64,000 nt of DNA. Origin: Spirochaetes bacterium ADurb.Bin218 (GTDB taxonomy: Bacteria; Spirochaetota; UBA4802; UBA5550). The stretch is taken from the NCBI GenBank assembly GCA_002069965.1, contig MWCI01000001.1:1-64000 (forward strand), written 5' to 3'. Position 1 is the first letter of the stretch, and each line of letters starts with the position of its first letter. This document shows positions 1 through 64,000 of the stretch, piece by piece. Position numbers and translations under genes: made by a program. The notes beneath the pieces are model-generated. The model did not search any database. It had not been told where the DNA came from and saw only the letters and a program-made list of their open reading frames with translations.

Positions 1-1083
1 TTCTCGTATTACTCGCTCAATCAAATTTGTGTTCCGTATTGTTTTCCTATGCTTTATAGGAAATGCAAAATATCTCAAAAGATGCTCTTTATCTTCCACT
101 AAACATTTAATAGCTTTCGGCGCTTTTGCACTATATTCAACACATATCTCTTTCAGAAATTCTTCCGCTTCAAGCCTCGTTGTACTGTTCCATAACCGAT
201 GCAATTTGGCCTTCAGTTCTTCTTTCACATTCTTAGGACATTTCTTCAGTATATTCTCCGTCTTATGTACCGTACACCGTTGTAATTTCTTTTCACCAAA
301 GATTGTCATAATGGAATGAATAGGACCTCGTGCACCGTCCGTTGTCACTAATTGTACTGCATTCACATCTAATCCCCGCTTAATCAAATTATGAAATAAT
401 TCATCACTCTGAATTGTCTTCTCTGTCCCTATCCGAAAATACAACACCTCTTTGTGCCCATCTTCATCAACCCCTATGGCTATCATAACTCCTAATCGTG
501 TTTTTCTCCATTGTTTCAGTGAAATATATACAGTATCTACCTGAATGTATATAAATTTCCGAGTTATTGGCCTGTTTATCCAGGCAATGTACTCCTGGAC
601 TAATTGTTTTACTGCTCGACTTACACTACTTTTCGATACTCCAGGAAGTGTAATGCCTGCCCGCTCCAAACTACGCCGTATCTTTCGGGTTGATACCCCA
701 TTGATATACAGTGAACTTACCAACATTGCTATATTGCCTATCTGTTCTCGTATATATCTGAGTATCTCAGGCTTAAATCCTCCTGCCCTGTTACGGGGTA
801 TGCGAATTCCTGTTAATGGTAGCATCCCTATAGTACAATGTTTCATATACCGATAGCCATTGCGATATTCCTTGACTATCTTCCCATCGCCTGCTCGATG
901 TAGGTATTTCCCTATGTTACCCCCAATAAATTCTTCAAATGCTTTCTCAATATATACTTCCAGTGTCCTGTGGACCATTGCTCGTATGGGATCTTCATAC
1001 TGCTGTACAATTTCTTCATACCGACTTACTAACAAATTATTGTTGCAATTATTCTCTCCATATGTATACTTTGATTGTAGCAT
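1..1083 (-). CDS. IS256 (Mutator) family transposase, C-terminus cut by window edge
   Basis: An uninterrupted minus-strand frame of 361 codons starts at ATG 1083, preceded by AGGAGG at good spacing, and runs off the window start. It is a DDE transposase. I see the first Asp in QVDTVYISL, the second in LVTTDGARGPI, and the Glu in NLIERVIRE at the very edge, each in the expected IS256 context, so the catalytic triad is intact. The segment CTVHKTENILKKCP between them is also typical. The family is usually about 390-410 aa, so only some 30-50 C-terminal residues are missing. No stop or frameshift was found, so the gene may be active. Confidence 0.9.
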   Translation of the reverse strand, partial: MLQSKYTYGENNCNNNLLVSRYEEIVQQYEDPIRAMVHRTLEVYIEKAFEEFIGGNIGKYLHRAGDGKIVKEYRNGYRYMKHCTIGMLPLTGIRIPRNRAGGFKPEILRYIREQIGNIAMLVSSLYINGVSTRKIRRSLERAGITLPGVSKSSVSRAVKQLVQEYIAWINRPITRKFIYIQVDTVYISLKQWRKTRLGVMIAIGVDEDGHKEVLYFRIGTEKTIQSDELFHNLIKRGLDVNAVQLVTTDGARGPIHSIMTIFGEKKLQRCTVHKTENILKKCPKNVKEELKAKLHRLWNSTTRLEAEEFLKEICVEYSAKAPKAIKCLVEDKEHLLRYFAFPIKHRKTIRNTNLIERVIRE

Positions 1084-1140
1084 TGTGCTCCTCCTGTAAT
1101 AAATATTTTTGCTAAAGTCTTTATTATCTGGTAGGAGTAC

Positions 1141-1162
1141 AATGCTTCTTTCAAGCATTTTT
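1141..1162 (+). terminator. Hairpin plus T-run at the IS end
   Basis: AATGCTT (1141-1147) pairs perfectly with AAGCATT (1153-1159) around the loop CTTTC, and T follows to 1162. It reads as a short rho-independent terminator for plus-strand transcription at the IS edge, but the stem is short and AT-rich. The stem also covers the first codons of the acyltransferase frame starting at 1142. Confidence 0.4.
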
Positions 1163-1783
1163 ACACACTATGTGGGACATTACCGATTTTCATTGATATT
1201 ATTTTTAAAAATTTTGCTCATGCCGCTGATAAAAATTTATTTTAATTTACATGCTAATGGAAAGAGAAATATACCGGAGGGACCAGTTATATTTGCGCCC
1301 AATCACCAAAGTTTTCTGGATTCATTTCTGCTTATTGCTGCTCTTCCAAATAAAATATTGAAGAATAGTTACTTTTTATCTCGGGAGCTTGGTCTTATTA
1401 AAATATCTCGTGGTGATTCTTTAGCCAGGCTCATGAATACAATAATTGTAAATATTGATATTAACCTTAAAGAGTCTATTGAGAAAATGGCAGCTGTCAT
1501 TCAACATAAAGGCAACCTTGTCATATTTCCTGAAGGGACACGCACAATTAACGGAGACCTTGGAGAGTTTAAAAAAACTTTTGCAATCTTGAGCAAAGAG
1601 CTCAATTGCCCTGTTGTTCCAATAACAATTAATGGGGCATATAAATCTTTTAGACGAGGAAAATTATTTCCCAAAGCAACTTCAATCAAGATTTATATAT
1701 TGGAGCCTATATATCCCTCCAATTTAACTGTTGATGATATTGTAACAAAAACTAAAAATTCTATAGAACAACAACTTTTATGA
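1142..1783 (+). CDS. plsC: 1-acyl-glycerol-3-phosphate acyltransferase family (PlsC-like)
   Basis: Members transfer an acyl chain to lysophosphatidic acid in phospholipid synthesis at the inner membrane. The LPLAT signature is complete: block I NHQSFLD (the H-x4-D catalytic pair), a central segment around the conserved arginine, and block III FPEGTRT, followed by a proline-rich block PVVPITINGAYKS. A hydrophobic N-terminal stretch (LILFLKILLMPLIKIYF) would anchor it. The start is unsettled: ATG 1142 has an AGGAG, but both probably belong to the IS end, so the first 14 residues may be foreign. ATG 1220 or TTG 1193 are alternatives. The gene ends 12 bases from the convergent hydrolase gene. I see no partner gene for lipid synthesis nearby. 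Confidence 0.8.
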   Translation: MLLSSIFTHYVGHYRFSLILFLKILLMPLIKIYFNLHANGKRNIPEGPVIFAPNHQSFLDSFLLIAALPNKILKNSYFLSRELGLIKISRGDSLARLMNTIIVNIDINLKESIEKMAAVIQHKGNLVIFPEGTRTINGDLGEFKKTFAILSKELNCPVVPITINGAYKSFRRGKLFPKATSIKIYILEPIYPSNLTVDDIVTKTKNSIEQQLL

Positions 1784-1795
1784 AAATAAAGTTTT

Positions 1796-2641
1796 TTAGA
1801 ATCGATAAAAAACATGCTGTCTTGCAAGGCCAGCAAAGCCGTATTCGGCAATTTTTGGTTCGTTTTCTTCCCAGTTATCTCCATAGTGTGTGAGATACAT
1901 TTTTTTCTTGATTGCTGGAGAGAAATTATTCAATTCATCTATTGAGGCATGAACTCCACCTGTGAAGAACTGACAGTCATGGAAAATAGCTTCAAAGTTA
2001 AATCTGCTTTCAAAATACTCAACAAGGTCATGGTCATAACGAGTATCGCTTGTAAAGAATATGCGATCATCAATTATTACTCCACAACTCCAGAATGAAC
2101 TCTGCCAGTCAGAAGAGGAATCTGGTATGTGCTTTGTTCTCATTATCTTTATATCAATACCGCCAACTTTAACCCCATAGGTTTCTCTTGTATAGTCCGG
2201 AAGCCATTGAGGCCTTATGACCTCCCAAAAATCTTTAAAATGAAGCACATCTCCAGCATCTTCTTCATTATATTCACATCCGCCTCTCATGGACATATCC
2301 CATAGTATATGCTGATATGTTTCTGTTATAACCATATTTGGCTTTTTGCGTGAAAAATATCTTCCAAGTAGAGCAACCTCTTCCAGACCACCAATATGGT
2401 CAGCATGGGAATGAGTAATCAAAAAATTATTGATATTTGTCACTGGAACACCTAACTCAGATAGGGCCTGAGGGCATTTTGTTCCGCAGTCGACGAGGAG
2501 GTGATCTTTGCCCTTAATTATAAGTAGATTTGTTTGATACTGTCTTTTGGTGAAGGCACTTCCTGTCCCAACAAAGAAAAGCTCAAGTTTGCCATCGTTT
2601 TCAAGAGTGAGCTTTTTGTGCTCCAGTGTAATTATTTCCAT
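1796..2641 (-). CDS. Metallo-beta-lactamase-fold hydrolase (RNase Z / phosphodiesterase-like)
   Basis: The protein is 281 aa and carries the zinc-binding motif HSHADH (about residue 77), an upstream VDCGT strand, a downstream TKHIPDSSSD segment with a histidine ligand candidate, FTSDTRYD (bridging aspartate) and a late LTHYGD histidine. These are the five MBL motifs in order, so a metal-dependent hydrolase is well supported. The layout resembles the RNase Z/ElaC and cyclic-nucleotide phosphodiesterase branch, but I cannot name the substrate. ATG 2641 has GGGGGAG just upstream. It lies 16 bases downstream of the MORN lipoprotein gene on the same strand and is probably cotranscribed with it. 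Confidence 0.8.
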   Translation of the reverse strand: MEIITLEHKKLTLENDGKLELFFVGTGSAFTKRQYQTNLLIIKGKDHLLVDCGTKCPQALSELGVPVTNINNFLITHSHADHIGGLEEVALLGRYFSRKKPNMVITETYQHILWDMSMRGGCEYNEEDAGDVLHFKDFWEVIRPQWLPDYTRETYGVKVGGIDIKIMRTKHIPDSSSDWQSSFWSCGVIIDDRIFFTSDTRYDHDLVEYFESRFNFEAIFHDCQFFTGGVHASIDELNNFSPAIKKKMYLTHYGDNWEENEPKIAEYGFAGLARQHVFYRF

Positions 2642-2657
2642 ATTCTCCCCCTAATTT

Positions 2658-4691
2658 TTAGTTTCCCTGGCTCCAGTTAATTCCATTGCCAGAATCTATT
2701 CCCTGCGATTCATCACTTTTCCAGACATAAGTAGCTTTTCCATTTAGAGTTTTGTCATTTATGGTGCATGTCTTGTATTTGTCACCTTCTGCATTTGGCA
2801 TATAGGCATTTTTTTCACTATGGTAGTAACTGTCTATGGCTGTTATATATCTTGTACCATCGGGCCATATTTTTAATCCCTTATTTTCGCATCTGCCCTC
2901 TGTAAATGTCCCAATGAATCTTGAGCCATCTGCATAATACCAGACACCTTCTCCATGTAATTTGTCGTTTTTAAATCCCCCAACATATTTATCCCCTGAT
3001 GGAAGTATTAGGGAACCATGGCCTGATTTCTTATCATATTGAAAATTCCCGAGGTATTTCGCACCAAACCATTTTGATTTTTTGCCCCAGGTGTATATAC
3101 CAGAACCATGCTTTTGACCGTTGAGCCATTCTCCTGTATAAGAATCGCCATCAGCTACCTCAATAGGTTTTTCTTCTATAAATTCCCCATTTCTCCATGA
3201 ACCATATAGACGTGATTTTTCTTTTCCTGTAGAATCATAGGTGAAGGCAGCAGCATCTCCGTTTAATTGACCTTTTGAGAAAGTTCCTATGTATCTGTTT
3301 GTAATATTCCCATTTTTGTCAAAGACGGACAGAGTCCCAATGCCTTCAGGAATTCCATCTTCATTTTGACCAATATATTGCAAGAGTATCTTGCCATTAC
3401 TGTCATAAGTAAAGATTGTCCCATCACCAGTCATTTTGTCGTTTTTAAATTGACCAAGGTATTTTTTGATAAGAATTCCCCTGTTGTCATATTCAAATAA
3501 TGAACCATGACCATCTTTTTTATTATTTTTGAATTCTCCTATATATCTTTTTATCAATATACCTTTGTCATTATATTCAGATAAGTCTCCATCCCCATCT
3601 CTGTCCCCTGATTTAAAAAAGCCTTCGTATTTTGAAATTATTTTGCCATCTGAATTATATTGTTTTAATATCCCTTTCCCATCGAATTTGCCGTTTTTAA
3701 AAGAGCCTGTATATTCTTCTTTTATTTTTCCATTATCGTGAAAGGTTACAAGATTGCCTTCATCTGTTGCCTCTCCGTTTTTAAAAGTGCCAGTGAGTTT
3801 TGATTTTATAGAACCATCTTTATTAAAGGTTATAAGAGTTCCTTTACCATTTGCTTTATCTTCAGAAACTTCACCTTCATATTGACTTATCTTGATACCA
3901 TTTTCATCGAAAGTGGTAATAACCGCATTGCCAATGAATTTACCATTGCGGAATTCCCCTTCTATTATGCTTTTTATTTTTCCATTGCTATCGTATGTTG
4001 TTATTTTTATTACACCTGTGGGATTGCCATCGTAGAATTTGCCTTCGATTTTTCTTGTAATTTTCCCATCTTTATCATATTCTAAAATTGAACCTGTACC
4101 TTGCAGTTTGCCATTTACAAAGTTTCCGAAATATTTTTTTTCTATCTTGCCAGATGAATTGAATATTGTAAGCTCACCATTTCCCTGAGGTTCATCATCC
4201 TTAAAATATCCAGAATAGGTTGATAGGATATTGCCTTTGCTGTCGTAAGTAGTGAGGGAGCCTTCACTATATTTGTCTAAGGTTCCTTCTTTTATTTTAC
4301 CCTGAAATTTTGATATAACTTTTCCATCGGGCGAGTATTTTGTTATAGTAACTTCTCCTGATGGGTTTCCATTTTCAAATTTGCCTTCAATTGTTTTTAT
4401 GAGATTCCCATTGTCATCATAAATGAAGAGTTTGCCATATCCATGGGGCTTGCCATTTTCTATCTCACCTTCATACTTCATATTTTTTGCACTGAGAGTG
4501 CCTTTTTTCTTCTGTGAAAGTTCGCTTTTTGGCCTATTATCATCCCCTGTAAGGTTTTTCTCTCTGTTTTCTACTGTAGTAATTTTTTGAGATTCCTCTG
4601 GTGAAGTACTTTTTGTTTGTTTTTTTGTTGTTTCGCAAGAGAGAGTAAAAACAATGGCAAGAAAAAGCAAGGTAAGAATTGGCTGTTTCAT
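2658..4691 (-). CDS. Long MORN/YwqK-type repeat lipoprotein
   Basis: This 677-aa exported protein has a lipoprotein signal (hydrophobic residues 5-17, lipobox FTLSC with Cys19), then a Lys/Ser/Thr-rich linker to about residue 65. Next come about 15 tandem units of 28 residues (one of 30) with the pattern F-x-N-G-x3-G-x-G-x-L-x3-D-x2-G-K-I-x3-Y-x-G, and a C-terminal block of ordinary 23-residue MORN repeats (GEWLNGQKHGSGIYTW, GGFKNDKLHGEGVWYY). MORN-type repeats form extended beta sheets, usually for binding lipids or proteins. Here the protein would be anchored at an outer membrane. ATG 4691 has AAGGAG upstream. The function is unknown. Confidence 0.85.
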   Translation of the reverse strand: MKQPILTLLFLAIVFTLSCETTKKQTKSTSPEESQKITTVENREKNLTGDDNRPKSELSQKKKGTLSAKNMKYEGEIENGKPHGYGKLFIYDDNGNLIKTIEGKFENGNPSGEVTITKYSPDGKVISKFQGKIKEGTLDKYSEGSLTTYDSKGNILSTYSGYFKDDEPQGNGELTIFNSSGKIEKKYFGNFVNGKLQGTGSILEYDKDGKITRKIEGKFYDGNPTGVIKITTYDSNGKIKSIIEGEFRNGKFIGNAVITTFDENGIKISQYEGEVSEDKANGKGTLITFNKDGSIKSKLTGTFKNGEATDEGNLVTFHDNGKIKEEYTGSFKNGKFDGKGILKQYNSDGKIISKYEGFFKSGDRDGDGDLSEYNDKGILIKRYIGEFKNNKKDGHGSLFEYDNRGILIKKYLGQFKNDKMTGDGTIFTYDSNGKILLQYIGQNEDGIPEGIGTLSVFDKNGNITNRYIGTFSKGQLNGDAAAFTYDSTGKEKSRLYGSWRNGEFIEEKPIEVADGDSYTGEWLNGQKHGSGIYTWGKKSKWFGAKYLGNFQYDKKSGHGSLILPSGDKYVGGFKNDKLHGEGVWYYADGSRFIGTFTEGRCENKGLKIWPDGTRYITAIDSYYHSEKNAYMPNAEGDKYKTCTINDKTLNGKATYVWKSDESQGIDSGNGINWSQGN

Positions 4692-4879
4692 TCAGTCTCC
4701 TTGAATTTTTTTATTTTTTTATAAAGTCAATTTTTATTTATGTCAATAAATATTTTCTATTTTTGGAGCTTAAAGATAAAAATAAACCTGAAAATAGATT
4801 GTTTATTTATTATTTCTTTGAAAAGTGACTTATCTTTTGATGATTCATCTTATGATTGAAATTTTTCAACTTGCTGTTA

Positions 4880-4888
4880 TGGTATAAA
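4880..4888 (+). promoter_or_regulatory. Possible extended -10 promoter for hisA
   Basis: TGGTATAAA fits an extended -10 element (TG at 4880-4881, TATAAA at 4883-4888), about 80 bases before the hisA start. No well-spaced -35 is visible; TTGAAA at 4856-4861 is too far away at 21 bases. Confidence 0.3.
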
Positions 4889-4967
4889 TTTTTTATTGTG
4901 ACCAGTAGAAGGATTTGAGGTTATAGCCAGAGGGGATACAATTTTATATATGAGGTAAGAGTAAAAA

Positions 4968-5726
4968 ATGAGATTTAGACCATGTATAGATCTTCACAAC
5001 GGAAAGGTAAAGCAGATAGTTGGCGGAACCCTTTCTGATAATGGTGCTGTAGAGAATTTTGTTTCTGATAAAGATGCAGCTTATTACGCCAGATTGTATA
5101 AAAGGGATAATCTCTATGGAGGCCATGTAATAATGCTTGGTCCAGGGAATGAGGAAGAGGCTTTAAAGGCTCTCGGAGAATTTCCAGGTGGGCTGCAGAT
5201 TGGAGGTGGCATAAATCCGGAAAACGCTGCAAAGTATCTTGAGGCAGGAGCATCCCATGTAATTGTGACATCCTTTGTTTTTTACAATGGGAGTATCAAC
5301 ATGGATAATCTTCTTATGATGGAAAGAACTGTTGGCAAAGAAAAGCTTGTTCTTGACCTGAGTTGTCGAAAAAAGAATGGTACTTATTATGTGGTTACTG
5401 ATCGGTGGCAGAAATTTACGGATTTTGCCCTTACCAGAGAAAATATTCTGGAGCTTGAAAGTCACTGTTCAGAGCTTCTGGTGCATGCTGCAGAGGTCGA
5501 AGGCCTTAAGCAGGGTATAGATTGTTCTTTGGTTGAACTTTTAGGTGACTTTTGTACTCTGCCTGTTACTTATGCAGGAGGAGTTAGAGATCTTGATGAT
5601 ATCAGAAAGGTTTATTCCCTCGGCAAGGGCAGAGTGGATTTAACAATTGGCAGCAGCCTTGATATTTTTGGAGGGAGTCTAAAATATCAAGATGTAATTT
5701 CCCTGGATCTTTTTAAACACTTTTAA
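4968..5726 (+). CDS. hisA: HisA, eukaryotic-type ProFAR isomerase (histidine biosynthesis)
   Basis: HisA isomerises the N-linked aminoaldose of ProFAR to the aminoketose PRFAR, the fourth step of histidine synthesis, in the cytosol. This 252-aa protein is a TIM barrel: FRPCIDLHNGKVKQIVGG gives the first catalytic Asp, LQIGGGIN the phosphate loop after strand 3, and TYAGGVRDLDD the second phosphate-binding loop with the paired Asp. The segments SHVIVTSFVFYNG and LVLDLSCRKKNG match the eukaryote-like (HIS6-type) branch rather than the usual bacterial HisA. It is isolated: no other his gene is within the window. A GAGG lies 13 bases before the ATG. Confidence 0.85.
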   Translation: MRFRPCIDLHNGKVKQIVGGTLSDNGAVENFVSDKDAAYYARLYKRDNLYGGHVIMLGPGNEEEALKALGEFPGGLQIGGGINPENAAKYLEAGASHVIVTSFVFYNGSINMDNLLMMERTVGKEKLVLDLSCRKKNGTYYVVTDRWQKFTDFALTRENILELESHCSELLVHAAEVEGLKQGIDCSLVELLGDFCTLPVTYAGGVRDLDDIRKVYSLGKGRVDLTIGSSLDIFGGSLKYQDVISLDLFKHF

Positions 5727-5846
5727 GCAAATATTAAAAAAACTAACTTTTATTGCTGAAAAAAAATATTACCTTTAATAAATTCCTTAAGCTCTAAACA
5801 TGTAAACTCCGAAAATTATAGAAAAGATAAAACAGAGGAGATTTTC

Positions 5847-6359
5847 ATGGTAGAGATCATAAATAGAGCTCTTATGCCAGTTATAAATGACTGTGGGATG
5901 TCAGCAGCAAGAGTAGAGGCCCTTGTGTATATAAAGGAATTTATTGATAGAATTTCCTCAAAAAGCTACATGAGAATGGAAGATCTGGAAAAACTCAAAG
6001 AGAGATATGGGGTATACCCTGATGTTGTGACATGGGGGGATTATTTCCAGACAGAGCTTGGTACAACTTTTAGAAATATGAGTGATGATCTTTTTTTTAG
6101 AGCAATTGATACTGTAAAATTTGATATGATCTCAAGCTACCTGATTTTTACAGGGAAAGATGCAAGCTTTTTAAACTGGATTGAGGATTCATATAATGAT
6201 ATAGTTTCCCATGGTAGCGATAATTTCACAGATGAGGAAAAGGAAATTATCCACCTAAAGATACTGAAAGATTATTTTATAGATCTTGGAATAAAGAATT
6301 CCTTTACAGAATCAGAGCTGAAATGGCATAGTTCTTTTAGTGAAGCAATGGCCATTTAA
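5847..6359 (+). CDS. Hypothetical protein, 170 aa
   Basis: I do not recognise this protein. It is soluble, acidic and predicted mostly helical, with no signal peptide or membrane segment, and contains EALVYIKEFIDRISS and a Tyr/Asp-rich middle. ATG 5847 follows a strong GAGGAG at correct spacing, and a rho-independent terminator lies 25 bases after the stop, so it is a real single-gene unit between hisA and the sugar-phosphate genes. Confidence 0.7.
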   Translation: MVEIINRALMPVINDCGMSAARVEALVYIKEFIDRISSKSYMRMEDLEKLKERYGVYPDVVTWGDYFQTELGTTFRNMSDDLFFRAIDTVKFDMISSYLIFTGKDASFLNWIEDSYNDIVSHGSDNFTDEEKEIIHLKILKDYFIDLGIKNSFTESELKWHSSFSEAMAI

Positions 6360-6383
6360 AATTGACAAGATAAGGCCTATATG

Positions 6384-6420
6384 AAAAGGTTGATTTTTAT
6401 AATCAACCTTTTTTATTTTT
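6384..6420 (+). terminator. Rho-independent terminator
   Basis: AAAAGGTTGATT (6384-6395) pairs with AATCAACCTTTT (6401-6412) around a 5-base loop, followed by TTATTTTT. It closes the hypothetical gene 5847-6359. Confidence 0.9.
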
Positions 6421-6436
6421 AAATCGGTGGTGAGCT

Positions 6437-7465
6437 ATGTTTAATGATATTGCTAAATTTGACACAAAAAACTTATTTTCTATAATAAAGGACTCATGGA
6501 AACAGGCAGATTATGGCTGGAACAAAAATATAAATCTTTCGATAAGTGGTCAATATTCCTCTGTGATGATAAGTGGCCTTGGTGGATCAGCAATTAGTGG
6601 AGATCTGTTGCGCAACTTTTTACAAAATAAAACAAAGGTTGCTATTACTGTAAACAGAAATTATACTCTTCCTTCATGGGTAGATGAAAAAACCCTTTTT
6701 ATAGCCTCATCCTATTCTGGTAATACAGAGGAGACCATTTCTGCTCTGAAGGAGGCAATTTCACGAAAGTGCAAGATTGTTGTAATTACAACAGGTGGAG
6801 CAATTGAAAACCTTGCAACAGAACATGGCATTGATGTTGTAAAATTGCAGGAGGGTTTTCAGCCACGATATGCTCTTTACAATTCATTTTTCACCCTTTT
6901 AAGGGTTTTTGTCAGTTTAAATTTAGCTGAGATCTCTGATGATTATGTTAAATCTCTTGTTGATATGTTAAAGGAATGTGGGGAGATTTATAGCAGAGAA
7001 GAAAGCCTTGCCTTTGAAATTGCAAAAAATCTCCAGGGATCTGTTCCTGTTATTTATACCGCAGCTGACTGTAATGATGCAGCGGGCAGGCGTTTTAAGG
7101 GCCAGCTTAATGAAAACAGCAAAGTTCATTCATGGTGGATGGATTATCCTGAAATGAATCACAATGAAATAGTTGGCTGGGAAACCTTTTCAAGTTCATC
7201 TATAAATTATAAGGTGGTAAATATTTTAGATAAGGATATTCATCCGAGGGTATTAAATAGATTTAAGATAATTAATAATTTGCTTTCAGACCAGGGCGTT
7301 GCTATAATTAATATTGAAAGCAATAGATCTACCTTTGGGGAGAGATTGCTTGAGTGTGTATATCTCTGTGATTGGATTTCTTATTATCTGGCTATTTTAA
7401 ACAAGAAGGATCCAGGTGAAATAGATTTTATTCATCATCTAAAAAAGAAAATGTCGGAGGTCTAA
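6437..7465 (+). CDS. Bifunctional phosphoglucose/phosphomannose isomerase
   Basis: The 342-aa length and two SIS domains match the archaeal-type PGI/PMI family, which interconverts glucose-6-P or mannose-6-P with fructose-6-P. SIS motifs are visible: VMISGLGGSAISGDLL (sugar-phosphate binding), ASSYSGNTEET (the SSxSGxT loop) and the second half with GRRFKGQLNENSK and PEMNHNEIVGWE, holding the conserved Glu/His thought to be catalytic. A GGTGGTGAG ribosome binding site precedes ATG 6437. The stop is 2 bases from the next start, so it is in an operon with the phosphohexomutase. Together they connect glucose-1-P/mannose-1-P to glycolysis or surface sugars. Confidence 0.88.
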   Translation: MFNDIAKFDTKNLFSIIKDSWKQADYGWNKNINLSISGQYSSVMISGLGGSAISGDLLRNFLQNKTKVAITVNRNYTLPSWVDEKTLFIASSYSGNTEETISALKEAISRKCKIVVITTGGAIENLATEHGIDVVKLQEGFQPRYALYNSFFTLLRVFVSLNLAEISDDYVKSLVDMLKECGEIYSREESLAFEIAKNLQGSVPVIYTAADCNDAAGRRFKGQLNENSKVHSWWMDYPEMNHNEIVGWETFSSSSINYKVVNILDKDIHPRVLNRFKIINNLLSDQGVAIINIESNRSTFGERLLECVYLCDWISYYLAILNKKDPGEIDFIHHLKKKMSEV

Positions 7466-7467
7466 TA

Positions 7468-9216
7468 ATGCCATTGAGTGAAGTGATTTTAGCCAAAATT
7501 TCTGAATGGACAAATCCTCCCTATGAAGAGGATTGCATAAATGAGATAAAGGAATTGCTAAGTCAAAATAACGAGAAAGAGCTCAATGAACGCTTTGCTG
7601 TAGAGCTTGAGTTTGGCACAGGTGGTTTGCGTGGTATTATCCGCAATGGCACTAATGGCATGAACAAATACGTTGTTGCAAGAGCAACTCAAGGATTGGC
7701 AAATTATGTTCTGGCCTCAGGTGAGTCAGATCCAAAGGCTGTCATTGCCTATGATTCAAGACTCTATTCAAAAGAATTTGCCATGGAAGCAGCTGCTGTT
7801 TTAGCCTCTAATGGAATAAAGACATATATCTTCAGTGAGATGAGACCAACTCCAGAGTTAAGCTATGCTGTGCGTAAACTTGGATGTGTGACAGGTATTG
7901 TAATTACAGCAAGTCATAATCCAAAGGAATATAATGGATATAAGGTTTACTGGAAGGACGGCGGTCAGATTGTTCCCCCTCATGATGAAAACATAATAAG
8001 GGAAGTCCGGAAGGTGGAAAAGATTACTGATGTTAAAAAGTCAAGTTTTGAGAGCAATTTAAAAAATGGTATGATTCAGTGGATTGATTCAGCAATAGAT
8101 GAGCCATATATTAAAGAAATACTTTCCCTTGTAATTTTGCCAGAGGAGATCAAAAAAAGCAATGTTAAGATTGTTTTTACCCCAATTCATGGAACAGGGG
8201 GGACAATAATACCAAAGGTGCTTTCAAGTCTTGGTTTTTCTGATATAATTTATGTCCAGGAGCAGATGAAGGGAGATCCATATTTCTCAACAGTGAGAAA
8301 ACCAAATCCAGAGGAGCGAGATGCCCTTGATATGGGTATAAGCTATGCTCAAAAACACGGAGCAGATATTGTTATAGCAACTGATCCTGATGCTGATAGA
8401 ATGGGTATTGCAATAAGAGACAAAGAGGGCAATTTTAAAGTTATATCAGGTAATCATATTGGAGCAATAATTGAATACTACGTCCTCTCAATGAAAAAAG
8501 AAAAGGGCATATTGCCTTCAAATGGAGCTGTTGTAAAAACAATAGTTACAACTGATTTGCAGGATGCAATTGCAGAGTCTTTTTCTATGAAGGTTTTCAA
8601 TGTCCTTACAGGATTTAAGTATATTGGAGAAAAGATCAGAGAATTTGAAGAAACTGGGGATTATACCTATGTTTTTGGAGGAGAGGAAAGCTACGGCTAT
8701 CTCATGGGAACCTATGCCAGAGATAAAGATGCAGTGGCTGCAACAGTTGCAATAGCAGAATGCTGTGCCTATCTTAAAAATAGAGGCAAAACCTTAGTAG
8801 ATTACCTGAATGAGATTTTTCAGAAATATGGGTACTATGATGATCGCAATGTGTCAATTGATGCTGAGGGTTTAAAAGGAGCAGAGGTTATTGCAGAGGT
8901 AATGAAAAATTTGAGAGCATCTTCTCCAGAAAAGATATCTGGACTGAAAGTTGTTAAGGTTATTGATTATAAAAATGATACTGTCCATGATGCTCCTGGC
9001 AGTTCAAAGGCTTTGCCAAAATCAAATGTTATTAAGTATATACTGGAAGATCACTCCACTGTGACAGTTAGGCCATCTGGAACTGAACCAAAGATTAAGT
9101 TCTATTTTTCTGCCAGAGGCAAAGACATGAAAGAGACTGACTTTAGGCTAACAAGTCTAATCAATGGCTTTATCCCTGAAATAAAGGATTTTATTTCAAA
9201 GAGAATTAATGAGTAA
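7468..9216 (+). CDS. Phosphohexomutase (phosphoglucomutase/phosphomannomutase)
   Basis: This 582-aa alpha-D-phosphohexomutase interconverts hexose-1-P and hexose-6-P. All four family signatures are present: TASHNPKEYNGYK, whose Ser is the phosphorylated residue; the Mg-binding loop ATDPDADRMGIA; the sugar-binding loop FGGEESYGYL; and the phosphate-binding loop RPSGTEPKIKFYF near the C-terminus. Length and layout match the PgcA/PGM2-type subgroup rather than the shorter AlgC or GlmM. It is translationally linked to the isomerase upstream and followed by a strong hairpin. The preferred sugar cannot be told from sequence alone. Confidence 0.9.
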   Translation: MPLSEVILAKISEWTNPPYEEDCINEIKELLSQNNEKELNERFAVELEFGTGGLRGIIRNGTNGMNKYVVARATQGLANYVLASGESDPKAVIAYDSRLYSKEFAMEAAAVLASNGIKTYIFSEMRPTPELSYAVRKLGCVTGIVITASHNPKEYNGYKVYWKDGGQIVPPHDENIIREVRKVEKITDVKKSSFESNLKNGMIQWIDSAIDEPYIKEILSLVILPEEIKKSNVKIVFTPIHGTGGTIIPKVLSSLGFSDIIYVQEQMKGDPYFSTVRKPNPEERDALDMGISYAQKHGADIVIATDPDADRMGIAIRDKEGNFKVISGNHIGAIIEYYVLSMKKEKGILPSNGAVVKTIVTTDLQDAIAESFSMKVFNVLTGFKYIGEKIREFEETGDYTYVFGGEESYGYLMGTYARDKDAVAATVAIAECCAYLKNRGKTLVDYLNEIFQKYGYYDDRNVSIDAEGLKGAEVIAEVMKNLRASSPEKISGLKVVKVIDYKNDTVHDAPGSSKALPKSNVIKYILEDHSTVTVRPSGTEPKIKFYFSARGKDMKETDFRLTSLINGFIPEIKDFISKRINE

Positions 9217-9226
9217 AAGATAACCT

Positions 9227-9275
9227 TTAAGAGGCTTTTCAAAAATAAAATTTTTGATATAGCCTCTTAATTTGA
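9227..9275. terminator. Bidirectional terminator between convergent genes
   Basis: TTAAGAGGCT (9227-9236) pairs with AGCCTCTTAA (9261-9270), and inside it TCAAAAAT pairs with ATTTTTGA, giving a long two-part stem. It lies between the ends of the mutase gene (plus) and the HDOD gene (minus) and can serve both. Confidence 0.8.
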
Positions 9276-9286
9276 ATTTTATATTT

Positions 9287-10768
9287 TTAAACTACGGAAG
9301 AGGCGCTGTATTTTTCTTGTAACTCGTTATGGAAATTTTCGAATATAGATTTGTTTTGTAGATTAAATTTTTGCAAAAGGCTGTCTTCAATAAACATAAA
9401 ATCAAATTTTTTTTCTTCGATTAATGTCATGCAATTTGCAATATAAATGCTTTCTGTAATCTCTTTGTATTTTAATTCTTTATTCACAGGGCAATGATGA
9501 TGGGCTATTGCCTCTGATATATATTCTGGGAAATTCCATTTTTCTGCTATAAGCCTGCCAATAGCCCCATGACTTAGTCCAATTGCAACTTCTTCTAAAG
9601 CAGTGGAAGTTCTCATCTGTCTCATTGATGTGATGGTTTCTATTCTCTCTGCAAGATCTTTATTGATGGATAAAAGAACTATTTTGCCAAGGTCATGGAG
9701 GAGTCCTGCAAGGAAAATTTTTTCCCCTAAATTTTTCAGGCCTGAGTTCAAAGCTATGTCACGGGCATAAAAGGCGGTTTTGTTACAGTGGTCCCATATA
9801 TCTTTAAATGAGCTAAATTTATCATCCATTATTTTTTTTGCAGTAGCTGCAATTAGTATGGAATTTAGATTTTTTAATCCTATTATTTTGAGAGCTTCTT
9901 TGATGTTATCTATTTGCTTCGGAGGCATAAAAAGAGCTGAATTTGCCAGCTTTAAAACAGAAGCAGAGAGGGCTGGATCAAAAGATATTTTGGCAGATAT
10001 AGCAGAGAGAGTGACATCCCTGTTTTTGCACATTTCTTGAATTTCAAAGACATGTTCAGGGAATGTGGGCAATTCTGTTATTTCTGCAATAATTTTCTCT
10101 TTGATCTCTGTTTCAATTTCTTTTGGAGTAGGAGTTATAGGTATTTTGAAATAACTTTGAGTAGAAGTACCATCAGATTTTATTTTAAAATAAGATTCAT
10201 TGAGCCCAGAATTTTTCAAAAAGAGTATGGTAAGAGGAATTCCTAATCCTTCACCTTCTGAGTCATCAGCAATATTTAAGTAGATCTCGGAAAAATCATT
10301 GAACTGTTTTGCCTGGTTAATCCTGTGATTTATCCTCTCTTCTTCTATTGGTAACAGTGGAGTATTATTTTTTACATTTATAATTATGCCATCATCTTTT
10401 TTCCATAGATTTAGTTCAACCCTAAAGCCCTCTTCTTTTAGAATCTCTGGGAGTTTATTAGAATTTTCAATGAGGAAATCTTTAAAGTCTGCAATTGCCT
10501 GCTCATAGTGTTGCGGATCTTCTATGTTGAGTTTTTTTTGTTTAAAATAAACACGTTTTGAATTAGCCTTTACTGCATTTACTATCAACTCCCTGGTTAT
10601 GTTTTCAACCACGCCTTCCAGATACATGAGATCAATATTGGAAAGAACTTTGGTAAATACGGAATTAATAAATTTTGTAATTTCTTTATTATTATAGTGG
10701 AATGAAAGCCTTACCTTCTCACCCTGAAGTATTTGAGATGATATTATTGATGTTTTTTGAGTTGTCAT
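9287..10768 (-). CDS. HDOD signalling protein with N-terminal histidine-kinase-like ATPase domain
   Basis: Residues about 40-215 look like a GHKL-type ATPase fold: an N-box-like ENITRELIVNAVKANSK, a D-x-G-like stretch KKDDGIIINVKNN, and a glycine-rich EGEGLGIPLTILFLKNSG. Residues about 225-440 are an HDOD domain: LPTFPEHVFEIQEMCKN, DPALSASVLKLANSALF, and an HD-like AGLLHDLGKIVLL. HDOD proteins act as non-enzymatic signalling platforms. No histidine phosphoacceptor domain is present, so autophosphorylation in cis is not expected. It is a single gene on the minus strand, opposite the GNAT gene. No clear Shine-Dalgarno sits before the chosen ATG. Confidence 0.8.
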   Translation of the reverse strand: MTTQKTSIISSQILQGEKVRLSFHYNNKEITKFINSVFTKVLSNIDLMYLEGVVENITRELIVNAVKANSKRVYFKQKKLNIEDPQHYEQAIADFKDFLIENSNKLPEILKEEGFRVELNLWKKDDGIIINVKNNTPLLPIEEERINHRINQAKQFNDFSEIYLNIADDSEGEGLGIPLTILFLKNSGLNESYFKIKSDGTSTQSYFKIPITPTPKEIETEIKEKIIAEITELPTFPEHVFEIQEMCKNRDVTLSAISAKISFDPALSASVLKLANSALFMPPKQIDNIKEALKIIGLKNLNSILIAATAKKIMDDKFSSFKDIWDHCNKTAFYARDIALNSGLKNLGEKIFLAGLLHDLGKIVLLSINKDLAERIETITSMRQMRTSTALEEVAIGLSHGAIGRLIAEKWNFPEYISEAIAHHHCPVNKELKYKEITESIYIANCMTLIEEKKFDFMFIEDSLLQKFNLQNKSIFENFHNELQEKYSASSVV

Positions 10769-10950
10769 AATTTTTACATCTATTTCTGTTTATAGAATAA
10801 AAATATTATACATAATATAAAATAAGAGTCAAGGGAAAATTTGTCATTTGAATAAAAAATGTTAATAAAATTGATAAAAGCATTGTAAAAAATAGCTCTC
10901 TTCTTAGAGATTTTAATCTGAATTTCTTTGGAGACAGTTAGGGGGAAACT

Positions 10951-11499
10951 ATGATTATAAGGGATGCCACTGAAGGTGACATAAAAGAAATTTTAGACAT
11001 CTACTCATATTATATAAAAAATACAGCCATAACCTTTGAAACTGAAATACCATCAATGGAAGTCTTTTGTCAGAGGTTTCATCTCATTTCTTCTGTATAT
11101 CCATGGTTTGTAGCTTTCTCTGATAATGATTTAGTAGGTTATTCCTATGCTTGCAGTCATAGGGAAAGGCAGGCCTTTAGATGGTCAGTTGATTGTGCTG
11201 TTTATGTTCACAAGGATTTTATAGGTCAAGGAATAGGGACTCAGCTTTATCAGAGGCTTATGCCAGAGATAAAAAATCTTGGATATTATAATGCCTTTGC
11301 ACTAATAGCTCTACCCAATGAAAAAAGTGTTGCACTGCATGAATCTTTTGGTTTTGAAATGGTTGGCATAACAAAATCTGCAGGCTACAAGCTTGGCATG
11401 TGGCACGATGTTGGTTACTGGCAGTTGAAACTCCGCCAGTATGATTCAAATCCAGAGGAACCAGCAATCTATAAAAGTAATAGAGCTGCCTCTGGATAA
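10951..11499 (+). CDS. GNAT acetyltransferase, phosphinothricin/methionine-sulfoximine type
   Basis: This 182-aa protein starts IRDATEGDIKEILDIY and contains a TAITFETEIPS segment and the acetyl-CoA loop QGIGTQLYQRL, then NEKSVALHESFGFEMVG and the GYKLGMWHDVGYWQL ending typical of the Pat/YncA (MddA) branch. These enzymes N-acetylate methionine sulfoximine, phosphinothricin or related amino acids. The true substrate is unknown. ATG 10951 is preceded by AGGGGG. It stands alone, with the His-rich gene ending just downstream on the other strand. Confidence 0.85.
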   Translation: MIIRDATEGDIKEILDIYSYYIKNTAITFETEIPSMEVFCQRFHLISSVYPWFVAFSDNDLVGYSYACSHRERQAFRWSVDCAVYVHKDFIGQGIGTQLYQRLMPEIKNLGYYNAFALIALPNEKSVALHESFGFEMVGITKSAGYKLGMWHDVGYWQLKLRQYDSNPEEPAIYKSNRAASG

Positions 11500-11530
11500 A
11501 ATTTTGATTAAGTCATCTTTTGATGTCAAT

Positions 11531-11788
11531 TTAATGATTATGGTCATGTTTTTCGTTTTCATGTGATGGATGCCAGTGCTCATGGCTTCCATGTTCTCCG
11601 TCGTGATTATGGCTGTGGTTAGCCTCATTATCATGGGAGTGAGGATGTTTATGCTCGTGCTCATGCTCATGAGAGTGAATATGCTCATGTTTATGAGTAT
11701 GCTTTACTCCATTATGTTCGTGTTCATGTTCATGCTCGTGTTTATGTTCATGATTATGAAGATGTTTGTGTTCATGGTCACCTTTCAT
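11531..11788 (-). CDS. Histidine-rich small protein (34 His in 85 residues), probable metal binder
   Basis: The protein is almost entirely HE/HK/HS dipeptide repeats: by hand count 34 of 85 residues are His, with no Cys. It has no signal peptide, so it would be cytosolic. A perfect AAGGAGG lies 7 bases before ATG 11788, which argues that it is a true gene and not chance repeat DNA. Such proteins generally buffer nickel, zinc or copper (compare Hpn or the His-rich tails of HypB and ZIP proteins), but this one matches no named family I know. The palindrome GAATATATATTC (11833-11844) sits in its upstream region and could be an operator. Confidence 0.75.
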   Translation of the reverse strand: MKGDHEHKHLHNHEHKHEHEHEHEHNGVKHTHKHEHIHSHEHEHEHKHPHSHDNEANHSHNHDGEHGSHEHWHPSHENEKHDHNH

Positions 11789-11948
11789 AACGTGCCTCCT
11801 TATTTTATTAAGATATAAATTACTTATATTATGAATATATATTCTAAAAAAGATACAAAAAAATAAAATTTTATTTTTCAGGGTGGCTTTGTAAGTGTTC
11901 TTTTGTTATATTTAATTTAAAATTTTCATAAATTCCGATAATTTTGAT

Positions 11949-12422
11949 ATGGAAAAGAAAAATCTATTTTTATTCTCTATAAATGAGCAAAAGTATGCTA
12001 TTGATCTTTTTGCAGTGGATAAGGTTATACCTGCAGTGGAGATTATACATACTCCTGATGACAACGAGGTATTTCTTGGCATCATTAATGTTTATGGTAA
12101 ACTCATTCCTGTGGTAAATATAAGGCATCTCCTCAATATACCCTTTAAGCCTATTGATATTGATGATTTTATTGTGATAGTTAACCGTCCCTTTTTGTCT
12201 TCTTTTATAGTGGATAAGGTTCATGATGTAATTTTACTTTCTGAGGAGGAGGTAGTGAATTCCTCTGATATCCATTGTGATTTAAAAAGCATAGAGGGCT
12301 TTGTTAAAATTGATGGGGAGGTTATTTTTATTCATGATATTGGGAAAATAATTTCCAGTGCTAATATTGAGCCAGAAAAAATTAATGAGAGGTGTGTTGC
12401 TCTTGAAGCAGATGAGAGATAA
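11949..12422 (+). CDS. cheW: CheW-like coupling protein (first of two)
   Basis: This 157-aa protein consists of a single CheW/SH3-like domain: LFLFSINEQKYAIDLFAV, then VFLGIINVYGKLIPVVNIR, the classic G-x-I-N-x-x-G-x-x-x-P-V core, and FIVDKVHDVILL. It links receptor to CheA at the membrane array. No strong Shine-Dalgarno is visible before ATG 11949. It opens the chemosensory operon, and its stop overlaps the cheR start by 11 bases. A second CheW follows cheR, an order shared with Wsp-type systems. Confidence 0.9.
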   Translation: MEKKNLFLFSINEQKYAIDLFAVDKVIPAVEIIHTPDDNEVFLGIINVYGKLIPVVNIRHLLNIPFKPIDIDDFIVIVNRPFLSSFIVDKVHDVILLSEEEVVNSSDIHCDLKSIEGFVKIDGEVIFIHDIGKIISSANIEPEKINERCVALEADER

Positions 12423-13878
12423 TCTGGCAGAGATCTCCAGAAAAATTGAGGAAAACTTAGGTATACATTTTCCTCAACAAAAATTTCAGGAACTTGAAAG
12501 AGGTATAATTCAGGCTGCCAGAGAAAATCATAGTGACATAGAGCTATTTGCTAAAAAAATTTTGAACTGGCGCATGACAGATGATGAGATTGACAGCATC
12601 GCAAAATTTTTGACTATTGGAGAAACCTATTTTTTCAGGGAATTGAATTCCTTTAATTTTTTTGAAAAGATAATTTTGCCAGATATACTGAAAAAGAAAG
12701 CTAACTCAAACAGGGAAATTAGAATATGGAGTGCTGCCTGCTCTACAGGTGAGGAGGTATATACAATTGCCATTATTCTTAAAAGAGCTATACCAGATAT
12801 TCACCTGTGGAAGATAAAGCTCATTGCAACTGATATAAATAGAGATTTTCTACAAAAGGCAGAAACAGGGATATATAGAGAGTGGTCTTTCAGGGATGTG
12901 GGGGATGATATTAAAGCAGAATATTTTGAAAAAAAAGATGGATTTTATAAAATAAAAGATGAATTCAGGAGTATGGTTAATTTTTTATATTTAAATTTAA
13001 CTGAAGATAAATATCCCTCCTTTTCAGGGGATATCCATTCCATGGATGTTATCTTTTGCAGAAATGTCTTGATCTATTTTTCTCCAGAAAAAATTAAATA
13101 TGTAGCATCAAGACTTTATGAAACTTTAAATGATGGGGGATATTTAATTACAGGTCAAACAGAGCTTTCTGATATATACTTCAAAGATTTTAATGCAGTA
13201 TCACATTTCAATGCAATTGTATATAAAAAAGATGCCTATAGAAATATTGAGAAGAATGAAAAAATTGCTATTGTAGATAAAAAAAATGAACTCAAAAGTA
13301 AAAAGCCCCATCCCACTGTTAAGCGATTTAAAGCTGAAGATTCAGTGCAAAGAGCTTTAAAAAAAGAAAAAAAATCACTGGATACAAAGAGCGATGAGAT
13401 TTATAATATCGATAACATCATTGCAATATATAAAGAGGGCAAATATGAAGAAGCCTTAAAGGCTCTGCTTGATTATAGCAGGATTAACAGAAATCCAAGA
13501 GTTTTTGCTCTTATAGCAGAGATCTATGCAAATCATGGGAATTTTGCATCTGCACAGAAATACTGTCTTGATGCAATTTCCATGGATGAGTTTAATCCTC
13601 AGTATCATTATTTACTTGGGACCATTTATAAAGAAGAAGCTAAATATGATGAGGCATTTAATGCCTTACGGAGAGCTATTTATCTTGATAAAGACTTTAT
13701 CATGGCCTATTATATGCTTGGAATTATCAATTTAACAAAAGGTAATTCTCAAGAAGCAAAAAAAAATTTTTTAACAGCCCTTGAGCTTGTTGCCAGATTA
13801 AAAAGTGATGAGATTATTCCCTATTCGGATGGAATACCTGCAGGTAAAATGGCAGAGATGATTTCATCCATCTCGTAA
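12412..13878 (+). CDS. cheR: CheR receptor methyltransferase with C-terminal TPR domain
   Basis: CheR transfers methyl groups from SAM to receptor glutamates. The 488-aa form starting at ATG 12412 has the N-terminal helical domain, the SAM-binding core (IRIWSAACSTGEEVYTIAI, LIATDINRDFLQKA, DVIFCRNVLIYFSPE, GGYLITGQTE) to about residue 275, a Lys-rich linker, and a TPR array from about residue 330 to 470 (YEEALKALLDY, YAEAFN-like pattern YDEAFNALRRA). TPR-tagged CheR is typical of WspC and FrzF. An in-frame ATG at 12385 is an alternative start. The overlap with cheW suggests translational coupling. Confidence 0.9.
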   Translation: MRDNLAEISRKIEENLGIHFPQQKFQELERGIIQAARENHSDIELFAKKILNWRMTDDEIDSIAKFLTIGETYFFRELNSFNFFEKIILPDILKKKANSNREIRIWSAACSTGEEVYTIAIILKRAIPDIHLWKIKLIATDINRDFLQKAETGIYREWSFRDVGDDIKAEYFEKKDGFYKIKDEFRSMVNFLYLNLTEDKYPSFSGDIHSMDVIFCRNVLIYFSPEKIKYVASRLYETLNDGGYLITGQTELSDIYFKDFNAVSHFNAIVYKKDAYRNIEKNEKIAIVDKKNELKSKKPHPTVKRFKAEDSVQRALKKEKKSLDTKSDEIYNIDNIIAIYKEGKYEEALKALLDYSRINRNPRVFALIAEIYANHGNFASAQKYCLDAISMDEFNPQYHYLLGTIYKEEAKYDEAFNALRRAIYLDKDFIMAYYMLGIINLTKGNSQEAKKNFLTALELVARLKSDEIIPYSDGIPAGKMAEMISSIS

Positions 13879-13890
13879 AGAGGAGAAGCT

Positions 13891-14415
13891 ATGATTGTTA
13901 ATGATACAGAAAAATTTGAAATTCTCAGGAAAAGATCGAAAAAATATGCCATTGCCCCTGAGGTGGAAAGTGATGAAGCTTTCAGTGAATTTTTGGAATT
14001 TTTTTTAAATGGCGAGAGATATGCTGTAGAAAATATATATGTCAAAGAAGTTTATCCTGTAAAAAATTTCACCAGGATTCCATGTACACCTCAATTTATA
14101 CTTGGAGTTGTAAACATAAGAGGTGATCTTATCTCTGTAACAGATATAAGAACCTTTTTGAATTTAAAGCCGGGAATAATTACAGACTCAAGCAAGATTA
14201 TAATTCTTTCAGGTAAGAATATGGAATTTGCCATAGTGGTAGATGATGTTGCAGGAATATCCAAAATATTTTTAAAAACTATAGATACCTTTATGACTGG
14301 TTTTTCAGAAGTAACTGAAAATTTTATTAAGGGAGTCACTCCAGAAAGGCTTATAATTCTTGATGGGGAAAAACTTCTGACAGATAAAAGGCTTATTGTT
14401 AATGATACTTTGTAG
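13891..14415 (+). CDS. cheW: CheW-like coupling protein (second)
   Basis: This 174-aa protein has an N-terminal extension of about 35 residues before the CheW domain ([52 protein letters not shown]). It follows cheR by 12 bases, with GAGGAG before the ATG, and precedes the receptor gene. It corresponds by position to WspD. Having two different CheW genes flanking cheR suggests one serves the kinase and the other the receptor/methylation side, but that is inference. Confidence 0.9.
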
Positions 14416-14432
14416 ATTTCAGGAGATTAGAT

Positions 14433-16067
14433 ATGCTAAAGAAGATGAAAATTAGATTTAAGCTCATTGCAGGATTTTCAATTATCATTGTTATGATGAT
14501 TGCCATAGTAATAATTTCTATTAGTTCTTTTAATGAGAACCTTTATCACTTAGATAGAATAGTAAATCTAAATAATGTTCGTGAATCGCTTTCTTATAAA
14601 ATTCAATATGATGAAGAAAAAATTTACAGCACCCTGCAGAGACTCATATACAGAAAAATAAATAAGGGGGAGGAGTATTTTCAGCTATTAAGTGAAGTTA
14701 AAGATTCAATAAAGAAATATGGTGAAAATATCGAAAAGATTAAAAACCTGACCCCATCTGATAATATTGCTGGAGTAAGGCTTATAGGCAATATTGAATA
14801 TAATGGGGACAAGATTTTCTCTTTTTATCAGAAATCCCTTCAATCCCTGGAACTGGGAAAATTTGATGAGGCCCTTGAAATTCTTAAGAATGCAGAGCCT
14901 CTCAGAAAGGAATTGTTAAGTGATCTATCAAAGCTAATAGATTATAATATAGAGAGAAATACTTTTAGATTCACTGAAGTAACCGAAATAATAAAAAGCA
15001 GTAGATTCATCTTAGTGATATTATCTATATTAGCAATTGTAATTTCTGCAACAATTAGCTTCCTGCTGATTTTATCTATTGTAAAGCCCATATTAAGACT
15101 TTCAGAGGCGTCCAAGAAGATTGCAGAGGGAGATATTACTGTTTCTATTCCAGATGAAAAGCGAGGTGATGAAATAGGGGATCTTATTGAAAGTTTTAAA
15201 CTTATGCTTTACAGCCTGAGAGATCAAATCAATTTAACTATATCTTCAATAAATACCCTGTCAAGTTCTGCATCTCAATCTTCTGCCACAGCAAAAGAGC
15301 TTGCAGCAAGTGCCCAGGAGACCTTATCTGCTGTATCAGAAACTACCACTACAATGGAAGAGGTGCGCCAGACCTCAAAGGTTGTGACTCAGAAGGCAGA
15401 TTCTGTTGCAGAGATTGCAAGTAACTCCATAGAACTTACAGAGATAGGAACAAAGAGTGCTGAGGATTTTTTTGCAACAATGAATGCAATTCGTGAACCG
15501 ATGGATTTTATAGCAAATAGTATTGTTAAACTGAGTGAGCAGAGCCAGACCATAGGTATGATCATATCAACTGTAAACGAGATTTCAAATCAATCAAATC
15601 TTCTGGCAGTGAATGCATCAATTGAGGCAGCAAAGGCTGGTGATTATGGCAAGGGCTTTGCGGTTGTTGCTCAAGAAGTAAGATCCCTTGCTGAGCAATC
15701 AAGAGAGGCTACAGCTCAGATTAGGACGATTTTGGGTGATATACAGAGATCAATAACCTCTGCTGTTATGGCTACAGAGCAGGGTAAAAATGCAGTAGAC
15801 AGCGGGGTTCGTCAGTCAAAAGACGCAAGGGAGAGCTTAAAGGCTATGGCAGAGGGTGTCTCTAACGCCTCTGAGGCTGCTTTGCAGATTCAGATTTCTA
15901 TTAAAGAGCAGTCTATAGGGATTGAACAGGTTGCCATTGCAATGGAGAATATAAAAAAGGCGACAGAGCAAATTGCCGAGAGTGCAAGGCAATCTGATTT
16001 ACTTTCCACAAATTTAAATGAGCTTGGTTCATCTTTAAAAGAATTGGTCTCAAAATTTAAGGTATAA
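14433..16067 (+). CDS. Methyl-accepting chemotaxis protein (WspA-like receptor)
   Basis: The 544-aa inner-membrane receptor has TM1 at about residues 11-30, a periplasmic helical sensor (4-helix-bundle type) to about 185, TM2 at about 190-212, a HAMP linker ([20 protein letters not shown]) and a cytoplasmic signalling domain. Its hairpin tip holds [20 protein letters not shown] and [18 protein letters not shown], the near-invariant CheA/CheW contact region. The cytoplasmic part is flanked by Gln/Glu/Ala-rich helices suitable for methylation. The ligand is unknown. The gene lies between cheW and cheA in the operon, so it is the dedicated receptor of this system. Confidence 0.92.
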
Positions 16068-16074
16068 GATTTCT

Positions 16075-18312
16075 ATGACCAGAGATGAAGAATTTTTTAA
16101 CAGACTTAAAGTGATTTTTAAAGCAGAGGCTGCCGAGCATCTTTCTGCAATTATGTCTGGAATTTTCTGGCTGCAAAGTCATAGAACTGGCGATGACTCC
16201 TTGAAGGCAGTTGAGGGGATTTTTCGCAGTTTCCATAGCCTGAAGGGTTCCTCTGCCCTGGTGAATTTTTCCATAATGGAGAAACTCTGTCAGTCCATAG
16301 AAGATTTGCTTGCCAAAGTAAAAAGAGGGGATCTGATTTTAACAGATGAGATTATCGATAGCCTCAATGACTCTGGTGATATTATCTCCTCTCTCATAGA
16401 GGACTTTGAAACTGGTCCCTCTGATGAATTGCTATCAAGAGCTGAGATGCTTCTTGATAGATTTGCAAAAATCACCTCTGGCGGAACAGTTTTTGAAAAA
16501 GTTACAGATGCTCAAAAAAATCACTATAAAGAGGCTGGCAAAGAAGAGTCCTTGGCCACTGATGATAATTCACTGCTTGAGGGGCAAAATAGTAAAACAT
16601 CAGTTAGCTCATTGGAATCTAATTTCAATTTGTCTCACGTTAAAACAGGAACTATTCGAGTATCTGTTGACAAGCTGGAAGAAATAATGGCTCTTTCTGA
16701 TGAATTTGTGATTTTTAAAATAACCATGCAACACTGCATAAGTGAACTTAAGGAATTGAAAAATATAATAGCACAAAATTATCATGAATACCATGATAAA
16801 AATTTTTTAAAGGAACTGGATAATCGATTATCTGATTTTAAATATACCATATCTAACAACTATAGAATAATTTCAAATTTAGTTGATGATTTCCACGGAG
16901 AGATGAAGGGTTTGCTACTTATGCCCTTTGATTCTCTTTTTGAGTCTATACCAAAATTCGTCCGTGATGTTGCAAGAGAAAATGGAAAAGATATTGAACT
17001 CATTCTTGAAGGTGGTGGAGTTGAGATTGACAGAAGAGTTCTTCAGGCTATGAAGGATCCATTTCTACATCTAATAAGAAATGCAATAGACCATGGAATA
17101 GAACCTACTGATGAAAGAATAAAAAAAGGCAAAGATAAAAAGGGAAGGCTGAAAATAGCTGCTGCCAGCGTTCTTGGAGGGAAAATAGAGATAGTTATTT
17201 CTGATGACGGAAGAGGAATAGATCCTGATAAGGTAAAGGAGTCGGCCCTTGCAGAGGGAGTAATATCTCAAGAGAGGCTTGATACTTTGAGCGCTGATGA
17301 GGTTTATAATCTCATCTTTGAATCAGGGGTCTCCACAAGTCCAATGATAACAAATATCTCTGGCAGAGGGCTTGGTATGGCTATTGTGAGAGAGGAGATT
17401 GAGAAACTTGGTGGATCTATTCATATTGATTCAGAATATGGTAAGGGAACAGCTTTTAAAATCACATTGCCTGTTGAGATTGCAACCTTTAGGGGAATAT
17501 TGATAGAATCTTCAGGAACTAAGCTTGCAATACCAACAAAAAATGTTGTGAGAATGCTACGGGTTAAAAAAGATGACATAAAAACTATTGAAGGTATAGA
17601 GACGATTTTGTTTTTTGATGAGCCAATACCATTGGTTCCTCTTGCGGCAATTCTTAATTTCTCAAACAATAAGCCTCAGGTAGAGCAGGGGCTTATTGTG
17701 ATGGTCTTGCACCATGGTGGTAAGCACATTGCCATATCCATAGATAATGTTTTGTATGAAAATGAGATGATTATGAAGGGCCTTGGTAAGCAACTTGTGC
17801 GGGTCAAAAATATCAGTGGAGCAACATTGCTTGCAACTGGAGAGGTTGTTCCTGTGCTGAATTCCATGGATTTGATTAAATCTGCTATGAAATTACATGG
17901 GACTTCTCTGTTCTCCGTGGATGCAGATGACAAGAAAGAATCGTCAAAAGATAAAAAAGTACTGGTAGTTGAGGATTCCCTTACTGCTCGTTCTCTTTAT
18001 GTCAGTATATTTGAGGGTGCAGGTTATAAAGTTACATCTGCTGTTGATGGAGTAGATGGCTTTACTAAACTCATCAATGGAGATTTTGATCTTGTAGTCT
18101 CTGATGTTCAAATGCCAAAGATGAATGGCTTTGAACTTACAAAAAAGATAAGAAGCAGTGACAGGTTTTCATCTATGCCTGTAATTTTAATAACAGGTTT
18201 GGAATCCTCTGATGACAAGAGAAAGGGGATAGAAGCAGGTGCAAATGCTTATATTGTTAAGAGTAGCTTTGATCAAGATAACCTCCTTGATGTTGTGCGG
18301 AGGTTTATTTAG
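16075..18312 (+). CDS. cheA: Hybrid CheA histidine kinase with C-terminal receiver (WspE/FrzE-like)
   Basis: Domains in order over 745 aa: Hpt (IFRSFHSLKGSSALV, phospho-acceptor His54); a low-complexity linker of about 80 residues with no obvious P2; a dimerisation and GHKL ATPase domain (HLIRNAIDHGIE N-box, ISDDGRGIDPDKV G1, GRGLGMAIVREEIEKLGG G2); a CheW-like domain (GILIESSGTKLAIPTKNVV); and a receiver from about residue 625 with the phospho-Asp in DLVVSDVQMPKMNGFEL. The receiver fusion distinguishes WspE and FrzE kinases from flagellar CheA. The stop abuts the cheB start directly. The fused receiver is probably a phosphate sink or relay to the terminal regulator. Confidence 0.92.
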   Translation: MTRDEEFFNRLKVIFKAEAAEHLSAIMSGIFWLQSHRTGDDSLKAVEGIFRSFHSLKGSSALVNFSIMEKLCQSIEDLLAKVKRGDLILTDEIIDSLNDSGDIISSLIEDFETGPSDELLSRAEMLLDRFAKITSGGTVFEKVTDAQKNHYKEAGKEESLATDDNSLLEGQNSKTSVSSLESNFNLSHVKTGTIRVSVDKLEEIMALSDEFVIFKITMQHCISELKELKNIIAQNYHEYHDKNFLKELDNRLSDFKYTISNNYRIISNLVDDFHGEMKGLLLMPFDSLFESIPKFVRDVARENGKDIELILEGGGVEIDRRVLQAMKDPFLHLIRNAIDHGIEPTDERIKKGKDKKGRLKIAAASVLGGKIEIVISDDGRGIDPDKVKESALAEGVISQERLDTLSADEVYNLIFESGVSTSPMITNISGRGLGMAIVREEIEKLGGSIHIDSEYGKGTAFKITLPVEIATFRGILIESSGTKLAIPTKNVVRMLRVKKDDIKTIEGIETILFFDEPIPLVPLAAILNFSNNKPQVEQGLIVMVLHHGGKHIAISIDNVLYENEMIMKGLGKQLVRVKNISGATLLATGEVVPVLNSMDLIKSAMKLHGTSLFSVDADDKKESSKDKKVLVVEDSLTARSLYVSIFEGAGYKVTSAVDGVDGFTKLINGDFDLVVSDVQMPKMNGFELTKKIRSSDRFSSMPVILITGLESSDDKRKGIEAGANAYIVKSSFDQDNLLDVVRRFI

Positions 18313-19359
18313 ATGATTAAGGTTTTAATTGTAGATGACTCAAAGGTTGATGCAGAGATGCTCTCTTATATATTGAGCTCAGATAGCAATATTACTGTAG
18401 TGGGTATAGTGGAAAGCGGACTTGAGGCACTGAAAATTATCAAAGAAAAATCGCCAGATGTAGTTACAATGGATATAAATTTTCCAGGTGTTGACGGTTT
18501 GACAATTACAAGGGAGATTATGCAGAGTAAAGCAATTCCAATTGTTGTCATAAGCTCTGCCTATAAAAAGAATAACACATCCTTAGCTTTTAAGGCAATT
18601 GAGTCTGGGGCTCTGGCAATTCTGGAAAAGCCTGTGAGCTTACTGCATCCTGATTTTGAACGTCAAAAAAAAGAGATAATAAAAACAGTTAAACTCATGT
18701 CAGAAATTAAAGTTGTAACCAGAAAAGCACAGGAATCACAAAGCCATTTTCAAAATGGCAATATCTCCTTGGAAAAAAAGTCTTTACAGATAATTGCAGT
18801 TGGGGCCTCAACAGGAGGTCCTGTTGCAGTTTTAGAGCTGTTGAAGAATTTTAAAAGAGTTGATTTTCCTCCTATACTTGTTGTGCAGCATATTACCAGT
18901 GGCTTTTCAAAGGGATTTGCTGATTGGTTGCGAGATTCAACATCTCTTGATGTTAGAATTGCCATCAATGGGGAGAGATTGCAAAATTCTGTAGTTTACG
19001 TAGCACCTGATGATCTACATTTAGGGGTCACAAAAAATGGTATAATAGTGCTTGATGATGGCCCCGAAATTCATCACGTTAGACCTTCTGTGTCATATTT
19101 ATTTAATTCTGTAGCATTAAATTACGGCGAAAAATCTGTAGGAATTTTATTGACAGGAATGGGAACTGATGGTGCAAAGGAGTTGAAGCTGATGAGGGAG
19201 TGTGGTGCAGTTACCTTTGCTCAGGATGAAGAATCCTCAGTTGTTTATGGAATGCCTGGTGAGGCTGCACGTATTGGAGCAGCACAATACATTATGCCAG
19301 TGGATAAAATTGCATATACACTTTTAGATCTCATAGGAGAGAGGAATGGAAAGAGTTAA
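18313..19359 (+). CDS. cheB: CheB protein-glutamate methylesterase
   Basis: This 348-aa protein has an N-terminal receiver (VLIVDDSKVDAEML, DVVTMDINFPGVDGL) and a C-terminal methylesterase domain with the catalytic triad in AVGASTGGP (Ser), VVQHITSGFSKGFADWL (His) and TGMGTDGAKEL (Asp). It removes methyl groups from receptor glutamates, opposing CheR. It starts on the base after the cheA stop, and its 3' end overlaps the next gene by 14 bases. By position and layout it matches WspF. Confidence 0.93.
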   Translation: MIKVLIVDDSKVDAEMLSYILSSDSNITVVGIVESGLEALKIIKEKSPDVVTMDINFPGVDGLTITREIMQSKAIPIVVISSAYKKNNTSLAFKAIESGALAILEKPVSLLHPDFERQKKEIIKTVKLMSEIKVVTRKAQESQSHFQNGNISLEKKSLQIIAVGASTGGPVAVLELLKNFKRVDFPPILVVQHITSGFSKGFADWLRDSTSLDVRIAINGERLQNSVVYVAPDDLHLGVTKNGIIVLDDGPEIHHVRPSVSYLFNSVALNYGEKSVGILLTGMGTDGAKELKLMRECGAVTFAQDEESSVVYGMPGEAARIGAAQYIMPVDKIAYTLLDLIGERNGKS

Positions 19360-20095
19360 TTCAAAGGAAAATATACTTATAGTTGAAGATAGTCCAACTC
19401 AAAGGGAGAAGCTAAAGTATCTTCTTGAGACCTATGGCCACAGTGTAATTGATTCCGAAAATGCAGAATCTGCCTTGGAATATTTAAATAACAAAGACAA
19501 TATCAGGCCAACGATAATTATAAGCGATATTATGATGCCAGGAATGGATGGATATGAGTTATGTTCTAAAATAAAAAATGATGAAAGATTTAAAGATATT
19601 CCTGTGATACTTTTAACAACTCTCTCTGAGCCAGAGGATGTTTTAAAAGGTCTTGATAGCGGAGCAGATAATTTTGTAATAAAGCCTTATAGTGATGATT
19701 TTTTATTGTCTCGCATTGACTATGTTGTTCTTAATAGAGAGTTTCGCAGATCTCATCAAACAGAGATGGGGCTTGAAATAGTCTTTGGTGGCAAAAAACG
19801 ATATATTACATCTTCAAGAATGCAAATTCTTGATATGCTATTTTCCACTTATGAGACCATTATTCAAAAAAATAAGGAGTTGGAAAAGATCAATAGAGAG
19901 CTACGAGAGGCAAATGAAAAAGTAAAAACACTTTCAGGTTTAATTCCAATATGCGCCATGTGTAAAAAGGTTAGAAAGGACAATGGCTATTGGGAACAGG
20001 TAGAGCGCTTTATAGCAGATCATTCCAATGCAAGTTTTACTCATAGCTATTGCCCTGAATGTGCTTCAAAATTAATGAAGGATTTTAAAAAATAA
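19346..20095 (+). CDS. Response regulator with coiled coil and C-terminal four-cysteine module
   Basis: The 249-aa output protein of the chemosensory operon has a receiver at residues about 8-130 (ILIVEDSPTQREKLKYLLE, IIISDIMMPGMDGYEL, VIKPYSDDFLL), a coiled coil at about 170-205 (IIQKNKELEKINRELREANEKV, given here in part), and a short C-terminal module with CAMCKK, a WEQVERFIADHS helix and YCPECASK. This module (C-x2-C ... C-x2-C) recurs at the ends of other bacterial response regulators and PAS proteins, but its activity is not known to me. It sits where WspR, a diguanylate cyclase, would be, yet lacks GGDEF. It overlaps cheB by 14 bases. Confidence 0.85.
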   Translation: MERVNSKENILIVEDSPTQREKLKYLLETYGHSVIDSENAESALEYLNNKDNIRPTIIISDIMMPGMDGYELCSKIKNDERFKDIPVILLTTLSEPEDVLKGLDSGADNFVIKPYSDDFLLSRIDYVVLNREFRRSHQTEMGLEIVFGGKKRYITSSRMQILDMLFSTYETIIQKNKELEKINRELREANEKVKTLSGLIPICAMCKKVRKDNGYWEQVERFIADHSNASFTHSYCPECASKLMKDFKK

Positions 20096-20106
20096 ATTAT
20101 GTTCAC

Positions 20107-20145
20107 TTTCTGCTGCAGAGGAGTGAATGCTTTATTATTCATAAA
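20107..20145 (+). terminator. Possible terminator after the chemosensory operon
   Basis: TTCACTTT and GGAGTGAA can pair (two G-T wobbles) around a loop containing CTGCTGCAG, followed by TGCTTTATTATT. The stem is moderate and the T-tract broken, so the call is tentative. Confidence 0.45.
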
Positions 20146-20180
20146 ATAGTTTTTTTATCAACTTTTTAAAGAGAGGAATT

Positions 20181-20639
20181 ATGAAAAAGAAATTAGTTGT
20201 TGCTATTCTTTTGCTATGGGCAAATGCTCTCTTTGCTGATCAGGCTGCGTGGATAAGCAAAGATAAGGCAGAAATGGCTGTTGCTTTGCTGAAAAATATC
20301 AAAGAGGTGCGTCATTTCTGCGCCCCCTGTGGTGACAATTTTTATAAAGTAGAAGTAGTTTCCTCTGTTCAAAGCCAGAAAGCTACCTCTGAAGGCAATT
20401 TCTATGTAGTTAAACTCAATGGTAGCGAGATTGATCTTGCCTATGTCTATATTCCATCAGGGAACAGGTGGATTAATCTTGCAATTGCTCTTAATATAAA
20501 AGTAGAGGATGTGCCAAAGTATCTTCCTGAAGATCTTCGAAATGAAGAGGTCTCTCCTGCAGATCTTCCTTATGACGATGACAATGAAAATATAATTATC
20601 CCAGATGAGGAGGAAGATAATCTCCTGGAAGAAAAATAA
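20181..20639 (+). CDS. Exported hypothetical protein with CxxC motif
   Basis: The 152-aa protein has a clear signal peptide (KKKLVVAILLLWANALFA, cleavage after ALFA about residue 19), then a small domain with HFCAPCGDNFYKVEVV (C-x2-C followed by beta strands), and an acidic tail (DDDNENIIIPDEEEDN). It is probably periplasmic, and the two cysteines could be redox active or bind metal. I do not recognise a named family. AGAGAGGAA precedes the ATG. It lies just upstream of two more cysteine-containing genes on the same strand. Confidence 0.72.
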   Translation: MKKKLVVAILLLWANALFADQAAWISKDKAEMAVALLKNIKEVRHFCAPCGDNFYKVEVVSSVQSQKATSEGNFYVVKLNGSEIDLAYVYIPSGNRWINLAIALNIKVEDVPKYLPEDLRNEEVSPADLPYDDDNENIIIPDEEEDNLLEEK

Positions 20640-20664
20640 ATTTTTATACTGTAAAAGGTATGTT

Positions 20665-21105
20665 ATGAAAGAGGAACTCATAAAACAAGCATGTATAAAA
20701 GCAGGAAACTACTATAGAGATGGTTATAACTGTGCCGAATCACTTTTTTTGACATTTATGGAATATACAGATTCTAAGGCCTCACCGGAACTTGTAAGGC
20801 TTGCTACACCCTTTGGAGGGGGACTGGGCCATTCTGGCTGTTCATGTGGAGCTTTGACAGGTGCTGTTCTTGTTATAGGATTATTCAAGGGAAGAATTAC
20901 AACTGCAGAATCAAAAAAAATTGCCTACGAGCTTTCTTCAGAATATCATAATCGATTTAAAAGAGAGTTTGGAGCTACCTGTTGCAGAACCTTACGTCAG
21001 ATGAATTCCATTTCACCTGAGATAAGGAATTGCCAGAAAATAGTTGGTCAAAGTGCCGGGCTTTTTATGCAAATGCTCATAGAAAAAGGAATAGTTGGGC
21101 AATGA
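20665..21105 (+). CDS. C_GCAxxG_C_C family protein
   Basis: This 146-aa cytosolic protein has the family's signature cysteines in order: GYNCAESL, GGGLGHSGCSCGALTGA, GATCCRTLR and IRNCQKIV. The family is common in anaerobes and is predicted to bind a redox or metal cofactor, but no reaction is established that I know of. ATG 20665 (MKEELIKQ) is chosen over upstream in-frame ATGs because the similarity begins there and AAAAGG precedes it. The last bases overlap the next gene as ATGA, so the two are translationally coupled. Confidence 0.85.
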   Translation: MKEELIKQACIKAGNYYRDGYNCAESLFLTFMEYTDSKASPELVRLATPFGGGLGHSGCSCGALTGAVLVIGLFKGRITTAESKKIAYELSSEYHNRFKREFGATCCRTLRQMNSISPEIRNCQKIVGQSAGLFMQMLIEKGIVGQ

Positions 21106-21449
21106 TTCAGATTTTTGGGACAAAGAAGTGTAAAGATACAGCTAAAGCAGTGAGATTTTTTAAAGAGCGAGGGGTTAAATTCCAGTTTATAGATCTTGCT
21201 GAAAAAGGCATGAGCAAGGGAGAGCTTGAAAGTGTAAGCAAAAGCATACCCCTTGAAGAGCTTATTGATAAAAATTGTAAAGAATATGAAAAAAGGAATC
21301 TTTCCTACCTCAAGCACAATATCTTTGAAGAACTGCTGGAACACCCTTTGCTTACAAAGACCCCTGTTGTTCGCTATGGGAAAGATGCTGCAGTGGGATT
21401 TAACCCTGATATATGGAAAAAATGGGCAGAGTTGGAAAAATCTAAGTAA
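21102..21449 (+). CDS. ArsC/Spx-family (thioredoxin-fold) protein
   Basis: The 115-aa protein begins IQIFGTKKCKDTAKAVRFFKERG, the ArsC/Spx fold with a single N-terminal Cys followed by Lys (C-x2-T rather than CxxC), and continues with a KTPVVRYGKDAAVGFNPD cis-Pro segment. This matches the arsenate-reductase-like/YffB group; without other ars genes here, arsenate reduction is not supported. It starts inside the stop of the preceding gene (ATGA). It ends one base from the convergent dedA gene. Confidence 0.8.
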   Translation: MIQIFGTKKCKDTAKAVRFFKERGVKFQFIDLAEKGMSKGELESVSKSIPLEELIDKNCKEYEKRNLSYLKHNIFEELLEHPLLTKTPVVRYGKDAAVGFNPDIWKKWAELEKSK

Positions 21450-21450
21450 A

Positions 21451-22089
21451 TTATTCTGGATCTGTCTCCATAACAATTTCCTTTTCCACGATTTTTTTTC
21501 TAAAAATTTTCCCTATTATGTATAACAAAATGAGAGCCACAAGCACCACAATAAGGCCAATTTTTGTTCTCTTCATCCATTCAAGAAGTAGAGGAATATT
21601 GCTTGCGCTATAATGACCAAGATATGTCCATATAGGGACACTTATAAGGGCAGCTATCCCATCAATCATTATAAATTTGCTGTACCCTGTAAATTTTGTT
21701 ATCCCAGCAGTAAGATAAATAGGAGCTCTAAGACCAGGCATAAATCTTGCAGCAAAAAGAACTATCTTGCCGTTTTTTTCAAAGCTTTTTACGATCTTGT
21801 CATACCATGAATTATTCAATAACTTCTGGCCGAGTTTTTTGTTGAATATTTGTGTTCCAAAATATCTTCCAATCCAGTATACAGTTGAATCACCGATTAA
21901 AACCCCTGCCAGTGAAATAAAAAACATGAGGTGAACATTGCCATATCCTAAACCTGTAATAACCCCACCGGCAATTATTGATATATCTTCAGGAACAGGG
22001 ACTCCAAGTCCACAGAGAATTAACATGCCAAAGACTGCAATGTAACCAAAAGTTTCGTAAAAGTTAACCATGGAAGCAAGTGAAAACAA
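21451..22089 (-). CDS. DedA family integral membrane protein
   Basis: The 212-aa protein has a DedA/SNARE-associated (VTT) domain: LGVPVPEDISIIAGG, GVLIGDSTVYWIGRYFG, the G-x-R-F-x-P-G-x-R motif in FAARFMPGLRAPIYLTAG, and several membrane segments. DedA proteins recycle lipid carriers such as undecaprenyl phosphate or affect membrane homeostasis. The start is taken as TTG 22089, preceded by GAGAGG; ATG 22071 lacks a ribosome binding site. It lies 9 bases downstream of the RND pump gene and is probably cotranscribed. Confidence 0.88.
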   Translation of the reverse strand: MFSLASMVNFYETFGYIAVFGMLILCGLGVPVPEDISIIAGGVITGLGYGNVHLMFFISLAGVLIGDSTVYWIGRYFGTQIFNKKLGQKLLNNSWYDKIVKSFEKNGKIVLFAARFMPGLRAPIYLTAGITKFTGYSKFIMIDGIAALISVPIWTYLGHYSASNIPLLLEWMKRTKIGLIVVLVALILLYIIGKIFRKKIVEKEIVMETDPE

Positions 22090-22098
22090 AGGAACCTC

Positions 22099-25000
22099 TC
22101 ATTTTTGTGATTTTTTCTTTTTGCCTAATTCTTCTTGAACTATTGCCTTAATTTCATTATAAAGATTTTGTTTTATTTCTGTGAGGATATCGCTTTTTAC
22201 ACATGTCTCAATTTCTTTTTCAATTTCCTCTACAGTAGGCTCTTTCTCAGGAATCTCTACATCCTGATTTTTCTTAAATATAAGGAATCTGAGATCAGCG
22301 AAAGTTACATATAAAATTGGAGTGGCAAAGAGTGTGATTAATGTTCCAAAAAAAAGACCCCAGGAGAGAGATATAGCCATTGGAATAAGAAAGGGATCAT
22401 ATCCACCAATACCATAGGCAGTTGGAATAAGGCCAAAAAAAGTTGTGATTGTGGTTAAAAATATTGGTCTAAGTCTTGTTGGGGCGGCACTTAACGTGGC
22501 CTCAAGAGGTGCTGCGCCTTCAAGCCGTTTTACTCTTATAAAGTCAATCATGACAATGGAATCATTTACTACAACCCCTGCAAGTCCCACAACGCCCATA
22601 AGGGCCATGAAAGAAAGTGGCATTCCGTGAAAGAAAAATATCCATACTATACCTGCCAGTGTTAAAGGAATAACACCTATTATAATGAATGGATGGGAAA
22701 GTGAGCGGAAGATCCACACAAGTATGATATATATGCCAAGGACTGCTACTACAAAGGATTTAAGGAGGCTTGTCATTGATTCTGATGTATCCTTAAATTC
22801 TCCTTCATAGGAAATAGTATACCCCTGATATTTGTCCTCAATACCTGCAAATTTCTCTTTTAATAATCTATTTACAGAAACAGATGTAACTCCCTTTGCA
22901 TTTTCATCTATCTCTGCTGTTACGTTTATTACTCTCCGCCAATTTTTTCTTTTAATAACAGATATGCCTTTAGCATTTTCATCAAAGGAGACTACTTCCG
23001 TAATTGGAACTAAATTGCCCAGTCTGTTTGCAATTTTTACGTCTTTTATGGAATTTATATTTTGTCTTAGTTCCTCTGGAAATATTACTCTTATATCTAT
23101 CTCTTCGTCAGTCCTTTTTATTTTTGTTGCAACTGATCCTTCAAAGCATGACCGAATTGTTGTGGCAATATCAAAGACTGTTATTCCAGCCTGAGCTGCC
23201 CGTTCTTCTTTAACAAAAATTCTAAGCTCATTTTTATATTCTTCATAGTCATCCTGAATGTCTTTTAATCCATTGATAGTAACAAGATATTTTTTAAATT
23301 GCTCTGATAACTCTTTAAGAACTGCAAAATCATCACCCTTGATTGATATATTTACAGCTTTACCCACAGGGGGACCTGTTTTCACCATGGAGAATTCAAC
23401 CTTTTTAAATTCCTTTACATATATATTAGATTTTTCTCTTATTGTATCCAATATCTCATTGGCGCTTCTTTCCCTCTGATTAAAAGGTGTAAGGTAAACC
23501 ATTATAATTCCATAATTGGCACCGTGTTTGGCGTAAGGGTCATTGGGATTTTCTTGAATAATCCCGGCCTTTGTTGTAAAAGTATCAAGCTCTCCCTTTG
23601 GCAACTCCATTATTACCTTTTCAATTAGACTCAGTTTTTTAGTCATATCCTGCACTGTTGTGCCTGTTGCAGCCTCTGCCTTAATTGTGAGAACCTCAAC
23701 CCCACCCTGGGGGAACAAAATGAGTTTCATAAACTTAGATGCAAATACTAAGGATCCTATAAAAAAAACAGTAATAATTACAATTGCTATGTATTTGCGT
23801 GACAGAACAAAGGAGAGCATGTTTCTGTATCTGTCATTTATTTTGCGGAATATTTTAGATTCCTTGTCTATGGAGCTATCTTTATGGATCTTGTTTAGTT
23901 TTTCCAACTCATAAATGTGTGAAGGGAGTATAAACATACATTCAAGCCATGATGCTGTAAGAGCCACTATTACCACAGCAGGCAAAGACCACATGAATTT
24001 GCCCATAATCCCTTTCATGAACATCAAAGGAGCAAAGGCTATTATTGTAGTAAGCACTGTCCCTGCAACGGGAGCTATAACCTCCATTGTTCCTTGCAAC
24101 ACCGCATCTTTTAGTTTTTCACCCTCTTCTATGTGGCGATATATGTTTTCCGATACCACTATAGCATCATCAACAAGCATACCAAGAACAAGTATAAGCC
24201 CAAACATGGACATGAGATTTATACTGAGATCTACATATCCCATCCAGATAAAAGTTATAAACATTGCAAAGGGAATGCCAAGAGCTGTTACAATTGCAAT
24301 TCTCCACCCGAGAGTTATAAAGAGAGTAACACATACAAGTAAAAAGCCAACAATTCCGTTGTTGATTAAGACATTGAGTCTTCTTTTCACATAATAAGAG
24401 AGGTCGTTAAATTCTGAGATAGTGTAGTTGGAGGGGAGTATTTTTTTAAAATTTTCTATCTCACCATTAACCTGGTCTACTGTTTTTATTATGTCTGCAG
24501 ATTCCTTTTTTACCACAGTTAGAGTTATGGATTTTTCCCCAAGAGTTTTGTTTATAATTGTTTCTTCAGCAAAGGAGTCTTTTATTTTTGCAACATCTCC
24601 CACTCTTACCCAATATCCTGTGTCATTTGCCCTGATTAAGACCTTGCCAATATCATCGGTATTTTGCACCTCTCCAATGGTTCTTATAAGAAACTCACCT
24701 CGATTTGTTTTTATAACACCACCGGGGAAATTGATGTTTTTTTAGCTAAGGCATTTATCACTTCATTTATGGCCACATGGAGAAATTGCAGCTTTTCAGG
24801 AACAATCTCAACAATCATTTCCCGATCTCTGTAGCCCTTTTTATCAATTTTACCAACAGTTGGCAGTTCAAGAAGACGGTCCTCTAAAATTTTCGCATAC
24901 CTGCGCAGTTCAAATTCATCCTTATCGCTTTTAATTCCATCTTTGTTTATGATCGATACCTCAAGGACAGGGGTTGAGGCTGTATTGAGTTCAATAAATT

Positions 25001-25382
25001 CAGGATCCTCAGCATCTTCTGGTAAGTCTGTTACTTTATCAAGAGCATCTCTTATATCGCTTATAGTTTTTTCTTTATCACGGGCATCTGGGTCTACTTT
25101 TATTGCAATTGATGATCTTGCCTCCAGTGAATTGCCATGAATTTCCTCAATTCCATCAATTTCTTTCATTTTTGTTTCGATGGGTATAGTTACATACTTC
25201 TCAACATCCTCAGCAGTTGCCCCTGGATATACAGTAAGTATAACTACCCAGTCAAAATCTACCTTAGGGAAGGCTTCTCTTTTAGCAGTAAACATAAAGA
25301 GAAGGCCAGAGATTAAAATTGCAATGGATATTATATTAACAAGTAAGGGCTGTTCAGCAAAATATCTTATAATTCTTCTCAT
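22099..25382 (-). pseudogene. RND-family efflux transporter, single-base frameshift
   Basis: Two minus-strand frames make one AcrB/HAE-type pump of about 1,090 aa. The N-terminal frame (25382-24711) gives TM1 and the first porter half, ending early after EVINALAKK. The second (through 22099) continues with IRTIGEV, RND motif GLILVLGMLVDDAIVVSENI with the proton-relay Asp pair, and 11 more TM helices. Inserting one A in the A7 run at 24743-24737 restores AKKNINFPGG and joins the frames exactly, so this is a frameshift, not two genes. It could be a real mutation, a sequence error, or -1 slippage on the A run. No membrane-fusion or outer-membrane partner gene is adjacent. DedA follows. Confidence 0.85.
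24737..24743 (-). other. Frameshift site: A7 slippery run in the RND gene
   Basis: On the coding strand the sequence is GCT AAA AAA ACA TCA, in frame with the N-terminal half. Slipping back one base gives GCT AAA AAA AAC ATC AAT TTC, which is exactly the expected continuation (AKKNINF). The zero frame stops 24 bases later at TAA (24713-24711). Confidence 0.85.
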
Positions 25383-25580
25383 ATAATTCTTCTCATAATT
25401 AAATTTTGTCCCGATTTATTTTGTCCATTGAGCTCATCACGAAGTGAGGGCTATTTTTTGCTATACGTCAAGTAAAATGCAGATTTAAATATATAAAAGA
25501 AAGATTTAATTTTCGTTAAAAAAAATTTAACCTATTAATATTTTTCTGGACAATGAGGGCTTACTTAAAATTATTAGCTT

Positions 25581-26423
25581 ATGAAAAAAGTAGATTTACA
25601 TTGTCATACAACAGCTTCAGATGGCATAAAAACTCCTTCTGATTTGATAGATTATGCAATTGCAAACAATCTTTGCGCTATTGCCATAACAGATCATGAT
25701 ACAATTAATGGCCTTTCTGAGGCAATTGAATATTCAAAAGGCAAAGAAATTCATCTTATTCCCGGTATTGAGTTTAGCATAGCCTTTGAGGGAGGGTCCT
25801 TTCATCTGGTAGGTCTTTATATTGATCACACATATAAGCCTCTTATAGAAAAGACCTCAGAACTACAGAAAGTTAGAGATGGTAGAATATATAGGATAAT
25901 AGAGGATCTTGCCTATCATGGAATAGATATACCTGTGGAAGATGTCCTTGCGGAAAGTGATGGAGGAACAATGGGCAGACCACATGTAGCCCGAGTTCTT
26001 GTTAAATATGGCTATGCCTCAAATATAACAGAGGTTTTTAGAAATTATCTTGTCAAAGGCAAACCAGGCTATGTGCCAAAACAGAGAATTCCTCTTGACG
26101 AGGCAATTTCTCTCATAAAAGGCTCAGGTGGTATACCAATTCTTGCTCACCCTGTAAGCTTGAATTATAAAAGCTTTATGGAATTTGAAAATCTCCTTAA
26201 GGGTTTTGTTGATGCTGGTGTTGAGGGGATAGAGATTTATTCTTCAATGCACAAGGCCTCAGATGTAGAGGAATTTAAGCACCTTGCAAAAAAATATAAT
26301 CTCTTTGAGTCAGGGGGAAGTGATTTTCATGGAGATAAGGATGAAATAATTGGCTATTATTTACCCTCAAAGCCAATACCTTATGAAATATTTGAAGAAT
26401 TACAAAATCTCAGACACAATTAA
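25581..26423 (+). CDS. PHP-domain phosphoesterase (TrpH/YciV-like)
   Basis: The 280-aa cytosolic protein has PHP metal-binding motifs: DLHCHTTASDG at the N-terminus, AITDHDTINGL, a Glu in PGIEFS, GRPHVARVL, ILAHPVSL, and a final GSDFHG. These supply ligands for three metals. The E. coli relative (RNase AM) hydrolyses 3',5'-nucleoside bisphosphates and trims RNA 5' ends. It is close to that family in length and motif order. The Shine-Dalgarno is weak. A strong bidirectional hairpin follows. Confidence 0.87.
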   Translation: MKKVDLHCHTTASDGIKTPSDLIDYAIANNLCAIAITDHDTINGLSEAIEYSKGKEIHLIPGIEFSIAFEGGSFHLVGLYIDHTYKPLIEKTSELQKVRDGRIYRIIEDLAYHGIDIPVEDVLAESDGGTMGRPHVARVLVKYGYASNITEVFRNYLVKGKPGYVPKQRIPLDEAISLIKGSGGIPILAHPVSLNYKSFMEFENLLKGFVDAGVEGIEIYSSMHKASDVEEFKHLAKKYNLFESGGSDFHGDKDEIIGYYLPSKPIPYEIFEELQNLRHN

Positions 26424-26470
26424 ATTTTATTTTTAATATAAAAATTTTAAAAAAATAATTTTACCTAAGC

Positions 26471-26505
26471 AAAAAAAGGGGGTTGTAACCCCCCTTTTTT
26501 TGCAT
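26471..26505. terminator. Strong bidirectional terminator
   Basis: GCAAAAAAAGGGGGTT (26471-26486) pairs with AACCCCCC and TTTTTTTGC (to 26505), giving a GC-rich stem flanked by A and T runs. It separates the PHP gene (plus) from the 51-codon gene (minus) and can work in both directions. Confidence 0.92.
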
Positions 26506-26533
26506 TCATAAATGTTTGTTTTGTTTTTAATTT

Positions 26534-26689
26534 TTACTTTCTTTTGTCCTGGTCAAAAAAGCCTTTTTCTACCTGGACAGTTGAGTTAACTGTGTTTCCT
26601 TTTTGAGCTTCTACAGCTTTGTTATGAAGATCATAAGTTGTTGTAGCTGAAAAAAGGATTAAACCTGTGATTAAAATAAAACTTTCCAT
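26534..26689 (-). CDS. Small membrane-anchored or exported protein, 51 aa
   Basis: This gene is short but well supported: ATG 26689 follows AAAGGAG at 7 bases, a good promoter lies upstream and a strong terminator downstream. The product has a hydrophobic N-terminus (ESFILITGLILFSA), then a short polar tail with NKAVEAQKGNTVNSTVQ and a charged end. It could be a single-pass membrane miniprotein or a secreted peptide. No family is recognised. It occupies part of the 633-base gap before proS; the rest of that gap (26775-27056) shows nothing further that I can call. Confidence 0.65.
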   Translation of the reverse strand: MESFILITGLILFSATTTYDLHNKAVEAQKGNTVNSTVQVEKGFFDQDKRK

Positions 26690-26735
26690 ATCTGTTCTCC
26701 TTTGATATATAGTATAAATTTAATTACTCACTCTT

Positions 26736-26774
26736 TATGGTTTACCATATATAATTTGGTTTACCAATTGTCAA
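26736..26774 (-). promoter_or_regulatory. Promoter with two operator-like palindromes for the 51-aa gene
   Basis: On the minus strand TTGACA (26774-26769), a 17-base spacer and TATATG (26751-26746) form a near-consensus promoter about 50 bases before the ATG. Two palindromes share the core GGTTTACC: TATGGTTTACCATA (26736-26749, over the -10 and start site) and TTGGTTTACCAA (26756-26767, within the spacer), with centres 19 bases apart. The arrangement suggests a repressor dimer pair. Confidence 0.6.
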
Positions 26775-27056
26775 TTATTATAGTATATTAAAGTCCAAAA
26801 AAGTTAAAAATTTTTTAGATTTTTAAACATTTTTTGTTCAATAATTATTCCTAAACATAATTTTTATTGGAAAATTAAGAAAATGTTATCCCCAAAGCCT
26901 TCTGTGGTGGGTATAATAGTTGTTTGTGTTTTATTATTTTAAACTAGCCTTTTAACATGGTAAAAACAGAGAAAGAATAGAAAAACTCTTGAAATTAAGG
27001 GCCTGTCTTTAAATTATACCATAAAATTTCAATGTTAAAATTCTTACAGAGGTAAT

Positions 27057-28754
27057 ATGAAAGTTTCACGATATCTTATTCCAACATTAAAAGAAAACCC
27101 TTCGGACGCTGTAGTTACAAGTCATAGATTGATGATGCGAGCTGGCTTGATTAGAAAGGAATCAGCAGGTATGTATTCATATCTTCCCATGGGACTTAAG
27201 GTTTTGCGAAAGATTATCAACATAGTAAAAGAAGAGATGGACAGAGCAGGAGCTCTTGAGTGTCTTATGCCTGAGCTTACAAATGCTGATTTATGGAAGG
27301 AATCTGGCAGGTGGTATACAATGGGACCAGAGATGTTCCGTATAGAAGATAGAAACGGTCTTGAGTATGCCCTTGGTCCAACTCATGAAGAGGCTTTTAC
27401 TCATCTTGTGCGAACAGTTGTGTCCTCTTATAGAGATTTGCCACTAAACCTTTATCAGATTAATACAAAATTTAGAGATGAGATTAGGCCACGATTTGGT
27501 GTTATTCGCAGCAAGGAATTTATAATGAAGGATGCCTATTCCTTTGATGTAGATGAGAAAGGACTTGATGAGTCCTATAACGCAATGGCAAAGGCATACA
27601 GAAGAATTTTTGAAAGATGTGGTCTTGAAACAATTCCTGTTCAGGCAGACTCCGGCAATATGGGCGGCAGCGCCTCTGAGGAATTTATGGTTGCCTCTGA
27701 GATAGGGGAGGAGGTTTTGCTTTTATGTGACTCCTGCGATTACAGAGCAAATAGTGAGAAGGCTGAATACAGATCTATTACAGCAGAGTCAGAGCCTCAA
27801 GAAAGCTTGAGAGAAGTCCACACCCCTGATATTAAAACAATTGATGACCTTGTGAATTTTTTTAACTGCCAGCCTGATAAATTTTTTAAAAGCATAATTT
27901 ATGTGTATGATGGAAAGCCAGTGATGGTTGTTGTTCCTGGAAGTAGAGATGTAAATGAGCATAAACTTAAGAATTATCTTGGCGCTCTTGAGCTTGAGCT
28001 GGCATCTGAGGAGATTGTTATCAAGGTTACAGGAGCACCCCTTGGCTTTGCAGGTCCTGTTGGCCTTAAGGATTTAAGAATTATTTGTGATGTGTCAATT
28101 CGTTCTCTATGTAATGGGGTTACTGGAGCAAATAAAAAAGATTATCATTTTGCAGGAGTAAATCCTGGCCGAGATTTTGAGATAAAAGAAGAAGCTGATA
28201 TTACCATAGCAAGATCTGGAGACCTGTGCCCAAAATGTAATGGTAAGATGTATGAAAAAAAGGGGATTGAGGTTGGCCATATATTCAAACTTGGATATAA
28301 ATATACAAAGGCAATGAATGTCACAGTCCTTGATGAAAAGGGCGAGGCCATTACTCCGATTATGGGTTGCTATGGCATAGGAATAAATAGAACCATGGCA
28401 GCAATTGTAGAGCAGTGTAGCGATGATAAGGGCATAATCTGGCCAAAGGAGGTAACTCCTTTCCATGTGCACCTTGTTGGAATAGCTAAAAATGACGAAG
28501 AGATAAGGCAGATAGAAGAGATCTATGACATGCTCATAGATTCTGGCATAGATGTTTTATATGATGATAGAAAGGTAAGCCCTGGATTCAAATTTGCAGA
28601 TGCTGATTTAATTGGAATACCTTTGCGAATAACTGTTGGAAAGAATTATTTTGCAAAAGGGGAAGTTGAATTAAAAGAAAGAAGTAAAGCAGAGGCTCTT
28701 TCTATTGCAAAGAATAACATTGTTGCTGAGATAAAAAAATACTACTCCGCTTAA
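27057..28754 (+). CDS. proS: Prolyl-tRNA synthetase, bacterial type with editing domain
   Basis: ProRS charges tRNA-Pro. The 565-aa form has class II motif 1 (around GLKVLRKIINIVKEEMDRAG), motif 2 (TKFRDEIRPRFGVIRSKEF) and motif 3 (CYGIGINRTMAAIVEQ). A YbaK-like editing (INS) domain between motifs 2 and 3 includes VVVPGSRDVNEHKL and ITGA-like VTGANKKDYHF, and the anticodon-binding domain ends the protein (DDRKVSPGFKFADADLIGIP). Length and order are those of bacterial ProS. ATG 27057 follows GAGGTAAT. No T-box leader is visible. It is a single gene closed by a terminator. Confidence 0.95.
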   Translation: MKVSRYLIPTLKENPSDAVVTSHRLMMRAGLIRKESAGMYSYLPMGLKVLRKIINIVKEEMDRAGALECLMPELTNADLWKESGRWYTMGPEMFRIEDRNGLEYALGPTHEEAFTHLVRTVVSSYRDLPLNLYQINTKFRDEIRPRFGVIRSKEFIMKDAYSFDVDEKGLDESYNAMAKAYRRIFERCGLETIPVQADSGNMGGSASEEFMVASEIGEEVLLLCDSCDYRANSEKAEYRSITAESEPQESLREVHTPDIKTIDDLVNFFNCQPDKFFKSIIYVYDGKPVMVVVPGSRDVNEHKLKNYLGALELELASEEIVIKVTGAPLGFAGPVGLKDLRIICDVSIRSLCNGVTGANKKDYHFAGVNPGRDFEIKEEADITIARSGDLCPKCNGKMYEKKGIEVGHIFKLGYKYTKAMNVTVLDEKGEAITPIMGCYGIGINRTMAAIVEQCSDDKGIIWPKEVTPFHVHLVGIAKNDEEIRQIEEIYDMLIDSGIDVLYDDRKVSPGFKFADADLIGIPLRITVGKNYFAKGEVELKERSKAEALSIAKNNIVAEIKKYYSA

Positions 28755-28778
28755 TTTTTGGACAAACTAGTTTATCAT

Positions 28779-28810
28779 AAAACCCTCTTTTTGTAGAGGG
28801 TTTTTTATTT
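28779..28810 (+). terminator. Rho-independent terminator of proS
   Basis: AAAACCCTCT (28779-28788) pairs perfectly with AGAGGGTTTT (28795-28804) around TTTTGT, followed by TTATTT. Confidence 0.93.
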
Positions 28811-28936
28811 AGAATTAAAACTCTTTTATTGTTATAAAAGAGAAAAAATTGTCATGATAAAAAGATATAATATATATGGGTCAATAAAAAATTTAAACTT
28901 TTTTTAAAAAATGGTAATTTTTTACCAAAATTATAC

Positions 28937-28966
28937 TTGCAATAAAAAGCAAGGTTATGCTATATT
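28937..28966 (+). promoter_or_regulatory. Promoter of the candidate structured RNA
   Basis: TTGCAA (28937-28942), an 18-base spacer and TATATT (28961-28966). Transcription would begin near 28973, where no protein gene follows for more than 500 bases. Confidence 0.6.
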
Positions 28967-28972
28967 TAACTC

Positions 28973-29320
28973 ACGGTTAAAAAAAATACAGACAGACGGG
29001 GGGCGTTTTAGGAGGATATTGTAAACATCATTGATGTGTGTGTGAATTAGACAATGACCATCATTTAAGTGTGTTAACTTTTATTTATTGAGAGAGCTTA
29101 AATTTTGCCGGTTTATTAGAGGACTTAGCCTGAGAGCAGGGCGTGATGATGGTAATGACGTGCTCGTGAAGCAATATCCTTCACAATTAAAGTGATTCCT
29201 TTTTACATGGTTGCTTTACTCTTTGCGATAAGGGGGAATCGCTAAGACACAGAAAATTTCTGTGCAAAAGAGTATAGCTGGGTGCTGCCCGTAAATAAAA
29301 AACGGGCAGCACCAGAATTT
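28973..29320 (+). ncRNA. Candidate structured non-coding RNA, about 350 nt, family unknown
   Basis: The 730-base gap between proS and etfB holds a stretch less AT-rich than its flanks and rich in complementary segments, with its own promoter. Stems that I can pair: ATGACCATCA with TGATGGTAAT (one mismatch, long range); CCTG/CAGG; GTGAAG/CTTCAC; a three-way unit closed by ACTCTTT/AAAGAGT that contains GCGAT/ATCGC (loop AAGGGGGA) and CACAGAAA/TTTCTGTG; and a final perfect 11-bp hairpin GGTGCTGCCCG/CGGGCAGCACC. No reading frame of note is present. I compared it by eye with tmRNA, RNase P, SRP and c-di-GMP or cobalamin riboswitch signatures and found no match. The ends are estimates. Confidence 0.55.
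29281..29313 (+). terminator. GC-rich 3' hairpin of the candidate RNA
   Basis: A perfect 11-base-pair stem, GGTGCTGCCCG with CGGGCAGCACC, encloses an A-rich loop of 11 bases. The tail (AGAATTTTAC) is only weakly T-rich, so this is either a terminator or a processing/protective 3' stem. Confidence 0.6.
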
Positions 29321-29458
29321 TACATTTTCTTGCCGGGACTTGTATTGAAACTTTTCTTACTCCTTTGTCTCCTGTTTGGATTTATTGATCTCCGGCAGGA
29401 AGTGTCTTAGACATAATAAGTGTTTATGTTTATTTTTATTAACAATCTCATAATGTAA

Positions 29459-29488
29459 TTGACATAAAAATTGAGACTCATTAATAAT
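29459..29488 (+). promoter_or_regulatory. Promoter of etfBA
   Basis: Consensus TTGACA (29459-29464), a 17-base spacer and TAATAAT (29482-29488), about 60 bases before the etfB start. CTCATAATGTAATTGAC just upstream and CTCATTAATAATGTAGTGAC over the -10 form an imperfect direct repeat that might bind a regulator. Confidence 0.65.
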
Positions 29489-29545
29489 GTAGTGACTTTC
29501 TTTAATTTTAGTGAAAAAATAAAAATCATTTAAGGGAGTATGGTA

Positions 29546-30319
29546 ATGAAGATAGTTGTCTGTCTGAAACAGGTTCCTGACATGGAATCTAAGTTTAAGA
29601 TTGTTGATGACAAAAAAGTCGATGAATCACAAATCGCTTTTAAAATCAACGACTTCGATAACTATGCTGTTGAAGCAGCCCTCCAGTTAAAAGAGAAGCT
29701 CGGCGGCGAAGTAGTTATAGTTTCAGCTGGCCCTGACAGAGCTGCCAAGGATATCAGGCAGGCTTTCGCTATGGGTGCTGATTGGGGTATCCATATTACA
29801 GATCCGGCTGTATATGAAGGTGATAGCTTTGTTATAGCAAGCGCACTTGCAAAGGCTATTGAGAAGATCGGAGGAGTTGATTTAGTTATGACTGGCGTTC
29901 AGTCAGAAGACCTCCAGGCAGCTGTTACTGGCGTAATGATTGCTGATCTTTTGAATATGCCACACTGCACAAACGTTGTAAAGATTGACACTGCTGATGG
30001 CAAGAGTTTTACTCTGAACAGAGAGCTTGAAGGCGGACTTAATGAGGTTATGGAACTTTCTGGTCCTGCAGTTCTTACAATTCAGTCAGGTATCAATGAG
30101 CCAAGGTATCCAACCCTTCCTGGTATTATGAAAGCTAAGAAGAAACAGCTCGATGCTAAATCAGCTGCAGATCTTGGCGTATCAGCTTCACCAAAGACTT
30201 CGTTTATCAAGATGTTTGTTCCTGTTTCTGATTCTAAAGCAGAAATCATACAGGGTGCTCCTGCAGAAGCAGCTGCTAAACTTGTTGATAAACTAAAAAA
30301 TGAAGTTAAAGTGATATAA
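29546..30319 (+). CDS. etfB: Electron transfer flavoprotein beta subunit
   Basis: EtfB pairs with EtfA to carry electrons between acyl-CoA dehydrogenases and other flavoproteins or ferredoxin partners. The protein has MKIVVCLKQVPD, AVEAALQLKE, VIVSAGPDRAAKDIRQAFAMGAD, the conserved GVQSEDLQAAVTGVMIADLL and LNRELEGGLNEVMEL signatures, at the usual length near 255-260 aa. ATG 29546 is chosen because GGGAG lies 7 bases ahead; an in-frame ATG at 29540 is too close to it. It is followed by etfA after 17 bases. No acyl-CoA dehydrogenase is in the window, so the partner is unknown. Confidence 0.93.
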   Translation: MKIVVCLKQVPDMESKFKIVDDKKVDESQIAFKINDFDNYAVEAALQLKEKLGGEVVIVSAGPDRAAKDIRQAFAMGADWGIHITDPAVYEGDSFVIASALAKAIEKIGGVDLVMTGVQSEDLQAAVTGVMIADLLNMPHCTNVVKIDTADGKSFTLNRELEGGLNEVMELSGPAVLTIQSGINEPRYPTLPGIMKAKKKQLDAKSAADLGVSASPKTSFIKMFVPVSDSKAEIIQGAPAEAAAKLVDKLKNEVKVI

Positions 30320-30336
30320 GGTAGGAGGATCTGATA

Positions 30337-31287
30337 ATGGCTAAGTTACTTGTAATTGCAGAACACAGAGATGGTAAATTAAGCGTAGCTACACTGGAAC
30401 TTTGCAGAGTAGCTAAGGAAATCGCTCCTGCTCTTGGTCTTGAGCCTGCAGCAGCAGTATTTGCAAAAGATGATTCTATTGCAAAAGAAGTTGCTAATTA
30501 CATTCCAGAAGTTTTCGTAGTTGCAGATCCTGCAGTTGCTGTTTATACAGCAGATGGATATACTCAGGCTGCAAAAGCAGTTGTTGAAGCAAAAGATGTG
30601 AAGGGTGTTCTTATCCCTCATACATATGATGGCGTTGACTATGCTGCAAAGGTTGCTATGGCAATTAATGCTGGTATAGTTTCAAACGTAAATAAAGTTG
30701 TGGTAGAAGGTGGCAAACCAGTTTGCACAAGAAATATCTACAACGGTAAGCTTCAGGAAACAAAAACTATATCTACAGACAAATTTGTTATTTCTATAGA
30801 AAAAGGCGCATACGACCCTGCAGAAGCTGGGGCAGCAGGAAGTGTTACAGCTGTATCTGCTTCTTTTGGTCCTATTAGAACTAAAGTTAAAGAAGTCGTA
30901 TCTACATCTACTGGTGGTGTTGATATTTCTCAGGCTAAGATTATCGTTTCCGGTGGTCGTGGTCTTAAAGATGCTGACAAATACAAAGCAACAGTTATTC
31001 CTCTGGCTCAAAAACTCGGTGGCGAATATGCAGGTTCACGTCCTGTTATCGACTCTGGTTGGACAGAGCCTTCAAGACAGGTTGGACAGTCAGGTAAAAC
31101 TGTAACTCCAGATCTCTATCTTGCTCTTGGAATCTCTGGTGCTGTTCAGCACGTTGCTGGTATGAAGGGTTCTAAATGCATAGTTGCTATCAATAAGGAC
31201 CCAGAGGCTCCAATATTTAATATTGCAACTTATGGAATAGTTGCAGATCTCTTTGAAGTTGTTCCAGCTCTTATGGAAAAACTTTAA
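30337..31287 (+). CDS. etfA: Electron transfer flavoprotein alpha subunit
   Basis: The 316-aa EtfA has an N-terminal Rossmann-like half (KLLVIAEHRDGKLSVATLEL) and the C-terminal FAD-binding domain with VSGGRGLKDADKY, GSRPVIDSGW, the QVGQSGKTVTPDLYLALG signature and ISGAVQHVAGMKGS. No N-terminal ferredoxin extension is present. It forms the heterodimer with EtfB. AGGAGG precedes ATG 30337. A clear terminator follows, so etfBA is a two-gene operon. Confidence 0.95.
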   Translation: MAKLLVIAEHRDGKLSVATLELCRVAKEIAPALGLEPAAAVFAKDDSIAKEVANYIPEVFVVADPAVAVYTADGYTQAAKAVVEAKDVKGVLIPHTYDGVDYAAKVAMAINAGIVSNVNKVVVEGGKPVCTRNIYNGKLQETKTISTDKFVISIEKGAYDPAEAGAAGSVTAVSASFGPIRTKVKEVVSTSTGGVDISQAKIIVSGGRGLKDADKYKATVIPLAQKLGGEYAGSRPVIDSGWTEPSRQVGQSGKTVTPDLYLALGISGAVQHVAGMKGSKCIVAINKDPEAPIFNIATYGIVADLFEVVPALMEKL

Positions 31288-31322
31288 TAGACTATAAAAT
31301 ATTAAATTTTAACTTTAATTTG

Positions 31323-31357
31323 ATAAAGCCATCCTTTTGGGTGGCTTTATTATTTTT
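31323..31357 (+). terminator. Rho-independent terminator of etfBA
   Basis: ATAAAGCCATCC pairs with GGGTGGCTTTAT (one G-T pair) around a TTTT loop, followed by TATTTTTT. Confidence 0.92.
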
Positions 31358-31479
31358 TCTGCACCAATAAATTTCTCTTGAAATTTTTGAATTCTAAATT
31401 ATATTTTTATCTTAGAGACTGGCCTTGCTTTTATAAAAATATTACTTCATGGCCTGAATTCAATCTAAGGATCTAATTT

Positions 31480-33243
31480 ATGAAAAGATTATCAATGCTG
31501 TCTGTGGTTATTTTTATTTTTTTAACTGTTAAAACTTCACTCCTTTCAGCAGCGCTTCTTGATGAATTGAATTATGTCGATGAAAGAAACGATATTCATA
31601 TTTATGCAAATATTGAAAAAAGTCTGAATTTTTTCAATAAGAATGGTATCAATAACAAAGATCTAAATGAGATTATGTTTTCAGATGAAGACAATGAGGC
31701 TGATAGAATAGCTAAGGCCTTTAAGCTGAATATAGAAGATGTTGAGGAGGTTCTTCTTTCTGCATATTCAAAAGAGATTGAGAATAAAAATGGTCTGATT
31801 ATTTTTATGTCTGTAAAGAAGGGTAAGGGTGTAATTCCTGATGAGCTTAAGATAAAAAAACTGAAGATAGACAATATTGAATTTTACGATTTAGGAGATA
31901 ATATTTTTTTCACAAAGTATGAAAATTTATATATAGTTGGGACAAAGAATTTTATTGAAAGCTATCTGGATAAAAAGAAAAAGAAGGCAAAGAATAATTC
32001 AAAAATTGTTGAGACTGTTATAAAAAATTCTAAGGACAAATCCTTCTATTTTAGGCTGGATATTACTGAACATCTAAAAAATTTAATGGAGCAAGGCTTT
32101 AAGCAGGGGGCTATGTTTGTCAGAGGGATCAATGACAATGTATTTCTAAAAACGCTCCTCAATTTAAGATCCCTGTATTATTCCATAGATTCTGGGAAAA
32201 ATATAACATTCAATTGTGGCCTTGAGGGAACAGATGCAATTGATGGAGAAAGATTGCTTATGCTTACTCATTTCACTATTGTAGGGACAAGTTTTGTTTT
32301 GACCTTTGCCGATTTAATTGCTGCAAAAAATTCAAACTTACCTGTGGATGAGGTCGCAAGAAATTATGAGCTTCTTTCTCAGATGCAAAATGTTATAGGA
32401 AGAATCAAAACAAAGCATGTAGATAACACTGTCACTGTCTCTTTTTCCATGACAGATAAAGAAACTGAAACGATTGTGGCTGCTATAAAGAGGGCAATTG
32501 AGGAGGAGAAAAAAGATATTGCAGACAGGAGAGAGAAGAAAAAGATATCTATATTTACAGAGGCCATACTGGAAAATGACTCTGCAAAGATTGACGAACT
32601 GCTCAAACAAAAATTCAATATAGATCAGAAAGATTTAAAAGGAAATACAATATTATCTACAGCGGCATATATGGGGAATACAAAAGTTGCGATTTTTGCA
32701 ATAAACAGGGGTGCTGACATAAAATTGAAAACTGATGAAGGTATGGCTCCCATACATTATGCCGCTAAAGGCGGAAGCTCTGAGATGGTGAAATTGTTGC
32801 TACAGAAAGGCGCTGATATCAATGAAAGAAGTGACAATGACATGACCGCACTTCATTATAATGCCTCTCAGGGTAATGTTGAAATTACTAAAATATTAAT
32901 AAAAAGCGGTGCAGATATTAATGCCCTTTCTATGGATGGGACAGCTCCCATTCATCTTGCCGCAGCAGAAGGCTATATTGATGTTATTAAAGTTTTAGTT
33001 GAAAAAGGTGCAAACGTTGAGTTGGAAGATTCCAATCAAATGAGAGCTGTTGATATTGCTGCAAAGAATGATAGGCAGGCTGTTGTTGATTTCTTTAAAG
33101 AAAAATACAATTTAGAACCAAGGGAGTCCTCTTACTATGAGGAGAACTCTTCTGATTTCAACAACGATGACTCGGATTCAGGGGATAATAACCAGGGTGA
33201 GGATGACTCCGGCTCCAGTGAATATGGAGAATATAACTATTGA
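31480..33243 (+). CDS. Exported ankyrin-repeat protein
   Basis: The 587-aa protein has a signal peptide (residues about 1-24, hydrophobic LSVVIFIFLTV), an unrecognised domain to about residue 355 rich in Lys and Asp, then about five ankyrin repeats from about 365 to 540 (GNTILSTAAYMGNTKVAIFA, MAPIHYAAKGGSSEMVKLLL, MTALHYNASQGNVEITKIL, TAPIHLAAAEGYIDVIKVL), and a low-complexity acidic Ser/Asp tail. Ankyrin repeats bind proteins. It would be periplasmic or outer-membrane associated. It is monocistronic, convergent with the next gene. The function is unknown. Confidence 0.8.
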   Translation: MKRLSMLSVVIFIFLTVKTSLLSAALLDELNYVDERNDIHIYANIEKSLNFFNKNGINNKDLNEIMFSDEDNEADRIAKAFKLNIEDVEEVLLSAYSKEIENKNGLIIFMSVKKGKGVIPDELKIKKLKIDNIEFYDLGDNIFFTKYENLYIVGTKNFIESYLDKKKKKAKNNSKIVETVIKNSKDKSFYFRLDITEHLKNLMEQGFKQGAMFVRGINDNVFLKTLLNLRSLYYSIDSGKNITFNCGLEGTDAIDGERLLMLTHFTIVGTSFVLTFADLIAAKNSNLPVDEVARNYELLSQMQNVIGRIKTKHVDNTVTVSFSMTDKETETIVAAIKRAIEEEKKDIADRREKKKISIFTEAILENDSAKIDELLKQKFNIDQKDLKGNTILSTAAYMGNTKVAIFAINRGADIKLKTDEGMAPIHYAAKGGSSEMVKLLLQKGADINERSDNDMTALHYNASQGNVEITKILIKSGADINALSMDGTAPIHLAAAEGYIDVIKVLVEKGANVELEDSNQMRAVDIAAKNDRQAVVDFFKEKYNLEPRESSYYEENSSDFNNDDSDSGDNNQGEDDSGSSEYGEYNY

Positions 33244-33252
33244 TTATAAACC

Positions 33253-36123
33253 TTAGTTTATTGGCGCTTTGAATATAAATTCATATTTGTTTTCATCCTG
33301 ATCATCATACTTGTCAAAGCATCGTGAGTATCTTATGCCAAGTTCAACTTGAAGGTATAGGTTTGTAAGAAGATTCTGCTCGGCGGTAAGCTCAAATCCT
33401 GCTGAGCGGAATAGATCTCTTTCCTTTTTATCATACCCCATGCCGTAATCAAAAAAGAGATCCCCATTTATTCGCTTTAAATATGTAAGTTTCCATATAT
33501 TTGTCGATAGATTGAAAAGTGGAAAGCTATAGTCTATGCTTGAAATTGCAAAATTTTTATATCGCACAGATTCATAACCCCGTGGGAATAGCACCTCCGA
33601 TGGAAAGATATAATTTTTATAATCTATATTTTCATAAGAGCCTTTGAGTATAAACCCTTGAGTATCTGTAAATCCAGGTAAATATATTGAAAGAGATAAA
33701 GAGAACAAATTCCCTTTATATGTGCTATTGTATGGGGTATGAAAGTATTTTGCAGAGAATAGCCCCCCTGTCCCAGGCACTACAGAATCAATGGCGCCTC
33801 TGAAGATGTTAGAGATGTTGATAAAATATTCATTATACATTAAGCTTCCATTTGTATTTATGTCATTGTAGATATTGTAATCAAATCGATTTATATCAGA
33901 GATATCAATATATCCACCAATAAATCCAAAATCCAAAAATGTAGTTCTGTTGCCGAGAGAGAAATTAAGTGGAATAGTGAAACCACCCTTTGCAATTTTT
34001 TCTTTCCATGAAATATAATCCAGCTCTTTATTATCTGTCTGGTTATCGACTCTCACTGCTCTTTGACCATATCTACCAGAGAGAGTTAAAACAGGATAGA
34101 ACTTGCTGTATGTTATGTTTAAATCTCCTGCATTTGTATTTTCATTAAAATTTCTTATATATGACAAAACTATGTCTGTAGTATGCAAAACATCCCTTGA
34201 CAGGAAGGAGATAAAAAATTCTGACCCTGATGAGGCAAAGTAGGGGATCCATCCATAAAAATTTATGCTATGCATCAATTGAGAATAGTCGCCTACCTCA
34301 TATTCATTTTTTTGCACATCGTAAAAGTCCTTAGAAATATTTTTTGTGAGTTCTTCTGATATTGTGCTTATTGTATCTACTTTAACAACCTTTACTTTTT
34401 CAATTGGAGTCCACTGTGATGGGTTGAGCTTTACAGAGGCAATCTGATATCCATTCATTGAGTAATCGTTAAAGAGTATCTCTTTGCGTTTTTCATCTAT
34501 CCATGGATAATAGGCACCGAATTTTCGAGAGGTTATCTGGTATCGCTTTTTTGTCTTTGTGTCAAGTGCATAGATATTATCTATCCCTGAATAATCTGAA
34601 GTGTATATGATGTATTTATCATAAATTACTGATGCTCTGAAGGACTCATTGAAAGTATAACCTGTTAGGTTTATAAGTTTTTTAGTTGCTACATCATAAA
34701 GTAAAAGGGCATTTCCTTTGTCCGAGAGAGCAGAAAAAACTACAAGATCTCCCTTGTCAGAAATGGCAGGGTCAAATATATGTGCATCACTATCAATTGA
34801 CGCTGTAAAAACCTCTTCGCGTTTTTCAATATCAAAGATTGAGAGGCTATATTTGAGCTCTATGCTATATTCAATCCCTGCAGCAAGAGTTCCCTTTGAA
34901 GATAGGCATGAAGAGATAAAGCGCCTTTTATCTGTGAGAGCTTCTTCTTTACCAGTCAAAATATCCATCATATAAATATCAGAAAAACTTTTATATCCCC
35001 ACCTTGGGTGAGGAATGGATTCAGTCCATATGATTTTGTTACCTCCAGCGGAAAGGGTTCTTTCGTTTTTGAATATTCCATAAACCGGGCTATAGGATAT
35101 TTCTTTCAGGGGATAAAATTTTTCTTTTGAGTCTATCTTTCCAATCTTGAGCTTTTTGCTATTTGAATAAAGCAAGGCTATTATTGCAGAATCATCAGAT
35201 GTAAAAGGAAAAAGATAGCTCTCAAATTTATTTTCTAATTTTTGACTTTTGATTTCAGCATCAGAGACTTGAATCTCTGCAGCTTGCATTTGCCACATCA
35301 TTTGATATTCATTCATGGCTTCATTGTAAAGGGTTGTCATGGACTTCCCTGTTATAGTGATTAAGCTTGAGTCAAAGGTAGGGAATAAGAAATACTTCCC
35401 TGTCCGGTCCAGAATTTTATTCCAGATCTCAGGCCCATATTTTTTTTGAATATATGAAGTCATAATATATCCAAGCCTGTAATGGTCATTCCTCGGATAC
35501 ATGGCATCATAAGATCCAAGATACATTTTATAATATGAGTATCTCTCGTCATTCAATTCAAGAGCTCTTTGCCATAGTAAAAAGTAGGGGAGCCTCCCTC
35601 GTCCTCCATGAGTAAGGGCTGTTTCCATAACAACAGCGTCTCCTTCGAGATACCAGGGAGGTATGTAGAGAATGCTAAAAATTCCTGTTCCGATATCCCC
35701 AAATACAGCGCGCCAGATAGTTTTGCCTGTGCCCTCTCTTAGTTTATTCATTTGTACCATATGCCTTCCCTCATGGACTGCAAGTCCACGGAACCACTCT
35801 ATGCCATCAAAGGATGAGGGTGTAGTGAAAAAATGTGAGTAATATGGGGCAGGTGAAACAAATCCATTGGGCTCTGTATTCTGGTTTATCAGCACTATAG
35901 GTATTTTTCTTTTTTTGGTATTTAGGTTTGAGTAATTAAATTTTTCGTAATGTTGCAACAGGTCTGCAACATCCTTTGCCTTTTGTGTTATTTCCTCTGG
36001 GAAGATTATTGTGTATATATCAGTTTCTATGTATTTCCATTTTATATCAGGGGGATTTTGCTGAGGGACTGCAGGTGTTAAAGATAATGTGATGAATAGA
36101 ACAAAAATTAACTTTTTAAACAT
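33253..36123 (-). CDS. Exported metallopeptidase-like / TolB-type propeller / outer-membrane barrel protein
   Basis: The 956-aa protein has a signal peptide (MFKKLIFVLFITLSLTPAV), then a gluzincin-like zinc peptidase segment with HEGRH at 117-121 (HExxH) and the third-ligand motif PPWYLEGDAVVME (Glu160). A central beta-propeller of WD40/TolB-type blades follows, about residues 300-600 (for example GNKIIWTESIPHPRWG, SDKGDLVVFSALSD, ASVIYDKYIIYTSD), and then a C-terminal region of alternating aromatic beta strands with YENIDYKNYIFPSEVLFPRG that resembles a BamA/Omp85-type barrel. It is probably an outer-membrane protein with a periplasmic enzyme-like part. Whether the peptidase is active is unknown. 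Its start overlaps the preceding gene by 8 bases. Confidence 0.78.
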   Translation of the reverse strand: MFKKLIFVLFITLSLTPAVPQQNPPDIKWKYIETDIYTIIFPEEITQKAKDVADLLQHYEKFNYSNLNTKKRKIPIVLINQNTEPNGFVSPAPYYSHFFTTPSSFDGIEWFRGLAVHEGRHMVQMNKLREGTGKTIWRAVFGDIGTGIFSILYIPPWYLEGDAVVMETALTHGGRGRLPYFLLWQRALELNDERYSYYKMYLGSYDAMYPRNDHYRLGYIMTSYIQKKYGPEIWNKILDRTGKYFLFPTFDSSLITITGKSMTTLYNEAMNEYQMMWQMQAAEIQVSDAEIKSQKLENKFESYLFPFTSDDSAIIALLYSNSKKLKIGKIDSKEKFYPLKEISYSPVYGIFKNERTLSAGGNKIIWTESIPHPRWGYKSFSDIYMMDILTGKEEALTDKRRFISSCLSSKGTLAAGIEYSIELKYSLSIFDIEKREEVFTASIDSDAHIFDPAISDKGDLVVFSALSDKGNALLLYDVATKKLINLTGYTFNESFRASVIYDKYIIYTSDYSGIDNIYALDTKTKKRYQITSRKFGAYYPWIDEKRKEILFNDYSMNGYQIASVKLNPSQWTPIEKVKVVKVDTISTISEELTKNISKDFYDVQKNEYEVGDYSQLMHSINFYGWIPYFASSGSEFFISFLSRDVLHTTDIVLSYIRNFNENTNAGDLNITYSKFYPVLTLSGRYGQRAVRVDNQTDNKELDYISWKEKIAKGGFTIPLNFSLGNRTTFLDFGFIGGYIDISDINRFDYNIYNDINTNGSLMYNEYFINISNIFRGAIDSVVPGTGGLFSAKYFHTPYNSTYKGNLFSLSLSIYLPGFTDTQGFILKGSYENIDYKNYIFPSEVLFPRGYESVRYKNFAISSIDYSFPLFNLSTNIWKLTYLKRINGDLFFDYGMGYDKKERDLFRSAGFELTAEQNLLTNLYLQVELGIRYSRCFDKYDDQDENKYEFIFKAPIN

Positions 36124-36493
36124 AAATTTCCTCTAAAATCTTAGCCATGAGTGTAATGATTGAAGTTATGAATATCCCGTCAATTATTATGGTGGAAAAA
36201 GTTTCTTTTACATTATTGTTGGGATGATTTTTGAACAGTATATGCAAGAGCTTATGAATTATTCCAAAAGCAGTCATGAGCCATAATAAAAGATTAAAGC
36301 TTGTTTCAAGGAGCATAAATATTGCTGCAAATAAAAAAATATGGAGCCATATAAAAAATTTTTCGGCGATCTTATCATCTGTTTTCTGGAAGAATTTAAT
36401 CATCTTCCACTCCTTTGTTCGTATGGCATCCATCTGATGAATAATAAAGAGAGTAATATTAAAAAACAGCAGAATTTTATATGTCAGTTCCAT
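36116..36493 (-). CDS. Small integral membrane protein (DUF6713-like)
   Basis: The 125-aa protein has about four hydrophobic helices and the segment HQMDAIRTKEWKM near the N-terminus, a motif I associate with the DUF6713 family (assignment from memory, moderate certainty). It precedes the peptidase/propeller gene on the minus strand with an 8-base overlap, so the two are cotranscribed. No function is known. Confidence 0.65.
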   Translation of the reverse strand: MELTYKILLFFNITLFIIHQMDAIRTKEWKMIKFFQKTDDKIAEKFFIWLHIFLFAAIFMLLETSFNLLLWLMTAFGIIHKLLHILFKNHPNNNVKETFSTIIIDGIFITSIITLMAKILEEIYV

Positions 36494-36578
36494 GTAACTA
36501 CTCTATAATTTAAGATATTTGATCCAACTTTTAGATTTTATACTTGTCAATTACTTTGCAAGCTTTAAGATTATATTT

Positions 36579-37349
36579 ATGAAGAGAAAATTTTTTATAA
36601 CTATAATTCTGTGTCTATCTATAATTTTTATTTTTGCAGAAAAAAATTTATCCTTTGGCGCAGATCATAACCTGCTCCCTGAAGGTTTCGTTCGAAACTA
36701 TTCTTCGATAAAAACGATAAAAGCACGGATCAGGCAACGAATTTACTTGCCTCAAGGCACAGAAGAATTCTCCGGCAGATTTACAGCTTCATCATCAGGC
36801 AATTTCAGAATCGATTATATTGAGCCAGAGCCTCAAACTGTTGTAAAAAATTCAAGAGGACTATTCTGGTTTTTCAAAAACAGAAATTTGCTCTTTTATC
36901 AAGAGGAGAACCAAAAAAATCCCCTTAGTGCCTTAGATATTTTTAGTGAGATTTCATCAGTTATAAAAGAAAATATAGCAGTCAAATACTGTGGGATTCA
37001 GCTATATGGTTTTTTGAAAAAGGCTCACATCTATTCCATTGAGTATAAAGACAGAAAAAATAAAATACTTATATGGCTCGATGAATCCCGCCAGGTTATT
37101 TTAAAGCGATATGTAGTGGATAATCAGGGGGTGGAGCTTGTTAAAGAGGAGTTTATGAATTACTTTGATTATAATTCTATACAGGTTCCATCATATATTG
37201 TCCTTTTTATTCGCACAAAAGGTGGAATAATAAAAACTGAGAGTGAATATAGTGATATAAAGCTTAATGAAATTATTTCTGAGGATGTCTTTGATTTTGT
37301 CATAAAACAAAATATGGAACTTAGAGCCTTTAATGAATTGGTTAAGTAA
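36579..37349 (+). CDS. lolA: LolA-like outer-membrane lipoprotein carrier
   Basis: LolA shuttles lipoproteins across the periplasm from LolCDE to the outer membrane. The 256-aa form starting at ATG 36579 has a signal peptide (KRKFFITIILCLSIIFIFA) and the typical features: SIKTIKARIRQRIY near the start, FSGRFTASSSGNFRIDYIEPEPQTVV (given in part) matching the F-x-G-x3-x-P-x-FRIDY pattern, and a mid-chain IWLDESRQVILKRYVVDNQG. An upstream in-frame ATG at 36519 would add a poor leader. It overlaps the POTRA-barrel gene by 17 bases, forming a two-gene operon for outer-membrane work. Confidence 0.75.
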   Translation: MKRKFFITIILCLSIIFIFAEKNLSFGADHNLLPEGFVRNYSSIKTIKARIRQRIYLPQGTEEFSGRFTASSSGNFRIDYIEPEPQTVVKNSRGLFWFFKNRNLLFYQEENQKNPLSALDIFSEISSVIKENIAVKYCGIQLYGFLKKAHIYSIEYKDRKNKILIWLDESRQVILKRYVVDNQGVELVKEEFMNYFDYNSIQVPSYIVLFIRTKGGIIKTESEYSDIKLNEIISEDVFDFVIKQNMELRAFNELVK

Positions 37350-38700
37350 AAAAATTATTGTCACATGTTTGTTTATTTTCACTCCATGCTATTTATTTTC
37401 AATGATAACAGTCAAAGGGAAAGTTTCAGATGTTAATATTGATAAATTTATAAATAGCGATAAAAAATATGATGAGCAGGAATTGCGCAAGCTATGCGTA
37501 GAAATTACAGATCTTTATCATTCCCTTGGCTATAGTGCCTTCTATATAAAAAAAGCTACAATAAAAAAAAATGGGGATGTTGAAATGGAATTTATAGATC
37601 CCATTGTTTCTGAGGTAAAGATTCATTGTAGGAATAGAACAGAATGTTTAGTGCCTGCTGAAGATATTTACAAAACAGGAAGCCCTTTTAACGAGAAAAT
37701 TTTGCAACAAAAAATAAATGGACTAAAAGATCTATATCGCCTAAAAAAAGTCTCTGCAAAGCTATTGCGTGATGAATCAGAAAATATTATTATAGATGTT
37801 ACTGTTGAAAAGAAGTTATTTAATTCACAGATCTTTATTTTTTCTCACCCTGTATATGATTTCATAAGCTCTATATCCATTGGGTATGGAGAAGAGAAGT
37901 CTGAATATATTCATCTGGCCGCCTCAGCCTCCAGCAATCAGGATGAGATATTTTATAAAAGTGCAGCATTTTCTTTTTATAAGGCAGGCTATGAGAATTT
38001 AAAGTTTTTTGGTGACTCTGAAATTATACAGCAACGCGGCAATGGATATTTTGATAATCTCTTTGTCTCTGCCTTTATGGGATCAGAATATATTGCTCAA
38101 TATTTTTCTTTTTCTTTTGCACCAGGGATTACTTATGCCACAATAAAGGACTCTGAAGAAAAAGGATTTTCCTTCTCTGGAGTAAAATTAAATTTTACAT
38201 ACAGTGATGAGTTTTCCAGGATAGATCCCTTTGAAATGAAAGTGCTGATGATAGATTTTTTTTCGGGATGGAATAGCCTCGAAGGGATTTTTTCTGTCAA
38301 AGAAAAATTATATGGGGAGATTAGATATCCAATATATGATGTGACTGCCTTGACTTTTGGTATAATGTCTTATGGAACAAATGAGAATAATCCTAATTTT
38401 CATCAGCTGCTATTTACAGAAAATTTTCCAGTAATAGCAAATGATTATACAACTGTTCAGTTTTTATTTATACCCTATTGGGGCTTTCTATTTGATCTAT
38501 ACAATAGGAAGTTGCTTTTGGGAGGAAAATTTTTTCATGGAATTTATTTTTCTCAATTAAATGAAAACTACATAAACTGCACAAGTATATATTTAACTTT
38601 TAAAAGCAGTGATATTATTCTGGAAGTTTCTTATAATGATAATTCAATTAAGGAGTTGGAAGAGTTCTATATTTATTTCAAAGCTGGTGTTGTGTTTTAG
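37333..38700 (+). CDS. POTRA-containing outer-membrane beta-barrel protein (Omp85/TPS-B-like)
   Basis: This 455-aa protein has a signal peptide (to about residue 23), then a POTRA-like region (ELRKLCVEITDLYHSLGYSA, TIKKNGDVEMEFIDPIVSEV, KINGLKDLYRLKKVSAKLL) to about residue 155, and a long run of alternating hydrophobic beta strands to the C-terminal Phe (YIYFKAGVVF), typical of an outer-membrane barrel. It resembles small Omp85/TpsB relatives, with fewer POTRA units than BamA. Overlap with lolA suggests a role in outer-membrane delivery. The substrate is not known. Its stop overlaps the convergent gene by 4 bases. Confidence 0.72.
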   Translation: MNWLSKKIIVTCLFIFTPCYLFSMITVKGKVSDVNIDKFINSDKKYDEQELRKLCVEITDLYHSLGYSAFYIKKATIKKNGDVEMEFIDPIVSEVKIHCRNRTECLVPAEDIYKTGSPFNEKILQQKINGLKDLYRLKKVSAKLLRDESENIIIDVTVEKKLFNSQIFIFSHPVYDFISSISIGYGEEKSEYIHLAASASSNQDEIFYKSAAFSFYKAGYENLKFFGDSEIIQQRGNGYFDNLFVSAFMGSEYIAQYFSFSFAPGITYATIKDSEEKGFSFSGVKLNFTYSDEFSRIDPFEMKVLMIDFFSGWNSLEGIFSVKEKLYGEIRYPIYDVTALTFGIMSYGTNENNPNFHQLLFTENFPVIANDYTTVQFLFIPYWGFLFDLYNRKLLLGGKFFHGIYFSQLNENYINCTSIYLTFKSSDIILEVSYNDNSIKELEEFYIYFKAGVVF

Positions 38701-39539
38701 TAATTGTTTTTATTTATTGCGTAGTTATGGAGATTTTTAGCTTTGTTTAAAATTTCTTCAACTTCCTTAATTGTATTTTCAAGGGATATCTTGGCATCGT
38801 TAAAGGCCTGCTTGTGTTGCTTTGTCAGATTTGGGATATCATCAGCATTTTTATTGGCAAGAAGCTCCTGTAGAGATAAAAGATATTTTAGTATTGTTGA
38901 ATATACTCTTTTAATTGTAGCTGCCATTTCATAATAGTAGATAAACTTCATGACTTTATCTTTTTTGGATACAAGGAGTGAGTCTATTATTTTTTTGCCT
39001 TCATTATCCACTTTTGCTTGATAATAAGTCACAGAGCGCGGATAGCTTGTCAATTCTCTGTGATAGTTTTCCAGCTTTTCTAACTGTTGTATACAGTCAA
39101 TATCAAGATGTCTTTCAAGATCATCAAGGGCATTTGATTCTACTTTATTTTCTCTTCTAAATACATCTGACATATCAAGATTCATCATTATGGCAGATAG
39201 TCTTTGCCTGTGAACCTCTGAGTTTTCTATGATCTCCTTTATAAATATTTCTGGTTCAAAAAAAGCCTCTTCTGATTTTGCTATTGGCTCGTTATAGAGA
39301 TCATCAGATTTTGTTGAATCTACCTCTTTATTATGCAGGAGCTTTTTCTGAATTTGTTGAATTTCACTGGCAAGCATCCTTTCAAGTTTTATAATCTCTA
39401 CTTTTCGACTTAACCTGTCATATTTAAGCCCAAAGAGATTCCCCTTTGGATCTACATAGCGATTGTTTAGATCATAAACAGAGATTTTAGATGTATCGAT
39501 TTCTGATATATCGTTAATTCTTATGATCTTTTTTTTCAT
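38697..39539 (-). CDS. Hypothetical cytosolic protein, helical
   Basis: The protein (280 aa from ATG 39539) is rich in charged, coiled-coil-like helices (KVEIIKLERMLASEIQQIQK, NTIKEVEEILNKAKN) with no signal or membrane segment. ATG 39539 has CAGGA at good spacing and lies one base after the PilZ gene stop; an earlier ATG at 39563 would overlap PilZ. Its coupling to a PilZ gene suggests a c-di-GMP effector partner. I do not recognise the family. Confidence 0.65.
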   Translation of the reverse strand: MKKKIIRINDISEIDTSKISVYDLNNRYVDPKGNLFGLKYDRLSRKVEIIKLERMLASEIQQIQKKLLHNKEVDSTKSDDLYNEPIAKSEEAFFEPEIFIKEIIENSEVHRQRLSAIMMNLDMSDVFRRENKVESNALDDLERHLDIDCIQQLEKLENYHRELTSYPRSVTYYQAKVDNEGKKIIDSLLVSKKDKVMKFIYYYEMAATIKRVYSTILKYLLSLQELLANKNADDIPNLTKQHKQAFNDAKISLENTIKEVEEILNKAKNLHNYAINKNNY

Positions 39540-39540
39540 A

Positions 39541-39933
39541 TTAAATCCTGAAAATTTCAGCAAAGTCTATATTGGTTAATGGAGAGTCAAATTCCACTGC
39601 AATATATGCATCACCTATTGCTGAATATCTTGAGAATTTTTGAGCCAGCTCAGTTGGATTGTTTTGCAACAGTCCAGTTCTGACAATTTTTCCCTTAAGC
39701 GAATATTCTGATTTGTTAATTTCAAATCGAGCTATGATGGGTAGTCCAGGTGATACTCTGCTGTTGCTGATAATAAAAATTCCGCCCGAACTTATGTCTA
39801 TTATCTTGCCTTTGCCTTTTTCAGGGATGCTTGTTTCTATATCTATTTCATCGGGATCCCCATCAAAGAAATCAAAGTTAACATCAATAGAACAGGAGTA
39901 ACGGGGGTATTTTCTCTTTTCTTCGTGAGCCAT
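39541..39933 (-). CDS. PilZ-domain protein (c-di-GMP receptor)
   Basis: This 130-aa single-domain PilZ protein has the binding signature KRKYPRYSC (R-x3-R) near residue 10 and DISSGGIFII (D-x-S-x2-G) about 45 residues later, both needed to hold the c-di-GMP dimer. ATG 39933 is taken as the start because GAGGA lies 5 bases upstream; an in-frame TTG at 39945 is possible. It forms a tight operon with the helical protein downstream. With the Wsp-like operon at 11.9-20.1 kb it suggests a c-di-GMP network in the cell. Confidence 0.85.
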   Translation of the reverse strand: MAHEEKRKYPRYSCSIDVNFDFFDGDPDEIDIETSIPEKGKGKIIDISSGGIFIISNSRVSPGLPIIARFEINKSEYSLKGKIVRTGLLQNNPTELAQKFSRYSAIGDAYIAVEFDSPLTNIDFAEIFRI

Positions 39934-40255
39934 ATCTGTCCTCAAGTTTTATTTTATATAGATATATTGCAGTAAATATAAATGAATGTCAAGACATGTT
40001 TTTGAAATCACTATTTATTCTTAACTTTTTTCAAAGAGAAAATGTTATATAGCCAGATTTTTTGCTATTTGGATATATGTCATTATTTGCACTAAGGGGA
40101 TTATTAGTGGTTTTAAAGTATAGTTTTAATGAGATTCTTGTTGTAATAATTTTTTCTCTATCCAGATATTTATTGCTTGAAATATTATAATAAAATTTAA
40201 TATATAATATCGATTTTTATTATAAATATTACATTTCAAATAAAAAGGGGTTTTT
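39934..40255. other. Intergenic region between PilZ and yedE (divergent)
   Basis: The 322 bases are very AT-rich and lack a reading frame with a ribosome binding site. Apart from the candidate yedE promoter at 40177-40206 I see nothing here. Confidence 0.5.
40177..40206 (+). promoter_or_regulatory. Possible yedE promoter
   Basis: TTGAAA (40177-40182), an 18-base spacer and TATATA (40201-40206), 50 bases before the yedE start. The AT-rich context makes this tentative. Confidence 0.35.
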
Positions 40256-41332
40256 ATGAGAAATTACCTATCCACAAGGTGGGGAATAATTTTCACCGGT
40301 GCTGTCATTGGCGTAATTGCTGTTACCTTACAAAAGTTAGGTAATCCTGCCAACATGGGGATTTGTGTCGCATGCTTTGAGAGGGATATGGCTGGTTCTC
40401 TTGGATTGCACAGGGCTGAGGTAGTTCAGTACATGAGACCAGAAATAGCAGGTCTTGTCCTGGGATCATTTTTAGTTGCTTTAGTTAAAAAGGAGTATCA
40501 GCCCAGAGGTGGTTCTTCCACTATTATAAGGTTTTTTCTTGGTGTTTTCGCCATGATTGGTGCTTTGGTTTTTCTTGGCTGCCCATGGAGAGCTTTACTG
40601 AGGTTTTCTGGTGGGGATTGGAATGCAATTGCAGGATTACTTGGTCTTGCAATTGGTATTGCCATAGGTGTTGCCTTCTTGAAAAATGGTTATAATCTTG
40701 GAAGGAGTTATAAGCTTAAAAAAAGTGCAGGATGGGTTTTCCCTGCTTTTATGGCTGCTCTTGTTATAATGGTAGCCCTTAACTTCAGAGTATCAGAAAC
40801 AGGCCCACTGTTTTTCAGTGAAAAAGGCCCTGGTTCTCAGCATGCACCTCTTATTATAAGCATTATAGCAGGGATTATTATAGGAATTCTTGCTCAAAGG
40901 AGTAGGTTTTGCACAATGGGTTCCATAAGAGATATCATACTAGCGAAGGACTTCCATCTCGCAAGCGGAGTCATAGCTCTTGTGATAAGTGCTTTTGTAT
41001 TTAATTTTCTATATGGTCAGTTTAAACCAGGATTTGAGGGCCAGCCTATTGCTCATACTGCCCATATATGGAATTTTGCTGGCATGGTCCTTGCAGGGCT
41101 TGCCTTTGCACTTGCTGGAGGGTGTCCTGGACGACAACTGATTCTCTCTGGTGAAGGAGACTCTGATGCTGCAGTTTTTGTAATGGGTATGATAGTTGGT
41201 GCAGGCATATCTCATAATTTCATGCTGGCAAGCTCTCCTGCAGGAGTAGGTGCCTTTGGGCCAGCTGCAGTTGCCATTGGTCTGATTTTTTGCCTGATCA
41301 TTGGCTTTACAATGAGAGAAAAGGTTTCCTAA
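40256..41332 (+). CDS. yedE: YedE-type selenium-associated membrane transporter
   Basis: The 358-aa YeeE/YedE family protein has about 10 membrane helices. Conserved Cys motifs lie in the membrane: NMGICVACFERDMAG, FLGCPWRALLR, RSRFCTMGSIRD and GGCPGRQLILSGEGD. The length and the two-half layout fit the branch seen in selenium-using organisms (seleno-YedE), proposed to import a selenium or sulfur compound. AAAGGGG precedes ATG 40256. The following TusA/YedF-like gene starts 9 bases after its stop, and DUF3343 and selD follow, which supports the selenium assignment. Confidence 0.88.
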   Translation: MRNYLSTRWGIIFTGAVIGVIAVTLQKLGNPANMGICVACFERDMAGSLGLHRAEVVQYMRPEIAGLVLGSFLVALVKKEYQPRGGSSTIIRFFLGVFAMIGALVFLGCPWRALLRFSGGDWNAIAGLLGLAIGIAIGVAFLKNGYNLGRSYKLKKSAGWVFPAFMAALVIMVALNFRVSETGPLFFSEKGPGSQHAPLIISIIAGIIIGILAQRSRFCTMGSIRDIILAKDFHLASGVIALVISAFVFNFLYGQFKPGFEGQPIAHTAHIWNFAGMVLAGLAFALAGGCPGRQLILSGEGDSDAAVFVMGMIVGAGISHNFMLASSPAGVGAFGPAAVAIGLIFCLIIGFTMREKVS

Positions 41333-41341
41333 GGAGGAATT

Positions 41342-41554
41342 ATGAGCGATAAAATCGATGCAAGAGGATTATCCTGCCCGCAACCTGTTGTGCTCACACA
41401 AAAGGCAATTAAGGATGGAAAATCTAATTTTGAAATACTTGTGGACACAGAGGTTTCCAGAGAAAATGTTCTGCGCTGTCTGGAAAAAAATAATTTCAAT
41501 GCAGCAGTCTCAGAAGATGGAGATATATTTATAATTAAAGCTTCAAAGAAATAA
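41342..41554 (+). CDS. TusA/YedF-like sulfur (selenium) carrier protein
   Basis: This 70-aa protein with the SirA/TusA fold has the signature DARGLSCPQPVVLTQKAI, whose Cys carries persulfide (or perselenide) in characterised relatives. It equals the N-terminal half of YedF; the C-terminal half is absent here. AAGGAGG precedes ATG 41342, 9 bases from yedE. It is probably the partner that receives the atom imported by YedE and passes it on towards SelD or sulfur-dependent targets (inference). Confidence 0.88.
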   Translation: MSDKIDARGLSCPQPVVLTQKAIKDGKSNFEILVDTEVSRENVLRCLEKNNFNAAVSEDGDIFIIKASKK

Positions 41555-41564
41555 TTTGTTGACT

Positions 41565-41591
41565 GAGGCAGCCTTTTATTTAGGCTGCCTC
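41565..41591 (+). other. Inter-gene hairpin before the DUF3343 gene
   Basis: GAGGCAGCCT (41565-41574) pairs perfectly with AGGCTGCCTC (41582-41591), loop TTTATTT. No T-run follows. It ends one base before an ATG at 41593 and could mask translation from that start or stabilise the upstream mRNA. Confidence 0.7.
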
Positions 41592-41592
41592 T

Positions 41593-41826
41593 ATGAATTC
41601 TGCAACTAATATGTATAGTGTAGTTTTATTCCATTCCACAAACTATGCCATATGGGCATCCAATATTTTGAAAAGGAATTCTGTGGAGCATAAAATGATT
41701 CCTGTCCCAAGACATCTAAGCTCAGATTGTGGCTATTGTGTTCGTTTTTTGTCAAAGGACAGAGATATTGTTTATGACCTCCTGATGAACAATGGAGTTC
41801 TATTTGACAAAATAGAAGAAATTTGA
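41593..41826 (+). CDS. DUF3343 protein (putative Se/S carrier-like)
   Basis: The 77-aa protein has the family core SVVLFHSTNYAIWASNIL and PVPRHLSSDCGYCVRF (two Cys, C-x2-C, near residue 46). DUF3343 proteins are found together with YedE and SelD in selenium-using anaerobes and are proposed carriers or chaperones. The start is uncertain: ATG 41593 lies directly behind a strong hairpin without a ribosome binding site, and ATG 41611 (MYSVVLFH) fits the family start better. Confidence 0.82.
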   Translation: MNSATNMYSVVLFHSTNYAIWASNILKRNSVEHKMIPVPRHLSSDCGYCVRFLSKDRDIVYDLLMNNGVLFDKIEEI

Positions 41827-41865
41827 TATATTTAAATTTAACATTTTACTTTCAAGGAGAGTGTT

Positions 41866-42933
41866 TTGGCTGAGTCATGTAAACTTGGAGCTCTTAATGC
41901 TCAGAGGCTAACAGAGTCTGTCACAGGTGCAGGTTGAGCTGCAAAAATAGGCCCGGGTGACCTATATGCTGTGATGAGAGATATCAAGATTAAGAGTGAT
42001 AGCAATGTTCTGGTGACTGCCTCCGATAAGGATGATGCAGGTGTTTATCGTATTTCGGATTCAATTGCTCTTATTCAGACTCTGGATTTTATAACTCCAA
42101 TATGCGATGATCCCTTTGAATATGGCCGTATTGCTGCATGTAATTCCCTCTCTGATGTTTATGCAATGGGTGGGAAACCTCTTACTGCTATGAATATAGT
42201 CGGGTTTCCAACAAAAAAATTCTCCCTTGATATTTTGCAAAAAATTCTTGAGGGAGGTCAATCTGTACTTGATGAAGCAGATGTGCGACTTCTTGGAGGC
42301 CACAGCGTTGATGATTCAGAAATGAAATATGGACTTTCTGTCACAGGTGTTGTACATCCTGATAAAATTTTGCGCAATAATTCAATACAGGAAGGGGATG
42401 TTCTTATACTTACAAAAGCTCTCGGAACAGGAATAATAGCCACAGCTATTAAAGCAGACATGGCAGAGGAGTCATCTATTTCGGAATTCATATTGTCCAT
42501 GACAACACTTAACAAATATGCCGCAGAGATTATGTTAAATTTTAATGTTCATGCCTGCACAGATGTGACAGGTTTTGGACTTGCGGGACACCTGCTTGAA
42601 ATGCTTGACGGGACATCTTTAGCTGTAGAAATTAATTCTAATAATTTACCACTTCTTCCACAGGTTGAGGATCTTGCCTCCTATGGGATTGTTCCTGGAG
42701 GTCTATACCGAAATAGGGATTACATAGGAACTGCCATAGATTTTTCATCTGATATAAAGACCATATACAAAGACATAGTTTTTGATCCTCAAACTTCAGG
42801 TGGGTTGCTTATTTCTTTAAATGAGAAGGATGCCTTTGACTTACTGAGCGCATTGCATAGTGCTGGAATAAAAAATGCCTCAATAATAGGTTCTTTTAAA
42901 ACTCTTTCAGATAAAAAGATATATATAAGATAA
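41866..42933 (+). CDS. selD: Selenophosphate synthase with in-frame UGA selenocysteine
   Basis: SelD makes selenophosphate from selenide and ATP. The frame starts at TTG 41866 (AAGGAG upstream), reads 23 codons to an in-frame TGA at 41935-41937, and continues to 42933, giving 355 aa, the family's normal length. Around the TGA the product reads LTESVTGAG-U-AAKIGPGDL, matching the active-site pattern G-x-G-(C/U)-x2-K-I-x-P, so the codon is Sec at the catalytic Cys position, followed by the essential Lys. Downstream, ATP-binding motifs DDAGVYRISD, ALIQTLDFITP, LLGGHSVDD and VTGFGLAGHL are intact. A start at GTG 41971 would lose the active site. A SECIS-like hairpin follows the UGA. Confidence 0.93.
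41935..41969 (+). promoter_or_regulatory. UGA selenocysteine codon and SECIS-like hairpin of selD
   Basis: After TGA (41935-41937), GCA (41941-41943) and ATAGG (41947-41951) pair with CCTAT (41961-41965) and TGC (41967-41969). The apical loop is CCCGGGTGA, with the G-U exposed as in bacterial SECIS elements read by SelB, centred about 20 bases after the UGA. Confidence 0.75.
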
Positions 42934-43110
42934 TATGTTTTGATAGCCTCAGGCTATGAAGTATAGAGTTATAGTTTTATTATGCCTTTTTTGATATAAT
43001 AATTTTATAAATGAATTTAATAATAAAATTTTGAAATAAGGTTGTAATTTTAAAAACAGATTGTAAAATATGTTTTGTCTCAAAATCTTTCAAATAATTT
43101 GGAGGTTTTT

Positions 43111-44847
43111 ATGGATAAGATTCTGCGTATCGATATGGGTGCACCAGGTGGCCCAAAAGTAAAGGTTGATGGATTGGGCTCATATGCCGGACTTGGAGGC
43201 CGTGCCTTGACCTCTATGATTGTGGCTACTGAGGTTGATCCTATGGCAAATCCATTGGGAGCAGAGAACAAACTTGTAATTGCTCCAGGTCTTCTAAGTG
43301 GAACTGCTGCTGCAATGTCTGGCAGAATTTCCATTGGTTGTAAGAGTCCTCTTACTGGGGGGATAAAAGAAGCTAATGCAGGAGGTCAACCAGCTCAGGT
43401 TCTGGCAAGGCTTGGCTATGCTGCTATTGTTCTTGAAGGGAATGCACCGGAGGGTAAACTTTATAAAGTTTATATAAACAAGGAAGGCGTAAAAATCGAA
43501 CCCGCAGATGACTACAAGATGCTTCCAAATTATGATCTCATTGATAAGATAAAGGCTTCTTATGGCGATAAGGTAGCCTGTATATCAATTGGGCCTGCAG
43601 GAGAGATGAAGCTATCTGCTGCATCCATTGCCTGCACAGATATGGAGTTCAGGCCAACAAGACATGCTGGAAGAGGTGGTGTTGGTGCTGTAATGGGTGC
43701 CAAAGGTGTTAAGGTTATCATTCTTGATGATAGTGGACTACAAAATAGGGAACCGAAGGATCCTGAAAAATTCAGGGAAGCAAATAAAAAATGGGTTGAT
43801 GGCCTCAGAAGCCATTCAGTTACAGGAACTGCTCTACCAACTTATGGGACAAATGTTCTTTCAAATATTATAAATGAATCAGGTGGTTTCCCCACAAGAA
43901 ATTTCAAAGAAGGCAAGTTTGAAGGTGTGTCAGCAATAAGCGGTGAGACATTTGCGGACATTGAAACAAAACGCGGTGGCAATCCAACTCATGGCTGCCA
44001 TAGGGGATGTGTAATTAGATGCTCAGGTATATATGTTGACAAAAATGGAAATTATCTCACAAAACAGCCAGAGTATGAGACTGTATGGGCACACGGTGCA
44101 AACTGTGGTATTGATGATCCTGATACAATTGCAATGCTTGATTATCTTGATGATAACTATGGTCTTGATACAATCGATATGGGTGCTGCCATTGGCGTTG
44201 CCATGGAAGCAGGGATTATCCCATTTGGAGATAAAGAAGGAGCTATAAACCTTATCAAAGAAGTGGGCAAGGGCAGCTATCTTGGAAGAATTATTGGAAG
44301 TGGTGCTGCTGTCACAGCAAAGGTCTTTGGAGTGGAAAGGGCTCCTGTTGTTAAAGGTCAGGCAATGCCAGCATACGATCCAAGGGCTATTCAGGGTATA
44401 GGTGTTACCTATGCAACAAGCACAATGGGTGCAGATCATACAGCTGGCTATTGTATTGCTACAAACATTTTAAAGGTTGGAGGCTTTGTTGATCCTCTCA
44501 AGCCAGAGGGTCAGGTTGAGCTTTCCCGTAACCTACAGATAGCAACTGCTGCAGTTGACTCAACTGGTATGTGTCTATTCATTGCCTTTGCTATATTGGA
44601 TCAGCCAGAGACATTCCAGGCTTTGATTGATATGATCAATGCCTTCTATGGACTCAATCTTGATGCTGATGGAGTAGCAGATCTCGGCAAAAAGGTATTG
44701 AAAGCAGAGAGAGATTTTAACAAAAAGGCAGGATTTACTGCAGCTCATGACAGGCTGCCGAAGTATTTCTATACAGAGAAGCTTCCTCCTCATAATGTTG
44801 TATTTCAGGTAACAGATGAGGAGCTTGATAGTGTATTTAATTTTTAG
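43111..44847 (+). CDS. Aldehyde:ferredoxin oxidoreductase family enzyme (tungsten/molybdopterin)
   Basis: The 578-aa protein has AOR N-terminal and C-terminal domains. Visible are the pterin-binding GLGGRALTSMIV, GPAGEMKLSAASIA, RHAGRGGVGAVMGAKGVK, and [4Fe-4S] ligands Cys296, Cys300 and Cys304 (GCHRGCVIRC, spaced C-x3-C-x3-C rather than the usual C-x2-C-x3-C) plus Cys488 (DSTGMC). AORs oxidise aldehydes to acids with ferredoxin, in the cytosol, using W-bis-pterin. The subfamily and aldehyde are not identified. ATG 43111 has GGAGG upstream. The unknown gene and moaD-like gene follow in the same direction. Confidence 0.88.
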   Translation: MDKILRIDMGAPGGPKVKVDGLGSYAGLGGRALTSMIVATEVDPMANPLGAENKLVIAPGLLSGTAAAMSGRISIGCKSPLTGGIKEANAGGQPAQVLARLGYAAIVLEGNAPEGKLYKVYINKEGVKIEPADDYKMLPNYDLIDKIKASYGDKVACISIGPAGEMKLSAASIACTDMEFRPTRHAGRGGVGAVMGAKGVKVIILDDSGLQNREPKDPEKFREANKKWVDGLRSHSVTGTALPTYGTNVLSNIINESGGFPTRNFKEGKFEGVSAISGETFADIETKRGGNPTHGCHRGCVIRCSGIYVDKNGNYLTKQPEYETVWAHGANCGIDDPDTIAMLDYLDDNYGLDTIDMGAAIGVAMEAGIIPFGDKEGAINLIKEVGKGSYLGRIIGSGAAVTAKVFGVERAPVVKGQAMPAYDPRAIQGIGVTYATSTMGADHTAGYCIATNILKVGGFVDPLKPEGQVELSRNLQIATAAVDSTGMCLFIAFAILDQPETFQALIDMINAFYGLNLDADGVADLGKKVLKAERDFNKKAGFTAAHDRLPKYFYTEKLPPHNVVFQVTDEELDSVFNF

Positions 44848-44860
44848 AAGGTAGATAACA

Positions 44861-44897
44861 TTTAGAGGCATTGTGTCTGTGGCACTTTGCCTCTAAA
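44861..44897 (+). other. Inter-gene hairpin between the AOR gene and the next gene
   Basis: TTTAGAGGCA (44861-44870) pairs perfectly with TGCCTCTAAA (44888-44897) around a 17-base loop. No T-run follows, so it is more likely an mRNA-stability or attenuation element than a simple terminator. Confidence 0.6.
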
Positions 44898-44935
44898 GTT
44901 GAAACTATTGCAATATTGCGCCTGGAGGTGCAGCC

Positions 44936-45511
44936 ATGAAAAAGATTTATGCCCCTCTTCCTGAATTACAGGAGATCCTGTTTTATGAACTCCAAAGCGG
45001 TTTTTATGTAATTTCTGTTGATGCGGTTAATATCCGCTCCTTTCTCAAAGATTTTTGTCGTATTGATGAGCAATATATTAAAAATAAAATCAAGACGATT
45101 TTTCACAATGGAAATCCTGTTGATAATATCGATAGTGTAAAGGTAAGGGATGGTTCTGTTCTTGCTCTTTCTGGTGCAATGCCTGGGCTTGTTGGCGCAA
45201 TGATGAGAATACAAAGTCCCTATGCTGTAATGAGAGATACAATTACTGATAAAGGAGGGGAAATTATCTCATCTGGAAAGGATATATGTGTGAGGGTTAA
45301 GCTTTTTAACGTGGTTCTTCATGATTGGGCTATGGATTTTATTTCCAGAGGAGTTATTCTTGATAAGTCCGATCTAATTCGTATATTTAAGAAGCTCCCA
45401 CAGTTAGTTAATAATAATTATTTATTTGACACTGACGAAAAACCAATGACTTTTTCTGATATAGAAAACTCAACCTTTGAAAAATTTATTCTCTGGACAG
45501 AAAGGCCCTAA
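44936..45511 (+). CDS. Unknown protein in the AOR/MoaD cluster
   Basis: I do not recognise this 191-aa soluble protein with certainty. The middle, IFHNGNPVDNIDSVKVRDG followed by LALSGAMPGLVGAMM, has a look of a beta-grasp or pterin-cluster accessory protein, and it lies directly between the AOR gene and a MoaD-like gene, whose start is one base after its stop. GGAGG stands 8 bases ahead of the ATG. It may assist cofactor insertion or sulfuration of the AOR (inference from place only). Confidence 0.7.
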   Translation: MKKIYAPLPELQEILFYELQSGFYVISVDAVNIRSFLKDFCRIDEQYIKNKIKTIFHNGNPVDNIDSVKVRDGSVLALSGAMPGLVGAMMRIQSPYAVMRDTITDKGGEIISSGKDICVRVKLFNVVLHDWAMDFISRGVILDKSDLIRIFKKLPQLVNNNYLFDTDEKPMTFSDIENSTFEKFILWTERP

Positions 45512-45512
45512 G

Positions 45513-45737
45513 ATGAAGCTCAGAGTTAAACTTTTTGCTACCTTAAGGAATGGTCGCTTTGATATAAAGGAGATGGAACTTCCCGATGAATGCAAGGTTT
45601 TGGATTTGATTAAACTTCTAAAAATAGATCAAAAAGATGCAGCCATTATTTTTATCAATGGAATTCATGGAGATTTTGACTCTCTTTTAAAAGAAAATGA
45701 TGAGGTCTCAATCTTTCCTCCTGTTGGTGGTGGATAA
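45513..45737 (+). CDS. MoaD/ThiS-like ubiquitin-fold sulfur carrier
   Basis: The 74-aa beta-grasp protein starts LRVKLFATLRNG and ends DEVSIFPPVGGG with the C-terminal Gly-Gly that carries thiocarboxylate in MoaD. It supplies the dithiolene sulfurs of molybdopterin/tungstopterin. ATG 45513 is chosen over the in-frame ATG at 45477, which lies in the preceding gene. The AOR upstream needs a tungstopterin, so this is probably its dedicated carrier; MoaE and other moa genes are not in the window. Confidence 0.85.
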   Translation: MKLRVKLFATLRNGRFDIKEMELPDECKVLDLIKLLKIDQKDAAIIFINGIHGDFDSLLKENDEVSIFPPVGGG

Positions 45738-46112
45738 TTTTTTTCACTCTTCCTCTTCCTGGATTGTTGGTAAGCCTTATCCATCAAAAAGAGATTTAAT
45801 TTCTTTAAAATCGAATTGTTGAATTACCCTTCGCTATTTCCTTGACAAAACAGCTAGGAAGTTCTACTAATTATATTAGTAGTTCCAATCCTATCTCATT
45901 TTTTTATTAGATATTTTTTGGTCAAAAACATCTTAAAAATTTGCGGTGGAATTGGCTATTGTTTTATTTATTATTCATTTTTCCTAAAAATACTGAATGA
46001 GTCAAAAATATTAATATTTACAAAAAAAAATGTATTACTGTAAAATATCTATTTATAATTTAGATATTCCCTTATTTCTTCTGACACAAATAATTGGTTA
46101 GAGGGTTGCAGA
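45738..46112. other. Intergenic region with a promoter and a 19-bp palindrome
   Basis: This 375-base gap precedes the DUF1178 gene. I find no coding frame with a ribosome binding site; the one notable element is the promoter/operator at 45842-45882. The last 200 bases are AT-rich and otherwise blank. Confidence 0.5.
45842..45882 (+). promoter_or_regulatory. Promoter overlapped by a perfect palindrome
   Basis: TTGACA (45842-45847), a 17-base spacer and TACTAA (45865-45870). The -10 lies within CTACTAATTATATTAGTAG (45864-45882), an 8-bp perfect inverted repeat about TAT. A protein bound there would block the -10. Confidence 0.5.
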
Positions 46113-46523
46113 ATGATAAACATTGATTTTGAGTGCGAAAATCAACATCAATTTGAGGGATGTTTTAAGGATTACGAATCTTTTAAAAAGCAGCAGGAGA
46201 TGGGGCTCATTGAGTGCCCTTTGTGCAATACAATGAATGTCAAGAGAATTTATAAAGGCTGCTCAATACATACAAAAAAGTCCAAGGAAGGTCAAGGAAA
46301 GACTCCTAACTTCTGGCAATACCTTGAGGCCTTTAACAATTATGTAAAAAATAACTTTGAATATGTTGGAAATTCTTTTCCAGATAAAGCAAGAGCGATA
46401 TATTATGGCCTTGAGGAAAAAAAGAATATATATGGGGATGTAACACCCTCAGAGGCAAAGGAATTAGTCGAAGAGGGTATAGGAGTTTTTCCTATTATAG
46501 ACACAGAAAAACTTATCAATTGA
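46113..46523 (+). CDS. DUF1178 family protein
   Basis: This 136-aa protein has the family's N-terminal zinc-ribbon-like start: NIDFECENQHQFEGCF, CPLCNTMNVKRI with two or three Cys, a Lys-rich linker, and a helical C-terminal part with NNFEYVGNSFPDKARAIYYG. The function of the family is not known; four cysteines may bind zinc. GAGGG lies before ATG 46113. It heads a run of plus-strand genes. Confidence 0.82.
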   Translation: MINIDFECENQHQFEGCFKDYESFKKQQEMGLIECPLCNTMNVKRIYKGCSIHTKKSKEGQGKTPNFWQYLEAFNNYVKNNFEYVGNSFPDKARAIYYGLEEKKNIYGDVTPSEAKELVEEGIGVFPIIDTEKLIN

Positions 46524-46542
46524 TATAATAAATTTTGAGGGC

Positions 46543-47715
46543 ATGATGGCAGAAAAAAAATTAAAAATACTTATTGTGAATTATGAGTTTCCACCGCTTG
46601 GAGGCGGAGGAGGAGTCGCTACGCTGGATCTTGGACTTGAATGGGTAAAGGAGGCTCAGGTTGATATTCTTACATCACATTTTAAGGGTTTACCTTTCTA
46701 TGAAAATCTCAATGGCATAAATGTTTACAGAACAAAAATTTTTTTTAGAACTTCACGAGATGCAGCTACCTTTGTATCAATGGCAAGCTATTTAATCACT
46801 GGATTTTTTAAAGGAATTTCCCTTGTCAGAAAAAATAGATATGATGTTATAAATACTCATTTTGCAGTTCCATCAGGTCCTCTTGGATACATTCTTTCTA
46901 AGGTTTTTTCTATACCAAATGTTTTATCTTTACATGGAGGTGATATTTATGACCCAAGCAAAAAACTTTCCCCCCATGATAGTGCAATATTTAAACCTGT
47001 TGTGAAATTTATCTTAAACAGTGCAACTAAGATTGTTGCTCAATCAAGCAACACAAGGGATAATGCGTTAAAATACTATAGCCCTAAAAATGATGTGGAT
47101 ATAATCCCCCTGGCATTTCATCCACCAAAGACTCCAAGGGTTACCAGAAAAAAACTTGCCTTGAGCGATGATGACTTTTATGTTATAACCATAGGCAGGC
47201 TCATTAAACGTAAATCCATACAGACCTTATTGTATGCTATCAAACAGATAAAAAATGAGAAAATAAAGCTCTTAATTGTAGGTGATGGCCCAGAAAAAGA
47301 CTATCTATCTTCGATTGTTGCTGCAGAAAAATTAGAGGGGAGAGTAAAGTTCTTAGGATTCCTTGAGGATGATGATAAATATAAATTTTTAAGTCTCTGT
47401 GATGTCTTTGCCTTAACTTCTCTTCATGAAGGTTTTGGGATTGTTTTTATGGAAGCTATGGCCATGGGACTTCCCATTGTATGCACCAATCATGGCGGGC
47501 AGGTGGATTTTTTAAAAGACAAAGAAAATGCAATACTTATAAATGTAGGTGACCATAATAAGTGCGCAGAGGGAATTATGACTTTATATAAAAATAAAAA
47601 GCTATATCAAAAACTTGCTAATAATAATAAAAAGAAGGTCAAGGATTTTTATGCACCTGCTGTGGCAAGCCGATATATGGAGATATTTAAATCTCTCTCT
47701 GATAGAGATAAATGA
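46543..47715 (+). CDS. GT4-family glycosyltransferase
   Basis: The 390-aa GT-B glycosyltransferase starts KILIVNYEFPPLGGGGGVATL, includes a Rossmann C-half with VITIGRLIKRKSIQTLLYAI, LLIVGDGPEKDYL, and the nucleotide-sugar loop HEGFGIVFMEAMAMGLPIV (E-x7-E). It transfers a sugar from an NDP-sugar to a surface glycan or lipid; donor and acceptor are unknown. Two ATGs in a row (46543, 46546) follow GAGGG. Its stop overlaps the next start as ATGA. Confidence 0.9.
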   Translation: MMAEKKLKILIVNYEFPPLGGGGGVATLDLGLEWVKEAQVDILTSHFKGLPFYENLNGINVYRTKIFFRTSRDAATFVSMASYLITGFFKGISLVRKNRYDVINTHFAVPSGPLGYILSKVFSIPNVLSLHGGDIYDPSKKLSPHDSAIFKPVVKFILNSATKIVAQSSNTRDNALKYYSPKNDVDIIPLAFHPPKTPRVTRKKLALSDDDFYVITIGRLIKRKSIQTLLYAIKQIKNEKIKLLIVGDGPEKDYLSSIVAAEKLEGRVKFLGFLEDDDKYKFLSLCDVFALTSLHEGFGIVFMEAMAMGLPIVCTNHGGQVDFLKDKENAILINVGDHNKCAEGIMTLYKNKKLYQKLANNNKKKVKDFYAPAVASRYMEIFKSLSDRDK

Positions 47716-48365
47716 TTATGAAACAAAAGATAGCACTCATAAGCAAAAGTCCAGAGGTCTCAGATGACATTAAATCTAATCTTGTGGATTTTGAGGTAGA
47801 AACTTTCAAAAATATTGATTATGTTAGTCCCAATGAATTTCAGATTTTCTTTGTTGATTATGATGATATTGGTGCCTCTGATTCTGCACAGTTTTATCTT
47901 TCAAGATTGCGTAAAAAAATTTTAGAAACTCCTGTAATTCTGATTTTCCGGGTCAATACAATCTTTGAAATGGATGATAAGTGGTTTTTCAATGATTTTA
48001 TTCTCTATCCTTTTAGAAAGGGAGAATTGCAGGCTCGAATTAAAAAACTCATTGGTGAAATTTTTGCCCGGGATGAAGAGATAATAGCTGGTCATCTTCG
48101 CATAAACTTCAAAGAATATACAGTCTATTCTGGGGATGAAAAGCTCGAACTGACATATAAGGAGTTTGAGTTGCTCAGACTTTTTCTTGAAAACAAAGGA
48201 GTTGTTTTTTCCAGAAAGGATATTCTTGAGAGGATTTGGGGCATGGATTACATTGGTGGTACAAGAACAGTTGATGTCCACATTAGAAGACTCAGAAGTA
48301 AAATAGGGGATGACTTCAATTCTATTATAGAAACAGTGCGCAATGTCGGCTATAAGTGCAAATAA
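47712..48365 (+). CDS. OmpR-type winged-helix regulator with degenerate receiver
   Basis: The 217-aa DNA-binding protein has an OmpR/PhoB winged helix at about 125-217 (FKEYTVYSGDEKLELTYKEF, ENKGVVFSRKDILERIWG, TRTVDVHIRRLRSKIGDD) that is complete. The N-terminal receiver is degenerate: the acidic pair is replaced (ALISKSPEV), the switch Lys is Tyr (LYPF), while one central Asp remains (FFVDYDD). It probably works without phosphorylation. It overlaps the glycosyltransferase stop and has no histidine kinase beside it; ATG 47718 is an alternative start. Confidence 0.85.
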   Translation: MIMKQKIALISKSPEVSDDIKSNLVDFEVETFKNIDYVSPNEFQIFFVDYDDIGASDSAQFYLSRLRKKILETPVILIFRVNTIFEMDDKWFFNDFILYPFRKGELQARIKKLIGEIFARDEEIIAGHLRINFKEYTVYSGDEKLELTYKEFELLRLFLENKGVVFSRKDILERIWGMDYIGGTRTVDVHIRRLRSKIGDDFNSIIETVRNVGYKCK

Positions 48366-48376
48366 TAGTTTAATGT

Positions 48377-48405
48377 TTGACATATTAAAAATAAACTTGT
48401 CTTAT
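48377..48405 (+). promoter_or_regulatory. Possible promoter of the peptide transporter operon
   Basis: Consensus TTGACA (48377-48382), a 17-base spacer and a weak -10, TCTTAT (48400-48405), 22 bases before the yejB-like start. Confidence 0.4.
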
Positions 48406-48426
48406 GTCTCATTAAGGTCTTAAAAA

Positions 48427-49440
48427 ATGAATGCATACATAATAAGAAGAATATTGCTGATTGTTCCTACTTTTATAGGCATAACTTTAATGGTTTTTGC
48501 CATAACGCGTTTTGTGCCAGGTGGTCCAATAGAGAGGATGATAGCAGCAGCTCAACAGTCATCCATGAGTAGAGGCTTTAACAAAATGAATGAGACTCCT
48601 CTCTCTGCCTCACAACTTGAAGAGCTGAAAAAATTTTATGGCTTTGACAAACCTATTATCGTAAGCTATGGCCAGTGGCTTTATAATGTTGCTACCTTTG
48701 ATCTTGGCACCTCAACAAGATATTATGAGCCAGTGTGGGATATAATTAAAAGCAAACTCCCAGTTTCTCTATTTTACGGCATTATGGCAATGATTATTAG
48801 CTATTCGGTCTGTATACCCCTTGGTATATTGAAAGCTCTTAAACATAAAACAAAGCTTGACAATATTACCTCTGTAATTGTTTTTATAGGATATGCCATT
48901 CCCAACTATATAGTCGCAATAATATTGCTTTTAATATTTTCTTCATGGCTTGATATTTTTCCTCTTGGCGGCTTTGTCAGTGATAACTTTCATGAGCTGT
49001 CCTTTGTGGGGAAATTTATTGATATTTTATATCATGCTGTATTGCCACTTATTTCTTACATGGCTGGCAGTTTTGCAGTGATGACATTTATGATGAAAAA
49101 TTCCTTAATGGATTATCTTGCCTCTGATTTTATGAGAACAGCTATTGCTAAGGGTATGACTTTTCGACAGGCGGTATTGGGTCATGCTCTTAGGAATAGT
49201 TTAATCCCACTTGCTACTCACTTTGGCAACAATATATCTTTAATTTTAACCGGTTCTTATCTTATAGAAAAGATTTTTAATATTGATGGAATAGGTTTAC
49301 TTGGTCTTGAATCTGTCATTGAAAGGGATTATCCAGTTGTAATGGGAATTCTTGTTATCTCATCTCTTTTATTTATGACTGGAAATATACTTTCTGATAT
49401 ATGCGTTGCACTTGTTGATCCAAGGGTGAGGTTTGAGTAG
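48427..49440 (+). CDS. yejB: Peptide ABC transporter permease, YejB-like
   Basis: The 337-aa inner-membrane permease has a DppB/OppB-type N-terminal helix (RRILLIVPTFIGITLMVFAI), RFVPGGPIERM, and the EAA loop MRTAIAKGMTFRQAVLGHALRN followed by PLATHFG. An inserted loop after TM1 and the yej-like order point to the YejABEF branch. It pairs with the YejE-like permease. It opens a five-gene ABC importer operon. Confidence 0.9.
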   Translation: MNAYIIRRILLIVPTFIGITLMVFAITRFVPGGPIERMIAAAQQSSMSRGFNKMNETPLSASQLEELKKFYGFDKPIIVSYGQWLYNVATFDLGTSTRYYEPVWDIIKSKLPVSLFYGIMAMIISYSVCIPLGILKALKHKTKLDNITSVIVFIGYAIPNYIVAIILLLIFSSWLDIFPLGGFVSDNFHELSFVGKFIDILYHAVLPLISYMAGSFAVMTFMMKNSLMDYLASDFMRTAIAKGMTFRQAVLGHALRNSLIPLATHFGNNISLILTGSYLIEKIFNIDGIGLLGLESVIERDYPVVMGILVISSLLFMTGNILSDICVALVDPRVRFE

Positions 49441-49444
49441 ATAT

Positions 49445-50494
49445 ATGTTTAAGCTAAATCCTCTCACAATTGAACAGCTTAAGAGATTCAAAAGTATCAA
49501 ACGTGGTTATTATTCATTTTTAATATTGTGCTTTTTGATTTTATTTTCTCTTCTGGGAGAGCTCTTTGTAAATAACAGAGCACTTATAGTTTACTATAAC
49601 AAAAAATTTTATTTCCCCACTTACACTAATATGATCCCAGGTACTGTTTTTGGTCTGGGTTATGAGTATGAAACAAATTATAGAGAATTGCAAAAGATTT
49701 TTAAACAAGACTCTCAGGGCAATTTTGTAATCATGCCACTTGTTCCCTATGATCCCTTTGAAACAGATAAGCTTGATGGTTCTTATCCACCATTCCCTCC
49801 ATCTATTGAAAAAAAACATTACCTTGGGACTGATAAAACAGGTAGAGACGTTCTTGCCAGACTTCTTTATGGTTTCAGGATTGCTATATTTTTTTCTCTG
49901 CTTTTGTTAATTTTTGAATATGCTATTGGTATAACGATTGGCTTGCTAATGGGATATTTAGGTGGTCGATTTGATTTATTTTTTCAGCGAATTATTGAAA
50001 TATGGAATAATATCCCCTTTTTATATGCAATTATAATTATTGCCTCAATTGTAATTCCTAACTTTTTCTCTCTCCTTGGGATTATGATATTTTTTGGCTG
50101 GATTGGGATAACATGGTATGTCAGGACTGCTACATATAGAGAGAGAGAGCGGGAGTATGTCCTGGCTGCAAAAGTTCTTGGTGCTTCCACGGCACGAATA
50201 ATTATAAGCCATATTCTACCAAATATATTATCTGTTATCATAACTTTTGTTCCTTTTACAATTGCCGGAGGAATAACTGCTTTAACTGCTCTTGATTATC
50301 TGGGTTTTGGCCTTGCTCCTCCTACTCCAAGCTGGGGGCAGTTACTATCTGAAGCCACTGAGTTCCATGTAAAAGCTCCCTGGATTGGAATATCTGTTAT
50401 TTCATCCCTTGTAGTGATACTCACAATGGTAACCTTTATTGGTGAGGCTGTGAGAGAGGCTTTTGATCCCAAGATGTATACTACCTATGAATAA
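49445..50494 (+). CDS. yejE: Peptide ABC transporter permease, YejE-like
   Basis: The 349-aa permease has a large extracytoplasmic loop between TM1 and TM2 (about residues 45-110), then HYLGTDKTGRDVLARLLYGFR, the conserved entry to the DppC/YejE permease domain, and the EAA loop YVLAAKVLGASTARIIISHILPN. ATG 49445 is taken as the start; TTG 49433 (adding MSRY) is possible and would overlap yejB. It works with YejB, the solute-binding lipoprotein and two ATPases that follow. Confidence 0.9.
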   Translation: MFKLNPLTIEQLKRFKSIKRGYYSFLILCFLILFSLLGELFVNNRALIVYYNKKFYFPTYTNMIPGTVFGLGYEYETNYRELQKIFKQDSQGNFVIMPLVPYDPFETDKLDGSYPPFPPSIEKKHYLGTDKTGRDVLARLLYGFRIAIFFSLLLLIFEYAIGITIGLLMGYLGGRFDLFFQRIIEIWNNIPFLYAIIIIASIVIPNFFSLLGIMIFFGWIGITWYVRTATYREREREYVLAAKVLGASTARIIISHILPNILSVIITFVPFTIAGGITALTALDYLGFGLAPPTPSWGQLLSEATEFHVKAPWIGISVISSLVVILTMVTFIGEAVREAFDPKMYTTYE

Positions 50495-50507
50495 AACGGA
50501 GGTTTAA

Positions 50508-52358
50508 ATGTCTTTTTTAAAAAATATCTTTGTTATTTTTTTGATTTCGGTAACTTTGATTCTGACAATCGCTTGTAATAAAGAAAATGATTACGGTGCC
50601 TCATCTGAATCAGATGAGGAGCTAAATCTTGATTATTCAGTTCATCCCGTTGAGGAAAGTTTGAAATGGATTACAAATGAAAATGAGCCTGTAGTAGCAT
50701 CACCAAAGGCAAAGAAGGGTGGCACCTTTACTACCTATACTATGACTTTCCCTCTGACATTTAGAACTGTAGGTCCTGATTCAAATAATTACACACGATC
50801 TTATTTTCTGGATAATCAGCTTTCGCTATTAGGCTATCATTCTGATACAGAAAAAATACTCCCGGAGCTTGCTACTCATTGGGCATATGGAAAAGATGGC
50901 AGGACAATGTATTTTAAGTTAAACCCTGATGCTCGCTGGTCTGATGGTATGCCTGTTACTGCCGATGATTACATATTTACACTTGAATTTATGAGATCAA
51001 AATATATTCAGGATCCATGGTATAACGATTATTATTCAAAGGAGATTGAAAAAGTAACAAAGCACGGTGATTATCTTATATCTGTAACTGCAACAAAGAA
51101 AATTCCAGATTTGTGGCTCACTGTTGCCATTTCTCCTACTCCAAGGCACTTTTATAAAAAAATGAATAAAAATTATGTCAGCGAATATAACTGGGCTATT
51201 GTGCCAAACACAGGCCCTTATATTTTAAAAGAATTTTCAAAGGGGAAATATCTCTTATTTGAGAGGAAAAAAGATTGGTGGGCAAAGGATCTTCGGTATT
51301 TTAAAAATCGCTTTAATGTAGATTACGTGAAAATCAATGTAATAAGAGATCAAAATGTTGCCTTTGAGCACTTCCGCAAAGGTTTAATAGATTCCTTTGA
51401 TGCCACAAGATCAGAAATATGGTATGACAAGGGGAGTGGAGATATTTTTGACAAAGGGTATGTAAACAAGGTTGTATTTTACAATAAGGCAAGAAGAAAC
51501 ACCACCGGGCTTTATCTAAATCTTGATAAGGATATTTTTAAAGATAAGAATTTGAGATATGCTCTTGCTCATGCAATAAACTTTGACAAAATAAATTCGC
51601 AGCTACTTCGCAATGAGGCTGTCAGGCTCAATACATTTTATGAAGGGTATGGAGCTTATACAAATCCTAAGATCAGGGCAAGGGAATTTAGCATCTCAAA
51701 GGTAGAAAAATACATGAAATCCTCTGGATGGGCAAGGGGCACTGATGGTATATGGCAAAAAGATGGTCAAAGGTTTTCAGTTACTCTCACCTATGGCAGA
51801 GAGCTTTTAACCCCACGAGTTGTTATTATGCAGGAGGAGGCAAAAAAGGCTGGTATTGAACTTAACCTTGAACTCCTTGATGCAAGCACCTCATATAAAA
51901 AGATTATGGAGAAAAAGCATGATATAGCCTATATGGCCTGGTCTACAAGCTTTCGGCCTTCTCCATGGCAATCCTTTCATTCAGACAATGCTCATAAGAC
52001 TCAAACAAATAATGTTAACAATCTTGATGATAAAGAGATGGATAGGCTCATCAAACTATACAGGGATTCCACAAATGAAAAGGAAAGAATTAAGCTCATA
52101 CATCAGGTGCAACAAAAATTATATGACTCAGGTGCATGGATTCCACTGGATACTTTACCTTTTTTTCGCTCTTTCTATTGGAGGTGGTTGCAATTTCCTG
52201 ATGTTCCCGGATTTAAAGATACAACAGAAATTTTTGAGAGTCCTTTCTCCGGAGGCTATTTCTGGATTGATGAGGATATAAAAAAAGAAACTCTTGATGC
52301 AATGCAATCTGGAAAAACTTTTAAGCCAGAGGTTAAAGTCATTGATAAATATAGGTAA
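50508..52358 (+). CDS. yejA: Peptide-binding lipoprotein, YejA-like (SBP family 5)
   Basis: The 616-aa extracytoplasmic solute-binding protein has a lipobox LTIAC with Cys23, an acidic stretch to about residue 45, then family-5 motifs: TYTMTFPLTFRTVGPDSNN, ELATHWAYGKDGRTMYFKLN, ARWSDGMPVTADDYIFTLE, PNTGPYILKEF, and LRYALAHAINFDKIN. The length and the S-x-N-Y opening match YejA rather than DppA. It captures peptides at the membrane for the two permeases. GGAGG precedes ATG 50508, 13 bases after yejE. Confidence 0.9.
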   Translation: MSFLKNIFVIFLISVTLILTIACNKENDYGASSESDEELNLDYSVHPVEESLKWITNENEPVVASPKAKKGGTFTTYTMTFPLTFRTVGPDSNNYTRSYFLDNQLSLLGYHSDTEKILPELATHWAYGKDGRTMYFKLNPDARWSDGMPVTADDYIFTLEFMRSKYIQDPWYNDYYSKEIEKVTKHGDYLISVTATKKIPDLWLTVAISPTPRHFYKKMNKNYVSEYNWAIVPNTGPYILKEFSKGKYLLFERKKDWWAKDLRYFKNRFNVDYVKINVIRDQNVAFEHFRKGLIDSFDATRSEIWYDKGSGDIFDKGYVNKVVFYNKARRNTTGLYLNLDKDIFKDKNLRYALAHAINFDKINSQLLRNEAVRLNTFYEGYGAYTNPKIRAREFSISKVEKYMKSSGWARGTDGIWQKDGQRFSVTLTYGRELLTPRVVIMQEEAKKAGIELNLELLDASTSYKKIMEKKHDIAYMAWSTSFRPSPWQSFHSDNAHKTQTNNVNNLDDKEMDRLIKLYRDSTNEKERIKLIHQVQQKLYDSGAWIPLDTLPFFRSFYWRWLQFPDVPGFKDTTEIFESPFSGGYFWIDEDIKKETLDAMQSGKTFKPEVKVIDKYR

Positions 52359-52366
52359 ATTCAAAC

Positions 52367-53347
52367 ATGGTAGTGAATGAATATATACTAAGTGTTAAAG
52401 ACTTTTCTGCTGGTTTTGAAAAAGATGGGAAAATTCTCAAAGCAGTAGATGGCATATCCTTTGATATTTCAAAAGGAAAAACTCTTGGAATTGTTGGAGA
52501 GTCAGGTTGTGGCAAAAGCGTTACAGCTCTTTCGATTATGAGGCTTTTGCCGAAACCTTCAGGGAGATATTTAAGCGGCACGATAGTATATAATGGAGTT
52601 GATCTCCTTAGCTTACCAAAAGAAGAGATGTATAAAATCAGAGGAAATAAAATTTCAATGATCTTCCAGGAGCCTATGACAGCTCTTAACCCTGTAAAAA
52701 AAATTGGTGATCAAATTGCAGAGGTTTTTCAACTCCACAGGCCAGATATGTCAAAATCTGAAGTATTGTCCGAAATTATCAATTTGCTCACAAAAGTTGG
52801 TATCTCCGATCCCTTGGAGAGATTTAATCAATATCCTCATCAACTTTCCGGTGGCATGAGACAGAGAGTCATGATCGCAATGGCTCTTGCATGTAAGCCG
52901 GATATTCTCATTGCAGATGAGCCTACAACTGCCCTTGATGTTACAATACAGGCGCAAATTTTAGATCTCATAAAAAAGCTTCAGGAGGAGTGTGGGATGT
53001 CTGTAATCTTTATCACTCACGATCTTGGGGTTATATCAGAAATTTCTGATGATGTTGTAGTAATGTATGCAGGTAAAATTGTAGAATATGGATCCACAGA
53101 AGAAATATTTAAATCCCCATCTCATCCGTACACAGTTGGTCTAATGAAATCTATACCATCCTTTAATCAGAAGCGCAAGACCCGACTTCAATCAATTGAG
53201 GGAATTGTCCCTTCTATAGGCCACTACCCGGAGGGATGTAGATTTAATAACAGATGTGAATACAAATTTGAACCATGTCTTGTTACTTTTCCTCAAAGAA
53301 AGGAACTTAATGAAAATCATAGTGTTTTTTGCCATAGGTGTTTGTGA
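52367..53347 (+). CDS. oppD: Peptide ABC transporter ATP-binding protein, DppD/OppD-like
   Basis: The 326-aa ATPase has Walker [12 protein letters not shown]-loop [10 protein letters not shown], signature LSGGMRQRV, Walker [13 protein letters not shown]-loop ITHD, and the C-terminal Cys-rich oligopeptide domain ([21 protein letters not shown]) that holds an iron-sulfur cluster in some relatives. In the canonical Yej system one fused ATPase (YejF) does this work; here it is split into two genes. The following ATPase gene starts 3 bases later. Confidence 0.92.
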
Positions 53348-53350
53348 TTT

Positions 53351-54334
53351 ATGGAAAAAATTTTGAAAGTTAAAGATCTAAAAGTCCATTTTCCGGTGAA
53401 GGGTGGTGTTTTTAAGGCAACAAAGGGGTTTGTATATGCTGTTGATGGTGTTTCCTTTGATGTTTATACTGGTGAGACTCTTGGTATTGTGGGAGAGACA
53501 GGTTGTGGCAAAACTACTCTTGGAAGAACTATAGTCAGTCTCTATAGGCCTACTGAAGGAGAAATTATTTTCAAAGACAAAAATTTGAATAAATTAAATA
53601 AAAGGGATTTGCTTGAGCTTCGAAAAGATTTTCAAATGATATTTCAGGACCCCTTTGAATCCCTCAATTCTCGTCATACTGTTAGATATATTATAGAAGA
53701 GCCCTTTGCTATAAGAGCTATTGGTGATTCAAAGTGGAGAAAAAATAAAGTCTTAGATCTCCTTGATAAGGTTGGCTTAAGCAGGAATGTTTTGGATAAA
53801 TTTCCCCATGAATTTTCTGGAGGTCAAAGACAGAGAATTGGTATCGCCAGAGCTATTGCTCTTAATCCTGCATTGATTGTATGCGATGAACCTGTATCTG
53901 CTCTGGATGTGTCAATTCAATCTCAGATATTAAATCTTTTGATGGATCTGCAAAAGGAATTTTCTATAACCTATATATTCATATCACATGATCTTACTGT
54001 TGTGAGACATGTCTCTGACAGAGTAGCAGTTATGTATCTTGGACGATTAGTAGAGATTGCAGATGCTGATTCAATATATAGCAATCCTCTGCATCCCTAT
54101 ACAATGTCCTTGATTTCTGCTATACCAAAAGTATGGGGCAAGGCCCAAGAAAAGCGTATTATACTTCAGGGGAATATACCTTCGGCTGTTTTTCGACCAT
54201 CAGGATGTTTTTTCCATCCGAGATGTCCTTATGCAACAGATTTATGTCAGAGGGAATACCCGCAGCTGAAGAATTATGGAGATGAAAATAATATCCATAT
54301 GGCAGCATGTCATTATGCAAAAAATGATCTTTGA
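53351..54334 (+). CDS. oppF: Peptide ABC transporter ATP-binding protein, DppF/OppF-like
   Basis: The 327-aa second ATPase has Walker A GETGCGKTTL, Q-loop FQDPFESLNS, signature FSGGQRQRI, Walker B IVCDEPVSALD, H-loop ISHD, and a C-terminal Cys-rich segment (GCFFHPRCPYATDLC, ACHYA). It forms a heterodimer with the preceding OppD-like subunit and closes the importer operon. It is followed 9 bases later by the hypothetical lipoprotein gene. Confidence 0.92.
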   Translation: MEKILKVKDLKVHFPVKGGVFKATKGFVYAVDGVSFDVYTGETLGIVGETGCGKTTLGRTIVSLYRPTEGEIIFKDKNLNKLNKRDLLELRKDFQMIFQDPFESLNSRHTVRYIIEEPFAIRAIGDSKWRKNKVLDLLDKVGLSRNVLDKFPHEFSGGQRQRIGIARAIALNPALIVCDEPVSALDVSIQSQILNLLMDLQKEFSITYIFISHDLTVVRHVSDRVAVMYLGRLVEIADADSIYSNPLHPYTMSLISAIPKVWGKAQEKRIILQGNIPSAVFRPSGCFFHPRCPYATDLCQREYPQLKNYGDENNIHMAACHYAKNDL

Positions 54335-54343
54335 GGTGAAAAA

Positions 54344-55225
54344 TTGAAAAAGCTGATTTTTATATTTTTGGTTTTTCTAAATTCCTGCAGCTTATTTCAA
54401 AGTGATATAGAATCCGTGACAGATTTTCTTCCTCGAGATACAGACCTTCCGGGATGGATGAGGACTTCCTTTCCTGAGGAGTTTTCTGCCTCTGCAATTT
54501 CAAAGTATAAACAGGAATACCGCTATATTGGCGCCAGGAGGGTGTCTATTTGTTATTATAACTCTCTTCATAATCAAGAAGATAAGGTCTTGGTAGAGGT
54601 AATTAAATTTGACTCAATTTTAAAGTCCTATGGATTTTTTAGTAAATTGGCCTCTGCTTTTTATTTTAAACCCTCAACAAGAGTTGAGCTATATGAAAAA
54701 GATTTTGCAATAGCCTTAAGAGGAGACATTGTCATTTTTGCTCAACCTCTCAGTAATTCTGGAAATTTTGCAGAAATTTTAAAGAAGTTAGTAGATGTCT
54801 CACTTTCTTATATTGGTGAATTTTATAATCAGGAATCTTTACCAGGAAGTATTTCTATACTTGACAATGAGTATAAATCGAGTTTAATTTATACAGATGG
54901 ACAAAATCCTGCAATTCAGCTTGATAGGGTATTTATGAAAACATGGAAGCATAAAGATATAACTATTGATGTTTTTTTCTCTGAAAGGCAAAGCAATGAT
55001 GAGGTGATGCTGATTTTTAATAAGCTATTGCAAAATGGATATACTCTTGCAGAGACGCAAAATCCAAAGGTTGCCTTTGTAAAGCCAAAGCAAAGGGGTT
55101 ATAATTTTATTGCAGTAAGGGACAAATGGATTTATGGTTGCATTGATGCACCCTCTATCTCCTATGCCAATGAGATACTGGAAATTTTAAAATCAAGAAT
55201 ATCACTATATGAAAGACCAAGATAG
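54344..55225 (+). CDS. Hypothetical lipoprotein, 293 aa
   Basis: The start is TTG 54344, with GAGGTG just ahead. The product has a lipoprotein signal (KKLIFIFLVFLNSC, Cys15) and a folded domain of mixed alpha/beta with IESVTDFLPRDTDLPGWMRT near the start and GYNFIAVRDKWIYG near the end. The opening resembles the DUF6599-type exported proteins, but that assignment is tentative. It comes just after the peptide transporter and overlaps the next gene by 17 bases. The role is unknown. Confidence 0.7.
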   Translation: MKKLIFIFLVFLNSCSLFQSDIESVTDFLPRDTDLPGWMRTSFPEEFSASAISKYKQEYRYIGARRVSICYYNSLHNQEDKVLVEVIKFDSILKSYGFFSKLASAFYFKPSTRVELYEKDFAIALRGDIVIFAQPLSNSGNFAEILKKLVDVSLSYIGEFYNQESLPGSISILDNEYKSSLIYTDGQNPAIQLDRVFMKTWKHKDITIDVFFSERQSNDEVMLIFNKLLQNGYTLAETQNPKVAFVKPKQRGYNFIAVRDKWIYGCIDAPSISYANEILEILKSRISLYERPR

Positions 55226-56303
55226 CTTCATCGATATTGAATCTCTTATAAGCAAAATAGTTGAGAAAAACTTTTCAACTTACGAGCAAGAGAGAATTAC
55301 ACTTTTAAATGCTATCCTTGGCAATATAGATATTCTTATGGCACATACAGATGAATGGTTTGGGAAAGAGGTCCCTGATGATTATATAAGGGTAATACGT
55401 TCACTTTTTTATTTGTCTTCATATATTCTTGAAAAGAGGCATTCCTCTTTGGCTCCTGCAAAGCTTGAAAAAAAACAGGAGATTGATATAGTAAGACTAT
55501 TGAAGGAATATTCAAAAGCAGCTGAGAATATATTGAACAATAAATTTTTTAATATATATACTCCTGATAATACTTTTGATGAAAAGATATTTTTCTCTGA
55601 GATATTGCTTAAAGAAGTTTTTTTCAACATATTTTTTTCTCTATACCCATTTATGGGCAGTGATTCTAAATGCAATATTCATATATATTCACAAAATCTT
55701 AATGTAGTAGTTGAACTTTTTTTTACAAAGCTAAACGAATCCTTTCCAGGTGCATCAGAAATAAAAAAGAATTTATTTAATTACCAATATGGAGAAAACG
55801 AAAGAATCGGTATAGGTATAGACATGGCAATAAACTCTCTCAAGAGAGGTGGTGCCTCTGTAAGAATATCAGAGATCCCCTCAGATGGTACGTGTCATAT
55901 CTCAATGATTTTTCCATCTAAGAGATTTTATTCTGCAATTGATGAAATAAGAGTATCACAGCCAGAAAATGTCAGGAGCTTTTCTGGTGATATTTTACTC
56001 TTTATGGATGATAATTTTATGAAGATGTTTATGTCAGATATACTTAATGAGCGTGGGTATGGCATCTATGATTTTAATCCATGCAACATAATATCAGAAA
56101 TTAATAATATATCTCCAAAGGCGATAATAGCTGAGTATTCTGCTGTTAATGAGGAAATTCTTACAGCATTATTAAATAGCAAACACAAGGTAATTCTTCT
56201 GTGTAGTGAAAAGGATTTTATCAATGGGATAGTTGATGAAAATTTTATTTTTCTAAGGAAACCCTTTTCTATGGAAGATGTTTTTGAAGCTATAGAGCGA
56301 TGA
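55209..56303 (+). CDS. Degenerate histidine-kinase/receiver protein (pseudokinase)
   Basis: The 364-aa protein reads as a hybrid histidine kinase that has lost its catalytic residues. ERITLLNAILGNIDILMAH aligns with the HDxNN-type phosphoacceptor helix, yet the His is missing (Gln at that place). An ATPase-like segment follows with a reduced glycine loop (ERIGIGIDMAINSLKRGG). A C-terminal receiver (residues about 255-364, GDILLFMDDNFMK, IIAEYSA, LRKPFSMEDVFEA) has Glu at the phospho-Asp position. Overlaps on both sides (17 and 4 bases) tie it to the lipoprotein and phosphatase genes. It probably acts as a scaffold or allosteric regulator. Confidence 0.7.
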   Translation: MKDQDSFIDIESLISKIVEKNFSTYEQERITLLNAILGNIDILMAHTDEWFGKEVPDDYIRVIRSLFYLSSYILEKRHSSLAPAKLEKKQEIDIVRLLKEYSKAAENILNNKFFNIYTPDNTFDEKIFFSEILLKEVFFNIFFSLYPFMGSDSKCNIHIYSQNLNVVVELFFTKLNESFPGASEIKKNLFNYQYGENERIGIGIDMAINSLKRGGASVRISEIPSDGTCHISMIFPSKRFYSAIDEIRVSQPENVRSFSGDILLFMDDNFMKMFMSDILNERGYGIYDFNPCNIISEINNISPKAIIAEYSAVNEEILTALLNSKHKVILLCSEKDFINGIVDENFIFLRKPFSMEDVFEAIER

Positions 56304-56968
56304 ATAAAAGATTTTTCTTAATAGGAGATATTCATGGCCAGTATGACAAAGTCAAAAATTTAACTGGTCTGATCTCTTCTGAATACCTGGAAGGCGATCT
56401 TATTATTTTTCTTGGTGATTATATTGATAGGGGACCTCAATCCTTTGAGGTTATTGAGCATCTCATTTTATTGTCTAAATGTTATGATATAGTTTTTCTT
56501 ATGGGCAACCATGAGGATATGTTTCTGAGATTTTACACAACAGGTAGCAATTACAAGCATTACCTCATGAATGGCGGAGGGGCTACTATCAAAAGCTACA
56601 TGAAAAACTGTGGAGACTTTACTCTCCCAGAAACTCATAAAATATTTTTTAATAATCTAAAACTATTCTATGAATCTGAAGATTTTATAGCAGTTCATGC
56701 TGGGTTAAATCCAGAAGTGGACGACATAAAAAAACAAAGTGCCTATGATTTATTGTGGATAAGAGAGGAGTTTTATTATTCAAAAAAGAAATGGGACAAA
56801 ACTATAATATTTGGACACACCCCTGTCTCATATTTAAACAGTGATAGTAATATTTATGTCGATAATAAAAGAAATATAATAGGAATAGATACAGGTGCCA
56901 TGGTGGAAAATTTTCCTTTAACCTGTTTAATATGGCCTGAAAAACGAGTCATTCAGGTTCAAAAGTGA
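56300..56968 (+). CDS. PPP-family metallophosphatase (Ser/Thr phosphatase-like)
   Basis: The 222-aa phosphatase has all PPP motifs: GDIHGQYDKV, LGDYIDRGPQSFE, MGNHEDMFL, AVHAGLNPEVDD and IFGHTPV. This matches the bacterial/phage PP1-like (PrpA/PrpB/lambda-PP) group, which dephosphorylates Ser/Thr or His/Tyr phosphoproteins with two metals. It starts inside the stop of the pseudokinase gene (4-base overlap), so its target may be in this signalling set. An 11-base duplicated ribosome-binding-like sequence follows before the next gene. Confidence 0.9.
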   Translation: MNKRFFLIGDIHGQYDKVKNLTGLISSEYLEGDLIIFLGDYIDRGPQSFEVIEHLILLSKCYDIVFLMGNHEDMFLRFYTTGSNYKHYLMNGGGATIKSYMKNCGDFTLPETHKIFFNNLKLFYESEDFIAVHAGLNPEVDDIKKQSAYDLLWIREEFYYSKKKWDKTIIFGHTPVSYLNSDSNIYVDNKRNIIGIDTGAMVENFPLTCLIWPEKRVIQVQK

Positions 56969-56976
56969 TTGCACTG

Positions 56977-56998
56977 AAGGAGTATTGAAGGAGTATTA
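56977..56998 (+). repeat. Tandem 11-base repeat with Shine-Dalgarno-like AAGGAG
   Basis: GAAGGAGTATT occurs twice back to back, followed by AAGGAATAG before ATG 57010. The third purine block is the one at proper spacing for translation. Confidence 0.85.
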
Positions 56999-57009
56999 AG
57001 GAATAGTCT

Positions 57010-58212
57010 ATGAAATCAAAAGTATTCATTATCTTGATAACTTTATCCCTGTTATCTTTGATTTATGCTACAGATGATAGTGAGATAAAACTTGCAGGAA
57101 CAATTGAATCCCTTAGAAAGGGAAATATAATTACACTACTGGTTGATGGTGAATTAAATGAGGAGTCTTTTTTGATAATAGAAAGGGATAAGGTTATTGC
57201 CAAGATTTACGAGATTGAGCTTATTGGATATTATGGCAAAAAGATAAAATACCTTGCAAAATATGAGATTTCTGATTATGAATATAAAGAGTATATAAGA
57301 GCAGGGACTTCTGTTTTTCTTAAGCCAGAGAAGAAAACTTATGATTTAAGAAATGATAAAACTGTATTTCAGGAAAAGCCCTTATATAAACCTGCAATCA
57401 TCTCAAGAATAGATAGGCGGGAAATGATATTAATCCCGGCAGGTAAATTTTTAATGGGGTCAAATAGTGGCGATAGTGATGAATATCCTGAGCATTATGT
57501 TCATCTTGGAGATTTTTATATAGATAAGTATGAAGTATCAAACAGCGATTATAAAAAATATTTAGATGCAAAGATGCTTAAATATCCAGAGTCATGGAAT
57601 AATTATCTGGATTCCAAAGGGAATTTCACCAATCGCTATTTTGCTTCACTTCCGGTTATTGTATCTTACAAAGAAGCTGTTGCCTATGCCAGATGGTGCG
57701 GCAAGCAATTGCCCACTGAGAGCCAGTGGGAAAAAGCAGCAAGAATGCCAATGAATATTAAAGGTCAAATTAAGTGGAGCACCTATACCTATGGCGATAG
57801 ATTTATTGAAGGGGTTTCCAATACAGAGGAATTCTGGAAATCAGAAAAGATTGGAGTAAACCTTAAAAATATCTTGAAAGAAACATATGGTCCTGACATA
57901 ATAAACAAAGGGTTTATTCCTGTGGATGTCTATGATGAAAGGGGGAAATCTATCTATGGTGTTGTTCACATGGATGGGAATGCCTCTGAATGGACAGATA
58001 GCTGGTATGAGCCTTATAGCAGAGACACAAAAAAAGATGAAAGATTTGGTACTCAATACAAAGTAATAAGGGGCGGGAGTTACAATATGAGCTTTAAGGA
58101 ATCCCGTGTGACAGACAGGAAGATAGGTGGAATTCCTGATTTGTCTCTTGATAGGGCTGCTGGCTTTAGATGTGTAAAGACTGCTAATGAAAATGATAAA
58201 ATAGTTCAATAA
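57010..58212 (+). CDS. Exported formylglycine-generating-enzyme-like (SUMF1/FGE-sulfatase domain) protein
   Basis: The 400-aa protein has a signal peptide (SKVFIILITLSLLSLIYA), an N-terminal beta-rich region to about 135, and an FGE/SUMF1 domain from about 138 (MILIPAGKFLMGSN, YIDKYEVSNSDYKKYLDA, ARWCGKQLPTESQWEKAAR, MDGNASEWTDSWY, VIRGGSYNMS, AAGFRCVKT). The paired cysteines that bind copper in true FGE are not evident, so it is probably a non-catalytic or divergent C-type-lectin-fold member. No sulfatase gene is near. It sits in the signalling cluster upstream of an RsbU-like phosphatase. Confidence 0.85.
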   Translation: MKSKVFIILITLSLLSLIYATDDSEIKLAGTIESLRKGNIITLLVDGELNEESFLIIERDKVIAKIYEIELIGYYGKKIKYLAKYEISDYEYKEYIRAGTSVFLKPEKKTYDLRNDKTVFQEKPLYKPAIISRIDRREMILIPAGKFLMGSNSGDSDEYPEHYVHLGDFYIDKYEVSNSDYKKYLDAKMLKYPESWNNYLDSKGNFTNRYFASLPVIVSYKEAVAYARWCGKQLPTESQWEKAARMPMNIKGQIKWSTYTYGDRFIEGVSNTEEFWKSEKIGVNLKNILKETYGPDIINKGFIPVDVYDERGKSIYGVVHMDGNASEWTDSWYEPYSRDTKKDERFGTQYKVIRGGSYNMSFKESRVTDRKIGGIPDLSLDRAAGFRCVKTANENDKIVQ

Positions 58213-58227
58213 TAGGCGGAGTTATTT

Positions 58228-60456
58228 ATGAGATTATTCTATTTTCTGGCAAGATATTTTAGTTATACCTTTGCTGTTGCCTTTTTTGTTTCCATTATAT
58301 GTATTTTTGAAACCATATTCACATATATGGTATCAAGCTCATTTATTCTGTCATCCTATGAAAAGATTTCCAAATTTTTTATTGAATGGCTGCCTATTGT
58401 TCTTGGTGTAACTATATTATTTCATTGGATTTTCTCTGGCTTGCTCACGCCTATAAAAATTCCGGCATTTATGAAGCGACACAGAAGGATAAATGCTCTC
58501 TACAGAGCTAATATGAAAGTTGAGGATCACCCTAAGGATTATTATGGAGATTTTTCTGATCTCGTAATGAATAATACCACAACAGCAGTTCTTCTTGTGG
58601 TATTTATTGCATTTGCCTTGGGTGGAATAAGCTTTTATAAGTTTCATTTTTTAGCAGAAATGACCTTTATTGAATTTAAGACAATTATAAGAGTGGTTGT
58701 TCTTGCTACTATAATTTTGGTTCTGATCTTTGGAATGTCAACGCACATTCTTGGGGAATTCCTTACTAACGATGAGAGAACTCGGCTTTATAATGAGGTT
58801 TTGAGAAGAGGGGAACTCATAAAACCACATGCTCTTATAAGTGTAAAGATAAGTCTTAGTTTTTTCATTATAATCATGGTTATAATTATTTTTACATTTG
58901 CTGCTTTGCTTGAGAGATTAAATACCTTACAACAGATCAACAATATGCTTGTAGTTGCCTTTATTGTGATTTCTGTTGCAAGTGCTCTTTACTTTGCGCG
59001 AATTAATTCCAATGTTGTACTTAGAATACTTCAGGATATGATCCGCGTTACACGAGAGATTGCATCAGGCAGACGAGCAGCTTTCCGCGTTTTGTCCCTG
59101 GGGCGAGAGTTTTCTTCGATTGAGTATGCCCTTATGGAAATGGCATGGGAAATTGATGCTTACCGCAGAAATATTGAGGCAAAAGTCCAGGAGCGAACAG
59201 AGGAGTTGGAAAAGGCTATGATTGAGTTAAAGCTCAGGGATGAGCAGATTCAAAAGCAGCTTGACATGGCCAGTGTAATTCAAAGGAGTATATTGCCTGC
59301 AAGGCTTGATGACTGGAATGAGCTCAAATTTTCGGTAAGATATCGTGCTATGGAAAAAATTGGAGGAGACTTCTATGATGTTTTTCAGCTCACAGACAAT
59401 AAAATTGGAATACTCATGGCAGATGTCTCTGGACATGGAATTCCTGCAGCTTTAGTTACTGCAATGGCAAAGATTTCCTTTGGAAATGCAGGGACATTCC
59501 ACAGCTCGCCAAAGAGAATTTTTCAGGAAGTAAATAAAAATATTATAGACCACATGAAGACTCAGGATTACATGACATGCTTCATGGTTGCAATTGATGA
59601 CGATTATAATGTTACATATTCAAATGCAAGCCACCAGAAGGGTATCTTGCTTAGAAGAGTCAAAGGTGAAATTGAATACCTTGATACCAATGGACTTTTT
59701 TTAGGAGCTCTGGAAGAGGCAACTGAGACTTATGAAGAGAATACTACAAAAATGGAATATGGAGACAGACTCATTCTCTATACAGATGGAATCCCAGAGG
59801 CTCAAAATGAGAATAAAGAAGAATACTCCATAGAGAGATTTTCAGAATCTATTCTGAGACACAGAGATAAAGACCTGGAAAGCTTTACAGATGCTCTCCT
59901 TGAAGATGTAAACTCCTTCATGGGAGGCTCTGGACCTTTTGATGATATTTCTTTACTTGTAGTTGAGCTTGTGCTTGATGAAGCCATTGATTTGATAAAA
60001 AGGGCTCGAAAACTTATTAATACTCATAAATATCTTGATGCAATAGATCTTCTGGAAAAGGGTCTTGAAAAATATCCTGACAATCAAAAGATTTTGTATA
60101 ATCTTGGAAAAAATTATTTCAGGATAAACAACTATAGCAAAACTGTGCAAATTATGGAAAAATATATTCAAAAGGACAAAAAGAACAAATATGCCTATTA
60201 TATTTTAGGTGCTTCAAAATTTCAAATGCTTGACTATAATGCAGCCATTGAGCAATTTAACTTAGCGCTTTTTATAGATCCTAATATGGTAAATGCCTTA
60301 TTTGCCCTTGGAATGTGTTATAAAAATACTGGTCGTTATGATGATGCTATAAGCATTTTTGAGAGAGTATTAAACATAGACTCTGGACATAAGATGGCAC
60401 TTTTTGAGATCAAGCAAGTTGAAAAACTCAAGAGAAGCGACATGGATAGTCTTTAA
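58228..60456 (+). CDS. Membrane RsbU/SpoIIE-type PP2C phosphatase with HAMP and TPR
   Basis: The 742-aa protein has about six membrane helices in the first 255 residues, then HAMP (VLRILQDMIRVTREIASGRR) and a coiled coil (ERTEELEKAMIELKLR). A SpoIIE-type PP2C domain spans about 345-570 (EKIGGDFYDVFQL, MADVSGHGIPAAL, YTDGIPEAQNE, FDDISLLVVE), with its metal-binding Asp residues present. It ends with a TPR array to the C-terminus (YDDAISIFERVL). Such proteins dephosphorylate anti-sigma-factor antagonists in partner-switching pathways; no STAS or anti-sigma gene is adjacent. It begins 15 bases after the FGE-like gene. Confidence 0.9.
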   Translation: MRLFYFLARYFSYTFAVAFFVSIICIFETIFTYMVSSSFILSSYEKISKFFIEWLPIVLGVTILFHWIFSGLLTPIKIPAFMKRHRRINALYRANMKVEDHPKDYYGDFSDLVMNNTTTAVLLVVFIAFALGGISFYKFHFLAEMTFIEFKTIIRVVVLATIILVLIFGMSTHILGEFLTNDERTRLYNEVLRRGELIKPHALISVKISLSFFIIIMVIIIFTFAALLERLNTLQQINNMLVVAFIVISVASALYFARINSNVVLRILQDMIRVTREIASGRRAAFRVLSLGREFSSIEYALMEMAWEIDAYRRNIEAKVQERTEELEKAMIELKLRDEQIQKQLDMASVIQRSILPARLDDWNELKFSVRYRAMEKIGGDFYDVFQLTDNKIGILMADVSGHGIPAALVTAMAKISFGNAGTFHSSPKRIFQEVNKNIIDHMKTQDYMTCFMVAIDDDYNVTYSNASHQKGILLRRVKGEIEYLDTNGLFLGALEEATETYEENTTKMEYGDRLILYTDGIPEAQNENKEEYSIERFSESILRHRDKDLESFTDALLEDVNSFMGGSGPFDDISLLVVELVLDEAIDLIKRARKLINTHKYLDAIDLLEKGLEKYPDNQKILYNLGKNYFRINNYSKTVQIMEKYIQKDKKNKYAYYILGASKFQMLDYNAAIEQFNLALFIDPNMVNALFALGMCYKNTGRYDDAISIFERVLNIDSGHKMALFEIKQVEKLKRSDMDSL

Positions 60457-60481
60457 TAATTCATTATTTTAAAAGTGTATT

Positions 60482-61540
60482 ATGAAAAAATTTATAAAGG
60501 ATTATAACCACGAAGAACTGGTAGATTTTTTTACTAAAATAGGTGAAAAGGAATACAGAGCCAGGCAGCTTATAAACTGGCTTTATGAAAAGAATGTTAA
60601 TGATTTTTCTTTAATGACAAATTTCTCCAAGGAATTACGCAAATTTCTTGATGACGAGTTTATTCTTTCACCTCTTACTATTGAAGACAGGTTGATTTCT
60701 GGAATTGATGGTACAGAAAAGTATCTATTCAAGACCTTTGATAATCACTACATTGAGAGTGTCCTCATAAAAAATGAGATGTCTGATGAAGGAAGATTAA
60801 CTGTATGTATATCATCTCAGGTTGGATGCCCGATGGGATGCAGATTTTGTGAAACAGCAAAAATCGGATTTGTGCGAAATTTATCCTGTGGTGAGATTCT
60901 GGATCAAATCTGTCATGTAAGGAGAATATCTGGTTTAAAAAATAACAACATTGTATTTATGGGTATGGGTGAGCCTTTTTTAAATTATGATAATGTCTTA
61001 AAAGCTGCGGACATTATGAATTATTCCTTTGGATTTCATCTCTCTGTGAGGAAAATAACAATTTCAACAAGTGGCATATATCCAGCCATTGAAAGATTTA
61101 TAGATGAAAGGCGTCCCTATAATATTGCTCTCTCACTGAATGATACTGAGCCAACAAAAAGGCTTGAAAATATGCCAGTGGAAAAAAAATATCCCTTTAA
61201 GATGATTTCGGATCTGTTGTCAGAAAAGACAACAGCCTCTCGCAACAGAATAACAATTGAGTATGTTATGCGCAAGGATAACATTTCCAAAGAGGATGCT
61301 AAAAGACTTAAAAAAATGTTTAAGTATGCCAACATAAAACTCAATTTAATTCCTCTTAATGAAGGGAATCACAATCTTCCTATTCCTACAAAAGAAGAGA
61401 TTGAGGATTTTGTAAAAGAGCTGGAAATTATGAATGTTCCTGTATCTATAAGAAAGAGCATGGGCAGTGATATTTCTGGAGCATGTGGACAGCTTTCAGG
61501 GAAAAAATACAAACAGGAGAAAGAATTATTATGCAAATAA
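60482..61540 (+). CDS. rlmN: Dual-specificity 23S rRNA/tRNA adenine-C2 methyltransferase
   Basis: RlmN is a radical-SAM enzyme that methylates A2503 of 23S rRNA and A37 of some tRNAs. The 352-aa protein has the iron-sulfur motif CPMGCRFC (Cys116, 120, 123) followed by GFVRNLSCGEILDQI, the GMGEPFLNYDNVLKA radical-SAM loop, ITISTSGIYPAIE, and the C-terminal catalytic Cys in DISGACGQL. The first 100 residues match the N-terminal RNA-binding domain. Its end overlaps the penicillin-binding-protein start by 10 bases. Confidence 0.93.
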   Translation: MKKFIKDYNHEELVDFFTKIGEKEYRARQLINWLYEKNVNDFSLMTNFSKELRKFLDDEFILSPLTIEDRLISGIDGTEKYLFKTFDNHYIESVLIKNEMSDEGRLTVCISSQVGCPMGCRFCETAKIGFVRNLSCGEILDQICHVRRISGLKNNNIVFMGMGEPFLNYDNVLKAADIMNYSFGFHLSVRKITISTSGIYPAIERFIDERRPYNIALSLNDTEPTKRLENMPVEKKYPFKMISDLLSEKTTASRNRITIEYVMRKDNISKEDAKRLKKMFKYANIKLNLIPLNEGNHNLPIPTKEEIEDFVKELEIMNVPVSIRKSMGSDISGACGQLSGKKYKQEKELLCK

Positions 61541-63759
61541 TACAGTGGATTCTTTCTCATAAAAAGATAGTATTTATATACATTCCTCTTGTTATTATAA
61601 TCTCTTTTGCCCTCTATGCTGGTTATATCTACATAAAATGGCAGTCAGACAGAGTGTCGGCTCTTGAAAAGCTTTCTAAGTATAAAGAGCTCATTGACAA
61701 AACTGAAGAAATGAAAAAGGGATATCCCTATTCTCGAAATGAGATTGATGTCAATGCCAAGGCAGTTAATATCCCCACAAGAATCTATGATCGAAATGGT
61801 GAGATTATAGGTGAGTTTTTTGAAGAGAAGAGGGAAATTGTTCCCTTTGATTATATACCTGAATGGATAGTTAAAGGAGTCATAGCATCTGAGGATCGTG
61901 ATTTTTATAACCACAGAGGTATAAGCTGGACAGGCATTATGCGCGCTTTTACAAAAAATATAGTAAGTCTAAGCATAATGCAGGGAGGAAGCACTATTAC
62001 TCAACAGCTTGCAAAAGTTTTGTTTACTGATATGGAGAGGAGTATAAAGCGGAAGATATATGAGGCATATTGTGCAATGGAAATAGAAAAGCTCTATGAT
62101 AAGCAGGATATACTTTCCATGTATCTCAATCTCATATACTTTGGCAATGGATCCTATGGAGTTGAATCAACAGCAAAGATGTTTTTTGGAAAGTCAGTAA
62201 GAGAACTGGATATAGTTGAATGTGCAATGATCGTTGCCACAATTTCAAATCCAGGCATATATTCTCCTCTGTCTAATATAAATAATTCCTTAAGTAAGAC
62301 TAAAAGAATACTAAAATCTTTGGCAGAAGCAGGCTACCTTAAAGAAGAAAAAATCGATCCACTCTTTAATGCTTTTTTAAAAAAATGGGGAGTTGTATTT
62401 GATGAAAGCAACAGGGTCAAGCAAACAAATATAGGCAGTTTTATTTACAGCTCTTACAGAATTAATATCGCTCCTTTTTTTAACGAACGAGTAAGACGTG
62501 AGCTGGTATTGCGCTTTGGGGAGGATGCTGTTAAAAAGGGGGGGCTTTCTGTATGGACAACCCTTGATGCAAAAAATCAGATTATTGCAAACAACAGCAT
62601 AAAACATGGTATTGCACCTCAAAGAGAATACTTTCTCAAAAAAGCTGCTCAAGGCAAGAATAGTGAAAAGTATGTTAAAATAGCCAATGACATAGAAGGA
62701 GCTTTAATCTCCATTAATCCATATACTGGGGAAATTCTTGCCTATGTAGGTGGTTATGAGTTTAATGCTACAAATCAAAATGATAATGTATATCAAAGCT
62801 TCAGACAGCCAGGCTCTTCCATAAAGCCCCTTGTCTATGCAGCGGCAATGGAAAGTAAAAAAATTACTCCATCGACAGTTTTTGAGGACAAAAAAATTAC
62901 TTTCAAAGGCGACTATACCCCTCAGAATTATGACAATAAATACTATGGTCATGTAATTGCACGACAGGCTTTAATAAAGTCTTTAAATACTGTGGCAGTT
63001 ATGATTCTTGATAGAATAGGATATGATAAAGTTTTCTCTTATGTTCAAAAGGGACTTTTACTCTCAGATGGTGAATTTGATAAAAGGTTTTCAAAGACCC
63101 TTTCCTTTGCCTTAGGGTCCTATGAAATATCACCTATAGAAAGTGTTACACTCCATTCACTGCTTGTAAATGGAGGCAATTTTATTATTCCTTATGGTAT
63201 AAAATTTGTTAAAGACTATAATGGCAATGTGGTCTGGGATAATGAAACTGATATTCACTCTAAGATTGCCTTATACAGAGAAAAAACTGGTGCAATAATA
63301 AATCCCGTGGCAGGAAGAGTTACCATATCCATGCTTGAGGGTATTCACGAACCAGATGCTTCTGTAAACTGGCTTTTACGAAAATACGGCATCAATTTCC
63401 CATGTGCTGGGAAGACCGGCACAACATCAAATTATAGTGACGCCTGGTTTGTTGGGTATACCTCAGAACTTGTTACTGCTGTATGGGTTGGTAATAAAAG
63501 CGGACTCATTTCCTTAGGAGAGGGAAGATCCGCCAGTGGAGTTGCTGCTCCAATATGGGCTGAGTATATTTCTTATGTGTTCAGGGATTCTCCCCCACCT
63601 ACTTTTCAAACTCCTGCAGAAAATATTACTTCTGAAACAATATGCCTTGACTCTGGTGAGGTCGCTGGCAAGAATGGGGAATGCCCTAAAACAGCCATTC
63701 AGTACTATTATTCTGGAACAGAGCCTGGCAAGTTCTGTCATATTCATATTAAAAATTGA
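61531..63759 (+). CDS. Class A penicillin-binding protein (PBP1A-like)
   Basis: This 742-aa bifunctional peptidoglycan synthase has one N-terminal membrane helix (residues about 12-34), a GT51 glycosyltransferase (ASEDRDFYNHRG with catalytic Glu121, GGSTITQQLAKVLF, RKIYEAYCAMEIEKLYDKQD in part) and a transpeptidase domain with QPGSSIKPLVYA (Ser429-x-x-Lys), SLNT, and KTGTTSNYSDAWFVGY. The start ATG 61531 is preferred: AGGAG is upstream and the helix begins there; an earlier in-frame ATG at 61483 lies inside rlmN. Length is normal for PBP1A without a long tail. Confidence 0.93.
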   Translation: MQIIQWILSHKKIVFIYIPLVIIISFALYAGYIYIKWQSDRVSALEKLSKYKELIDKTEEMKKGYPYSRNEIDVNAKAVNIPTRIYDRNGEIIGEFFEEKREIVPFDYIPEWIVKGVIASEDRDFYNHRGISWTGIMRAFTKNIVSLSIMQGGSTITQQLAKVLFTDMERSIKRKIYEAYCAMEIEKLYDKQDILSMYLNLIYFGNGSYGVESTAKMFFGKSVRELDIVECAMIVATISNPGIYSPLSNINNSLSKTKRILKSLAEAGYLKEEKIDPLFNAFLKKWGVVFDESNRVKQTNIGSFIYSSYRINIAPFFNERVRRELVLRFGEDAVKKGGLSVWTTLDAKNQIIANNSIKHGIAPQREYFLKKAAQGKNSEKYVKIANDIEGALISINPYTGEILAYVGGYEFNATNQNDNVYQSFRQPGSSIKPLVYAAAMESKKITPSTVFEDKKITFKGDYTPQNYDNKYYGHVIARQALIKSLNTVAVMILDRIGYDKVFSYVQKGLLLSDGEFDKRFSKTLSFALGSYEISPIESVTLHSLLVNGGNFIIPYGIKFVKDYNGNVVWDNETDIHSKIALYREKTGAIINPVAGRVTISMLEGIHEPDASVNWLLRKYGINFPCAGKTGTTSNYSDAWFVGYTSELVTAVWVGNKSGLISLGEGRSASGVAAPIWAEYISYVFRDSPPPTFQTPAENITSETICLDSGEVAGKNGECPKTAIQYYYSGTEPGKFCHIHIKN

Positions 63760-63774
63760 TTACAGGAAAATATC

Positions 63775-64000
63775 ATGAGAAGGTTATTAACATTTTGTTT
63801 AATAATACTGGCCTTATTTAATGTATCCTTTAGATGGCCTCTTTCTGATTTCAAGGTTACATCAACATTTGGTGAGTCAAGGGCTGATCACTTCCATGAT
63901 GGTATAGATCTTGTATGCCCATCAAATAATATCTATGCAGTTGCTGATGGCAAATTAGTATTTAGTTGGAATAAACTCTATTTCCCAACAGAAAATTATT
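63775..64000 (+). CDS. M23-family (LytM/NlpD-like) peptidase, cut by window end
   Basis: The frame starts at ATG 63775 (AGGAAA upstream), 15 bases after the PBP gene. It encodes a signal peptide (RRLLTFCLIILALFN) and then WPLSDFKVTSTFGESR with FHDGIDLVCPSN, the H-x3-D zinc motif of the M23 fold, followed by VADGKLVFS. The frame is open to the window end (75 codons). It is probably a cell-wall endopeptidase acting with the PBP; only the first part is visible. Confidence 0.85.
   Translation, partial: MRRLLTFCLIILALFNVSFRWPLSDFKVTSTFGESRADHFHDGIDLVCPSNNIYAVADGKLVFSWNKLYFPTENY

Follow-up and report, generated by a model that had tools for sequence, protein, structure and literature searches.

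A SelD that itself contains selenocysteine (Sec) needs Sec to make the donor from which Sec is made, and this self-dependence is a known curiosity. We take the natural SelD of Aquifex aeolicus to have Sec at its active site, and the chain whose structure was solved to be a Cys form. Among prokaryotic selenoprotein families, Sec-type SelD ranks second in size (PMC13188914, PMC1794560), Sec is always found at this one position of the protein (PMC4561486), and the Sec-type SelD of Treponema denticola has already been listed (PMC1794560). In 2015, comparative genomics connected YedE, SirA-like and DUF3343 proteins with selenium use (PMC5322559). Both the Sec-type enzyme and a neighbourhood of yedE, tusA and Se/S-carrier genes are already known. 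In the stretch of DNA analysed here (64,000 nucleotides of a draft spirochaete genome; below, the window) an earlier note, made from the letters alone, had picked out a selD gene with an in-frame TGA at the catalytic Cys/Sec site. That catch is correct, and judged from sequence the gene very probably encodes a functional Sec-type SelD by ordinary bacterial UGA recoding. The features of the locus are as follows:

40256–41332, + strand: yedE, putative selenium transporter (TIGR04112, 506 bits, cut-off 200)
41342–41554, + strand: TusA-like sulfurtransferase (PF01206)
41593–41826, + strand: putative Se/S carrier protein (PF11823, DUF3343; in the same place in G002, G008 and G011)
41854–41859, + strand: ribosome binding site AAGGAG, 6 nt ahead of the TTG (sequence)
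41866–42933, + strand: selD, predicted Sec-type selenide, water dikinase, 355 aa, TTG start (TIGR00476, alignments with PDB SelD chains, frame)
41935–41937, + strand: in-frame UGA, predicted Sec24, opposite E. coli Cys17 (frame, alignment, TGA shared by 37 SelD genes of the order, the window's included)
41947–41965, + strand: putative SECIS hairpin, degenerate (relatives' hairpin and synonymous constraint; weak in the window)

The frame 41866–42933 holds one single in-frame TGA, codon 24, which lies within G-A-G-U-A-A-K-I, and its product matches the SelD profile TIGR00476 over nearly its full length with 394 bits (curated cut-off 125). Alignment, which the earlier note had proposed as a check, finds the same enzyme in E. 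coli SelD (PDB 3u0o, 3e-68) and a full-length match in A. aeolicus SelD (PDB 2yye, 2zod; 2e-65). A. aeolicus belongs to a phylum other than the window's, and the likeness covers the protein: its chain shares the motif G-C/U-A-A-K-(I/V)-G-P-G-D-L, and U/C and I/V are the only differences between it and the window's G-U-A-A-K-I-G-P-G-D-L. The E. coli enzyme has a Cys (Cys17) where the window has the predicted Sec24, and its second Cys (C19) is Ala in the window. E. coli Lys20, Asp51, Asp68, Asp91 and Asp227 stand opposite identical residues, so that the catalytic Cys/Sec is followed by the conserved Lys and by the aspartates, residues that we presume to have the catalytic and the metal/ATP-binding roles.

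The TTG-initiated frame with a good ribosome binding site that the note had described is borne out by the AAGGAG ahead of it and by the same-genus relative G002, whose TTG at the aligned position supports this start. Under table 11 the first start past the TGA is the GTG at 41971, so a gene caller would, as the note had also said, lose the SelD active site; reading through the TGA thus corrects an annotation that would otherwise cost a key selenium enzyme its catalytic residue. The only other SelD match in the genome is partial (22 bits), and the genome's only SelD is therefore the Sec-type one.

The three genes listed ahead of selD are arranged in the same way in G002, G011 and G008. As in the selenium cluster described previously (PMC5322559), selD is immediately preceded by yedE, a TusA/SirA-like and a DUF3343 gene, but the window's TusA-like protein is a single 70-aa domain rather than the two-domain YedF of the known cluster, and no Sec lyase gene lies between yedE, the TusA-like gene, the DUF3343 gene and selD. 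Downstream of selD (43075–45737) are genes for an aldehyde ferredoxin oxidoreductase, which keeps its place beside selD in G002, a 191-aa protein (44936–45511) for which no Pfam or NCBIfam match was found, and a MoaD/ThiS-like protein.

The Sec machinery that the note had predicted to lie elsewhere in the genome is all there: selA (483 bits) and selB (336 bits) adjoin each other on contig 13, and a tRNA-Sec scores 73.8 bits, over the cut-off, and is called SeC with anticodon tca by ARAGORN. The gene mnmH, whose product makes 2-selenouridine in tRNA, is also present. Two genes for formate dehydrogenase alpha (FdhA; L090, with its TGA at 1882, and L095, on contigs C24 and C45) have a TGA in A-R-(L/I)-U-H-S-A-T-V, the usual Sec place, and in one of these two genes there is a strong hairpin whose loop is GGUCU; since these TGAs stand at the canonical Sec site, the genome holds at least three candidate selenoproteins.

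The TGA was then followed through relatives, where the comparison rests on 37 genes of the order that carry a single TGA at the catalytic Cys site and on Cys homologues among the relatives. A SelD gene with exactly one TGA was present in 37 of the 59 genomes searched (the window's own included), all of them in the window's order, and all 37 genes keep the TGA; the other 36 have 50–69% protein identity. Thus the in-frame UGA is conserved at the catalytic Cys of a known family, and an order of probable spirochaetes, known mostly through draft genomes, depends on a Sec-type SelD. Among these 59, the genomes with a Cys-type SelD belong to family f3 of the order or to other branches of the phylum. 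When the search was widened to 393 genomes of the phylum, more TGA-bearing SelD genes turned up in families f24, f35 and f50. The phylum itself is probably Spirochaetota, to judge from three hits to the flagellar protein FlaA, for which 14 control genomes gave none. In a SelD tree built with the site masked, the Sec/Cys label requires 5 changes, compared with 12 for shuffled labels, and the window's SelD falls in a fully supported clade of 35 Sec-type genes of its order; the SelD of a Desulfurobacterium MAG is of the Sec type too. Treponema denticola resembles the window's organism in being a spirochaete with a Sec-type SelD and Sec-decoding machinery, but the treponeme-like SelD genes of f24 (which we infer to be the Treponema family) sit in another part of the tree, with the motif G-U-G-A-K and the stem AGUGC/GCACU.

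Five genomes have a TGA-bearing SelD match beside a stop-free one: G003, with one Sec-type and one Cys-type SelD, and G287, G339, G353 and G368 of f24, with two matches each, one with and one without the TGA. A Cys-type copy in such genomes could start up the Sec synthesis that the Sec-type copy needs.

The hairpin downstream of the TGA is a less simple matter. Most relatives form, from the codons ATA GGT CCG GNN GAC CTN, a stem-loop AGGUCC-GGN-GGACCU with its loop 16–17 nt past the UGA. All 36 genes use CCG as codon +6, and synonymous constraint peaks at SelD codons +5 to +8 (92nd to 99.6th percentile within the gene), a peak not found at the same codons of Cys-type SelD genes. When codons were resampled synonymously from each gene's own usage, the real hairpin exceeded the expected stability in many relatives (as stable in only 0.3% of the sequences for L021, 0.3% for L051 and 0.8% for L048), while other relatives showed no excess stability (L033, 28%; L037, 37%). 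All 36 other genes of the order satisfy the published bSECIS consensus (PMC13188914), but so do 5 of 13 Cys-type genes, and passing therefore says little; of the Sec-type genes in f24, 3 do not pass. Compensatory covariation was sought within the order and the changes found were one-sided only; a shifted register did no better. In family f5 and G003 the best fold places a loop GGA one codon further downstream, 20 nt from the UGA (L028, L031, L034, L038, L041, L042, L044 and L046 of f5, and L050), as against GGN at 17 nt, as though the SECIS had moved along selD.

In the window itself the letters ATAGG / CCCGGGTGA / CCTAT are present at 41947–41965, as the earlier note had drawn them with a 9-nt loop, but the pairing (−3.3 kcal/mol, z +0.12) folds no better than shuffled sequence (105 of 200 shuffles are at least as stable). 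The bSECIS model asks for a loop of 3–9 nt with a G in its first two positions, a stem of 4–16 bp, a distance of 16–37 nt from the UGA and a minimum free energy ≤ −7.5 kcal/mol (PMC13188914). The drawn loop opens with CC and starts 14 nt past the UGA, so the distance, which the note had called right, is too short by this model. Shuffle folding and the bSECIS model together rule out the drawn pairing as stand-alone evidence for a SECIS, and an Rfam scan of the window yielded no hit above threshold, nor any SECIS-type match near the TGA when E values of up to 10 were allowed. Set in the relatives' register, the stem runs from 41948 to 41964 with loop GGG at 41955–41957, and the letters GGC CCG GGT bring in two mismatches, 41952.41960 (C.A) and 41954.41958 (C.U). 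The 43-nt region folds at −6.7 kcal/mol (z +0.31 against shuffles), 17% of synonymous resamplings are as stable as the window's hairpin, and the bSECIS consensus fails at all folded lengths, the sole failure among the 37 Sec-type genes of the order. It is the relatives' hairpins, not the window's hairpin alone, that support a SECIS at this TGA, and the window's copy is probably homologous to theirs, a SECIS that has degenerated. Its stem may also contain a base-call error. That the degenerate element functions and has been kept inefficient by selection, or that this species' SelB accepts a wider range of hairpins, seems unlikely; if true, an inefficient SECIS would make SelD output follow the supply of Sec-tRNA-Sec, the genome having no SelD other than this Sec-dependent one. 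Together with the one-codon shift in one family, the degenerate copy offers modest material on SECIS drift.

The catalytic-site TGA, its conservation and clade, the Sec machinery, the FdhA TGAs, the relatives' hairpin and the neighbourhood argue for a Sec-type SelD. Against this reading stand the one-sided changes in the order and the window's hairpin, which fails the model and whose 24-nt region (−3.0 kcal/mol) is the weakest among 54 Sec-type SelD genes (next weakest −5.1 kcal/mol). The same weakness is what favours taking the UGA as a true stop, in a gene that has decayed or been shortened to begin at GTG 41971, or as a sequencing error for TGC or TGT; but the frame stays open before and after the TGA, with an intact start, ribosome binding site and catalytic region, 36 divergent genes of the order have the same TGA, and this is the only SelD of a genome that has selA, selB, tRNA-Sec and mnmH. 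We consider stop, decay or error together very improbable, and a read-level error at 41935–41937 is itself very unlikely because of the TGA shared by the 37 genes. An open frame under TGA as a residue does not alone identify the residue, which might be another amino acid inserted by a changed genetic code or by near-cognate readthrough. This is the least probable of the readings: the tRNA-Sec, selA and selB are present, and the further TGA sites found are canonical FdhA Sec sites. A search for genes continued through a TGA elsewhere in the window returned none beyond abutting separate genes, so that TGA is a normal stop here.

In the Sec-type reading, SelA would make Sec-tRNA-Sec from seryl-tRNA and selenophosphate, and SelB with Sec-tRNA-Sec would read the UGA at 41935–41937, guided by the hairpin directly downstream, which would still work in its weakened form. 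Sec24 would then be the active-site residue as SelD converts ATP, selenide and water to selenophosphate, and this would supply SelA, through it SelD itself and the formate dehydrogenases, as well as MnmH.

Elsewhere in the window, an RND-type efflux transporter gene (22099–25382, − strand) lies in two frames, split near 24750, which may reflect a natural frameshift or one introduced by the assembly.
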